From: Geobacteraceae bacterium
GTDB taxonomy: Bacteria > Desulfobacterota > Desulfuromonadia > Desulfuromonadales > Geopsychrobacteraceae
DNA length: 45,245 nt
Direction of reading: 5' to 3'
Assembly: GCA_007125165.1 (NCBI GenBank)
Contig: SLDV01000085.1
Span: 1-45,245, forward strand
The notes below the pieces were generated by a model. It had not been told where the DNA came from. It worked only from the letters and a program-made list of their open reading frames with translations, and searched no databases. The position numbers and the translations under genes were made by a program. This document shows, piece by piece, positions 1-45,245 of this stretch (position 1 is the first letter of the stretch; every line of letters starts with the position of its first letter).

Positions 1-3
1 GAA

Positions 4-133
4 CCGTTCATCCCGACCTGCGGTCGGAATGAACGGGGTGGCCTTTGAGCCGTACGGCTAGTCCGTCCGCAAGCGGACGAACCAGCCTCTGGAGACCGAT
101 GCCCTTCGGGCACGGCTCAAAGGCCACCCCGTT
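4..133. repeat. Nested palindromic element with cloverleaf-like folding potential
   Basis: Two inverted repeats are packed here. Arms 4-18 and 22-36 pair over 15 bases with one mismatch around a 3-base loop. Arms 32-53 and 112-133 are perfect 22-base complements. The 58 bases between the second pair hold three further small hairpins (64-70/73-79, 82-85/89-92, 101-104/108-111), so one strand can fold as a long stem carrying three short arms. No open reading frame here is convincing. It could be a REP-like intergenic repeat, the end of a mobile unit, or a structured RNA. The element touches the window edge, so its left limit is unknown. Confidence 0.6.
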
Positions 134-149
134 GGGCACGAAGATTCGA

Positions 150-178
150 TTGACAATCTGTAGCCATGCGGCTACAGT
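150..178 (+). promoter_or_regulatory. Promoter of the toxin-antitoxin operon with overlapping palindromic operator
   Basis: A consensus -35 TTGACA (150-155), a 17-base spacer and a -10 like TACAGT (173-178) precede the toxin gene start at 190. A perfect 7-base inverted repeat, TGTAGCC (159-165) and GGCTACA (170-176), lies in the spacer and covers most of the -10. Antitoxins of this class repress their own operon by binding such palindromes, so this is the likely HigA-type operator. The promoter and repeat are seen; repressor binding is inferred. Confidence 0.7.
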
Positions 179-189
179 GAGGGGGTGTG

Positions 190-478
190 ATGGAGATTCG
201 CAAAACAGACGTTTATGCGAAGTGGCTTGATGGGCTGCGCGATATTCGGGCGCGTGCCCGCATCCTGGCGAGAGTTGAACGGTTGGCTGCTGGGAATGCT
301 GGGGGACGCCGCGCCCGTAGGGGAGGGAGTCTCTGAGTTGCGAATCAATCATGGCCCCGGTTACCGTGTGTACTACAAACAGCAAGGTCGTGAGTTGGTG
401 GTCCTGTTGGTCGGCGGTGACAAAAGCAGCCAGTCAAGAGACATCAAGACCGCTCTAGGCCTTGCCCGTAATCTTTAG
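190..478 (+). pseudogene. RelE/HigB-family toxin gene, frameshifted
   Basis: The product resembles the short RelE/ParE-superfamily 'addiction module killer' toxins (HI1419 type), which are ribosome-associated mRNA-cleaving or related enzymes of about 95-100 residues. The first frame starts at ATG 190 (MEIRKTDVYAKWLDGL) and runs to the run of five G at 301-305. After that it goes out of frame and stops at 334-336. The second half (DAAPVGEGVSEL, then the family core GPGYRVYY and the C-terminal part ending at 478) continues in the next frame. Removing one G would give a single protein of about 95 residues, typical for the family. Either the toxin is inactivated by a +1 slip or the base is a sequencing error. 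The antitoxin gene follows after 8 bases. Confidence 0.75.
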
Positions 479-486
479 GATCGCTC

Positions 487-837
487 ATGAAAAAAACAGT
501 TACCTCCCGCTACGATGTTGCTGAGCATCTCCGTACCCCTGAAGAAATGGCTGCATATCTGGAAGCCTGCCTGGAAGAGGCAAGTGGTGACGCTGCTTTC
601 ATTGCGAAAGCTCTTGGTGACATTGCCCGTGCGAAAGGTATGTCGCAAGTAGCGCGCGATGCAGGCTTATCACGTGAAAGCCTGTACAAAGCTCTCTCGG
701 GAGATCGTACTCCCGGGTTCGATACAATCCTTAAAGTCCTGGCAGCGTTGGGTTTGAAGTTGCATGCGGAAGCGGTGCACGACCCAAGTCATTCCCAACC
801 AAGCGCTCCACCCGATGCCGCAACGCGGCGCGGGTGA
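487..837 (+). CDS. HigA-type antitoxin, XRE-family DNA-binding protein
   Basis: This 116-residue protein pairs with the toxin gene just upstream and would neutralise the toxin and repress the operon. Residues about 20-95 match the 'addiction module antidote' family: an acidic helical start (EEMAAYLEACLEEA) and then a helix-turn-helix centred on MSQVARDAGLSRESLYKAL, followed by FDTILKVLAALGLKL. An AGGA Shine-Dalgarno lies at 477-480, 6 bases before the ATG. Relatives usually end soon after the HTH. Here about 19 extra residues rich in Pro, Ser and Ala are encoded over an imperfect palindrome (809-836), so the tail may be a later extension. The gene is intact although the toxin is not. Confidence 0.85.
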   Translation: MKKTVTSRYDVAEHLRTPEEMAAYLEACLEEASGDAAFIAKALGDIARAKGMSQVARDAGLSRESLYKALSGDRTPGFDTILKVLAALGLKLHAEAVHDPSHSQPSAPPDAATRRG

Positions 838-854
838 GATTTGACGTTAACTGG

Positions 855-905
855 CAAAAGCGCCTCCACTTGGAAACATGGGGAGGCGCTTTTGCTTTAT
901 TTTTC
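855..905 (+). terminator. Intrinsic terminator after the toxin-antitoxin pair
   Basis: A perfect 13-base stem (855-867 with 882-894) closes a 14-base loop and is followed by a T-rich run to about 905. The stem itself ends in CTTTTG, so it could also stop the aminotransferase transcript arriving from the other strand, but the minus-strand exit lacks a good T tract. Confidence 0.8.
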
Positions 906-947
906 CGCTAAGCAAGGTTATTGGCGGTAACCAAGCCGCCCGACCAT

Positions 948-2138
948 TTACCCCGAAACCATCCCCAACTCTGCCGCCAGCTTCTCCCACGCCGGCAGGC
1001 TGCGCTTGATCATGTCGTCTTCCACACAATAAGCGATACGGAAAAATCCGGGAGCACCGAAACCGCTACCGGGAACCAGCAGAATGCCGTGCTGCTGGGC
1101 GCGGCGGATAAATTCGATCTCATCGGGCAGGGGGGAGCGGGGGAACAGATAAAAACCGCCGCCTGGTTTAATTACTTCAAAGCCCAGTTCGACCAGTTTG
1201 TTATAAAGCAGATCACGTTTGATTCGGTACTGCTCGACATCAACACTGACCCGTTGCAGACGAGTGACCAGTCGCTGCATCAGAGCCGGGGCGTTGACAA
1301 AGCCCAGCACGCGATTGGCAAAGATGGCCCCTTGCATAAAAAGCTCGACATCTGTCATGGATGGTGATGCTGCCAGATAGCCGATGCGGTCACCTGGCAG
1401 GGCCAGATCCTTGGAGTGCGACGTGACAATGACTGAATTTGTAATGGCGTTAAATATACACGCAACCTCTTCACCGAAACTGATGCGGGCATAGGGCTCA
1501 TCGGAAATGGCGACGATGGTGGTGCCGTATTCCTGCTCTTTTTGGGCTAGCAAATCGCCGATTTCCTTCAGCGCGGCAAAGGGGTAAATCACCCCGGTCG
1601 GATTGTTGGGGGAGTTGATGATGATCGCTTTAGTGCGCGCGGTAATGGCTGCGGCGATGGCGTTCACATCCGGTTGAAAGTCGGGGAGGGTGGGGACCAC
1701 AACCGGAACTCCACCATGGTTGTCGATGTAAAAATTGTACTCAACAAAGTAGGGGCTTAAGATGATGACTTCATCGCCCGGGTTGAGCAGGGTTTTCATC
1801 ACCACATTCAGCGCCGCTCCGGCGCCGCAGGTCATGACGATGTGGGCCGCATTGACCGGCAGGGCACAATTCTCCGCAATCACCTCGGCCACCGCTGCCC
1901 GCGTTTCTTCGTAACCGGCATTGTTCATGTAACGATGCATGCCGGGAATCGGGGTGGCGGCGATTCTCTGCAGCTCCTGCTGCAACTCCAGCGGTGGTTC
2001 CATGGTCGGGTTGCCGAGGGTGAAATCAAAGATATTTTCGGCGCCACGTTCTTTACGTAGTTTGTCCCCTTCTTCAAACATCTTGCGAATCCAGGAAGAA
2101 CCTTCAAGACATTTTTTTACTTTGGCGGCAACGGGCAT
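948..2138 (-). CDS. PLP-dependent class I/II aminotransferase
   Basis: A 396-residue fold-type I aminotransferase of the aspartate aminotransferase group. The PLP lysine is Lys243 in SHSKDLALPGDR, with the phosphate-binding Arg251 just after it. SPNNPTG (176-182) holds the Asn that contacts the cofactor, and Asp213 in ISDEPY should bind the pyridine nitrogen. The length is normal for the family. The start ATG is preceded by AAAGGA at good spacing. It is divergent from pheA-tyrA, which fits a role in transaminating phenylpyruvate, hydroxyphenylpyruvate or aspartate, but the substrate cannot be read from the sequence. Cytoplasmic, probably a dimer. Confidence 0.88.
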   Translation of the reverse strand: MPVAAKVKKCLEGSSWIRKMFEEGDKLRKERGAENIFDFTLGNPTMEPPLELQQELQRIAATPIPGMHRYMNNAGYEETRAAVAEVIAENCALPVNAAHIVMTCGAGAALNVVMKTLLNPGDEVIILSPYFVEYNFYIDNHGGVPVVVPTLPDFQPDVNAIAAAITARTKAIIINSPNNPTGVIYPFAALKEIGDLLAQKEQEYGTTIVAISDEPYARISFGEEVACIFNAITNSVIVTSHSKDLALPGDRIGYLAASPSMTDVELFMQGAIFANRVLGFVNAPALMQRLVTRLQRVSVDVEQYRIKRDLLYNKLVELGFEVIKPGGGFYLFPRSPLPDEIEFIRRAQQHGILLVPGSGFGAPGFFRIAYCVEDDMIKRSLPAWEKLAAELGMVSG

Positions 2139-2329
2139 GGTTTATATCCTTTGTTTGGTTGTAGCAAGGTTATGGTTGGTTTTTAACTGCCGGAGTTTAG
2201 CTTCACGCCCTGATGTGGTCAAGTCGGATTGGTTGATGATTTTGGTTGCCGGCAAATTGATTTCTGTCGGTCTTTAGGATACATTGCTCATCCCGGATTG
2301 ACTGTGCCTGCGATTACTGGATGTGAGTG
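2139..2329. other. Intergenic region between divergent aminotransferase and pheA
   Basis: This 191-base gap must hold promoters for two diverging transcripts. I see no pair of hexamers good enough to call on either strand, no clear attenuator-like hairpin plus T run, and no leader peptide rich in Phe or Tyr codons. Confidence 0.5.
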
Positions 2330-3433
2330 ATGACAAAACCTGACAAACTGCAGATGTTAAGAGAGCAGATAGATCGCATTGATGATCAGCTTCTCGATTT
2401 GTTGAACCAGCGTGCAAAGATTGTCATGGAGGTAGGTCAGATCAAAGAGAAGGATGATGGGTCCTTTTATGTTCCCAGTCGTGAAAAAAAGATCTACGAG
2501 CGATTGACCGGCGGTAACCCGGGACCTTTTCCGAACGAGGCGGTACGAAAGGTTTTTCGCGAGATCATTTCAGCCTCTTTGAATATGGAGCAGCCTCTTC
2601 AGGTGGCTTTTCTGGGGCCACAATCAACCTTCACCCATCAGGCGGCGATGCAGCAGTTCGGCTTGTCCGCTACGCTGGTGCCCCTAAAGAGCATTCCGGC
2701 CGTGTTTGAGGAGGTGGAGCGTGGGCGGGCGCACTACGGCGTCATACCGGTAGAAAATTCTACTGAAGGGGTGGTTAACCATACCCTGGATATGTTCATC
2801 AACTCCGACTTGAAGATCATTGCTGAAATCATGCTGGAGATATCCCATCATCTGTTGTCAAAGTCGGGGCAGATCGATCAGATCACTAAGATCATTTCTC
2901 ACCCTCAGCCTCTGGCGCAATGTCGTCACTGGCTTGAAACCAATCTTCCTGATGTTCCACTGATTGATGTTTCCAGTACTGCCGCCGCCGCACAAATGGT
3001 GGCCGAAGATGACAATGCCGCGGCAATTGCCAGCTCTGCTGCTGCTGTCCAGTACGGACTTCAGGTGGTCAAGGCCAGAATAGAGGACAATCCCCATAAT
3101 TTCACCCGCTTTCTGGTTATTGGAAAAAAATCGCCGGGAAAAGGGGAGGACGACAAAACATCGATCATGTTCAGTATCAAGGATGAGCCGGGCATTCTCT
3201 ATCGGATGCTTGAGCCATTCAGCAAGCGGCAGATCAACCTCACCAAGATCGAAAGTCGACCGATGAAACAGAAGGCCTGGGAGTATGTCTTCTTCCTTGA
3301 CCTGATGGGGCACTGTGAGGATGGGCAGATTGCTGAAGCTCTCGAAGAATTGCGGCCACATTGCCACTTCCTTAAAATTCTCGGTTCTTACCCGCAGGCC
3401 AGTATTCTTGCTGCACAAACAGAGGTCAGTTGA
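2330..3433 (+). CDS. pheA: Bifunctional chorismate mutase / prephenate dehydratase
   Basis: Makes phenylpyruvate from chorismate in two steps, the committed branch to phenylalanine. Three parts are visible in order. An AroQ-type chorismate mutase helix bundle occupies residues about 5-88. The prephenate dehydratase domain, about 90-270, carries VAFLGPQSTFTHQAA, ENSTEGVVNHTLDMF and NFTRFLVIG. A C-terminal ACT domain, about 278-355, carries the phenylalanine-binding ESRP motif, so feedback inhibition by phenylalanine is likely. ATG 2330 is preferred to the GTG three bases upstream. The stop overlaps the start of tyrA (TGATG), so the two are probably translated together. Confidence 0.95.
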   Translation: MTKPDKLQMLREQIDRIDDQLLDLLNQRAKIVMEVGQIKEKDDGSFYVPSREKKIYERLTGGNPGPFPNEAVRKVFREIISASLNMEQPLQVAFLGPQSTFTHQAAMQQFGLSATLVPLKSIPAVFEEVERGRAHYGVIPVENSTEGVVNHTLDMFINSDLKIIAEIMLEISHHLLSKSGQIDQITKIISHPQPLAQCRHWLETNLPDVPLIDVSSTAAAAQMVAEDDNAAAIASSAAAVQYGLQVVKARIEDNPHNFTRFLVIGKKSPGKGEDDKTSIMFSIKDEPGILYRMLEPFSKRQINLTKIESRPMKQKAWEYVFFLDLMGHCEDGQIAEALEELRPHCHFLKILGSYPQASILAAQTEVS

Positions 3434-4302
3434 TGAGTGAAAATGTCTTGATTCCACGCCTGGCCATCATGGGCGTCGGTCTGATCGGTGGTTCTCTCGC
3501 ATTGGCGCTGAAAGAGGCCGGCGCGGTTGGGGAGGTTATTGGTTGCGGGCGCGGTCGTCCTAACCTTGAAAAGGCTCTGGAACTTGGAATTGTCGATCGT
3601 TACACGCGTGATCCCCTCGAAGCCGTCCTGGATGCCGACCTGATTTTCCTGGCAACCCCGGTAAAAACTCTGGCAACCGTTGTCGAACAATGTCTGCCGG
3701 CGATCAAGCCCGGCGCTATCATCACTGATGGCGGCAGCGTCAAGGCCGATGTTATTAACAGTATCGAGCCGCTGTTGCCGGATTCGGTCCATTTTGTTCC
3801 CGGCCACCCTATTGCCGGTACCGAGCAGAGTGGGGCTGAAGCGGCTTTTCCCAGTCTCTACCGGGGCAAGCGCTGCATTTTGACGCCGACAGATAAAACT
3901 GATTTACAGGCACTTGCGCTGGTTGAGCAGATGTGGACAATTGCCGGCAGTACAGTCGTAAAAATGCCGATGGACAAACATGACAGGATTCTCGCGGCCA
4001 TCAGCCATCTGCCGCATATGGTCGCCTATTCGCTGGTTAATGCCGTTGGCTCCTATGACCATTACGAAGAAAATATTCTGGAGTATTCGGCTGGTGGATT
4101 TCGGGATTTTACCCGCATCGCATCCTCCGACCCGACCATGTGGCGCGATATCGCCGAGACCAATCGTGATGCTCTGCTGGAAATGATGGAGCAGTTCGAG
4201 GTTTTTTTTGCCGAACTCAAAGCAGATATTGCCACTGGGGATGGCGAAAAACTTTTTGAATTTTTTCTGCGTTCCAAGCAGTTGCGCGACGCTATCCTGT
4301 AA
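3433..4302 (+). CDS. tyrA: Prephenate dehydrogenase
   Basis: Oxidatively decarboxylates prephenate (or arogenate) toward tyrosine with NAD(P). The 289-residue protein opens with a Rossmann dinucleotide site, MGVGLIGGSLALAL (residues 13-26). The TyrA signature PGHPIAGTEQSG follows near residue 120, and the all-helical dimerisation half contains AISHLPHMVAYSL. No ACT domain is present after the catalytic part, so feedback control by tyrosine through ACT is not expected. ATG 3433 overlaps the pheA stop; a TTG one codon upstream is less likely. Together with pheA and aroA it forms an aromatic amino acid operon. Confidence 0.94.
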   Translation: MSENVLIPRLAIMGVGLIGGSLALALKEAGAVGEVIGCGRGRPNLEKALELGIVDRYTRDPLEAVLDADLIFLATPVKTLATVVEQCLPAIKPGAIITDGGSVKADVINSIEPLLPDSVHFVPGHPIAGTEQSGAEAAFPSLYRGKRCILTPTDKTDLQALALVEQMWTIAGSTVVKMPMDKHDRILAAISHLPHMVAYSLVNAVGSYDHYEENILEYSAGGFRDFTRIASSDPTMWRDIAETNRDALLEMMEQFEVFFAELKADIATGDGEKLFEFFLRSKQLRDAIL

Positions 4303-4334
4303 CTGCCTGTCAGTACCCGTAAAGGATGAACATT

Positions 4335-5636
4335 ATGGAAAAGCAGGAGAAAAGAACCCTGACGGGCTGCGCCCGTTTGCGTGGTGAAATTAATGTGCCT
4401 GGTGATAAATCCATTTCTCACCGGGCATTGATGTTTGCGTCCCTGGCAAGGGGCAGGAGTCAAATCAGTGGATTGTTGCAGGGAGAGGATTGCCTCGCCA
4501 CTCTGAGGGCTTTTCGTGCTCTGGGTGTACATGTCGATACTCAGGACCACACCCGTCTGTGCGTCCATGGGGCCGGGCTGGCCGGATTGAAAGAACCTGC
4601 CGATGTCATTGACTGTGGCAACTCCGGGACCACCATGCGACTGATGAGCGGTATTCTCTCCGCACAGCCTTTTTTTTCGGTGCTCACCGGTGATCAGTAC
4701 CTGCGCAAGCGTCCCATGAAGCGCATTGTCGAACCTCTGGGCAAGATGGGTGCCCGGATTTTCGGTCGCGATGGCAACAATCGTGCTCCGTTGGCGATTG
4801 TCGGCGGCTCTTTAACCCCTGTTAAATATTCCTCTGTCATTGCCAGTGCCCAGGTAAAGTCGGCAGTGCTTCTGGCCGGAATGCAGACAGAAGGGGTAAC
4901 GACGGTGTATGAGCCGCACCTGTCACGTGATCACACTGAGCGCATGTTGCGTTATTTCGGAGTGGCGCTTGAGTCTTTTTCCGGCGGCGCCCAGGTGACT
5001 GGTCCGGTTGAAATGGACGGGCGCGATCTGGTAGTGCCTGGTGATATCTCGTCGGCCGCCTTTTTTCTGGTTGCTGGTCTGATTGTCCCCGATTCTGAAC
5101 TGCTGTTGAAAAATGTCGGTGTCAATCCGACCCGCAGTGGCATTATCGATATTTTACGTCAGATGGGCGGATCCATTGAGTTGCTGAACGAACGGGAACA
5201 ATGTGGCGAGCCGGTCGCGGATCTGTTGGTGAAGAGCAGTCAGCTTTCCGGCATCGACATCGGTGGTGAACTGGTGCCACGAGCCATTGATGAATTTCCT
5301 GTGATCAGCGTTGCCGCAACCTTTGCTGCAGGGGTGACCCAGATCAGCGATGCTGCAGAATTGCGGGTCAAGGAGACCGACCGGATCGAAGCCGTCTGCA
5401 GCAGCCTGAATAAACTGGGCGGACGGGCGGAACCTCTGGCTGATGGTATGCATATTACCGGAACCGGTCATTTAAACGGTGGCAGTGTCAGCTCTTTTGG
5501 AGATCATCGGATCGCCATGAGTATGGCAATTGCCTCTCTGCGGACCTCCGCTGATGTCACCATTGAAGATACTGCTTGCACGGAAACCTCATTTCCGGGT
5601 TTCTGGGCCTTGCTCAACCATATCCGTCAGGATTGA
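4335..5636 (+). CDS. aroA: 3-phosphoshikimate 1-carboxyvinyltransferase (EPSP synthase)
   Basis: Transfers the enolpyruvyl group of PEP to shikimate 3-phosphate, the sixth shikimate step feeding pheA and tyrA upstream. Family motifs are clear: PGDKSISHRAL near the N-terminus, DCGNSGTTMRLMSG, KRPMKRIVEPLGKMGA, SAQVKSAVLLAG, SRDHTERML and, near the end, FGDHRIAMSMAIA. The GNSGTTMR form resembles the Gram-positive-type enzymes more than the enterobacterial one; this needs an alignment. An ATG at 4326 directly abuts the AAAGG, so ATG 4335, with 8 bases of spacing, is the better start. The 3' end carries the ribosome-binding site for cmk. Confidence 0.95.
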   Translation: MEKQEKRTLTGCARLRGEINVPGDKSISHRALMFASLARGRSQISGLLQGEDCLATLRAFRALGVHVDTQDHTRLCVHGAGLAGLKEPADVIDCGNSGTTMRLMSGILSAQPFFSVLTGDQYLRKRPMKRIVEPLGKMGARIFGRDGNNRAPLAIVGGSLTPVKYSSVIASAQVKSAVLLAGMQTEGVTTVYEPHLSRDHTERMLRYFGVALESFSGGAQVTGPVEMDGRDLVVPGDISSAAFFLVAGLIVPDSELLLKNVGVNPTRSGIIDILRQMGGSIELLNEREQCGEPVADLLVKSSQLSGIDIGGELVPRAIDEFPVISVAATFAAGVTQISDAAELRVKETDRIEAVCSSLNKLGGRAEPLADGMHITGTGHLNGGSVSSFGDHRIAMSMAIASLRTSADVTIEDTACTETSFPGFWALLNHIRQD

Positions 5637-5640
5637 CAGG

Positions 5641-6360
5641 ATGGCGATTGCTGCTGTAACGACCACAAAGTCCTCCAGAAGAGGTCTGGTTGTCGCGATT
5701 GACGGACCCGCTGGTGCCGGCAAGAGTACTCTGAGTACGCGCCTCGCCCAGGCTCTGGGTTATCTCTATATCGACACCGGTGCTATGTATCGTGCGGTGG
5801 CCTATCTGGTTGCAGAGAAAGGGTTGGATCCGCGGGACGAGACGGCACTGGAGGCCTTATGTCGCGATATCAGGATCGACCTGATGGAAACTGGCGGGGG
5901 CCTTAAGATCCTGGCTATGGGCGAGGACGTCACCCGCCAGATCCGGACGCCGGAAATCAGTCTGTTGACGCCACAGGTGGCTGCATCGACAGCTGTACGA
6001 CATGCCATGCTGCACTTGCAGAGAAAACTCGGTGAATCAGGGGGAGTCGTTCTTGAAGGGCGGGATATCGGCACAGTAGTTTTTCCTGATGCCGAGGTGA
6101 AATTCTTTTTGTCTGCCACAGCCGATGAGCGTGGTCGGCGCCGCTATGAGGAACTTCTGGAAAAAGGATATGCCGCTGATCTCAAGGAGACGATTGCCGC
6201 AGTCAAAGAGCGTGACCGGGCTGATATGGAGCGCGCGACATCGCCCTTGAAGCAGGCGGATGATGCAATTGTTGTTGATTCGACGCGAATGACCATTGAC
6301 GAGGTATTGGAGTTGATGCAGCGCCAGGTCAAGGAGCGTGAGAAAAGAATAGATATCTGA
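5641..6360 (+). CDS. cmk: (d)CMP kinase
   Basis: Phosphorylates CMP and dCMP with ATP. The 239-residue protein has the P-loop GPAGAGKST (22-30), the nucleotide-binding TGAMYRAVAYL, the LEGRDIGTVVFPDA segment and the lid region ATADERGRRR. The frame stays open far upstream into aroA, but ATG 5641 is the natural start: CAGGA at 5628-5632 sits 8 bases before it, and family members begin shortly before the P-loop. Cmk followed by rpsA is a widely conserved order. In several related genomes ispH sits between them; it is absent here and must be elsewhere. Confidence 0.94.
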   Translation: MAIAAVTTTKSSRRGLVVAIDGPAGAGKSTLSTRLAQALGYLYIDTGAMYRAVAYLVAEKGLDPRDETALEALCRDIRIDLMETGGGLKILAMGEDVTRQIRTPEISLLTPQVAASTAVRHAMLHLQRKLGESGGVVLEGRDIGTVVFPDAEVKFFLSATADERGRRRYEELLEKGYAADLKETIAAVKERDRADMERATSPLKQADDAIVVDSTRMTIDEVLELMQRQVKEREKRIDI

Positions 6361-6488
6361 AAAAACAAGAATAACTGCTTGAAAAATATTGGTTTGTTTT
6401 TTTTTAAATGCTGTGCTAACTTGCGCAGTCTCAAATTGAGTCCGCCGTCGCGAGGCGTCGGAAAATTCGTAAGGGGGTAACATCTCCA
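6361..6488 (+). promoter_or_regulatory. Leader and candidate promoter of rpsA
   Basis: A -35-like TTGAAA (6379-6384), an 18-base spacer and a -10-like TTTAAA (6403-6408) are present. The spacer and -10 contain a run of nine T (6397-6405). A transcript from here would have a leader of about 75 bases before the rpsA ATG, including a small GC-rich inverted repeat around 6441-6460. S1 is known in other bacteria to repress its own leader; nothing here proves that. The GGGGG at 6473-6477 is a rather distant ribosome-binding site. Confidence 0.45.
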
Positions 6489-8207
6489 ATGGTAGAAGAC
6501 AAAGACATGTTTGACGAGAACGAAATGCAGGATCAGGAAGGTGAGGAGAGTTTTGAAGAACTGCTCAAGGATTACGAGCAGGGCGGCTTCGAACTGAAGC
6601 GCAACGACGTCGTTCAGGGGACAATTGTCCAGGTAACACCTGATGCGGTCGTGGTTGATGTCGGTTACAAATCGGAAGGGATGATCCCCTTGCGTGAATT
6701 TGCTGACGAGAAGGGAGAAATCAACGTCAAGGTTGGTGATGTTTATGACGTCCTTTTTGGTGGCGGCGAGAGTGACAGTGGTCTGATTGTCCTTTCCAAA
6801 GAAAAAGCCGATCGACAGAAAATATGGAATTCTCTGGAAGAAGGAGCCGTTGTTGAGGGTCGAATCGTTAATCGCATTAAAGGTGGTTTGTCGGTTGATA
6901 TCGGCGTTACTGCCTTTTTACCTGGTTCACAGGTTGACTTGCGACCGGTACGCAATCTTGACAAAGTCATCGGCCAGAGTTTTGATTTCAAGATTATCAA
7001 GTTGAACAAGCGCCGCGGCAATATTGTTTTGTCACGCCGGGTATTACTTGAAAATGAGCGTGAGTCACAGCGCGGTGAAACCCTCAAGACCCTCGAAGAA
7101 AATCAGACGGTTGAAGGTATTGTTAAAAACCTTACCGATTACGGTGCATTCATCGATCTGGGCGGCATTGATGGTTTGCTTCATATCACCGATATGTCTT
7201 GGGGTCGAGTCAAACATCCGTCCGATATTCTTGCCGTAGGCGACAAAATCAATGTCAAGGTGCTCAAGTTTGATCGGGACAAGGAGCGAGTGTCTCTCGG
7301 GCTCAAGCAGATTGCTCCCGATCCATGGCTTGATGTTGCTGAGAAATATCCGATTGAGACAAAGGTTGTCGGTAAGGTCGTCAGCCTCACCGATTATGGT
7401 GCTTTTATTGAGCTTGAAGAAGGTGTTGAGGGTTTGATCCACGTTTCTGAAATGAGCTGGACCAAACGCATCAAGCACCCCAACAAAGTACTGAACATCG
7501 GTGACGAAGTTGAGTCGGTGGTTCTTGCCCTTGATTCAGAAAATCGACGCATCTCTCTGGGTCTTAAACAGATTGAGCCGAATCCATGGGAAGTTATCGG
7601 TGAGAAGTTTCCGATCGGAACTATCATTGAAGGTCAGGTTAAGAATATCACTGACTTTGGTGTGTTCGTCGGAGTTGATGAAGGGATCGACGGTTTAGTT
7701 CATATCTCCGATTTGTCTTGGACCAAGCGTATCAAGCACCCTTCCGATGCGTTCAAAAAAGGCGATCTGGTCAAGGCTGTTGTACTTAATATCGATCGTG
7801 AGAATGAGCGCTTCTCTCTTGGCATCAAGCAATTGGCTGCAGATCCGTGGGAGTCGGTACCAGTGCGCTACGCTCGTGGTACCATCGTTAAGGGAAAAGT
7901 GACCTCGGTCACTGATTTCGGCCTCTTTATCGAACTTGAAGAGGGGATTGAAGGTCTGATCCATGTGTCAGAACTGAGCAAGGAAAAAATTGACAATCCC
8001 AAGGACTTTGCTGAAGTAGGATCTGAGCTTGAAGCCGCCGTTCTGCAGGTTGATACCGTGGATCGCAAAATTGCTCTCTCGGTTAAAAATATTGATGTGC
8101 AGAAGGAAAAGGCAGAAGTCAACGAGTTCATGGGTGCGCAAAAGCAAGCCACTTCGAGCCTTGGAGCGTTGCTTCAGGGTGCAATGGGTCGCAAGTCAGA
8201 CGACTGA
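6489..8207 (+). CDS. rpsA: 30S ribosomal protein S1
   Basis: Binds mRNA leaders and helps docking on the 30S subunit. The 572-residue protein has six S1 (OB-fold) repeats after an acidic N-terminal segment of about 35 residues. The first two are divergent (GTIVQVTPDAVVVDVGYKSE and GRIVNRIKGGLSVDIG). The last four share the strong RNA-binding pattern DYGAFIDL / DYGAFIELEEGVEGLIH / DFGVFVGVDEGIDGLVH / DFGLFIELEEGIEGLIH. This is the full-length, proteobacterial type, not the shorter Gram-positive form. It ends at a strong terminator. Confidence 0.96.
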   Translation: MVEDKDMFDENEMQDQEGEESFEELLKDYEQGGFELKRNDVVQGTIVQVTPDAVVVDVGYKSEGMIPLREFADEKGEINVKVGDVYDVLFGGGESDSGLIVLSKEKADRQKIWNSLEEGAVVEGRIVNRIKGGLSVDIGVTAFLPGSQVDLRPVRNLDKVIGQSFDFKIIKLNKRRGNIVLSRRVLLENERESQRGETLKTLEENQTVEGIVKNLTDYGAFIDLGGIDGLLHITDMSWGRVKHPSDILAVGDKINVKVLKFDRDKERVSLGLKQIAPDPWLDVAEKYPIETKVVGKVVSLTDYGAFIELEEGVEGLIHVSEMSWTKRIKHPNKVLNIGDEVESVVLALDSENRRISLGLKQIEPNPWEVIGEKFPIGTIIEGQVKNITDFGVFVGVDEGIDGLVHISDLSWTKRIKHPSDAFKKGDLVKAVVLNIDRENERFSLGIKQLAADPWESVPVRYARGTIVKGKVTSVTDFGLFIELEEGIEGLIHVSELSKEKIDNPKDFAEVGSELEAAVLQVDTVDRKIALSVKNIDVQKEKAEVNEFMGAQKQATSSLGALLQGAMGRKSDD

Positions 8208-8223
8208 TCCGTCTTAGTATCTG

Positions 8224-8257
8224 AAAAAAGGGTCCAGCCTGTACTGGACCCTTTTTT
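8224..8257 (+). terminator. Intrinsic terminator after rpsA, abutting sppA
   Basis: A 14-base perfect stem (8224-8237 with 8244-8257) with a 6-base loop, flanked by A and T runs, so it can act in both directions. It ends only 5 bases before the first possible sppA start codon. Confidence 0.88.
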
Positions 8258-8262
8258 GTTGG

Positions 8263-9159
8263 ATGGGTATGAAAAAACGTCCTTTTTTATTTGCTTCCAT
8301 ACTGATTGGTGGAATTTTCCTTTTCTTCATGCTAGTCATTATCACGGCCGGTTATTTCCGTAGCGGGACCTTGCTGTCGAGTTCTACCAAGCAGATTGGC
8401 GTACTTGAAATTACCGGTACTATTACTGATGATCGGCGGCTGACCAGGCAGATCGATGCGTTCAGAGAGGACAATGCTATTCAGGCTGTTGTCCTTCGTG
8501 TCGATTCGCCGGGCGGTGGTGTGGGCCCATCTCAGGAGATATACACCGAGCTCAAACGTTTGGCGCAGAGAAAACCTCTGGTAGTCTCCTTCGGCTCGGT
8601 TGCCGCGTCAGGAGGTTATTATCTGGCAATGGCCGGTGAGCGGCTATTTGCGAACCCCGGGTCGATTACCGGAAGTATTGGCGTGGTGATGAGCTTCCCT
8701 GATTACCAGGAATTGATGGGTAAGGTTGGTATCAGAACTGAAGTGATCAAGAGCGGAAGTTACAAAGATATCGGTTCGGCGATGCGTGACATGACGGATG
8801 AAGAGCGTCATTTGCTTAATGATATGTTGATCGATGTTCACAGCCAATTCGTGGAGGTGGTCAGCAAAGGACGCAATATGCCGCTAGATGAATTGATTCC
8901 CTACGTGGATGGGCGAATCTTCACTGGTCGGCAGGCGTTGGAAATCGGACTTGTTGATGAGCTGGGGGGGTTTAATGATGCAGTTGCTTATGCTGCTGAA
9001 AGAGCAGGGTTGAAAGGCCGCCCAGAGCTTGTTTATCCACCACCGGAAAGAAAGAGGTTGCTACAGCGCTATTTGAATATTGTGATGGATCGATATGTTG
9101 GGGTTGATTTTGGTTTCAAGGGCAATATTGGTCCTCAGTACCTATGGTCTGGTCCTTAA
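8263..9159 (+). CDS. sppA: Signal peptide peptidase SppA, short (single-domain) form
   Basis: Membrane-anchored serine protease of the ClpP/crotonase fold that clears cleaved signal peptides. One hydrophobic anchor spans residues about 7-30. Ser116 in VAASGGYY is the likely nucleophile and Lys168 in KSGSYKDIG the general base; their 52-residue spacing equals that of the Bacillus enzyme's Ser-Lys dyad. At about 298 residues it is the half-size form, not the duplicated 67K type. Start is ambiguous between ATG 8263 and ATG 8269; neither has a proper ribosome-binding site because the rpsA terminator occupies the upstream bases. Confidence 0.9.
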   Translation: MGMKKRPFLFASILIGGIFLFFMLVIITAGYFRSGTLLSSSTKQIGVLEITGTITDDRRLTRQIDAFREDNAIQAVVLRVDSPGGGVGPSQEIYTELKRLAQRKPLVVSFGSVAASGGYYLAMAGERLFANPGSITGSIGVVMSFPDYQELMGKVGIRTEVIKSGSYKDIGSAMRDMTDEERHLLNDMLIDVHSQFVEVVSKGRNMPLDELIPYVDGRIFTGRQALEIGLVDELGGFNDAVAYAAERAGLKGRPELVYPPPERKRLLQRYLNIVMDRYVGVDFGFKGNIGPQYLWSGP

Positions 9160-9194
9160 TTATCAGGACGTTACGTCTAAGCGGAAGGTGAACA

Positions 9195-9476
9195 ATGACA
9201 AAAAGTGAATTGATTGAAAAGTTATCAGACAAGCATGAACTGTTGAGCAAAAAGGAATCAGAAGCAGTTGTTAATGTGATTTTTGATGGTATCAGCTCTG
9301 CTCTGGTGCAGGGTGATCGGGTAGAAATCCGTGGGTTCGGGTCTTTTTCTGTTCGAGAGCGAGGAGCTCGTGAGGCGAGAAATCCGAAAAGTGGTGAAGT
9401 GGTCGAAATTCCATCACGCAAAACGCCTTTTTTCAAAACCGGCAAGGAGCTGCGTGAGCGGGTTGACGCCCTGTGA
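9195..9476 (+). CDS. ihfB: Integration host factor subunit beta
   Basis: A 93-residue HU/IHF-family DNA-bending protein. Typical marks are the N-terminal helices (MTKSELIEKL), GDRVEIRGFGSFSVRERGAREARNPKSGE with the beta-arm, and KTPFFKTGKELRERV. The sequence REARNP matches the arm tip that intercalates DNA. Assignment to the beta subunit rests on its RGFGSF/RNP character and on the rpsA-ihfB order shared with Escherichia coli. AAGG precedes the ATG at normal spacing. The subunit would act with IhfA, which is not in this window. Confidence 0.88.
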   Translation: MTKSELIEKLSDKHELLSKKESEAVVNVIFDGISSALVQGDRVEIRGFGSFSVRERGAREARNPKSGEVVEIPSRKTPFFKTGKELRERVDAL

Positions 9477-9519
9477 AAAGACCAAAGCCCTGAATCATGG
9501 ATTCAGGGCTTTGGTCTTT
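9477..9519 (+). terminator. Intrinsic terminator after ihfB
   Basis: A perfect 19-base stem (9477-9495 with 9501-9519) around a 5-base loop, starting in AAAG and ending in CTTT. It lies directly behind the ihfB stop codon and closes the rpsA-sppA-ihfB block. It can act on both strands. Confidence 0.9.
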
Positions 9520-9779
9520 ATGGGGTTTCCAGGATGCCGGGTTGGTATCAGTCTATGACCCTGTTTAATCTTTGTCTGCGGTGGCTACTTCAGGCGTCCG
9601 ACTCGGGGGCCGGCTTGCTCACCATATCCACACGATCAGGGAAGGTCATATTGTGCGTTGGTCAAAGGCTTGACACGCCCCCGCGCACCCCAGAAAATCG
9701 TGCTGTCTTATTGATTCCATATTACCATCAGGGCCCACCCTGTCAATAGATTTAATATTATCTGAGCAAACTGTTTTTC
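9520..9779 (+). promoter_or_regulatory. Gene-free stretch with promoter for the pseudouridine synthase-lgt operon
   Basis: No gene is visible in these 260 bases. A consensus -35 TTGACA (9670-9675), a 17-base GC-rich spacer and a -10-like GAAAAT (9693-9698) form the best promoter. The leader contains a small hairpin (9729-9733 with 9738-9742) flanked by TATTGA (9709-9714) and its complement TCAATA (9743-9748). No clear ribosome-binding site precedes ATG 9780. Confidence 0.5.
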
Positions 9780-10715
9780 ATGACTAAAAACGTAAAAAAA
9801 TGGACTATTTACCGATTTAAGGTCGAGGATGGTCAGGCCGGAAGCCGGCTGGATCAGTTTTTTCCAAATGCTGCTAGCGAGCTTTCCCGCTCTCTTGTTC
9901 GTAAAGTAATCGACCTGGGCGGAGTGCATGTCAATGGCCGTCGGACTCGAACCTGTTCACAATATGTTTCTGCTGGTGATCGGGTGGAGTTGTACCTTGA
10001 TCATATGCCATTAAATGCTTATCGGATCAGCTCACAAGATGTTGTTTTTCAGGATAAATATCTGATTGTTCTCAATAAGCCCGCGATGGTAGAAACCCAA
10101 CCGACACATGCGCGCTATAAAGGAACCCTGTATGAAGCTTTGCAGCATCATCTTATAGATCCTTTTCGTCCTCGGCAGAAACCGGCACTTGGAATGGTTC
10201 AGCGCCTTGATCGTTCTACCTCGGGGTTGATTGTTTTTTCTATTCATCCTGAGGCTCACAAAAAGATGACGTCCATGTTTATTGATGGGTCGGTGGAGAA
10301 AACATACCTCGCCCTGGTAGTTGGACAGCCTGATCCTGTTTTCGGAGAAATACAATCACTGTTGGCTCGATCTCGCCGGGAGAACCGTGTCCATTCTGTG
10401 GTAGCCGGCGGCAAGCTGGCGATTACCCGTTACCAAACTGTTACTACTTTCAAAAATTGCTCATTGCTGCGGATTCAGATATTGACCGGTCGTTCGCATC
10501 AGATCCGTGCACATATGGCGGAATCAGGTTGCCCGCTGATTGGAGATCAACGTTACGGGGGGGCGACATCAATTGATGCACTGGAGTTTTCCAGAGCGAT
10601 GCTGCATGCGCAAAAACTGAAATTTTCTCACCCGGTAACAGGGCAACCTCTGGATTTTTCTTTGCCGATGCCGGATGATATGAGAGAGGCTGTTGATTTT
10701 CTTGGAAGGCGGTAG
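9780..10715 (+). CDS. RluA-family pseudouridine synthase
   Basis: Isomerises uridine to pseudouridine in rRNA (or tRNA). A 311-residue protein with an N-terminal S4 RNA-binding domain (about 20-75; GSRLDQFF, LVRKVIDLGGVHVNG) and a catalytic domain with VQRLDRSTSGLIVF, where Asp144 is the invariant catalytic residue. LTGRSHQIRAH and GDQRYGG are further family blocks. The S4 domain plus length fits the RluC/RluD branch, but the target position cannot be named from sequence alone. It lies 2 bases upstream of lgt. Confidence 0.9.
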   Translation: MTKNVKKWTIYRFKVEDGQAGSRLDQFFPNAASELSRSLVRKVIDLGGVHVNGRRTRTCSQYVSAGDRVELYLDHMPLNAYRISSQDVVFQDKYLIVLNKPAMVETQPTHARYKGTLYEALQHHLIDPFRPRQKPALGMVQRLDRSTSGLIVFSIHPEAHKKMTSMFIDGSVEKTYLALVVGQPDPVFGEIQSLLARSRRENRVHSVVAGGKLAITRYQTVTTFKNCSLLRIQILTGRSHQIRAHMAESGCPLIGDQRYGGATSIDALEFSRAMLHAQKLKFSHPVTGQPLDFSLPMPDDMREAVDFLGRR

Positions 10716-10717
10716 AT

Positions 10718-11506
10718 ATGTTTGTCTGGCAGGTTGATCCGGTTATTTTTTCTTTAGGACCATTGGCTGTTCACTGGTACGGGATGATGTACCTGTTGAG
10801 CTTTGTTGGTGGCTATTTCATGATGGCGCACATCTGTCGTCTGAGACAGTATCCCCTTGGACGCGAAGCTGTTGCTGATCTGTTATTTTATTCTGTAATC
10901 GGTGTGATTGCCGGCGGCCGCCTGGGTTATGTCCTGTTCTACAATCTTGCCTACTATCTGAACAAACCCCATGAAATTCTTTATGTATGGGAGGGCGGGA
11001 TGAGTTTTCATGGGGGGTTGATCGGTGTTTTTCTGGTATTACTGTGGTTTGCGCTGCGTCGCAACATACCTCTTCTGCAACTGGGGGATCTGGCTGTAGC
11101 TGCCGTTCCTATCGGCCTTGGGCTTGGACGAATCGGCAATTTTATTAATGGAGAGCTGTGGGGAAGACCGACAGATCTCCCCTGGGGCGTCATTTTCCCC
11201 GCCGCAGGTCTTGAACCGCGTCACCCGAGTCAGCTTTATGAGGCATTTTTCGAAGGGATGCTGCTGCTGTTGATCATCTATTGTCTCCATCGATTAGCGG
11301 TCAAGAGAGGTGTTCCGGTCGCGGTTTTTCTTATCGGCTATGGTGTTGCCCGTTTTATGGTGGAGTTTGTTCGTGAGCCGGATGACCATCTGGGTTTTCT
11401 GTGGGGTGGCGCGACCATGGGACAATTGCTTTCTGCTCCCATGATCATTGCCGGGGTGGTACTCCTGTTCTGGCTGTTGAGAAGGAACATTGATGAAAGA
11501 ACTTAG
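10718..11506 (+). CDS. lgt: Prolipoprotein diacylglyceryl transferase
   Basis: Inner-membrane enzyme that moves diacylglycerol from phosphatidylglycerol to the lipobox cysteine of prolipoproteins, the first step for the lipoproteins encoded further along. The 262-residue protein has about seven membrane segments and the family blocks MSFHGGLIG, GRIGNFINGELWGRPTD and HPSQLYEA, the first two carrying the catalytic His and Arg/Asn residues. Length is normal. Its last codons overlap the start of the HAD gene by 14 bases. Confidence 0.95.
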   Translation: MFVWQVDPVIFSLGPLAVHWYGMMYLLSFVGGYFMMAHICRLRQYPLGREAVADLLFYSVIGVIAGGRLGYVLFYNLAYYLNKPHEILYVWEGGMSFHGGLIGVFLVLLWFALRRNIPLLQLGDLAVAAVPIGLGLGRIGNFINGELWGRPTDLPWGVIFPAAGLEPRHPSQLYEAFFEGMLLLLIIYCLHRLAVKRGVPVAVFLIGYGVARFMVEFVREPDDHLGFLWGGATMGQLLSAPMIIAGVVLLFWLLRRNIDERT

Positions 11507-12146
11507 GGCTATTATTTATGATTGTGACGGGGTCTTGTTTGAAAGCCGTGCCGCCAATCTGGCTTATTACAATCGGATTCTTTCGGCTTTCTCCTATCCA
11601 CCTGTCACTGATGAGCAGAAAGAGGCGGCGCACCTGTGCCATACTGCCAGTTCACCGAAGGTTCTGGCCGGATTGATGCGTCCAGAAGATGTTGCCCGGG
11701 CATTGGACTTTGCGATGGGTCTGGATTATCGTGATTTCATTCCTCTGATGAAGCCGATGCCGCATCTGCACCATGTGCTTGAGGTGGTCGCGGAGCGTTA
11801 TCCATTGGCTATTGCTACAAATCGAGGATCCAGCGTCGTTCCGGTTCTTGAGCACTTCGGGCTGAGGGGGTTTTTCCCGGTGATTGTTAACAGTCGTGAT
11901 GTGGAAAACCCCAAGCCTGCTCCGGATATGCTGTTGCTGGCAGCAGAACAGCTTGGACAAGAGCCGCAGGCCTGTCTGTTCATAGGGGATTCAGAGCTCG
12001 ATGAGGCCGCAGCCGCAGCCGGAGCACTACATTTTATCGGTTATGGCGCCCGATTTTTCCAGCATGAGAGCGGCAGGTCGGTTGAACATCATCTGCAACT
12101 GCTGGATTACCTGCGTCTAAATCAGCCCTCTAGTGTAAAAATTTGA
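11493..12146 (+). CDS. HAD-superfamily hydrolase
   Basis: A 217-residue phosphatase-type HAD protein of the phosphoglycolate phosphatase/beta-phosphoglucomutase branch. Motif I is YDCDGVLF (nucleophile and acid Asp residues), motif II ATNRGSS, motif III PKPAPDM with its Lys, and motif IV GDSELDEAAA. A helical cap lies between motifs I and II. The substrate is unknown. GAAGGA at 11481-11486 favours ATG 11493 over a TTG one codon earlier. Its 3' end overlaps tail-to-tail with the ATPase gene on the other strand. Confidence 0.85.
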   Translation: MKELRAIIYDCDGVLFESRAANLAYYNRILSAFSYPPVTDEQKEAAHLCHTASSPKVLAGLMRPEDVARALDFAMGLDYRDFIPLMKPMPHLHHVLEVVAERYPLAIATNRGSSVVPVLEHFGLRGFFPVIVNSRDVENPKPAPDMLLLAAEQLGQEPQACLFIGDSELDEAAAAAGALHFIGYGARFFQHESGRSVEHHLQLLDYLRLNQPSSVKI

Positions 12147-12552
12147 TCATTTCGAGGACATTGACACCTTTTTCTTTTACACATCTGACTTCATCCATCA
12201 ATTTGAGAATGATGTTGACGCCACGCCCCCCCTCGTCACAGGGTTGTGCGTTTATTTTTTGACGTGCGTCGATATCGAATCCTCGCCCCTGATCATAAAC
12301 CCGGATAATCAGATCATCATCAGAGGCAGAGATGTTGATAAAGACATATTTTTCCGGGTCGGAGGCATTACCGTGGAAAATGGCATTTGTCAACGCCTCG
12401 GTAAGGCACAGATTCAGGTGATAGGCCAGTTCACGCCGATTCCCACGGTAGTTTTTGAGTGAGAAGGCCAGGCTTTCACCGATCTGTCCAACCATGGAGA
12501 GATAGCTGGTCTGATTGGGTACCTTGATGTTCAGTTCAACCCGTTTGGACAT
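12130..12552 (-). CDS. RsbW/SpoIIAB-like serine kinase / anti-sigma ATPase
   Basis: A 140-residue GHKL ATPase of the partner-switching type, which phosphorylates a STAS antagonist and binds a target such as a sigma factor. The N box is LTEALTNAIFHGN, the G1 box DQGRGFD and the G2-like segment GGRGVNIILKL. ATG 12552 is chosen because AAGAAGG sits 5 bases upstream; a TTG start further out would have no such site. It follows the STAS gene after 35 bases and is the last gene of the module. No sigma factor lies next to it, so the target is unknown. Confidence 0.85.
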   Translation of the reverse strand: MSKRVELNIKVPNQTSYLSMVGQIGESLAFSLKNYRGNRRELAYHLNLCLTEALTNAIFHGNASDPEKYVFINISASDDDLIIRVYDQGRGFDIDARQKINAQPCDEGGRGVNIILKLMDEVRCVKEKGVNVLEMIKFLH

Positions 12553-12587
12553 AAAAACCTTCTTTAAAGCGGTGTTGCGTTGACTGC

Positions 12588-12926
12588 TCAAGACTGGTTT
12601 TCGAGGGCCTCATCCAGCGTAGTGAAAATTTCAAAAACGCGATGTAGTCGCGTCAGCTCAAACATTGATCGGACCTGAGGCTGCAGGCAGCAGAGCCTGA
12701 GGCTGCCATCACGGGCACTGGCATTTTTAAAGCCGGAGACCAGGGCCCCCAAGCCGGAGGAATCGATAAAGCGGACGGTACTTAAGTCGATAACCAGTTG
12801 GTATTTTCCTTCATCAAAAAGTTGGAGCATCCTTTCTTTGAGGTTGCCACTGTTGTGCGCATCCATGCGCTCATCTTCAACAGTCAGAATGACCGCGTCA
12901 TCTTTTTCCGTCATTTTTAATTGCAT
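12588..12926 (-). CDS. STAS-domain anti-sigma factor antagonist (RsbV/SpoIIAA-like)
   Basis: A 112-residue single STAS domain. The motif FIDSSGLGALVSG (residues 53-65) carries the serine (Ser56 or Ser57) that is phosphorylated by the partner kinase and dephosphorylated by a PP2C phosphatase in this protein family. Unphosphorylated, it would bind the RsbW-like ATPase encoded next to it and release that protein's target. AGGAG precedes the ATG at normal spacing. The phosphatase for it is most likely the large protein encoded just upstream. Confidence 0.88.
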   Translation of the reverse strand: MQLKMTEKDDAVILTVEDERMDAHNSGNLKERMLQLFDEGKYQLVIDLSTVRFIDSSGLGALVSGFKNASARDGSLRLCCLQPQVRSMFELTRLHRVFEIFTTLDEALENQS

Positions 12927-13007
12927 TGAATGTTCTCCTTTTTATGCTGGTTTATGCATCAGTTTTTGAATTATAGCTCAGATCGTGGGTCAACGTTTCT
13001 TTACCGC
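12927..13007 (-). promoter_or_regulatory. Gap with possible internal promoter for the STAS-ATPase pair
   Basis: On the minus strand a perfect TATAAT (12970-12975) lies about 45 bases before the STAS start. The nearest TTGACC is only 12 bases away from it, and the position 17 bases upstream reads AAACGT, so the -35 is poor. A weak extra promoter would let the STAS and ATPase proteins be made in excess of the large membrane sensor. Confidence 0.3.
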
Positions 13008-16000
13008 TTATTCAAGTACCTTCATAACAAACAGAGTAACATCGTCGTTAAAATGGCGATAGCCGGTAAATAGCCTGATCTGGGTCAGGATGAGGTCGAT
13101 CAGTTCTTGCGGTGTAGACCGGTGGTTTTCGCTAAGCAACTTCTGCAGGCGAGCCTGCCCGAACATGTTCTGGTTGTTGTCTTCCGCCTCAGTGATGCCA
13201 TCTGTATAAAGCAGCAGGATATCTCCCGGCTCAAGGCAGGTTGTTTTCTGTTCGAAATGAACATCCTTGTAAATACCGAAGATCAACCCTTCCGCGTCGA
13301 GGGTTTCAATCTGTTGTTGTCGGTGGCGCCAGAGAAATGGCAGGTTGTGTCCGGCATTGCTGTAAGTGATCAGTCTGTTTGCCGGATTGTACTGCAGATA
13401 AAACATGGTGACAAATAGATCTGACCGGTCAAGGTCTTTGAGAAAATAGCCATTGAGGGCGTGCAGCATTGCCGCGGGGTTATCGATGTCGTAAATGCGT
13501 GAATGAATAAATGTCCGGGTTTCCGCCATGATCAATGCTGAACCAATGCTGTGTCCCGATACATCGGCAATGACAACATCACAGTGTTTATTTTCACGAA
13601 CGATAAAGTCGTAATAGTCACCACCGACCTGATGAGCGGGGACGCAGAGGCCGGCGACCTCAATTTCCTTCATAGGAGGCAGCGCCGCCGGTAGCAGCCC
13701 CATCTGAATTTCCTTGGCGATCTGCATTTCGCGTTCCTGCTCACGGACCAGGACCAGTCGTCCGATCTGTTGTTCATTGCGCCAGGCTATGCCTACTTGA
13801 CCGGCGATATTTTCAAGCAGGGCAATGAATTCAGTCGTAAAAACTCCTTTACCTGAACGCGAAAATGCAGAAAGTATCCCGACCGGTTCCCCTTCGATGG
13901 CAATCGGCATGTGGGCAAAGGAGGTTATTCCCTCTTCGCGTACAATTTCCGATGATGCAGGCTTTTCCAGTTCATTGGTATCATTCACCACGGTAGTGAC
14001 ATTGGAAAGAAAAGCCTGACCAATGTATGTGTCCGTGGAGAGATTACGCTCAGATTTGCCGAAATGATTGAAGGTTTCGCCGACCAGACTCTTTACCAGC
14101 AAAGTGCGGGTTTTGGGTTCGAGAAAGCGGATCACGCAGAGGTCGAATTTGAACTGTTGTGCCAGCAACTCGAGGATACGATCAAGTCTGGACTGGAAAC
14201 TCTCACTGCTTGAAACGAGCTGGGAGATGTCATACAGAACACTTAAGTGCTCCCTGCTGATGGCACCGTCGATCGTGACGCTGCCAAAAATATCGAATAT
14301 ATCTTCCATCTCGCTGCCGCGGGCATTGAGATAGTTTTCCAGGATGATGCGTGCTGAACCGGCACCGACATGACCGGCCAGAGTTTTTTCGGTAAAGCTT
14401 TTCAGGCTGAAGATGTCCTGATCATTGAGACTGCCGCGATGATCAATCTCCTTGTCGGCGAGAAACGCGGAAATAGCATTTTGTGCTGGTTTTTCACCAA
14501 TGAATTTAGACATCAGATCAACAAATTCAACAATCGTTGGCGCTTTGCTGATGCGGGTGAGTTTTTCATCAGACTGCTCCTGGGGCGCAAAAACATCAAC
14601 AAACATGATGGCTCTGGTTTTCTCCGCAGAACTTTGTCTGGTCAGGATCGACAGAAAGCAGTAGGTGCCAAGGTTAAACATCAGGCTCCAGAACAGCGCA
14701 TGAGTATACATGTCGAACCCGCTCAACCCAAACAGCTCAAGGGGTTTAAGCAGGCCGATACCCATGGGACCCTCTGACAGCAATGTCGAGGTGATCCAGC
14801 CGGAGCGAACAAAGGAGGGGATAAGCAGGGTGTAGACCCAGATGAAAAAACCCAGACTGATCGACCAGATAGCGGCATGCTTGTTGGCGCGTTTCCAATA
14901 GATAGCACCGATCATGGCCGGGGCAAACTGTGCGGCAGCCATGAATGAGATCAGGCCGATATTGACCAGGGTATAGGAGTCACCGATGACGATAAAGTAA
15001 AAATAACCCATCAGAATGACGCCGAAAATACCCAGCCGTTTAATGTTGATCAGCAGGCCGGAGAGGTCTTGTGCCCGCAGCTTCAGTTTCAGGATAACGG
15101 GCATGACCAGATGATTGAGGATCATGGTTGCCAGAGCAACAGAAGAGACCATGACCATTCCCGCCGCGGCAGAAAGGCCGCCGATAAAAACCAGCAGCGC
15201 CAGCCAGGGTTGATTGGCTGCCAGAGGCAGGGTCAGGACAAAATAATCGGCCTGTGAGGTGTCACCATCGTTCAGGAGTATCCCAGCCATGGCAATGGGA
15301 AGGACAAACAGATTAATCAGAAACAGATACGCTGGAAAGCGCCACATGGCTTTTTTGATATGATCTTCGTTTGAGTTTTCCGTCACCATGATATGAAACT
15401 GGCGCGGCAGAAACATGATCGCCGCCATCGAAATGGTAATCAGGGTGAACCAGTGTGTGTACGGCACTGCTTCCGTACCGACGGCAAACAGATCTGTGCG
15501 CTCCGGGAATCTTTCATAAAATTGCTGAAAAAGGTCAGTGAACCCGTTGAACATTCCGTAGGTGACAAAAATACCAACAGTCAGAAAGGCCACCAGCTTG
15601 ACCAGCGACTCCAGCGCTACGGCGACGACAAGACCCTCGTGACGCTCAGAGGAATCAAGGTGACGGGCACCAAAAATTATTCCAAAAAGCGCCAACAGCA
15701 AAGTGACAATAAAGGCAGAATCAAGTTGGCCCGGTAAGTAGGGAATAAGCTTTGATGCCGGTTCCTGGATGTTTTTAAGGGGCAGAAATAAAATTTCCAG
15801 GGTTTGAGCAATCGCCTTGAGCTGGAGAGCAATGTAGGGGGTTGTGCCCAAAACGGCAAACAGGGTGACAATCGCACCAAGGATTGCCGAACGATCATAG
15901 CGGCTGGAGAGAAAGTCGGCGAGACTGGTAATATTCTGTTCCCTGCTGACGCGAACCATTTTGCGCAGCAAAAACCACCAGCCAAAAGCGATCAGGGTCG

Positions 16001-16232
16001 GTCCAAGATAGATGGGTAGATAAGCAATCCCGGTTGTTGCTGCCTTGCCAACACTGCCGTAGAATGTCCAACTGGTGCAGTAAACGGCAATGGACAGGGT
16101 GTAGATGTGTGGGCTTGAGAGCAGGCTGCGGCCAGCCTTGCGGCGGCGATCGGCATAAAAGGCAACAAAAAAGATGAGGGCAAAATAACACAGGGAGATG
16201 GCGATGATGGTTTCTGCGGAGATCACAGTCAT
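13008..16232 (-). CDS. Symporter-like sensor fused to STAC-like, GAF and SpoIIE/PP2C phosphatase domains
   Basis: A 1074-residue membrane protein. Residues 1-530 look like the SSS (sodium/solute symporter) sensor half of CbrA-type kinases: SIAVYCTSWTFYGSVGKAA (47-65) and GGLSAAAGMVMVSSVALATM (351-370) are telling, with about 13 membrane segments. Residues about 560-637 resemble the STAC linker (FVDLMSKFIGE, TLAGHVGAGSARIILENYL). A GAF-like domain covers about 660-820 and a short helical linker 825-850. A PP2C-like SpoIIE phosphatase domain follows with GGDYYDF (870-876), ADVSGHSIGSAL (889-900), YTDGITEA (1009-1016) and DDVTLF (1063-1068), the metal-binding acids being present. No histidine kinase domain is present. 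It probably senses or moves a solute and dephosphorylates the neighbouring STAS protein; ligand unknown. Confidence 0.88.
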   Translation of the reverse strand: MTVISAETIIAISLCYFALIFFVAFYADRRRKAGRSLLSSPHIYTLSIAVYCTSWTFYGSVGKAATTGIAYLPIYLGPTLIAFGWWFLLRKMVRVSREQNITSLADFLSSRYDRSAILGAIVTLFAVLGTTPYIALQLKAIAQTLEILFLPLKNIQEPASKLIPYLPGQLDSAFIVTLLLALFGIIFGARHLDSSERHEGLVVAVALESLVKLVAFLTVGIFVTYGMFNGFTDLFQQFYERFPERTDLFAVGTEAVPYTHWFTLITISMAAIMFLPRQFHIMVTENSNEDHIKKAMWRFPAYLFLINLFVLPIAMAGILLNDGDTSQADYFVLTLPLAANQPWLALLVFIGGLSAAAGMVMVSSVALATMILNHLVMPVILKLKLRAQDLSGLLINIKRLGIFGVILMGYFYFIVIGDSYTLVNIGLISFMAAAQFAPAMIGAIYWKRANKHAAIWSISLGFFIWVYTLLIPSFVRSGWITSTLLSEGPMGIGLLKPLELFGLSGFDMYTHALFWSLMFNLGTYCFLSILTRQSSAEKTRAIMFVDVFAPQEQSDEKLTRISKAPTIVEFVDLMSKFIGEKPAQNAISAFLADKEIDHRGSLNDQDIFSLKSFTEKTLAGHVGAGSARIILENYLNARGSEMEDIFDIFGSVTIDGAISREHLSVLYDISQLVSSSESFQSRLDRILELLAQQFKFDLCVIRFLEPKTRTLLVKSLVGETFNHFGKSERNLSTDTYIGQAFLSNVTTVVNDTNELEKPASSEIVREEGITSFAHMPIAIEGEPVGILSAFSRSGKGVFTTEFIALLENIAGQVGIAWRNEQQIGRLVLVREQEREMQIAKEIQMGLLPAALPPMKEIEVAGLCVPAHQVGGDYYDFIVRENKHCDVVIADVSGHSIGSALIMAETRTFIHSRIYDIDNPAAMLHALNGYFLKDLDRSDLFVTMFYLQYNPANRLITYSNAGHNLPFLWRHRQQQIETLDAEGLIFGIYKDVHFEQKTTCLEPGDILLLYTDGITEAEDNNQNMFGQARLQKLLSENHRSTPQELIDLILTQIRLFTGYRHFNDDVTLFVMKVLE

Positions 16233-16254
16233 ATCATTCTCCGTTCAGCCCGCA

Positions 16255-16521
16255 TCATTGATCTGTATTACCTGTGCTGTTGTGGTGTTCCATGTCTGCC
16301 TCGGATCGGGATTCCTTTTCCAGGCGCCGGACAAACAGCCAGATAACAGCAATGGAAGCCGGCCATCCGTACATGAAATACACCACCAGCCTGGGAATGC
16401 CGATAAACGACAAGTCACTGTCGAAAATATGGATGAAGGGGAAGTTGATCATGACCATCCCGAGGATCATGAACAAAATCCATGCTTCACGTAAAGAGCT
16501 TTCGGGGTGACTTTTTTTCAT
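16255..16521 (-). CDS. Small two-helix membrane protein preceding the symporter-like sensor (CbrX-like)
   Basis: An 88-residue protein with two hydrophobic helices, about 13-33 and 43-64, separated by a short loop (IFDSDLSFIGIPRL) and followed by a charged tail. It begins 22 bases upstream of the large sensor gene, so the two are probably co-expressed. Its pattern (NFPFIHIF, then a loop with GIP and a second helix with YFMYGW) is like the small membrane proteins encoded just before CbrA-type sensor kinases, for which an accessory role is suspected. The likeness is from memory of that family, not from a search. Confidence 0.7.
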   Translation of the reverse strand: MKKSHPESSLREAWILFMILGMVMINFPFIHIFDSDLSFIGIPRLVVYFMYGWPASIAVIWLFVRRLEKESRSEADMEHHNSTGNTDQ

Positions 16522-16767
16522 TTTTACGCCTCTTGGGTCCCCGTTAAAGGTCGGGGTGGTTTCAAGGCATGACCCACCAGATGACAGACTAATCTTCCGT
16601 TTCCATAATTACAACCGACAACAGCAAATTTATCACTTTTTCGCCTGTTATGACAGTTTGTTGCGGTCTATGGTTTCGTCGACACATCTTTTGAAATAAT
16701 GACACTTGTGCTATGAATAGACGGCACAAGAAAAACTTTCAAGAACACAATAATGTGAAGGCTTGCT
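16522..16767. other. Divergent intergenic region with inverted repeat
   Basis: This 246-base gap separates the minus-strand signalling module from the plus-strand lipoprotein operon. An inverted repeat CTTGTGC (16705-16711) and GCACAAG (16724-16730) with 12 bases between could be an operator. On the plus strand TTGAAA (16691-16696) and TATGAA (16712-16717) are only 15 bases apart, a weak promoter whose -10 would lie inside the repeat. Near the small gene, CCCCG (16539-16543) and CGGGG (16552-16556) can pair in the minus-strand leader. Confidence 0.4.
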
Positions 16768-18516
16768 GTGATTTTTTTTACTTCTACCAGAAACCTGTTG
16801 TTTCTTCTTTTTGGTGTTCTTGTCGTCCTGCTTGTTGGCTGCAGTACGACTTTTCCGCTGCGGCCAGTTGACCCGGCCATTTCCGCTCCGGCGGCTGATG
16901 GTGCGCTGTTGATGGAGCAACACACCGACCCCCGTTCTCAGGCGCTGTCAGCTTTTGTGCAGTTTCGTCTGGCGGCAACTGACGACGATTGGCAGAATGC
17001 CCTTGACGCACTGCAGCGGGCCACGACCTATGATCCTGATTCTACTTATTTGCAGTTGCTCCTCGCCAGGGTTTACCTCCATCTGGAGCATCCTGAGCCA
17101 GCAATTGATCTACTGAACAGACTGATTGACGATGGTTTTGCGGTTTTCGAAGCCCACCTGCTGCTTGGGGATGTCTATGTCATGCAGCAACAGCCTGCTG
17201 ATGCTATTGACCATTTTACGCGTGCTCTGGAACTGGAGCCGGATAATGAACCACTCTACCTGCGTCTGGCCATGGCCTTTGTGCAATTAGAGCTTATCGA
17301 TGAGGCTCTTGCAACACTGGAAGAATTGCTGCAAAAACGTCCGAATGCCGATCAGGCGCAGATTTCCCTTGCCCGTATCTATCGTGACAACGATCAGCCG
17401 GAAGCCGCTATCCGGATTTTTCGGCGCTACCTTGAGCGCCGACCGGGGCAGTCGTCGATTGTTCTGGAGTTGGGCCAATTACTTGAACAACACGACAAGA
17501 AAGCTGCCATGAAGCTGTATCAGGATGTGTTGCGCGAGAATCCCGCCGCGCCATCGATCCGGCAGCAACTGGCACAGCTTTACCTTACTCTTCAAGAGCC
17601 GGAATTGGCCCTGAAGCAGTTGTTGATTGTCCGTGAGCAGTTGCCGGGCTTATTGCCCGGTGATCAGATCGGACTGCTTTATCTGCATATCAATCGGTGG
17701 CAGGAGGCAGCGAAGGAATTTCATCAAGTAATAGCCGATGGTCAGGACACTGGTCGAGACCACTATTATCTGGCTCTGGCTCTTATTGGTCAGTTGGAAT
17801 ATGAAGCGGCGATAGAGCATCTGAAAAGGGTGGCCTCCGATGAAGGGATCTATCGAGATGCCATGTTACAGCTTGCATATCTGTATCTGCAGCAAGGAGC
17901 CGTTGAGGATGGAACGCATTTGCTGTTGTCTTTACTTGAAGAAGGGCATAAGGACTCCGAGGTTTATTATTACCTGATCGCCTTTTTTCACAACCAGGAA
18001 GATATGATGGCGGCACAAGATTACGCTGAAGAAGCTGTGAGTCTGTATCCGCAAAATGCTCGCCTCCTGTATCAGCAGGGCATTCTTTTTGATGCTATGG
18101 ACGATCATCCGGCAGCCCTTGAAAGTATGGAGAAGGTGCTGCAGATTGATGAGTTTCACGCCGATGCCTTGAATTTTCTGGCCTATTCACAGGCAGAATC
18201 CAGCACTGATCTTGATCTGGCACTAAAACGGGCGAAACTGGCGCTGGAACTGAAACCTGAAGGCTATATCGAAGATACTGTTGGTTGGATCTATTTCAAA
18301 CTGGGGAAATACCCCCAAAGTCGAATTCACCTGGAACGGGCGATCGATCTGCAGCCTGACGATAAGGTCATTCTGGAACATCTGGGTGATCTTTATCACG
18401 CCATGGAACTTTTTGATGAAGCTGAGCAGGCATATCGTGATGCTCTCAATGTGGATCCTGATGCGCCAGGGGTGCTGGAGAAATTGGAAAAATTGATTGA
18501 GGAGCTCGGGCAATGA
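16768..18516 (+). CDS. TPR-repeat lipoprotein
   Basis: A 582-residue lipoprotein made almost wholly of tetratricopeptide repeats. The signal peptide ends in the lipobox LVGC with Cys25; Ser at +2 fits release to the outer membrane. About 13-14 TPR units run from residue 60 to the end, for example FEAHLLLGDVYVMQQQPADA, EPLYLRLAMAFVQLELIDEA and IEDTVGWIYFKLGKYPQSR. Such proteins serve as scaffolds for envelope complexes; the partner here is unknown. The start is GTG 16768 with GAAGG 6 bases upstream. Its stop overlaps the next lipoprotein start (ATGA). Confidence 0.88.
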   Translation: MIFFTSTRNLLFLLFGVLVVLLVGCSTTFPLRPVDPAISAPAADGALLMEQHTDPRSQALSAFVQFRLAATDDDWQNALDALQRATTYDPDSTYLQLLLARVYLHLEHPEPAIDLLNRLIDDGFAVFEAHLLLGDVYVMQQQPADAIDHFTRALELEPDNEPLYLRLAMAFVQLELIDEALATLEELLQKRPNADQAQISLARIYRDNDQPEAAIRIFRRYLERRPGQSSIVLELGQLLEQHDKKAAMKLYQDVLRENPAAPSIRQQLAQLYLTLQEPELALKQLLIVREQLPGLLPGDQIGLLYLHINRWQEAAKEFHQVIADGQDTGRDHYYLALALIGQLEYEAAIEHLKRVASDEGIYRDAMLQLAYLYLQQGAVEDGTHLLLSLLEEGHKDSEVYYYLIAFFHNQEDMMAAQDYAEEAVSLYPQNARLLYQQGILFDAMDDHPAALESMEKVLQIDEFHADALNFLAYSQAESSTDLDLALKRAKLALELKPEGYIEDTVGWIYFKLGKYPQSRIHLERAIDLQPDDKVILEHLGDLYHAMELFDEAEQAYRDALNVDPDAPGVLEKLEKLIEELGQ

Positions 18517-19271
18517 AATTCTATCCGCTTCTGTTGCTCTTGCTGTTGCTCTCGGCCTGTGCCCGCCCGCCCGTGCCTCTGTGGACTGATGTGCCGGCTC
18601 CGGAAGCCCTGATTGAGCAGCTGTCTTCCCGTTCCGGTAAATTCAACAGTCTGGACGCGGCGGCCTCGGTTGCAGTGACCACAGAAGGAAGGCATGTTTC
18701 CAGCCAGCAATTTATCATGGCAGAATTCCCTGATCGTGTCCGCGTTGATGCCTTAACCGGTTTCGGTCAATTGATTATGCAACTGGCAACGGACGGTGAT
18801 CTTTTGACGGTTTTTTTGAATACCACGAGTCCACCGAGATTCTACCGTGGCAAAGCCACCATGGAAAATTTTTCTCGTTTTGTCAGACTGCCTCTGCCCC
18901 CGGAACTACTTGTTGCAGTTATTCTTTATGACCCCCCTGTTTTTGACTATCAACAGGCCCAGGTGCGCAGCAAAGGGACAGATCTTGAATTGCATCTATC
19001 CGATGGTTTGTTCAGCCAGACGTTTTATTTTGATGGTCAGTTCCAGTTGATCGGTTCCGAATACATGCAGGATCAGGAAGTTCTTTTTTCCGTTGAATAT
19101 TCCCGTTTTTCTACCGTCGATCATTTTCCCCGGCGGATAGAGCTGCGGATGCCGCCGGAAGATGCCGTCCTGGCGATGCGGATCAATGACCTTGTCTTGA
19201 ATACCGATATCCCTGCGGCCAGATTCATTCTGCAGGTACCTGACGGCATTGACCCCGAGCCGATTCCTTAA
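18513..19271 (+). CDS. LolB/DUF4292-like outer-membrane lipoprotein
   Basis: A 252-residue lipoprotein: a run of eight leucines and then SAC, giving Cys16, with Ala at +2 (outer-membrane sorting). The body resembles the LolA/LolB-like half-barrel group (DUF4292): a start about residue GKFNSLDAAASVAVTT, then FPDRVRVDALTGFGQLIMQLATDGD, typical of proteins that cradle lipid or lipoprotein acyl chains. It overlaps the TPR lipoprotein gene by four bases, so the two products likely work together. Whether it acts as LolB cannot be settled by eye. Confidence 0.65.
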   Translation: MKFYPLLLLLLLLSACARPPVPLWTDVPAPEALIEQLSSRSGKFNSLDAAASVAVTTEGRHVSSQQFIMAEFPDRVRVDALTGFGQLIMQLATDGDLLTVFLNTTSPPRFYRGKATMENFSRFVRLPLPPELLVAVILYDPPVFDYQQAQVRSKGTDLELHLSDGLFSQTFYFDGQFQLIGSEYMQDQEVLFSVEYSRFSTVDHFPRRIELRMPPEDAVLAMRINDLVLNTDIPAARFILQVPDGIDPEPIP

Positions 19272-19290
19272 ACACTGTTGAGGTAAATAA

Positions 19291-20922
19291 ATGCTGCGAT
19301 TATTGTTCAGGCTGAGCCTGGTTTCCCTGGCCTTTTTAATTCTTGTGGCATGTGATCGTCATCAGGAAGAATCTTTGCCGGGGGTTACGGAAGTTCTCGT
19401 GCCGGAGTTTGGCGATACTTTCATCGAAGCCTCCATTGGCGATGCGAGCACATTGCTGCCTGTGCTGGCCGCTGATTCGGCATCCAGCGCTATTAACGGC
19501 CTGGTTTATAGCGGTCTGCTGCGTTACAACGGGCAACTGGAGCTGGAAGGGGAGCTGGCAGAATCCTGGGAGGTGTCTGACGACAATCGGACTCTGACCT
19601 TTCATTTGCGTCGCGATGTGCGCTGGCATGATGGTACAGCCTTTACCTCCAGCGATGTCAAATTCACTTATGAACTCTATATCGACCCGGAAATTCCAAC
19701 AGCTTATGCTGAAGCTTTCAGTCAGGTGAACAGGATCGAGACGCCTGACCCCTATACGTTTATTGCCCATTACGATGTCCCATATGCTCCGGCATTGTTG
19801 AGCTGGGCGACGGCCGTCCATCCGCGCCATCTTCTCGAAGGAACGGACATCATCCGTAGCCCGCTGGCGCGGCACCCGATCGGAACCGGCCCGTACCGGT
19901 TCGTCGAGTGGGTCAGCGGGGAAAAAATAGTTTTGGAAGCGAATCAGGATTATTTCGAAGGCCCCCCATACATCAAGCGGGTGGTTTATCGAATTATTCC
20001 CGACGTGTCGACCCAGTTTCTCGAGTTGCAGACCGGTAGCCTCGACTTTATGGGCCTTACACCGTTACAATATGACCGCCAGACCGACACGCTGGCCTTT
20101 AGAAGGAATTTCAATAAATACAGATACCTGAGCTTTGGCTATACATACCTTGGGTACAATCTTCGTCGCCCCATGTTTGCGGATAAGTTGGTACGTCAGG
20201 CCCTTTCCTATGCCATTGATGAACAGGAACTGATCGACGGTGTTCTGCTCGGCTATGGTGAGGTTGCTACCGGCCCCTATAAACCTGATACCTGGGTTTA
20301 TAACCCGGATGTTCGGCGTTATCACTACAATCCGGAAAAGGCTCGACAATTGCTGGCAGAAGCCGGTTGGCAGGATACTACTGGCGACGGTATTCTGAAC
20401 AAGGACGGCCAGCGTCTTGCCTTTACTATCATCACTAACCAGGGGAATGATCTGCGCATCAAGACCGGTGAAATAATCCAGCGGCGTTTTCGTGAGATCG
20501 GTGTTGATGTTCGCCTGCGGGTTGTTGAGTGGGCAACTTTTCTCAAGGAATTTATCAATCCGGGGAATTTTGATGCCACTATCCTTGGCTGGAGCGGAGG
20601 CCCTGAACCGGACCAGTACAATATCTGGCACTCGAGTAAAACAGCTCCGGGACAATTGAACTTTATCGGTTTTGAACATCCCGAAGTGGATGAACTGCTG
20701 GAGCGGGGGCGCAGGGTATTTGATCAGCAACAGCGTAAAGAGTACTATGATCGTTTCCAGGAGATATTAGCGGAGGAACAGCCTTATACGTTTCTCTATG
20801 TCTCTGAGGCCCTGCCGGCCGTGTCTCGACGGTTTCGGGGAATCGAACCCGCGCCGGCTGGAATTCGCTATAATTTTCAACACTGGTTTGTGCCCATGGC
20901 CGAACAGAAATACGCTCGTTAG
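19291..20922 (+). CDS. Peptide ABC transporter substrate-binding lipoprotein (family 5)
   Basis: A 543-residue DppA/OppA-type binding protein. The lipobox LVAC gives Cys21, followed by Asp at +2, the classical inner-membrane retention signal, which suits a binding protein that feeds a permease. Family marks: LVYSGLLRYNG, LAESWEVSDDNRTLTFHLR, RDVRWHDGTAFTSSDVKFTYE, HPIGTGPYRFVEW and later RQALSYAIDEQELIDGVLLG. The ligand may be a peptide or another small molecule. It heads the permease genes with 6 bases between it and the first permease. Confidence 0.9.
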   Translation: MLRLLFRLSLVSLAFLILVACDRHQEESLPGVTEVLVPEFGDTFIEASIGDASTLLPVLAADSASSAINGLVYSGLLRYNGQLELEGELAESWEVSDDNRTLTFHLRRDVRWHDGTAFTSSDVKFTYELYIDPEIPTAYAEAFSQVNRIETPDPYTFIAHYDVPYAPALLSWATAVHPRHLLEGTDIIRSPLARHPIGTGPYRFVEWVSGEKIVLEANQDYFEGPPYIKRVVYRIIPDVSTQFLELQTGSLDFMGLTPLQYDRQTDTLAFRRNFNKYRYLSFGYTYLGYNLRRPMFADKLVRQALSYAIDEQELIDGVLLGYGEVATGPYKPDTWVYNPDVRRYHYNPEKARQLLAEAGWQDTTGDGILNKDGQRLAFTIITNQGNDLRIKTGEIIQRRFREIGVDVRLRVVEWATFLKEFINPGNFDATILGWSGGPEPDQYNIWHSSKTAPGQLNFIGFEHPEVDELLERGRRVFDQQQRKEYYDRFQEILAEEQPYTFLYVSEALPAVSRRFRGIEPAPAGIRYNFQHWFVPMAEQKYAR

Positions 20923-20928
20923 GACCCT

Positions 20929-21903
20929 ATGCTCGCCTATCTTGTCAGACGAATATTGCTTTTGTTTCCGCTTTTGCTGGGGATCACTCTGATATCCTTT
21001 GTCGTTATCCATCTTGCTCCGGGTGAGCCGACCGATTTACAGACACAGATGAATCCGCAGGCCAGCGCCGAACTGCAGGAAAGATTGAGACGTCACTACG
21101 GACTGGACCAGCCACTACATGTTCAGTACGGACGCTGGCTGGCTCGCCTGGCGGTCCTCGATTTCGGGGAATCTTTTGCCGGCGACCGCAGACCGGTTCT
21201 CGATAAAATTCTTGAACGCTTGCCGATCACTATTCTGATCAATATGCTGTCGATTGCTCTGATTTTGGCTGTTGCCGTCCCATTGGGAATTATCTCCGCA
21301 GTAAGGCGCAACTCCCTCTTCGATCGGGGGACAACGATTCTGGTGTTTACCGGATTTGCCATGCCTTCTTTCTGGTTGGCGTTATTGCTGATGGACTGGT
21401 TTGGAGTGCGTCTCGGTCTCTTGCCGATCTCAGGGCTCAAGTCTCTGGGCTATGAGTATTTGAGCTTTTCCGGGCAGATTCTTGATCGCATCAGCCATTT
21501 GATTCTTCCGGTGTTTGTCTCCGCCATCGGCGGACTGGCCGGTTTCTCCCGCTATATGCGCTCAAATATGCTGGAGGTTGTCCGCCAGGACTATATCCTA
21601 ACGGCACGTGCCAAGGGGTTGTCGGAACATACGGTGATCTACAAACATGCCTTGCGTAATGCCCTGTTGCCGGTAATAACCATTCTCGGATTGTCGGTTC
21701 CGGGTCTGATTGGCGGCAGTGTGATCTTTGAGACAATATTTGCCATTCCCGGCATGGGCAAGCTCTTTTTTGACGGTGTCATGATGCGGGATTACCCCCT
21801 GATTATGGGAGTTCTGGTGATGGGTGCGGTGTTGACATTGCTGGGCAATCTGCTCGCTGACATCTGTTATGCTTTGGCCGATCCACGGATCCGTCAGAGC
21901 TAA
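20929..21903 (+). CDS. Peptide ABC transporter permease, DppB/OppB type
   Basis: A 324-residue inner-membrane permease with the N-terminal hallmark of this group ([19 protein letters not shown], then HLAPGEPTD), six predicted helices, and the ATPase-contacting EAA loop near [31 protein letters not shown] sits 4 bases before the ATG. It should pair with the DppC-type permease encoded two genes further on; one unrelated gene lies between them. Confidence 0.92.
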
Positions 21904-21923
21904 CAGGTTACTGGAGAAGGATA

Positions 21924-21962
21924 ATGAAATACGATAAAAAGTGGGGGCACGATGGAAATTAA
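21924..21962 (+). CDS. Possible 12-codon leader mini-ORF
   Basis: ATG 21924 follows a strong GGAGAAGG (21913-21920) at short spacing and encodes MKYDKKWGHDGN. Its stop (21960-21962) lies just inside the next gene, whose ATG is at 21952. It may couple translation of the next gene or be accidental. No conservation can be judged here. Confidence 0.25.
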   Translation: MKYDKKWGHDGN

Positions 21963-22560
21963 ATCGAACATGCTGGGAGACCTGTTACTGGAGGCCGGAT
22001 TGATTGATCAATTTCAGCTCGATTCCGCCCTGTCTCTTCAGCGCAACCTGGGTGGACAGATTGGCGCGGCGCTGATCAAGCTTGGCTACCTGCCCGAAGA
22101 AACCATTCTGGAGTTTCTTGAAACGCAACAGCTTTACTCCAGGGTCAGTATGGATGAACTGTCTGTTGATCCGGCTCTGATGGAACTGCTACCGATTGAG
22201 CGGATGCGTAAATTGAAGGTGTTTCCGGTGGAGTTGCGCCATCAGGAGAAAGAAAAAGTCCTCCGGGTGGCTATGGCTGATCCAACTGACCTGCGCCTGA
22301 TCGAAGACCTGCAATTCAGTACCGGTTGCAGGATACTGCCATTGCTGGCTCCTGAAGAAGATATTCTCAGAGCGATCGACCTCAACGGACCACAAGACCC
22401 TGATTTACAGGAGTCAATCGATGCGCTGAATGAAAGTTTTCAGGGCGACTTTACGCAACTCTCGTCCGATGGCGATGAGCGTCTGGACCGTCTGCTCAAC
22501 ATTCTTCTGGAAAAAGGTATTTTGAGCCCACAGGAATTGGAAAAGGTGAAAATCGGCTGA
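21952..22560 (+). CDS. Stand-alone MshEN / GspE N-terminal domain protein
   Basis: A 202-residue soluble protein. Residues 7-30 and 36-59 match the tandem 24-residue MshEN motif, separated by exactly 5 residues, as in the cyclic-di-GMP-binding N-terminal domains of type II secretion and type IV pilus ATPases: LGDLLLEAGLIDQFQLDSAL, then IGAALIKLGYLPEETILEFL. The usual basic residue at the first motif position is replaced by Met7 and Gln36, so ligand binding is uncertain. Residues about 65-145 continue as the usual GspE_N second half (MELLPIERMRKLKVFPVE, RVAMADPTDL). No ATPase domain follows. The acidic tail ends with ILLEKGILSPQELEKV, like a further half motif. It sits between two permease genes and its stop overlaps the second (TGATG). 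Confidence 0.8.
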   Translation: MEIKSNMLGDLLLEAGLIDQFQLDSALSLQRNLGGQIGAALIKLGYLPEETILEFLETQQLYSRVSMDELSVDPALMELLPIERMRKLKVFPVELRHQEKEKVLRVAMADPTDLRLIEDLQFSTGCRILPLLAPEEDILRAIDLNGPQDPDLQESIDALNESFQGDFTQLSSDGDERLDRLLNILLEKGILSPQELEKVKIG

Positions 22561-23417
22561 TGAGTGTGGTGCCCCGCAGCAGTTTTTTACGCGATGTTGT
22601 CTGGCAGCGCTTCCGCCGCAACCGTATGGCGCTGACTGGTGCCGCGATCGTCCTGTTCATGTTCATGATGGCAGTAGCAGCGAGTTTCACCAGTGTTGAC
22701 CCGGCAGCTATTGATATCAGTAAAAGCCTGCTGCCGCCCAGCTGGGAACACCCCCTTGGAACTGATGACCTGGGTCGAGAAGTGCTGGTACGCATGCTCT
22801 ATGGAGCGCGGATTTCCCTGCTCGTTGGTTTTGTGGCAGTGGGCATATCGACCCTGATCGGTATTGCCTGTGGAGCCCTGGCCGGTTATTACGGTGGCTG
22901 GATAGATGCCGTGATGATGCGTTTTGTGGATATCATGCTGTGCTTTCCGGCTTTTTTCCTGATTCTTGCGGTGATTGCCTTTCTTGAACCCTCGATCTGG
23001 AATATCATGATTGTCATCGGGCTGACCAGTTGGATGGGTGTGGCACGGCTGGTGAGGGCGGAATTTTTAAGCTTGCGTCAGCGCGATTTTGTTCTTGCCG
23101 CCCAGGCTATGGGTGCCTCCGATGTGCGCCTGATATTTAGACATATTCTTCCTAATGCCATGTCCCCGGTGCTGGTATCAGCCACCCTGGGTGTTGCCGG
23201 TGCCATTCTTACAGAAAGTGCCCTGTCTTTTCTCGGGATTGGTGTTCAGCCGCCAACACCATCCTGGGGTAATATGCTGATTATCGGTAAACAGACCCTT
23301 GGCAGCGCCTGGTGGCTGTCAATCTTTCCGGGGTTGGCCATTCTCATCACGGTTCTCGGATACAACCTGCTTGGTGAAGGAATTCGTGATGCTCTTGATC
23401 CCAGGATTAAAGAATGA
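22560..23417 (+). CDS. Peptide ABC transporter permease, DppC/OppC type
   Basis: A 285-residue partner of the DppB-type permease. Marks of the group are the N-terminal FRRNRMALTGAAIVL, the block HPLGTDDLGREVLVRMLYGARISL broken by helices, and the EAA loop VLAAQAMGASDVRLIFRHIL followed by NAMSPVLV. The C-terminal SALSFLGIGVQPPTPSWGNML is typical. Start and stop both overlap neighbours. No ATP-binding subunits (DppD/DppF) occur in the window. Confidence 0.92.
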   Translation: MSVVPRSSFLRDVVWQRFRRNRMALTGAAIVLFMFMMAVAASFTSVDPAAIDISKSLLPPSWEHPLGTDDLGREVLVRMLYGARISLLVGFVAVGISTLIGIACGALAGYYGGWIDAVMMRFVDIMLCFPAFFLILAVIAFLEPSIWNIMIVIGLTSWMGVARLVRAEFLSLRQRDFVLAAQAMGASDVRLIFRHILPNAMSPVLVSATLGVAGAILTESALSFLGIGVQPPTPSWGNMLIIGKQTLGSAWWLSIFPGLAILITVLGYNLLGEGIRDALDPRIKE

Positions 23418-23821
23418 CCCCAATCGATTGCCTGCGGCAGCGCTTTGAAGCCCATCGACGCAGTGACTATGCCGCAATCTATGCGACTTATCATCCGGAC
23501 GCTCCATTTTTACAGCAGTTTCCTGACCTTGATTACTATGCTGACTTTGCTCGGGAAAACCTTTCCAGTATCCAGATGATGTCCTGGCAGTGCATCATGG
23601 AGCGCCGGCTTGATCCCCAACAATCAGAGTGCATACAGATCCTTGAGTTTGATCAATGCGGAGTGCACTGCCGGATGGCAGAATTGGCTCTGCTGGTGCT
23701 GACCGCGCAAGGGTGGCTCTTTCATTCAGCGCAAAAACTTGATCCTGATGCCCTTTCTGTTCCCTTGGCTCTGGTTGATTTCAGTCACTTTGATGACGCT
23801 GTTGATAAAGTGCGTTTCTGA
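23414..23821 (+). CDS. YchJ-like (NTF2-fold) protein
   Basis: A 135-residue soluble protein of unknown function. The opening CLRQRFEAHRRSDYAAIYATYHPDAPF resembles the middle domain of YchJ/UPF0225 proteins, an NTF2-like fold, but neither of the cysteine-rich SEC-C zinc motifs found in full-length YchJ is present. The start overlaps the dppC-type stop (ATGA) and mutM follows 2 bases after it, so it is expressed with them. The family call is moderate. Confidence 0.55.
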   Translation: MTPIDCLRQRFEAHRRSDYAAIYATYHPDAPFLQQFPDLDYYADFARENLSSIQMMSWQCIMERRLDPQQSECIQILEFDQCGVHCRMAELALLVLTAQGWLFHSAQKLDPDALSVPLALVDFSHFDDAVDKVRF

Positions 23822-23823
23822 CC

Positions 23824-24639
23824 ATGCCTGAGTTGCCTGAAGTTGAAACTGTCCGTCGCGGGATCGCTCCTCATATTGTCGGCAAGACAATCCTTGAGCT
23901 GATGTTGCGTGCCCCCGGCCTGAGATTGCCTCTGGATCCGGCGCTTTGTCGGATTCTGCCGGGTCAGGCGATTCGTCAGGTGTTACGGCGAGCTAAATAT
24001 CTGCTGTTGATGACTGACCAGGGCTGCCTGATCATACATCTGGGAATGTCCGGGGTATTGCGAATCCTGCCAGCGGGGTCCACTGAGCACAAGCACGACC
24101 ATGTCGATCTGATTTTTGTTGATGGCACCTGTCTGCGCTTTACCGATCCACGACGGTTCGGAATGTTCATCTACTCAAACGATGATCCTTTACGGCATCC
24201 ATTATTGGTTGATCTGGGCCCGGAACCTCTGGAAAGTCATTTTCAGGCAGAGTTACTCTATGAATATTCGCGGGGAAAAAAACAGGCAATAAAAACCTTT
24301 ATCATGAATCAGAAGACTGTTGTCGGCGTTGGAAACATTTATGCCAATGAAGCCCTTTTTCGCGCCGGCATCCACCCCGCACGTTCTGTTGGCCGGATCA
24401 GTCGTCGACGTTACGAACGTCTTGTGGCGGCGATTAAAGAGGTGTTGGCGGCGGCTATCGCTGCTGGTGGTACCACGATCAGTGATTTTTCCGGCAGCGA
24501 CGGTCGTCCCGGATATTTTCGTCAGGAGTTGCTGGTTTACGGGCGCGGATCGCAACCCTGTTCCGACTGTGGCCGAACCATTCGAACCTGTCGTCTGGGG
24601 CAACGCTCCACTTTTTTTTGTGCCTTCTGTCAAAGGTAG
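23824..24639 (+). CDS. mutM: Formamidopyrimidine-DNA glycosylase
   Basis: Removes 8-oxoguanine and formamidopyrimidines and nicks the abasic site. The 271-residue protein starts with PELPEVETVRRG, where the Pro after Met is the catalytic nucleophile and the next Glu the acid. It also has RRAKYLLL with the conserved Lys, the helix-two-turn-helix NQKTVVGVGNIYANEALFRAGIHP, and a C-terminal zinc finger CSDC...CAFC. Length and all catalytic residues are normal. Being encoded in the middle of a transport operon is odd but seems to be a matter of gene order only. Confidence 0.95.
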   Translation: MPELPEVETVRRGIAPHIVGKTILELMLRAPGLRLPLDPALCRILPGQAIRQVLRRAKYLLLMTDQGCLIIHLGMSGVLRILPAGSTEHKHDHVDLIFVDGTCLRFTDPRRFGMFIYSNDDPLRHPLLVDLGPEPLESHFQAELLYEYSRGKKQAIKTFIMNQKTVVGVGNIYANEALFRAGIHPARSVGRISRRRYERLVAAIKEVLAAAIAAGGTTISDFSGSDGRPGYFRQELLVYGRGSQPCSDCGRTIRTCRLGQRSTFFCAFCQR

Positions 24640-24647
24640 CAGCTGCC

Positions 24648-25061
24648 ATGGAAAATTTTTCTTTTCATTATCCCTACAGGGTCGGTATCGGTGATATCAA
24701 TTATGGTGGTCATGTCAGCAATGCTGCCGTTTTGACCATATTTCAAGACGCCAGACTGGCGTTTCTGGCAGCCCTCGGATCTTTTTCCGAGATCGAGGTG
24801 GGAGGTTGCGGCCTGATTATGCCTGAAGCGCACCTTTATTATCGTCGGGAAATGTTTCATGGCGACAGCTTACAGGTCGGGGTACGTGTCGTTGCCCTCA
24901 AACGTTCCGGGTTTACCCTTGAATATCGCATTGAGCGCACCGGTGAGTTGACCGTTGAAGGCAATACCCTGCTGGTTTGTTTTGATTACCATAAGCGCAA
25001 GCCCTGTCGTATTCCGCCGGTATTTCTTGCGGCTCTCGAACGTGCTGCTGTCTCCGGCTGA
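24648..25061 (+). CDS. Hotdog-fold acyl-CoA thioesterase
   Basis: A 137-residue YbgC/FadM-like thioesterase. The active-site region reads GDINYGGHVSNAAVLTIFQDAR, with Asp16 and the GGHV turn characteristic of the 4-hydroxybenzoyl-CoA thioesterase group. AAAGG lies 11 bases upstream of the ATG, overlapping the mutM stop. The frame stays open 30 bases upstream, but those codons belong to the mutM end. The acyl substrate is unknown. Confidence 0.85.
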   Translation: MENFSFHYPYRVGIGDINYGGHVSNAAVLTIFQDARLAFLAALGSFSEIEVGGCGLIMPEAHLYYRREMFHGDSLQVGVRVVALKRSGFTLEYRIERTGELTVEGNTLLVCFDYHKRKPCRIPPVFLAALERAAVSG

Positions 25062-25163
25062 GCCCGTCATATCCTCAGTTGCCGGTTTCCTGCTTGACGC
25101 GTGCTTGGATCAAGCGTTATTGTTCCTCTCTTTAGTTTTCTGGGTCATTAAGGATAGAAAGAC
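25062..25163 (+). promoter_or_regulatory. Candidate promoter of lysS
   Basis: TTGACG at about 25094-25099, an 18-base spacer and TATTGT form a moderate promoter. The spacer holds GCTTGA and its complement TCAAGC, an inverted repeat. AAGGA (25150-25154) precedes the lysS ATG by 9 bases. No T-box or terminator-like structure is seen. Confidence 0.4.
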
Positions 25164-26651
25164 ATGGAAGAGTTAAACGATCTGTTGCAGCAGCGTCGGG
25201 CGAAAATCGATACCTATTTGGACGCTGGTGTTAATCCGTTTGCAAACGATTTTAAAACGCTGCATAACACTGGCGGGATTCGCATTAATCACGAGCAGGA
25301 CTCCCGCGAAGATCTTGAAGGGACAACAGTTGAGTACCGTTTTGCCGGCCGCATCATGGCCCGCCGTGATTTTGGCAAAGCTGCTTTTCTGCAGTTACAG
25401 GACGGACACGGCAAGATTCAGGTCTACGTTGCCAAAAAAGAGATTGGTGATGAGGCGTTCAATCTCTTCAAAAAGTTTGATATCGGCGACATCATCGGCG
25501 TCTCCGGGTTTCCTTTCCGAACCCAGACCGAGGAGCTCTCGATTCGCGCTACACAGGTGAAAATGCTCACCAAGTCGTTGCTCCCCTTACCAGAGAAATG
25601 GCATGGATTGACCGATGTTGAAACCAGATATCGTCAGCGTTATCTGGATCTGATGGTTAATCCCGAGGTTCGTGAAGTTTTCCGCAAGCGCAGTCGCATC
25701 GTCAACCTGATTCGCGAATTCATGCTTGAGCACGACTACCTTGAAGTAGAAACACCTATGATGCAGCAGATCGCCGGTGGCGCAACGGCCAAGCCTTTTG
25801 TTACCCATCATAATACCCTGAAAATGGACCTGTTTCTGCGCATAGCACCGGAACTGTACCTGAAAAGACTTGTTATTGGCGGGTTTGACCGGGTTTTCGA
25901 AATCAATCGTAATTTTCGTAATGAAGGGATATCAATTCAGCATAATCCCGAATTTACCATGATGGAATTCTATCAGGCGTATGCGACCTACGAAGATCTG
26001 ATGGATTTTTCCGAAAAACTGATCTGTCACGTGGCGCAACAGGTGTGCGGATCTCTGGTGATTCCCTATGGCGAAAAGATGGTCGATCTCACGCCACCAT
26101 GGGAACGATTAACGTTGAAGGATGCTATCGTCAAGTATGCTGGTGTCGAGCCGTCGCTGCTTGATGATCCTGCCGCTTCCCTTACGTTTGCCAACGGCAC
26201 ATTGGGGCTTGAGCTTGACGGTGACATTGGTCACGGCAAATTGCTGGCGGAGATCTTCGATGAGGTTGTTGAACCCAAGTTGTGGAATCCGGTTTTTATC
26301 ACACAATACCCAACTGAGATTTCGCCGTTGTCGCGTAAAAATGACGAGAATCCTGATGTTGTTGACCGTTTTGAGTTGTTTATCGTCGGCCGGGAACTGG
26401 CCAACGCTTTTTCTGAGCTGAATGATCCCATCGACCAGAGAGACAGATTCCTCAAGCAGTTGCAGGAAAAAGAAGCCGGCGACGAAGAGGCTCATGCGAT
26501 GGATGAAGATTATATCCGCGCCCTTGAATACGGACTGCCTCCCACTGCCGGGGAGGGTATCGGTATTGATCGCCTGGTGATGCTGCTGACTGATTCGGCG
26601 TCCATTCGAGATGTGATTCTTTTTCCGCAAATGCGCCCGGAAGCGAGCTGA
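25164..26651 (+). CDS. lysS: Lysyl-tRNA synthetase, class II
   Basis: Charges tRNA-Lys. The 495-residue protein has an N-terminal OB-fold anticodon domain (about 55-150; GRIMARRDFGKAAFLQLQDG) and a class II catalytic core. Motif 2 is FRNEGISIQHNPEFTMMEFY and motif 3 GEGIGIDRLVMLL. The order lysS followed by lolC/E is common in Gram-negative bacteria. The next gene starts 7 bases after the stop. Confidence 0.96.
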   Translation: MEELNDLLQQRRAKIDTYLDAGVNPFANDFKTLHNTGGIRINHEQDSREDLEGTTVEYRFAGRIMARRDFGKAAFLQLQDGHGKIQVYVAKKEIGDEAFNLFKKFDIGDIIGVSGFPFRTQTEELSIRATQVKMLTKSLLPLPEKWHGLTDVETRYRQRYLDLMVNPEVREVFRKRSRIVNLIREFMLEHDYLEVETPMMQQIAGGATAKPFVTHHNTLKMDLFLRIAPELYLKRLVIGGFDRVFEINRNFRNEGISIQHNPEFTMMEFYQAYATYEDLMDFSEKLICHVAQQVCGSLVIPYGEKMVDLTPPWERLTLKDAIVKYAGVEPSLLDDPAASLTFANGTLGLELDGDIGHGKLLAEIFDEVVEPKLWNPVFITQYPTEISPLSRKNDENPDVVDRFELFIVGRELANAFSELNDPIDQRDRFLKQLQEKEAGDEEAHAMDEDYIRALEYGLPPTAGEGIGIDRLVMLLTDSASIRDVILFPQMRPEAS

Positions 26652-26658
26652 ATTGTCC

Positions 26659-27898
26659 ATGGGTTATGAGTTGTTTGTCAGCCTGCGCTACCTGCGCGCG
26701 AAGAGGAAGCAGACCTTCATATCTGTTATCTCCTTTATTTCCATTGCCGGTGTTACCCTGGGAGTCGCTGCGCTGATTCTTGTGCAGGCGGTCATGACAG
26801 GTTTTACTGAAGGGGTCCGACAGCAGATTCTCGGCAATGTTCCACATGTCCTGATTCAACGTTATGGTGAGGGGATTGATAACCCGCGTGAACTGGTCGA
26901 GGCGGCTAAAAAAATTCCCCACGTTGTTTCAGCAGCGCCTTTTGTCGCCAGGGAGGCCATGTTGCTGGCTGGCGGTAATGTCGCTGCAGTCAGTGTGAAG
27001 GGGGTCGATGAAGATCATAAAATCCTGACCCAGCCGTTACGAACCTATCATGGTGATGATATCCCGGAGCTGTTTTTTTCACCGCTGGATCGTCCGGGCA
27101 TTATTATTGGCATGGACACGGCAGCGACTCTGGATGTGGATGTCGGCGATCTGGTGAACGTCATCCCGCCACTGTTTACTGTAACCCCCTTCGGGATGAT
27201 GCCAAAAATGAAGCCTTTTCTGGTTGTCGGTGTCTTTGAAAAGCAAAGCAGTCTGATCGATAGCTTTTACGCTTATATCCCCCTGCTTGAGGCGCAATCC
27301 TTTTTTGAGTCCAAAGGTTTTGTCAGCGGTATTGAAATAGAGGTTGATCTGTTTGAGCGGGCTCCTTTTGTCGCCGAACAGCTTAGCAGGCAATTCGATT
27401 TTCCCACGGTCGTGCGGCCCTGGCAAAGCCTTTACGGTTCTTTCCTGTCGGCTTTAAAGCTGGAAAAGCTCGGGCTTTTTATCGTGCTGGCGATTATCGT
27501 ACTGGTGGCAGCGTTCAACATTGCCACCACCTTGATTATGGTCGTCATGGAAAAAACCCGAGACATTGCCATCCTGCGAGCCATCGGCGCCAACGCACGC
27601 AGTATCATGAAAATCTTCATGTTTGAAGGTCTGATTATCGGCACCTTGGGGACTTTGCTTGGAACCAGCCTGGGTATAACTCTGGCTTATTATGCCGATA
27701 CCCTGATCAAGGGGGTAGAAGGGCTGCTGGGTGTCCAGATATTTGATCAGGCCGTCTACGGGATGGAGCAGTTTCCCTCTGAAATTGTTTTCATCGAGGT
27801 TGTCGCAGTCATTATCATGGCCATGATCATTTCGTTATTTGCAACCATTTATCCTGCCTGGCGGGCATCACGTATGGATCCGGCGGAGGCATTACGCT

Positions 27899-27906
<8 letters not shown>
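26659..27906 (+). CDS. lolC: LolC/LolE-family lipoprotein-releasing permease
   Basis: Inner-membrane part of the ABC complex that extracts outer-membrane lipoproteins for transfer to LolA. The 415-residue protein has an N-terminal helix (residues about 22-46), a large periplasmic MacB-like domain (about 50-260) and three C-terminal helices of the FtsX type. It contains TFISVISFISIAGVTLGVAA and MEKTRDIAILRAIGANARSI. Only one such permease is encoded with lolD, so the complex may be a homodimer, though a second copy could lie elsewhere. ATG 26659 is used; a TTG at 26653 is possible and neither has a clear ribosome-binding site. Confidence 0.9.
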
Positions 27907-28587
<681 letters not shown>

Positions 28588-28591
<4 letters not shown>

Positions 28592-28616
28592 TGTTGCAAG
28601 TACAGTCTTCTATAAT
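28588..28616 (+). promoter_or_regulatory. Strong promoter upstream of bamA
   Basis: TTGATG (28588-28593), a 17-base spacer and a perfect TATAAT (28611-28616). Transcription would begin near 28623, giving a leader of about 35 bases before the bamA ATG at 28658. The -35 overlaps the lolD stop codon. This is the best sigma-70-type match in the envelope cluster. Confidence 0.72.
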
Positions 28617-28657
28617 CCTGCCTTTGCCTGCATTCGTCCTGTATTAAGGATATTTTG

Positions 28658-30898
28658 ATGTCAAGATTATTTTTTGTTGCATTGTGTCTGACTTTTTTAT
28701 GTGCTGTTTCTGCATTTGCCGGAGAATTCAGAGTAGCTCAGGTACAGATCGAAGGAAACCGCCGTGTCGCAACCGCAGCAATTCGTGGCGCCATCTCGAT
28801 CAACCCCGGTGATGTTGTTACTTATGGGCAGATAGATACAAACGTCAGAAATATTTATGCTCTGGGGGGATTTTACAATATCACGGCTCGTGTTGATGTC
28901 GTACAGGAGAGCAATATTCTTGTTTTTGAGCTGCAGGAGTTGCCTCTTGTCAGGACCCTTGAATATCAAGGCAACAAAAAATTATCCGATCAGAAGTTGC
29001 GTGACAGAAACAATCTGAGACCACCGTTTATTTTTGATCATAACCGGGTCCGATCGAGTGTTGAGGAGCTTAAAAACGCCTACGTCAAAGATGGTTATCA
29101 TGCCGTTGAGATTGTCACACAGCTGATCACTGATGACAGGGGTGAGGCATCGCTTGTTTATCAGATAGATGAAGGCAGAAAAATCCGCATAAGGAACATT
29201 GACTTTGTCGGTAACGAGGTTCTGAGCAAGAGAGCCTTGCTAAAGAACATGGAAACCAAAGAACGCTGGTTTTTGTCGTGGTTGACGGGGCGTGGGGTTT
29301 TTCTTGAAGAGGCCATGGAGCTCGATGTTGAGCGTATTAAAATGGCTTACTATGACATCGGTTATCAGGATGTTATTGTTCAGCAACCGGTGGTCACACT
29401 GGTGGATGACAGATATCTGAACATCGAAATAGAAATTGATGAGGGGCCCCAGTATCGCGTCGGCAATATAAGCATCAGCGGAGATATGCTTTATCCGGAA
29501 GATCAGCTTTTGAAGCAAGTTAAACTTCAAGAGGGGGAGGTGTTCAGCCGCCTCGAATTGCGTGACAGTATTGTCGCCCTGACCGATCTTTATGCGGACA
29601 GTGGCTATGCCTACGTCAATGTTATTCCCTTAACGACAAAAAGGTCCGAAGAGCTGCTTTTTGATATTGAACTGGAGATCGAGCAGGGGGTGCAGGTATC
29701 CATTGAGCGCGTTGATATCAGCGGCAATGTGCGTACACGTGACAAGGTCATTCGCCGACAGATTCCCGTTATAGAAGGTGAGTTGTACAGCTCAAGCAAG
29801 TTAAAAGAAGCCAATCGCCGTATTCGTAACCTGGGTTTCTTCGAGGAGGTCCAGATAACTGACCGTCCCGGTTCTGCCGAAGATTTGAGTGTGGTGGAGG
29901 TCGCGGTTGATGAACGATTGACCGGAACATTTTCTATCGGTCTCGGTTATTCGTCAGTGGATAAGCTGATGGCCCAAGGCTCAATTACCCAGGAGAACTT
30001 CCTCGGGCGTGGGCTTGACGTCAGTTTAAGTGGTTCTGTCGGATCAAAGAGTACAACCTATTCGCTGGCAGTGACTGATCCCTACTTTCTTGATACGGAA
30101 TGGACACTCGGGGGCGAGGTTTATCGTTCTCAACGTGAATACCGGGACTATGACGATTATCGCACCGGTGGCGCTATCCGGGCCGGACATCCCGTCAGTC
30201 GTAATTCAAGGGTTTTTCTGACTTATCGCTATGAACAGAAAGAAATTCGGAACTTGAGTGCGGTAGCGCTGAATAACCCTTTTATTGTCGAACAGGCCGG
30301 CACTTCAACGCTTTCTTCCATAACAACCCAGTGGGTTCGCAACAGCACCGATTTCTTTGAAGATCCAAGCCGTGGCGGTGTCACCCGGATCAGCCTTGAG
30401 TACGCCGGGTTGGGTGGGACCGAGCATTTCTTGAGGCCGATAGCGTCCCATCGACATTTTTTTCCACTGTTCTGGGGGACCGTTTTCTCTGTCCATGGCG
30501 AAATAGGGTACATCACATCGACACGCGGTGATGATGTCTCTCTGGGCGAGCGGTTTTTTCTGGGCGGGATCAGAACCATTCGCGGCTTTAAGACTCGTGA
30601 GGTTGGTCCCCAGGAGGGCAGTGTCTTTGTTGGTGGAGAAAAAATGGCTTATTTCAATCTGGAATACCTTTTCCCCGTGTATCGTCCCCTTGGACTGCAG
30701 GGCGTCATTTTTTATGATACCGGCAACGCCTGGCGCGACAGTGAGGACTACTTTTCTGATATGCGGCACAGTGCCGGTGCCGGAATCCGCTGGCGCAGTC
30801 CTTTGGGACCGTTGCGCTTCGAATGGGGCTACAACCTGTCGCCCCGGGACAACGAACGTAAGAGTGTTTTTGAGTTTACCATTGGAAGACCTTTTTAA
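28658..30898 (+). CDS. bamA: Outer membrane protein assembly factor BamA
   Basis: Core of the machinery that inserts beta-barrels into the outer membrane. The 746-residue protein has a cleavable signal peptide ending near ALA-like AFA/GEF (residues 1-22), about five POTRA domains (roughly 23-420; VQIEGNRRVATAAIRGA, VEYQGN-like LEYQGNKKL, IDFVGNEVL, ISISGDMLY, VDISGNVRTRDKVIRRQ) and a C-terminal barrel. It includes the conserved RGF-type lid sequence GGIRTIRGFKTREVGP and ends with a terminal Phe, as outer-membrane barrels do. AAGGA lies 7 bases before ATG 28658. Confidence 0.95.
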   Translation: MSRLFFVALCLTFLCAVSAFAGEFRVAQVQIEGNRRVATAAIRGAISINPGDVVTYGQIDTNVRNIYALGGFYNITARVDVVQESNILVFELQELPLVRTLEYQGNKKLSDQKLRDRNNLRPPFIFDHNRVRSSVEELKNAYVKDGYHAVEIVTQLITDDRGEASLVYQIDEGRKIRIRNIDFVGNEVLSKRALLKNMETKERWFLSWLTGRGVFLEEAMELDVERIKMAYYDIGYQDVIVQQPVVTLVDDRYLNIEIEIDEGPQYRVGNISISGDMLYPEDQLLKQVKLQEGEVFSRLELRDSIVALTDLYADSGYAYVNVIPLTTKRSEELLFDIELEIEQGVQVSIERVDISGNVRTRDKVIRRQIPVIEGELYSSSKLKEANRRIRNLGFFEEVQITDRPGSAEDLSVVEVAVDERLTGTFSIGLGYSSVDKLMAQGSITQENFLGRGLDVSLSGSVGSKSTTYSLAVTDPYFLDTEWTLGGEVYRSQREYRDYDDYRTGGAIRAGHPVSRNSRVFLTYRYEQKEIRNLSAVALNNPFIVEQAGTSTLSSITTQWVRNSTDFFEDPSRGGVTRISLEYAGLGGTEHFLRPIASHRHFFPLFWGTVFSVHGEIGYITSTRGDDVSLGERFFLGGIRTIRGFKTREVGPQEGSVFVGGEKMAYFNLEYLFPVYRPLGLQGVIFYDTGNAWRDSEDYFSDMRHSAGAGIRWRSPLGPLRFEWGYNLSPRDNERKSVFEFTIGRPF

Positions 30899-30919
30899 GA
30901 ATGATTTCAAGGAGATAAC

Positions 30920-31423
30920 ATGAAAAAAATTAGTTTGATTCTGTTGGCTTTGCTCTTTATTGCCGTGCCCGTGTGTGCCCAGAAAATTGCTTATGTTGAT
31001 CTGCAGCGAGCCCTCAATCTATCCAAAGCCGGTACTGCTGCGAAAGAACAGATGACAACCCAGGTGCAACGGTATGAAGGCGAATTCAGAGCCAAGCAGC
31101 AAGAGGTGTTGCGGATAAAGGAAGATCTCGAGAAGCAGGCGGCCCTCTTGTCCGATACAGCGCGTGCCGAGCGTGAGCGTGACTATCAGCGCCGGGTTAC
31201 CGAACTGCAGCGGTTTCAGCAGGACATTCAGGAAGAGCTGCAACAGCAGGATGCGGAATTTACCACACGAATTATTAACGAGTTGTTTGATGTCCTGCAG
31301 AAAATTGGTGCCGAAGGCGGTTACACCATGATTATTGAGAAGAACGAAGGCGCAATCGTCTACGCAGACCCCAAGATAGATCTGACAGACGAGTTGATTA
31401 AAGCTTACGACGCGACCAAATAA
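30920..31423 (+). CDS. Periplasmic chaperone OmpH/Skp
   Basis: A 167-residue secreted chaperone that holds unfolded outer-membrane proteins. A signal peptide ends at VCA (residue about 20), the mature part starts QKIAYVDLQRAL, and a long charged coiled coil follows (about 40-120; YEGEFRAKQQEVLRIKEDLE), then the trimer-forming strand region GGYTMIIEKNEGAIVYAD. The position after bamA and before lpxD is the standard one. Confidence 0.92.
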   Translation: MKKISLILLALLFIAVPVCAQKIAYVDLQRALNLSKAGTAAKEQMTTQVQRYEGEFRAKQQEVLRIKEDLEKQAALLSDTARAERERDYQRRVTELQRFQQDIQEELQQQDAEFTTRIINELFDVLQKIGAEGGYTMIIEKNEGAIVYADPKIDLTDELIKAYDATK

Positions 31424-31449
31424 TTGTGATATAGCAGCAGGAGTTTTTT

Positions 31450-32493
31450 ATGGCAACCTTAGCCCGACTGGCAGAGCTGGTCCAGGGGCAGGTGGAGGGC
31501 GATCCGGCAACCGAGATTGAGCGTGTTGCACCCATCGATCGAGCCGGTGAGGGGGATATCACCTTTGTAGCAAATAAAAAATATTTGTCACGGCTGAAAG
31601 ATTGTCGCGCTACCGCTGTCATTGTGTTCCCAGGCATCAAGGTGTCCGGCAGAAACCTGATCGTGACGGCCAACCCCTATCTGGCTTTTGCCAGAATTTT
31701 AACCTTTTTTCATGCGGGCAGGAAGCCGGTTTCCGGCGTTATGCCCGGAGCAGAGGTCGCCGCCAGCGCCCGGATTGATCCGGCAGCGACAGTTTATCCC
31801 GGCTGTGTTATCGGTGAACATGTCGTCGTTGGCAAGAACAGTATCCTCCACCCCGGTGCCTGCATCTATGATCATGCAGTCATTGGAGCTGATTGCATCC
31901 TCCACGCTCATGCAGTAGTCCGAGAAGGCTGCCGACTGGGTGATCGGGTGATTTTACAGCCAGGTGCCGTTATCGGTTCTGATGGTTTTGGTTTTGCCCC
32001 TGATGGGAGTCGGTATTTCAAGATTCCCCAGGTCGGAATTGTTGTGCTTGAGGACGATGTCGAAATCGGAGCTAACTCCTGTGTTGACCGAGCGACGCTG
32101 GGTGAGACACGCGTGCGGCGCGGCACGAAAGTCGACAACCTGGTGCAGATTGGTCACAATGTCGACATTGGTGAAGACTGTATCCTTGTTGCCCAGGCCG
32201 GTATTGCCGGCAGCAGTCGTGTCGGCAATCATTGTACCTTTGGTGGACAATCCGCTGTTGCCGGTCACTTGAAAGTGGGTAGTCATATCACCTTCGGTGC
32301 TCGGAGTGGTGTCAGTGGCGATGTCGATGCCCCTCATCAGGTAATGTCCGGCCTCCCTTTAATGCCGCATAAAGAATGGCTGCGTTCGACCATGACATTG
32401 CCCAAACTGCCGGAAATGCGCAAAGACTTGCTTCAATTGAAGAAAAAAGTAGAAGAGCTGGAAGCAATGTTGAAGGAGGATGGACGTGCTTGA
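31450..32493 (+). CDS. lpxD: UDP-3-O-acylglucosamine N-acyltransferase
   Basis: Adds the second acyl chain, from acyl-ACP, to the 2-amino group in lipid A synthesis. The 347-residue protein has an N-terminal uridine-binding domain (about 1-100; [17 protein letters not shown]), a left-handed beta-helix of hexapeptide repeats (about 105-300) and a C-terminal helix ([15 protein letters not shown]). The catalytic His lies in [12 protein letters not shown], and [11 protein letters not shown] is a family block. CAGGAG precedes the ATG. The 3' end overlaps the fabZ start region. Confidence 0.95.
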
Positions 32494-32923
32494 ACTGAAC
32501 ATACAGCAGATTATGGAGATTCTACCCCACCGCTATCCGTTTTTGCTGGTGGATCGGATCGAAGAGGTTGAAGAGGGGAAAAGGGTGAATGGCTATAAAA
32601 ATGTGACCATTAACGAACCTTTTTTTCAGGGGCATTTTCCCGGTCATCCGATCATGCCGGGGGTGCTTATTGTCGAAGCCATGGCTCAGGTTGGTGGAGC
32701 CTATGTGACAGTGGTCGACAAGATCGAAAAGGATCGGGTTACTTACTTTGTCGGCATTGACAAGGCGCGCTTCCGCAAACCGGTCATGCCGGGTGATGTG
32801 TTGCGGATGGAGCTTGAACTTCTGTCGCGGCGGCGGGGTATCTACCAGTTTTTGGGAAAAGCTTATATCGGTGACACCCTCGCTGCTGAAGCTGAATTAA
32901 AAGCCACTTTCGCAAAAAAATAA
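32486..32923 (+). CDS. fabZ: 3-hydroxyacyl-ACP dehydratase FabZ
   Basis: Dehydrates 3-hydroxyacyl-ACP in fatty acid synthesis and competes with LpxA/LpxD for substrate. Marks: [13 protein letters not shown] and [20 protein letters not shown], which supply the catalytic His and Glu of the hotdog dimer. An ATG at 32480 directly touches the AAGGAGG (32473-32479), leaving no spacing. GTG 32486, in the same frame, has 6 bases and is the better start, giving about 145 residues. It overlaps the lpxD stop. Confidence 0.93.
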
Positions 32924-32938
32924 CTAGCGGAGAGTTTC

Positions 32939-33709
32939 ATGATTCATCCTACGGCTATCATTGCCCCCGGTGCCAGATTACATCCTACCGTCACTGTCGG
33001 TCCCTATGCTGTGATTGGCGAAAACGTCATCATCGGCGCGGGCACCACGGTTGCTTCCCATGCGGTAATAGAAGGAAAGACGGAGATTGGTTGTGATAAC
33101 CGCATTTTTCAATTTTCCTCGATCGGTGCTGTCCCCCAGGACTTAAAATTCTCCGGGGAAGATTCATCGTTGATTATCGGTGATCGTAATCATTTTCGTG
33201 AGTTCGTTACTGTTCATCTGGGCACCCAGGACGGCCTTGGTATCACCAGGGTTGGAAGTGATTGCCTGCTTATGGCCTATTCCCACGTAGCCCATGATTG
33301 TGTTGTCGGCAACCATGTTATTATGGCCAACGCAGCAACACTGGCCGGTCATGTGCAGGTGGATGATTACGCCATTCTGGGCGGTTTGTGCGCTGTCCAT
33401 CAATTTACCCGCATTGGCAGTTATGTCATGGCCAGCGGCGGATCGATGATTGCCCAGGATATCGTTCCTTATTGTCTGGTACAGGGGGACAGGGCGAAGA
33501 CCGTTGGTCTTAATCTTGTTGGACTGAAGCGTCGTGGATTCAGCGAAGAGACCATTGCCGCCATCCGAAAATCCTACCGTCTGCTCTTCCGTTCCGGATT
33601 ACGCCTTGAAGCGGCTTTAGATCAGATCATGGCGGAATTTGGTGACATTCCGGAAATTATCTATTTTGTGGACTTTATCAAGGGGAGCCAGCGCGGTCTG
33701 GCCCGCTGA
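32939..33709 (+). CDS. lpxA: Acyl-ACP-UDP-N-acetylglucosamine O-acyltransferase (LpxA)
   Basis: First step of lipid A synthesis, acylating position 3 of the UDP-sugar. The 256-residue protein is a hexapeptide-repeat beta-helix (IHPTAIIAPGARLHPTVTVG onward) with a helical C-terminus (AIRKSYRLLFRSGL). The catalytic His is in AHDC, residue 119. Because gnnA- and gnnB-like genes follow, its real acceptor may be UDP-GlcNAc3N with an amino group at position 3, giving an amide instead of an ester; that is inference. AGCGGAG precedes the ATG. Confidence 0.94.
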   Translation: MIHPTAIIAPGARLHPTVTVGPYAVIGENVIIGAGTTVASHAVIEGKTEIGCDNRIFQFSSIGAVPQDLKFSGEDSSLIIGDRNHFREFVTVHLGTQDGLGITRVGSDCLLMAYSHVAHDCVVGNHVIMANAATLAGHVQVDDYAILGGLCAVHQFTRIGSYVMASGGSMIAQDIVPYCLVQGDRAKTVGLNLVGLKRRGFSEETIAAIRKSYRLLFRSGLRLEAALDQIMAEFGDIPEIIYFVDFIKGSQRGLAR

Positions 33710-33720
33710 AAGGTATTCAA

Positions 33721-34671
33721 TTGAGTGATCTTCGTGCCGGTGTCGTCGGTGTAGGTTATTTGGGCCGCTTTCATGCACAAAAATATGCAGCTCTGGATGG
33801 CGTGGACCTTGTCGCGGTTGTTGACAGCGATATGGAGCGTGCACAGACCGTTGCCACAGAAGTGGGCGCTGAAGCGTACAATGATTATACTGATATCATC
33901 GGGCTGGTCGATCTGGTTTCGATCGTTGTACCAACCCATCTTCACTTTGAAGTGAGCAAGGTATTTCTTGAGGCTGGAATACACATACTGCTCGAAAAAC
34001 CGATCACCCGGACAATCGAGGAAGCCGATGAACTCATCGCCATAGCGGATAGTAAGAATCTGGTCTTTCAGGTGGGACATCTGGAACGTTTTAATCCGGC
34101 GGTAGTTGCACTGGACGGTGTCCTGAAAAATCCGATGTTTATTGAAACCCACCGTCTGTCCCCCTTCAAGCCGCGCGGAACCGACGTCAACGTCGTGCTG
34201 GATTTGATGATTCATGATATTGATATTATTCTCAATTTAGTCAAGTTTCCCGTTGATATCGTTAATTCCGTAGGCGTCCCCGTTCTTTCCGATGAGGTTG
34301 ACATTGCTAACGCCAGATTGCAGTTTACTAACGGCTGTGTTGCTAATATCACCGCAAGTCGCGTCAGTCACAAGGCCATGCGGCGTATCCGAATTTTTCA
34401 ACCGGACGCTTATATTTCCATCGATTATCAAACGCGACAGATAGGGGTCTTTCGTAAAGGCGGCGAGGGCGTCCCCGTGCCCATGATTCCCAATGTTACG
34501 ATGGAGGAGACAACCTTTTCAGAGGGTGATACCCTGCTTGCTGAAATTCAGGCGTTTGTTCGGTCCGTCCGGGATGGGCTGCCCCCTGTTGTCAGCGGAG
34601 AAGACGGTAAACGCGCGCTGGAAGCTGCTCTGTGGATTACCCGTAAACTGTACCATGAGATCAAATACTGA
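33721..34671 (+). CDS. gnnA: Gfo/Idh/MocA oxidoreductase, probable GnnA (UDP-GlcNAc 3-dehydrogenase)
   Basis: A 316-residue NAD(P)-dependent oxidoreductase. GVGYLGRFHAQKYAAL (10-25) is the dinucleotide-binding turn, LLEKPI has the catalytic Lys93, and VGHLERFNPAV follows. Position is the main clue: it lies between lpxA and lpxB and is followed by a DegT-type aminotransferase, the same order as gnnA-gnnB in Acidithiobacillus and Leptospira. There the pair converts UDP-GlcNAc to its 3-amino form. The start is TTG 33721 with GAAAGG (33708-33713) 7 bases upstream; no ATG fits. The symbol is inferred from family and context, not from a substrate test. Confidence 0.72.
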   Translation: MSDLRAGVVGVGYLGRFHAQKYAALDGVDLVAVVDSDMERAQTVATEVGAEAYNDYTDIIGLVDLVSIVVPTHLHFEVSKVFLEAGIHILLEKPITRTIEEADELIAIADSKNLVFQVGHLERFNPAVVALDGVLKNPMFIETHRLSPFKPRGTDVNVVLDLMIHDIDIILNLVKFPVDIVNSVGVPVLSDEVDIANARLQFTNGCVANITASRVSHKAMRRIRIFQPDAYISIDYQTRQIGVFRKGGEGVPVPMIPNVTMEETTFSEGDTLLAEIQAFVRSVRDGLPPVVSGEDGKRALEAALWITRKLYHEIKY

Positions 34672-34739
34672 GCTCCGACCCTGGTCCGACTGCCTCCACG
34701 CCTTCACTGCAACCCGGTCTTCCTTACAGGAAAATATCT

Positions 34740-35834
34740 ATGAACATTCCGATGGTAGATTTAAAACAACAGTACGAAAAATATAAAAACGAATTTGATG
34801 TGGCATTGCATGGTGTCCTCGACTCAACCCAGTTCATTCTCGGCCCCAATGTGCAGGCCCTTGAGGAAGAGGTTGCAGCCTTCCTCGGCGCAGAGTTTGC
34901 GGTGAGCTGTGGATCGGGAACGGATGCCTTGCATCTGGCTCTGCTTGCTGCCGGCATTGGTGCGGGCGATGAAGTGATCACATCTCCTTTTACCTTTATT
35001 GCAACAGCTGAAGCCATTGCCTATGTCGGAGCACGTCCGGTTTTTGTCGATGTGGACGAAAAGACCTTTAATCTCGACACCGCAAAGATAGAGAGCGCTA
35101 TAACGGATCGAACCCGGGCAATTCTGCCCGTGCACCTGTTTGGTCAACCGTCAGATATGGACGCTATCATCGACATCTGCAATCGCTATGATCTGAAGCT
35201 GATTGAAGATTGCGCCCAATCTTTTGGTGCCAGGTATGGTGACAGGTCATCAGGCACGTTCGGGCAGGCCGGCTGCTATTCTTTTTTCCCCAGCAAGAAC
35301 CTTGGCTGCTTCGGCGATGGGGGGATGGTGACAACGAACGATGCTGATATTGCTCAGGAACTCAAAGTCCTGCGCAACCATGGCAGTCGTGAGCGCTATC
35401 ATCATTCCGTCATTGGTTATAACAGTCGTCTTGATGAACTGCAGGCGGCCGTTTTGCGCGTCAAGTTACGCTATATTGATGCGTTCAACCAGCACCGTCA
35501 CCAGAATGCCCAAACCTATCACCACTACTTAAAAGACCATCCTGTCATTACGCCCTATGAAGGGGACAGGAGAACGCACGTTTATCATCAATATACAATC
35601 AGGCTGAAAAATCGCCACAAGGTACAGTCTGCGCTGTCTGATGCCGGTGTTGCCAGCGCTGTTTATTATCCTATCCCATTGCATCGTCAGGAGGTTTTTC
35701 GGGATCAGTACCCGGAGGCCTGCCCTGTTGCTGAAGATCTGGCCCAATCGGTTCTTTCTTTACCCATGTATCCGGAGTTGACGGAAGAGCAGATCAGGCA
35801 CATCTGTCAGATTATCGGTGATTCTCTCGAATGA
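34740..35834 (+). CDS. gnnB: DegT/DnrJ/EryC1 sugar aminotransferase, probable GnnB
   Basis: A 364-residue PLP enzyme. PLP binds Lys186 in FFPSKNLGCFGDGG; GSGTDALHLAL (58-68) and EDCAQSFGARY are family blocks. It would transaminate the 3-keto sugar made by the preceding oxidoreductase, giving UDP-2,3-diamino sugar for LpxA. A 68-base gap separates the two genes; I see no promoter in it. AACAGGA-like ACAGGA precedes the ATG. The stop overlaps lpxB (ATGA). Other sugar aminotransferase roles are possible if the sugar is for O-antigen. Confidence 0.72.
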   Translation: MNIPMVDLKQQYEKYKNEFDVALHGVLDSTQFILGPNVQALEEEVAAFLGAEFAVSCGSGTDALHLALLAAGIGAGDEVITSPFTFIATAEAIAYVGARPVFVDVDEKTFNLDTAKIESAITDRTRAILPVHLFGQPSDMDAIIDICNRYDLKLIEDCAQSFGARYGDRSSGTFGQAGCYSFFPSKNLGCFGDGGMVTTNDADIAQELKVLRNHGSRERYHHSVIGYNSRLDELQAAVLRVKLRYIDAFNQHRHQNAQTYHHYLKDHPVITPYEGDRRTHVYHQYTIRLKNRHKVQSALSDAGVASAVYYPIPLHRQEVFRDQYPEACPVAEDLAQSVLSLPMYPELTEEQIRHICQIIGDSLE

Positions 35835-37015
35835 TCCAGACTGTCAATAAGTCGTCCGAGCAGCGCAGGATAATGATCGTTACCGGTGAAGCCAGCGGCG
35901 ATTTACACGGATCACGTCTGATAAAGGCTTTACGTGCGCTTCGAACGGACATTGCCTTTTGCGGTGTCGGTGGAAGGCTGATGGAAGCGGAAGGGTGCGA
36001 TATCCTTTTTCGTGGTGAGGAACTTGCCGTTGTCGGGTTGGTCGAAGTCGTTCGTCATTTTAAACCGATTTATGTAGCGTTTAAAAAGCTCGAAACGATC
36101 CTGTGTAGTGAAAATCGACCGGATATTCTGGTGCTGATTGACTTTCCTGAATTCAATCTGCGCCTGGCTGCTAAAGCAAAAAAAGCAGGCGTGCCGGTCT
36201 TATACTACGTCAGTCCGCAGGTCTGGGCCTGGCGGCGTGGCAGGGTTCGCAAGATAGCCCAAGTAGTTGATCGGTTGGCAGCGGTGTTTCCTTTTGAACC
36301 TGACTTGTACCGCGGCCTTGATATCGAGGTGCAATATGTCGGACATCCGTTAGTGACCGATTTTTATGTTACGACGTCAAGAGATGTTTTTTTGCGGCAA
36401 CACAATCTGGATCCGTCCAACAAAGTCGTTGGGCTGTTTCCCGGAAGCCGGCGCGGTGAAATAAGGTACTGTCTCGACACATTGCTCACAGCGGCGAAAC
36501 TTGTGCTGCAGAAGAGTCCGGACGTACAGTTCCTGATGCCGGTTGCGCCATCTCTTTCTCCAGATTTGTTACGTAGCAATATTGCAACTTCCGGGGTCGA
36601 AGTGACCTTGGTCGATGGTTCAATTTACGATGCTGCGTCAGCCTGTGACGCCATTGCCACTGTATCCGGAACAGTTACGCTGCAAATCGCTTTGACAATG
36701 ACTCCGATGGTTATCATTTATAAATTGAATCCGGTAACCTACACCGTAGGAAAAAGGTTGATCAACGTGCCTTATATCGGACTGCCAAATATTGTGGCCG
36801 GTCGTAAAATTGTCCGTGAATTTATTCAGAATGATGCAACTCCTGACGCCATCTGTGAGGAGTTGCTACGGTTGTTAAATGAAGACGCTTACGCCGCACG
36901 GGTTCGAAAAGATCTTGCTGAAGTTGGATCACAGTTGGGACAGCCGGGATGCTCCGAGCGTGTGGCCGACATGGTCACTGAGATGATCGGATACGACCGC
37001 AAAGAGGTTGTTTGA
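35831..37015 (+). CDS. lpxB: Lipid-A-disaccharide synthase
   Basis: Inverting glycosyltransferase (family GT19) that condenses UDP-diacylglucosamine with lipid X. In the 394-residue protein GEASGDLHG (19-27), VLIDFPEFNLRLA, YYVSPQVWAWRRGRVRKI and FPFEPDLY are all family blocks, and GSRRGEI and ATVSGTVTLQIAL belong to the donor-binding half. Length is normal. LpxH or LpxI, needed to make its lipid X substrate, is not in this window. Confidence 0.94.
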   Translation: MIQTVNKSSEQRRIMIVTGEASGDLHGSRLIKALRALRTDIAFCGVGGRLMEAEGCDILFRGEELAVVGLVEVVRHFKPIYVAFKKLETILCSENRPDILVLIDFPEFNLRLAAKAKKAGVPVLYYVSPQVWAWRRGRVRKIAQVVDRLAAVFPFEPDLYRGLDIEVQYVGHPLVTDFYVTTSRDVFLRQHNLDPSNKVVGLFPGSRRGEIRYCLDTLLTAAKLVLQKSPDVQFLMPVAPSLSPDLLRSNIATSGVEVTLVDGSIYDAASACDAIATVSGTVTLQIALTMTPMVIIYKLNPVTYTVGKRLINVPYIGLPNIVAGRKIVREFIQNDATPDAICEELLRLLNEDAYAARVRKDLAEVGSQLGQPGCSERVADMVTEMIGYDRKEVV

Positions 37016-37020
37016 TTCAT

Positions 37021-38760
37021 ATGAGCAGAGAAAGAAACATCTATTTAAGGATTGTTTCCTACGCGGCACCCTATAAATGGATCATCGCTCTGTCGATGGT
37101 GGCCTCGCTGGGCGTGGCTGCTTCCAACGCTTTGATCGCCTATATTGTCAAGCCTTTCGTTGATGATCTGATTATTGCTGGAGACCTTGGTCTCGCCCAA
37201 CTTATTCCCTTTCTGGTTGTAGGTATTACAGCATTTAAAGGGATCTCGGACTACGTTCAGGAATATTGCATCCGCATTGCCGGTCAGAGAGCCATTCAAG
37301 ATATCCGCAATCAGGTTTTTGACCATACCATGCGCCTCTCCATGCGTTATTATGTGACCCGATCTTCGGGCAATCTGATGTCACGTATTCTTAATGATAT
37401 CAGTGTTATGCAGTCGGTGTTTGCAGAAGTCCTGGTGACTCTGCTACGTGAGTCAGTGACCTTTGTTGCCCTGATTGGTTATGCTCTCTATCTCGACTGG
37501 AAAATGACCCTGTTTGCTTTTATTGTTGTTCCCGCTGTCGCTTTGCCCGCAGCAGCTATCGGCAGACAGATAAAAAAATATTCGCGCCGTGGTCAGGCGG
37601 CTATGGGAGATCTCACGTCGGTACTGGAACAGAGCTTTTCCGGTATCAAGGTGGTCAAATCTTTCGGTTGTGAAGAGCAGGAAACCAAAAAATTTTCCAA
37701 GGTCAACGCCGGATATTTTTCATTTATCCGCAAGACCATTCGTTATTCAGCGGCAACATCTCCTCTGCTGGAGATATTAAGCTCCATCGGAGTTGCTTTT
37801 ATTCTCTGGTACGGATTGAATCGTGTGTTAATGGGGGATATCAGTCAGGGAGAGATGTTTTCTCTGCTGACTGCCATTGTCCTGCTGTATAAACCCCTTA
37901 AAAAGCTGGCCAAGGTCAACAATGAAATTCAAAAGGCCACAGGAGCGGCCGAGCGGGTTTTTGAGGTTCTAGACAAAGCCCCTGAAATTGTTGATGCCCC
38001 GGATGCAGTCGATCTGCTGGAATGTCAGGGACGTGTAACCTTTGAGCATGTGACATTTGCCTATGAACAGGAACCGGTTCTGGTTGATTTTTCAGTGACC
38101 GCGGCGCCGGGGGAGGTCATTGCTCTGGTTGGACCCAGCGGTGCGGGGAAAAGCACTTTTATTGGTCTGCTTAATCGCTACTACGATCCTCAGCAGGGGC
38201 GCGTACTCATTGATGGCAATGATGTCCGTTCCTTGACACAGAAAAGCCTTCATCAACATCTCGCTCTGGTTGATCAGGAAACCTTTCTCTTTAACGATAC
38301 TCTGGCGAATAATATTCGCTACGGTTCCCCAGATGCTGATATGGAAGCTGTCAAGGAAGCAGCAGAAAAGGCATACGCAACAGAATTTATCAAGGAACTG
38401 CCTGAGGGTTACGATACGATGATCGGCAATCGTGGTGTACGCCTTTCCGGCGGTCAGCGTCAGCGCATCTGTATAGCCAGGGCGATTTTGCGTGGGGCAC
38501 CCATTCTTCTGCTGGATGAGGCGACCAGCGCGCTGGATACGGAAAGTGAAGCGATGGTTCAGCGGGCGCTGATCAACCTGATGAAAAACCGTACCACCTT
38601 TGTTATTGCCCATCGCCTGTCGACGATCATGCATGCTGACCGGATTCTGGTTCTGGATCACGGCAGAACGGTCGAAGAAGGGCCTCATCATGAACTGTTG
38701 CGTAAGCAGGGGCTGTACGCGCGCCTCTATGATGCACAGTTCAAGGGTGAAGACGAATGA
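37021..38760 (+). CDS. msbA: Lipid A export ATP-binding/permease protein MsbA
   Basis: Homodimeric flippase moving lipid A-core across the inner membrane. The 579-residue protein has a six-helix transmembrane domain (residues about 15-310) and a nucleotide-binding domain with Walker A GPSGAGKST (about 371-379), Q loop VDQETFLFNDTLANNI, signature LSGGQRQRICIARAI, Walker B ILLLDEATSALD and H loop IAHRLST. ATG 37021 is taken; a TTG at 37012 overlapping the lpxB stop has better spacing from AAAGAGG (37001-37007) and cannot be excluded. The stop overlaps the next gene (ATGA). Confidence 0.9.
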   Translation: MSRERNIYLRIVSYAAPYKWIIALSMVASLGVAASNALIAYIVKPFVDDLIIAGDLGLAQLIPFLVVGITAFKGISDYVQEYCIRIAGQRAIQDIRNQVFDHTMRLSMRYYVTRSSGNLMSRILNDISVMQSVFAEVLVTLLRESVTFVALIGYALYLDWKMTLFAFIVVPAVALPAAAIGRQIKKYSRRGQAAMGDLTSVLEQSFSGIKVVKSFGCEEQETKKFSKVNAGYFSFIRKTIRYSAATSPLLEILSSIGVAFILWYGLNRVLMGDISQGEMFSLLTAIVLLYKPLKKLAKVNNEIQKATGAAERVFEVLDKAPEIVDAPDAVDLLECQGRVTFEHVTFAYEQEPVLVDFSVTAAPGEVIALVGPSGAGKSTFIGLLNRYYDPQQGRVLIDGNDVRSLTQKSLHQHLALVDQETFLFNDTLANNIRYGSPDADMEAVKEAAEKAYATEFIKELPEGYDTMIGNRGVRLSGGQRQRICIARAILRGAPILLLDEATSALDTESEAMVQRALINLMKNRTTFVIAHRLSTIMHADRILVLDHGRTVEEGPHHELLRKQGLYARLYDAQFKGEDE

Positions 38761-39422
38761 GCTTGAAACACAGACTTCTCATTACTGTTGTGCCCTGGGT
38801 TGGATCTCTGCTGATTCGCCTTATATACTTGAGTCAGAGAAAAACAATCTACGGGGAAGAGGCTCTGCATTCAGAATGGAAGAAGGGGCGTTACCTGATC
38901 TTCTCTTTCTGGCATGACCAACTGTTGCTGATGATCAAAGGATACCGTGGGCCCGGCGCGAAAATACTCATCAGCGCCTCTAAAGATGGTGATTTGATCG
39001 CCCGTACGATGGAGCATTTCGGACATGGAACGGTGCGCGGGTCGTCTTCACGTGGGGGACGCCAGGCTTTTCGTGAGTTGATGCAACTGGCGGATGAAAA
39101 AGTTGATCTGGCGGTGACACCAGACGGTCCCAAAGGGCCCAAACACGAGCTCAAGGATGGTGTCATCCAATTGGCCCGAGTCAGTGGGCGCCCGATCGTC
39201 CCTCTTGCCTATGTTTGTAGCAGGGGTTATCGCTTTCGTTCCTGGGATCGTTTTCTTTTCCCTTATCCCTTTGCACAAGCTGTATATTGTTATGGTCCGC
39301 CCCAGTATTTTTCGCGAGAGGAATCACTGGAACAGTGCCGCAAACGACTGCATGCGGCTATGGAAGAAAACCAGCGCCAAGCTGAATCATGGTTGGAGTC
39401 TCAGGGTGCGACTGCTGTATAA
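38757..39422 (+). CDS. DUF374 acyltransferase, possible LpxJ-type lipid A acyltransferase
   Basis: A 221-residue membrane-associated acyltransferase of the DUF374 group, related to the lysophospholipid acyltransferases. FWHDQLLL carries the His-Asp of the H(X4)D-like active site, and TPDGPKGPKHELKDGVIQLA is the family signature. One hydrophobic helix lies at the N-terminus. The epsilonproteobacterial LpxJ, which adds a secondary acyl chain to lipid A, belongs to this group. Placement between msbA and waaA in a lipid A cluster without lpxL/lpxM supports that role. It overlaps both neighbours. Confidence 0.78.
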   Translation: MSLKHRLLITVVPWVGSLLIRLIYLSQRKTIYGEEALHSEWKKGRYLIFSFWHDQLLLMIKGYRGPGAKILISASKDGDLIARTMEHFGHGTVRGSSSRGGRQAFRELMQLADEKVDLAVTPDGPKGPKHELKDGVIQLARVSGRPIVPLAYVCSRGYRFRSWDRFLFPYPFAQAVYCYGPPQYFSREESLEQCRKRLHAAMEENQRQAESWLESQGATAV

Positions 39423-40698
39423 CCTGACATTGCTGCTTTCAGGCTTGTTTTTAGTCCCTTACTATCTGTTAAGGGGTTTCCGCTACGGTAAAAGCAGGCG
39501 TGGCATACGCGAGCGACTGGGGTATTACACTTCGGAACAATTGACCCGCTTGCAAGAGGCCCAGGTCGTCTGGATTCATGCCGTATCGGTTGGTGAAACC
39601 CGGGCATCTATCCCTCTTATTAACGCTCTGCGACAGACCTATCCACAGCATCTGATTCTGGTGACTAACGTGACCGAAACCGGGCACGCCGTGGCAATGG
39701 AAAACAAGCAGGTAGATATGTGCCTGTTTTTTCCCTTCGATTTCAGTTGGACAGTGCGTAAAGCCCTCGAATTGATAAAGCCACAGGCCATCCTGATTGT
39801 TGAAACGGAAATCTGGCCGAATTTTGTTGCCCAGGCCAAAGCTTTTGACATTCCACTAATGCTGGTTAATGGACGATTGTCTGACAGATCCTACCCGCGT
39901 TATCGTAAGGGGCGGTTTTTTTTACGACCGATTCTTGATTGTTTTAGTTTTTTCTGCATGCAATCACAAGTCGATGCTGAGCGTGTACTGGCCCTGGGCG
40001 CGCGCTCCGAACGTGTAGAGAACACCGGAAATCTGAAATTTGATCAGCAACTTCTGGAATTTTCCGGACAAGATATTGCTGCCAAAAAAAATCTGTACCG
40101 GATTCCGGAAAATGCTCTGGTGCTGGTTGCCGGCAGTACTCATGAGGGAGAAGAGGGTCCTTTGTTAGAGACCTGGCGATTGATTGCAGAAAAGCTGGCA
40201 AAGCCGTTATTGCTGATTCTGATACCACGCCACCCGGAGCGTCGCCGCGATATTCAATCTCTGCTTAAAGAGTCGTCTATCCCCTGCCGTTTGCGGAGTG
40301 AGTTGGGAGCGGAAAGTGCTTTACTGTCAGCTCACGAGGTTCTGATTGTCGACACTCTGGGGGAAGTTCTGCCCCTTTATGGTGTCGCTGATCTGGTGTT
40401 CGTTGGCGGCAGTCTGGTGCCGATAGGGGGACACAATCCTCTGGAGGCGTCACTGGTGTCCAGACCGGTCGTCTTTGGGCCCTATATGCATAATTTTAAG
40501 GAGATCTCCGATAAATTAATTCGTGCCGGCGCGGGAATAAAAGTTGAAAACACTGAACAAATGGCACAGGTTTTCGTGGCCATGCTTGAAGATCCGGGTC
40601 GCTGTCGTGCCATGGGGGAGGCAGGCCGGACGCTGATTGCTGAAAATGCCGGCGCGACACAGCGAACGATCAATCAACTCAAGCGGATCATGAAATAG
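39406..40698 (+). CDS. waaA: Kdo transferase (WaaA/KdtA)
   Basis: Inner-membrane-bound glycosyltransferase (GT30) that adds Kdo to lipid IVA. The 430-residue protein starts with a hydrophobic anchor (LLYNLTLLLSGLFLVPYYLL) and has WIHAVSVGETRAS, VETEIWPNFVAQA, VNGRLSDRSYPRY and GGHNPLEAS, all family blocks. The reading frame is open about 250 bases upstream, inside the previous gene, but GTG 39406 with GGAG 7 bases before it gives the normal length and start sequence. Whether it adds one or two Kdo residues is not visible. Confidence 0.92.
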   Translation: MRLLYNLTLLLSGLFLVPYYLLRGFRYGKSRRGIRERLGYYTSEQLTRLQEAQVVWIHAVSVGETRASIPLINALRQTYPQHLILVTNVTETGHAVAMENKQVDMCLFFPFDFSWTVRKALELIKPQAILIVETEIWPNFVAQAKAFDIPLMLVNGRLSDRSYPRYRKGRFFLRPILDCFSFFCMQSQVDAERVLALGARSERVENTGNLKFDQQLLEFSGQDIAAKKNLYRIPENALVLVAGSTHEGEEGPLLETWRLIAEKLAKPLLLILIPRHPERRRDIQSLLKESSIPCRLRSELGAESALLSAHEVLIVDTLGEVLPLYGVADLVFVGGSLVPIGGHNPLEASLVSRPVVFGPYMHNFKEISDKLIRAGAGIKVENTEQMAQVFVAMLEDPGRCRAMGEAGRTLIAENAGATQRTINQLKRIMK

Positions 40699-41771
40699 TG
40701 AACGGAGTTTTTTCCCGATTGCATCAGCAGATGAGCAGCAGCGCTCCAAGGCCTTTAGGGTTAAAGTTGTTGCTCCTTCTTCTTCTGCCGCTAAGCTGGT
40801 GTTATTCCTTTGCGTTGCAGCTGCGGAACCGGGCTTTTGACCGAAAACTTCTATCATCATATCCATCTTCTTTGCCGATTGTTTCCGTGGGCAATATTGC
40901 CGTGGGGGGCACCGGTAAAACCCCTACGGTAGATTGGCTGGTCAAGGGATTTGCCGGACAGGGTAAAAGGGCGGCAATCATCAGCCGTGGTTACGGAGGT
41001 TCTTACCGGGAGGCTGCTGCGGTAGTTTCTGATGGCTGTCAGATGACAATGACGGCAGATCAATGCGGCGATGAACCGCTGTTGCTGGCCAGGAGAAACC
41101 CCGGTTGTCCTGTCGTGGTTGCCCGTCGTCGGACCGAAGGTGTTCGCTACGTTGAAGACCATTTTGACGTGGATGTTATCGTGCTGGATGATGCTTTTCA
41201 GCACCGCCGCCTTGCGCGCGATTTCGACCTTGTGCTTCTTGACGCTACAGACCCTTTTGGCAATGGATGGACCCTTCCGGCCGGCAAATTGCGTGAACGC
41301 AAATCGGCATTAAATCGGGCTGATGCTCTGCTGCTGACCCGTTCGACGGAAAAGGCCGACCTGCCCAACCTCCGACTGCCAACTTTTCATAGTCGGCATT
41401 GCCTTTCTTCGATGGTAACAGACCTTGAGGGTACGACCTGTGATGTGAATAAGTTGAATAATAAGAAGGTCTACGCTTTTGCCGGTTTAGCCGACAACCA
41501 GCGTTTTTTCGAGGGATTATCCAGTCTGGGAATTGTTCCTGTCAGGAACAGGTCGCTACCGGATCATGTTGCCTATGTGCCTGAAGTATTGAGATCGATT
41601 GCCACTGAGGCAGCTGGTTGTGATGTGTTGCTGACCACAGAAAAAGACGCTGTTAAACTTTCTGACAATATGTTTGAATTACCCTGTTATTATGTCTGTC
41701 TCCATCTTGACATTGTCGAAGGAGGGGAACTGATGCAATTGATCAACCGCAGACTGTGGAGACAAAAGTGA
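40698..41771 (+). CDS. lpxK: Tetraacyldisaccharide 4'-kinase
   Basis: Phosphorylates the 4' position of the lipid A precursor. The 357-residue protein has an N-terminal hydrophobic helix and the P-loop GNIAVGGTGKT (65-75), followed by SRGYGGSYREAAAVV, VVVARRRTEGVRY and IVLDDAFQHRRLARDFDLVLLDA, all diagnostic. The start is GTG 40698, sharing its G with the waaA stop; ATG 40731 would delete 11 residues. The stop overlaps the next gene (GTGA). Confidence 0.93.
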   Translation: MNGVFSRLHQQMSSSAPRPLGLKLLLLLLLPLSWCYSFALQLRNRAFDRKLLSSYPSSLPIVSVGNIAVGGTGKTPTVDWLVKGFAGQGKRAAIISRGYGGSYREAAAVVSDGCQMTMTADQCGDEPLLLARRNPGCPVVVARRRTEGVRYVEDHFDVDVIVLDDAFQHRRLARDFDLVLLDATDPFGNGWTLPAGKLRERKSALNRADALLLTRSTEKADLPNLRLPTFHSRHCLSSMVTDLEGTTCDVNKLNNKKVYAFAGLADNQRFFEGLSSLGIVPVRNRSLPDHVAYVPEVLRSIATEAAGCDVLLTTEKDAVKLSDNMFELPCYYVCLHLDIVEGGELMQLINRRLWRQK

Positions 41772-41938
41772 CGATTTCCGATTCATTGCTGAAGATTTTA
41801 GTCTGTCCCAAATGTCGACAGAAGTTGGTGTCTGTGCCGGAGAAGGATGCTTTAATCTGTGATTCTTGCGCTTTGGAATATCCGGTGCGTGATCAGATTC
41901 CCATCATGCTGGTAGATGAAGCAAAACCGTGCGAATAA
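41768..41938 (+). CDS. Trm112/UPF0434-family zinc-ribbon protein
   Basis: A 56-residue protein with CPKC (Cys13, Cys16) and CDSC (Cys31, Cys34), a zinc ribbon of the YcaR/UPF0434 group, and the typical ends SLLKILVCPKC and RDQIPIMLVDEA. The order lpxK followed by this small gene is shared with Escherichia coli (lpxK-ycaR-kdsB); no kdsB follows here. GTG 41768 is preferred: GGAG sits 6 bases upstream, and relatives start just before the ISxxLL segment. The exact role is unknown. Confidence 0.85.
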   Translation: MTISDSLLKILVCPKCRQKLVSVPEKDALICDSCALEYPVRDQIPIMLVDEAKPCE

Positions 41939-42012
41939 CTCTCTTGCTCCTGCAATAACCCTTCCGGCGAGTCAAATAGTGTCCAGTCGGAACAGCCCCT
42001 GACATCATCCTC

Positions 42013-43056
42013 ATGGCAAAAACTCTGAATCATTTAAAAAACAAATCTCCCCGGCGTATTCTCGTGCGTGCGGTGAACTGGATCGGTGATGCTGTTATGG
42101 CAACTCCGGCCATGGGGCGTATACGTGCGGCTTTTCCGGATGCTGAAATTGTCGTGGTTGCCAACCCCTTGGTAGCCGAACTCTTTGTTCATCACCCCTG
42201 TTGCGATCGGGTCATTATTTTCGACAAAAAAGGACAACACGCCGGCATCAGAGGCTTTCTAGGTTTCTGCAAGCTGTTAAGGCGCGAACGCTTTGATCTG
42301 GCGATCCTCTTGCAAAATGCTATTGAGGCAGCGATTATGGCAGTACTGGCTTTAGTCCCTTATCGTGCCGGCTATCAAACCGATGGCCGCAGGTTGCTGC
42401 TCAATATGGGCGTACCCGCGAGAGACAGCAAGCATGGCCTGCATCATGTCGATTATTATCTGTTTATGCTTGATGACCTCGGTTTGGCCGGCGAAAAGCC
42501 TTCGCCGCAACTCTCTCTTCAGCCTGATGAACAACAGTGGGCCGCCGATCTTTTGACTGGCGGGTCCTGGTTGGCAATCAACCCGGGGGCTGCTTATGGA
42601 GCGGCCAAGCGATGGATTCCTGAACGCTTCGCCGCCGTTGGTGATACTCTTGCACAAGAATACGGTATGAAGGTTGTTCTAACCGGTGGCCCCGCTGAGG
42701 CCGAGATTGGTGCCGATATTGTCACATCGATGAAACACCAGGCCCTTAATCTGATCGGCCAGACCAGTGTGCGTCAGATGATGGCTGTCCTCGAACGCTG
42801 CACTCTGATGGTTACCAACGATTCCGGACCGATGCATGTAGGCGCGGCACTGGGTGTGCCCATTGTCGCCGTATTCGGACCGACAGACCATACCACGACC
42901 TCACCGCGGACAGATAAATGTCGCATAGTTCGTCATGAGGTTGAGTGCTCTCCCTGTATGTTGCGCCAATGTCCGATTGACCATCGGTGTATGGAAGGGG
43001 TAACGGCGGATCGGGTCGTTGTCGCTGCGCGTGAACTACTGGAGAGTCGTCGGTGA
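42013..43056 (+). CDS. waaF: Lipopolysaccharide heptosyltransferase II
   Basis: GT9 enzyme that adds the second heptose from ADP-heptose to the inner core. The 347-residue protein has the motif RAVNWIGDAVMATPAMGRI near the N-terminus, NPGAAYGAAKRWIPERFA in the donor-binding half and TNDSGPMHVGAALGVPIVAVFG at the C-terminal site. A cluster CSPCMLRQCPIDHRCM near the end carries the Cys residues usual for WaaF. The ATG has no clear ribosome-binding site. It is separated from the zinc-ribbon gene by 74 bases, in which I see nothing notable. Confidence 0.9.
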   Translation: MAKTLNHLKNKSPRRILVRAVNWIGDAVMATPAMGRIRAAFPDAEIVVVANPLVAELFVHHPCCDRVIIFDKKGQHAGIRGFLGFCKLLRRERFDLAILLQNAIEAAIMAVLALVPYRAGYQTDGRRLLLNMGVPARDSKHGLHHVDYYLFMLDDLGLAGEKPSPQLSLQPDEQQWAADLLTGGSWLAINPGAAYGAAKRWIPERFAAVGDTLAQEYGMKVVLTGGPAEAEIGADIVTSMKHQALNLIGQTSVRQMMAVLERCTLMVTNDSGPMHVGAALGVPIVAVFGPTDHTTTSPRTDKCRIVRHEVECSPCMLRQCPIDHRCMEGVTADRVVVAARELLESRR

Positions 43057-44135
43057 AGGTGCTGATTGTTAAAACCAGTGCTTTGGGTGATGTGGTTCAT
43101 GCGTTGCCGGTGCTGGCCTGGATCAAGAGTGCGGACCCAGAGGCACAAATTGACTGGCTGGTGGAAAAACCTTTTGCTTCTTTACTGGAAGATCATCCAT
43201 CGATTCATAGTGTCCTTCAGGTTGATACGAAACAATGGCGCAAAGAAGGACTTACCGGCGGCGTGCGTGGGTTAGCATCCCTTGCCGGGAAATTACGCAA
43301 ACAGTCCTATGATATCGCTCTCGATCTGCAGGGCAACAGCAAGAGTGGTCTGTTAACCCTGCTATCCGGTGCTAAAAGAAGATATGGTTTTGCTCGTGAC
43401 GGCGTACGCGAATGGCCGGCACTGCTGGCGACCCACGTCAAGGTTACATTGTCACATAACGAGCATCATGTCAGTGAACGATCACTTGCCGTTGCCCGTG
43501 CTGCTTTTACAAGCGGGAATAACGCACCACTGGCAGGACCGCTGGTCGTTGGTGCAACGGCGCGGCAGCATCTCGAAAAATCGCTGCAACAACGAGGGAT
43601 CGGAACACGCCCTCTGGTTGTGTGCCATTATGGAACAACCTGGGAAACCAAACTCTGGGCCCTGGAAAACTGGTGTTCCCTGGTGCAGCAATTGGCAACC
43701 GGCAACGATATTGATATGTTGTTAACCTGGGGTAACGAGGAGGAAAGAAGCGCCGCCGAAACGATTTCTTCCTCCGGCGCCGGTCGAGCGATTGTCTGGC
43801 CCCGTGGAACCCTGAAGGATCTGGTGGCCTTGCTGGAACGTGCTGATCTGGTCATCGGTTGTGATACTGGTCCGATCCATATTGCTGCTGCCGTGGGCAC
43901 CCCGACCGTATCGATGTATCGGGTCACTGACGCCTATCGTAATGGACCGAGGGGAGATGATCATCGTCTGTTGCAGGTACCGATGGAGTGTGCCGTCTGT
44001 ATGCGTAAACAATGCCCCATGGACGCGGAATGTGCCGCCGCGATAACGCCGGATCAGGTGGTTGAAGCTGTCAAAGAGCTGTTAAATAGAGAAGGGCAGC
44101 CTGCCGGAACGGCGCAGACTGACAACACACAATGA
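43053..44135 (+). CDS. waaC: Lipopolysaccharide heptosyltransferase I-like (GT9)
   Basis: A second GT9 heptosyltransferase of 360 residues. The opening MKVLIVKTSALGDVVHALPVL, here broken after HALP, is the WaaC signature. DLQGNSKSGLLTLLSGAKRRYGFAR and VIGCDTGPIHIAAAVGTPTVSMY follow. A C-terminal cluster ECAVCMRKQCPMDAEC is like that of WaaF. It probably adds the first heptose to Kdo; a WaaQ-like role is possible. GTG 43053 overlaps the waaF stop and GGAGAG lies 6 bases before it. Confidence 0.82.
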   Translation: MKVLIVKTSALGDVVHALPVLAWIKSADPEAQIDWLVEKPFASLLEDHPSIHSVLQVDTKQWRKEGLTGGVRGLASLAGKLRKQSYDIALDLQGNSKSGLLTLLSGAKRRYGFARDGVREWPALLATHVKVTLSHNEHHVSERSLAVARAAFTSGNNAPLAGPLVVGATARQHLEKSLQQRGIGTRPLVVCHYGTTWETKLWALENWCSLVQQLATGNDIDMLLTWGNEEERSAAETISSSGAGRAIVWPRGTLKDLVALLERADLVIGCDTGPIHIAAAVGTPTVSMYRVTDAYRNGPRGDDHRLLQVPMECAVCMRKQCPMDAECAAAITPDQVVEAVKELLNREGQPAGTAQTDNTQ

Positions 44136-44791
44136 GAGACATTAGTCCCCAGGAATATCAGGCGCTGATTGATAATTCGCGCTTGATTGAACAGGACCAC
44201 TTTGGTCCGAAGGTTCTGCTTACCGATGATCGCCGTATAGTTAAATTGTTCCGTCGCAAGCATTTCTTCTCAAAGGCGCTCATTTTCCCGCCGGCGCAGC
44301 GTTTTAACGATAATGCACAACAGTTGCAAAAACTCGGAATTGATACCATCACTGTAGAAGATTATGGTCGCTGCAGCGATCCTCCTCGAGAACTGGTCTG
44401 GTATCCTTATCTGGAAGGGGAAACATTGCGAGCCTTGTGCAAAAAACCCGAAACGCAGTTATCGTCTCTGATAGAAGATTTAGGGGCTTTTATTGCGTTG
44501 CTGCACCAGCGCGGAGTCCTGTTTCGTTCGTTGCATTGGAACAATATTGTGGCTCAGCCTTCAGGTCGTTTTGCCCTGATTGATATACTTGACATGCGCA
44601 TACAGCGTCGACCACTTAACATTTTTCAGCGTCGCCGCAATTTCAGCCATTTGTTGTGTCGTCATCCACAGGATCTGCAGATTTACCAGGCAAATACCGA
44701 TGTCTTCTGGAAAGGGTATGCAAGCCAGGCCGAGTTGACCCGACAACAACTTAAGAACCTCAGTCAACGTGATTATTTGCTGAGAAAATGA
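44132..44791 (+). CDS. Kinase-like protein of the LPS core cluster (toluene-tolerance/WaaP-like group)
   Basis: A 219-residue protein with a compact kinase-like fold. Lys38 (IVKLF) fits the ATP lysine, YPYLEGETLRAL the hinge, and LHQRGVLFRSLHWNNI then LIDILDMRI the catalytic and metal loops. The catalytic Asp of ordinary kinases (HGD/HRD) reads Arg-Ser (132-133), followed by Leu-His, while Asn138 and Asp151/Asp154 are kept. Related 'toluene tolerance' proteins share this form. It may phosphorylate a core heptose or be a non-catalytic partner. It overlaps waaC (ATGA). Confidence 0.65.
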   Translation: MRDISPQEYQALIDNSRLIEQDHFGPKVLLTDDRRIVKLFRRKHFFSKALIFPPAQRFNDNAQQLQKLGIDTITVEDYGRCSDPPRELVWYPYLEGETLRALCKKPETQLSSLIEDLGAFIALLHQRGVLFRSLHWNNIVAQPSGRFALIDILDMRIQRRPLNIFQRRRNFSHLLCRHPQDLQIYQANTDVFWKGYASQAELTRQQLKNLSQRDYLLRK

Positions 44792-44808
44792 TCGTTTTCT
44801 TTATATGA
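44788..44808 (+). CDS. Possible 6-codon coupling mini-ORF
   Basis: ATG 44788 overlaps the stop of the kinase-like gene, and its own stop (44806-44808) overlaps the ATG of waaG at 44805. It encodes only MIVFFI. No ribosome-binding site is seen for waaG, so re-initiation through this short frame is a possible explanation. It could equally be chance. Confidence 0.2.
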   Translation: MIVFFI

Positions 44809-45245
44809 AACTTGCTTTTGCCCTCTTTAAATATTTCCCCTATGGGGGTCTGCAGCGCGATTGCATCAAGATTGCCCAGGAGTGTGTACGCCGTGGGCAT
44901 CGGGTGGATATTTATACTCTTGAGCAAACAGGAGAGGCCCCTGCCGGCTTATCCATCATCTGTCTGCCGGCAAAAAGCAGTCTTAATTACCGCAAGTACG
45001 AACGCTTTGCCCGGGATGTAAGAACAATAATCGATGGGGATAATTATGATGGCCTGATCGGATTTAATAAAATGCCGGGGCTTGATGTCTATTATGCGGC
45101 TGATCCCTGCTATGCGGCGAAAGTGGCAGGTCGGTCGCCTGTTTATCGGCTCCTGCCGCGAACACGGAGCTTTTTACAAGCAGAACAGGCCGTTTTTTCT
45201 TCTGTGTCCGGAACCCATGTGCTGATGATTTCTCCGGCTGAACAA
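44805..45245 (+). CDS. waaG: LPS core glucosyltransferase WaaG-like, partial (cut by window end)
   Basis: The first 147 codons of a GT4 glycosyltransferase, open to the window edge with no stop. KYFPYGGLQRDCIKIA at the N-terminus and GFNKMPGLDVYYAAD are the signature segments of WaaG, which adds glucose to heptose in the core. YRLLPR and the region after it also fit. Start ATG 44805 gives the usual N-terminus. The gene continues beyond 45245. It extends the waaF-waaC-kinase run into the outer part of the core. Confidence 0.88.
   Translation, partial: MKLAFALFKYFPYGGLQRDCIKIAQECVRRGHRVDIYTLEQTGEAPAGLSIICLPAKSSLNYRKYERFARDVRTIIDGDNYDGLIGFNKMPGLDVYYAADPCYAAKVAGRSPVYRLLPRTRSFLQAEQAVFSSVSGTHVLMISPAEQ

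Follow-up and report, generated by a model that had tools for sequence, protein, structure and literature searches.

In Pseudomonas aeruginosa, the SiaABCD system couples a membrane-bound PP2C sensor to the kinase-phosphatase control of a STAS-like protein, and in Bacillus the RsbU/RsbP-RsbV-RsbW-SigB and SpoIIE-SpoIIAA-SpoIIAB-SigF systems each combine a sensor-PPM phosphatase, a STAS antagonist and a Bergerat ATPase. The RbaV-RbaW-RbaY trio of Rhodobacter capsulatus is a further partner switch, for which no cognate sigma factor was found and in which RbaV seemed to be the determinant (PMC3999984). Transporter-type receptors have been described with kinases: CbrA of Pseudomonas is an SLC5-STAC histidine kinase whose gene is directly preceded by that of CbrX, a small helical hairpin (PMC13022988), and the SLC5/STAC kinases of CrbS/R and RpuS/R act in the utilization of acetate and pyruvate (PMC9100948). 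A 2021 review devotes one sentence to actinobacterial proteins that combine SSS with GAF and PP2C_SIG domains, with no mention of a STAS/RsbW operon (PMC7918813). Here, we describe a locus at which an SSS-STAC receptor phosphatase is encoded together with its own STAS protein and RsbW-like ATPase.

The window (the whole stretch of 45,245 nucleotides analyzed) carries a minus-strand run of four genes encoding a two-helix membrane protein, the receptor, a STAS protein and an RsbW-like ATPase, and the listing of open reading frames together with Pfam located each of them where the original prediction had placed it. The genes lie head to tail on the minus strand, the small membrane protein (88 aa, 16255..16521) being followed after 22 bases by the SSS-STAC-GAF-SpoIIE receptor phosphatase (1074 aa, 13008..16232), and this after 81 bases by the STAS protein (112 aa, 12588..12926), whose stop is abutted by the open frame of the ATPase. 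Because of these short gaps and the contact between the last two frames, the four genes likely form an operon; a promoter and terminator scan of the locus gave signals that were not above those of shuffled sequences. The ATPase frame is open to 12591, which would give 153 aa, and since related RsbW proteins begin at an internal ATG (12552), the protein probably comprises 140 aa (12130..12552). The 88-aa protein exhibits two predicted helices (residues 7-34 and 38-81) and conserved N26, P28, F33, P43 and W53. It had no Pfam match, and a search of the PDB set with its profile returned no CbrX chain; its likeness to CbrX consists in position and in the helical-hairpin shape. The same small gene also precedes several histidine kinase receptors (four loci).

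The receptor had been proposed to unite SSS, STAC, GAF and SpoIIE domains, an architecture that was borne out by Pfam for three of them and supported for STAC by sequence alignment to a solved structure. The SSF match is short and just above its cut-off (residues 33-148, 1.5e-5, 24.5 bits against 22.8), and the SSS (SLC5) transporter-like domain as a whole (residues 1-545, 14598..16232) is supported by the alignment with the SLC5-STAC chain 10ed_A and by a fold match to SGLT1 (VIA-align Z 29.7, 476 aligned residues, rmsd 3.1). None of the Pfam or NCBIfam models reported STAC for the receptor. In phmmer, residues 7-636 align with 10ed_A through the STAC region, in a single alignment over SSS and STAC together to which the E of 1.7e-73 belongs, and the AlphaFold2 model places four predicted helices in the STAC position (567-578, 580-591, 604-622 and 624-637). 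The alignment to a solved SLC5-STAC structure and the four-helix prediction support a STAC domain directly behind the SLC5 domain (residues about 567-637, 14322..14534), the arrangement that characterizes the SLC5/STAC family. The entry 10ed, named 'histidine kinase', is presumed to represent the SLC5-STAC structure of CbrA described in PMC13022988, with which its residue numbering agrees; it was not among the best matches listed in the fold search (library to April 2026). The AlphaFold2 model of the receptor (mean pLDDT 80, pTM 0.54) shows a helical SSS half, the STAC helices between 567 and 637, a GAF fold, a continuous helix and a PPM fold.

The comparison with CbrA also bears on what the receptor might recognize. 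Its K212 occupies the alignment position of K196, the Na2-site lysine that is thought to make CbrA a proton-coupled transporter (PMC13022988), and is kept in 25 of the 26 receptors of the clade. The histidine-pocket positions S53, A56 and F248 of CbrA correspond to T53, T56 and S268 here, and the same three differences occur in most other kinase-type receptors of the tree set. Because these positions differ, histidine is not expected to be the ligand; by analogy with CrbS and RpuS, a small carboxylate would be our guess (PMC9100948). The neighborhoods of orphan receptors, searched for ligand clues, offered nothing consistent (one of them has genes for an MFS protein and an aldehyde ferredoxin oxidoreductase close by), and those of kinase-type receptors were weakly suggestive, with one VC_2705-type symporter and DUF294 and exonuclease genes. 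We infer that the receptor senses a small solute. The SSS domain may also sense nothing and merely transport or anchor, and a CbrA form devoid of this domain can still signal (PMC7918813).

Behind the sensor half, Pfam detected GAF_2 at residues 677-817 (3.5e-14; 13782..14204), and the domain superposes on the Geobacter sulfurreducens GAF structure 2qyb with Z 21.8, rmsd 2.4 and 40% identity. The fit of 2qyb to a Geobacter orthologue of the receptor is so close (E 3e-76, linker included) that 2qyb very probably represents the GAF domain of the G. sulfurreducens orthologue. The continuous helix of the model (residues 800-846, 13695..13835) links GAF to the C-terminal SpoIIE/PPM phosphatase domain (residues 856-1074, 13011..13667), which Pfam recognizes at 883-1072 (1e-50). 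Its metal-binding Asp residues D872, D890, D1011 and D1064 are invariant across 19 aligned receptors, as in SpoIIE/RsbU-type PPM phosphatases, and structure comparison returned the SiaA PP2C domain with Z 27.8 as well as RssB and the RsbU/RsbW protein Rv1364c. Pfam gave no HisKA match on the receptor, so the C-terminal output is of the SpoIIE type and not a histidine kinase.

The two downstream proteins complete the set of parts. The STAS protein (Pfam 3.7e-24) scores 87.6 bits against TIGR00377, above the cut-off of 53.45, and its DSSGLG sequence retains the DSSG motif in all aligned relatives; the score and the DSSG/DSTG phosphosite are those of RsbV/SpoIIAA-type antagonists. In the ATPase, HATPase_c_2 was matched with 70.7 bits (1.5e-19, Pfam), and the TEA..N motif with the catalytic Glu and Asn is conserved along with the nucleotide motifs DxGxGF and GRG, features expected of an RsbW-like Bergerat serine kinase. 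To judge from these motifs, the active sites of phosphatase, STAS protein and ATPase are intact. Against the NCBIfam RsbW equivalog the ATPase reached 51.3 bits, far under the cut-off of 145, and family assignment therefore does not establish an anti-sigma function. The home genome encodes a single stand-alone RsbW-like ATPase and a single small STAS protein with the DSSG motif. The RsbW-like protein would be placed as the kinase of the STAS protein, and the latter as the substrate of the phosphatase.

These parts suggest that a solute receptor controls the dephosphorylation of the STAS protein and thereby RsbW, a reading to which we assign a probability of about three in four. Solute binding or transport would set the state of the receptor, accompanied in the membrane by the CbrX-like hairpin, and this state would be relayed from STAC through GAF and the long helix to the phosphatase. 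The phosphatase would strip the phosphate from phospho-STAS, and unphosphorylated STAS would then bind the RsbW-like kinase and free the kinase's other partner; without a signal, RsbW would phosphorylate STAS and retain that partner. Each step beyond the gene and domain anatomy is modelled on partner switching elsewhere, and both the switch itself and its direction are presumed.

Conservation of the locus was examined at several depths. Of the 136 genomes of the order, 124 contain a relative of the receptor (E 1e-30 or better), in most cases at full length. This order is probably Desulfuromonadales, since names of the Geobacter type occur among the relatives at class level. Where loci were read (45 genomes of the order), the small gene directly precedes the receptor in every one, and STAS and RsbW follow it except where the contig ends. 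Across the order the cassette occupies a single chromosomal slot, flanked by TPR-lolB-oppA on one side and HAD-lgt-rluA-IHF-sppA-rpsA on the other, and all four genes are also present and linked in eight genomes from other orders of the class. The single gene order in these 45 and 8 genomes puts the four-gene linkage far beyond chance, and the STAS and ATPase genes, which the prediction had treated as partners of the large gene, indeed remain linked to it. In an even sample of the phylum, the full-length receptor phosphatase and the RsbW orthologue (at least 45% identity) co-occur in the identical 17 of 395 genomes, a count inflated by relatedness, although the loci are linked as well. Viral contigs yielded no relatives of the cassette. 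The conservation of this operon in the order and in sister orders, Geobacter included, points to a near-universal, apparently unstudied regulator that is directly testable.

A natural deletion divides the cassette into its units. In one family (f17), searches for the receptor gave either no match or weak matches of about E 1e-31 to 1e-36, and STAS is kept in 13 of 14 genomes at 61-67% identity; in the eight loci read, STAS-RsbW occupies the same slot with its motifs intact, and the receptor and the small gene are missing. This family has lost the receptor and the small protein and retained STAS-RsbW, and the pattern therefore indicates that the former two act as one unit and the latter two as another, the pair in f17 answering to some other phosphatase or acting alone. 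Two genomes (G001 and G124) harbor several receptor paralogues and one STAS of this type, which suggests that many sensors feed one hub there. Some receptor copies (two loci) are orphans with neither STAS nor RsbW nearby. Such orphans, along with the receptor-less pair of f17, could be taken to mean that the phosphatase works on other substrates and that its linkage to STAS-RsbW is historical; as the operon order is unbroken throughout the class and the phylum-wide occurrence is identical, we regard this as improbable and retain the STAS protein as the presumed substrate.

The partner on which the switch acts is less readily named. No sigma factor gene was found in the conserved flanks of any locus examined, in agreement with the initial reading of the window, and this absence is itself a point in favor of an output other than a sigma factor, in which RsbW or free STAS would act on a cyclase, a kinase or a transcription factor, as in SiaABCD, or the STAS protein would be the effector, as proposed for RbaV. 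The unusual conservation of STAS, even in the receptor-less f17, is consistent with such a role, as are the sigma-less precedent of RbaVWY (PMC3999984) and a kinase-like AAA_33 gene that often lies upstream of the cassette in the same direction. Linkage, however, points to no specific partner. The kinase-like gene, which recurs upstream and encodes 520 aa, is not universal, being absent from this slot both in the window and in several families, and was dismissed as the obvious output. An output of this kind is, in our estimate, slightly short of an even chance.

Sigma factors were weighed as the alternative, given that RsbW-like proteins classically bind them and that the home genome offers just four detected members of the sigma-70 family (RpoD-like, RpoS-like, FliA/WhiG and ECF-like). 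FliA (sigma-28), a group-3 factor like SigB and SigF, would couple motility to the solute state, yet it was detected at E 1e-40 in just 53 of the 84 good genomes of the order and is missing from 31, and the cassette persists where FliA is missing, as in the complete single-contig genome G063 and also in G001 and G047. Its absence from so many holders of the cassette rules FliA out as a general target, and we consider it highly improbable as the output. An RpoS-like sigma factor, with RsbW as its anti-sigma factor and its activity gated by the solute state, is the best single sigma candidate and matches at E below 1e-90 in 80 of the 84 genomes, f17 included, the four without a match being drafts of 280-420 contigs. 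Such near-universal presence does not discriminate, though, and the RpoS-like gene shows no linkage with the cassette. To our knowledge, moreover, the known targets of RsbW and SpoIIAB are group-3 sigma factors and not group 2, the group of RpoS. We therefore hold the RpoS-like factor, both as the candidate partner and as the output, to be possible though doubtful, and an output outside the sigma factors to be at least as likely. Extended to nearly the whole class, the proposal that a transporter-shaped receptor and not a stress sensor gates an RpoS-like sigma through an RsbV/RsbW switch appears unlikely; if true, a nutrient solute would directly set the general stress programme.

The origin of the phosphatase output was traced in trees of the SSS-STAC region. 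The nearest receptors outside the class have the order SSS-STAC-GAF-HisKA-HATPase, with a kinase in the place of the phosphatase, and the phosphatase receptors of the class form one clade (support 100/99) among kinase receptors. Matches between the receptor and its nearest histidine kinase relatives stop at residues 820-841, within the helix that precedes the phosphatase. The idea that a familiar sensor type had its kinase output replaced is thus supported, and the trees place the exchange in the ancestor of the class, its direction from kinase to phosphatase resting on parsimony. A protein of Streptomyces sp. WMMB 322, in which SSS, GAF and SpoIIE are joined by an RsbW-like domain in the same chain, falls elsewhere in the tree; because a joint clade with the class receptors was rejected (p-AU 2.6e-5), the same exchange happened separately there, hence at least twice. 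This architecture did not recur in 246 other genomes sampled from the class of that strain. Evidence has been presented that sensor domains can be exchanged among PPM phosphatases, histidine kinases and cyclases, with coiled-coil linkers transmitting their signals (PMC12143880), and the break of homology inside the shared helix, together with the tree pattern, fits this proposal. The locus would provide a clean natural example of an output swap across a shared helix, and would allow the contribution of STAC to be studied apart from histidine kinase biochemistry.

Set against the described systems, the sensor half is closest to CbrA/CbrX, with which it shares a homologous SSS-STAC region, the Na2-site lysine and a small helical-hairpin gene immediately upstream; it differs in carrying a SpoIIE phosphatase instead of a kinase and GAF instead of PAS, in lacking a response regulator and in its pocket at the three CbrA positions. 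CrbS/R and RpuS/R, compared by description rather than by their own sequences, have the same kind of receptor but use phosphotransfer to LuxR-type regulators. The Bacillus systems supply the sensor phosphatase, antagonist and ATPase in Gram-positive hosts, whereas here the organism is Gram-negative, the membrane sensor is transporter-like and no sigma factor is linked. SiaABCD resembles the locus in its membrane PP2C sensor and control of a STAS-like protein, but it has no SSS-STAC sensor and is linked to the cyclase SiaD, with no cyclase recognized here. RbaVWY is likewise a Gram-negative trio without a known sigma target, although its sensor phosphatase has not been described as an SSS-STAC receptor. 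The Streptomyces protein, an example of the actinobacterial SSS-GAF-PP2C_SIG-HATPase type (PMC7918813), shares the SSS-STAC region, GAF and SpoIIE in one chain, with the RsbW-like domain fused and a phosphatase output of separate origin. The combination had been thought not to belong to any described system; this holds for the operon with STAS and RsbW, and does not hold for the SSS-GAF-PP2C_SIG order mentioned in the 2021 review (PMC7918813). Each part is known, and we found no description in the open-access literature of an SSS-STAC receptor phosphatase with STAS and RsbW genes of its own. The locus joins two signalling worlds, that of transporter-type receptors, characterized only with kinases, and that of partner switching, known with other sensors.

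At eight loci of the f17 family (L169–L176), the receptor and the small membrane gene are missing and the STAS-RsbW pair is retained at the same chromosomal slot, so that these loci are a receptor deletion made by nature. Receptor paralogues with SpoIIE output were also found (L072:6086-9295 and 13997-17188; L057:8452-11691), with no STAS or RsbW genes near them, and genomes G001 and G124 each encode several receptors against one STAS of the cassette type. The home genome encodes an additional SpoIIE phosphatase, a 743-aa open frame (L002, contig C73) with an extracellular-looking sensor part, which is a possible second input into the cassette's STAS.

At several loci, directly upstream of the cassette and in the same direction, lies a 520-aa AAA_33 gene (L054:10911-12473; L055:6282-7844), which is absent from the cassette slot in the window and was also observed at L038, L040, L041, L043, L045, L048, L050 and the f17 loci, overlapping the small membrane gene in some genomes. 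The C-terminus of its product is an AAA_33 P-loop, and its N-terminal half resembles kinases of the aminoglycoside-phosphotransferase type.

Streptomyces sp. WMMB 322 encodes a 1208-aa SSS-STAC-GAF-SpoIIE-HATPase fusion (L135:7001-10627) and a second copy of it, a paralogue at 78% identity; in a sample of 246 further genomes of this strain's class, no such fusion was found.

In the complete genome G105 (L044), a single in-frame TAG divides the receptor frame into 688 and 374 aa. In the most divergent receptor of the window's class (G378, L062:7898-11152), valine replaces the Na2-site lysine, the residue aligned with K196 of CbrA, which suggests that its transporter half is sensing-only or altered.
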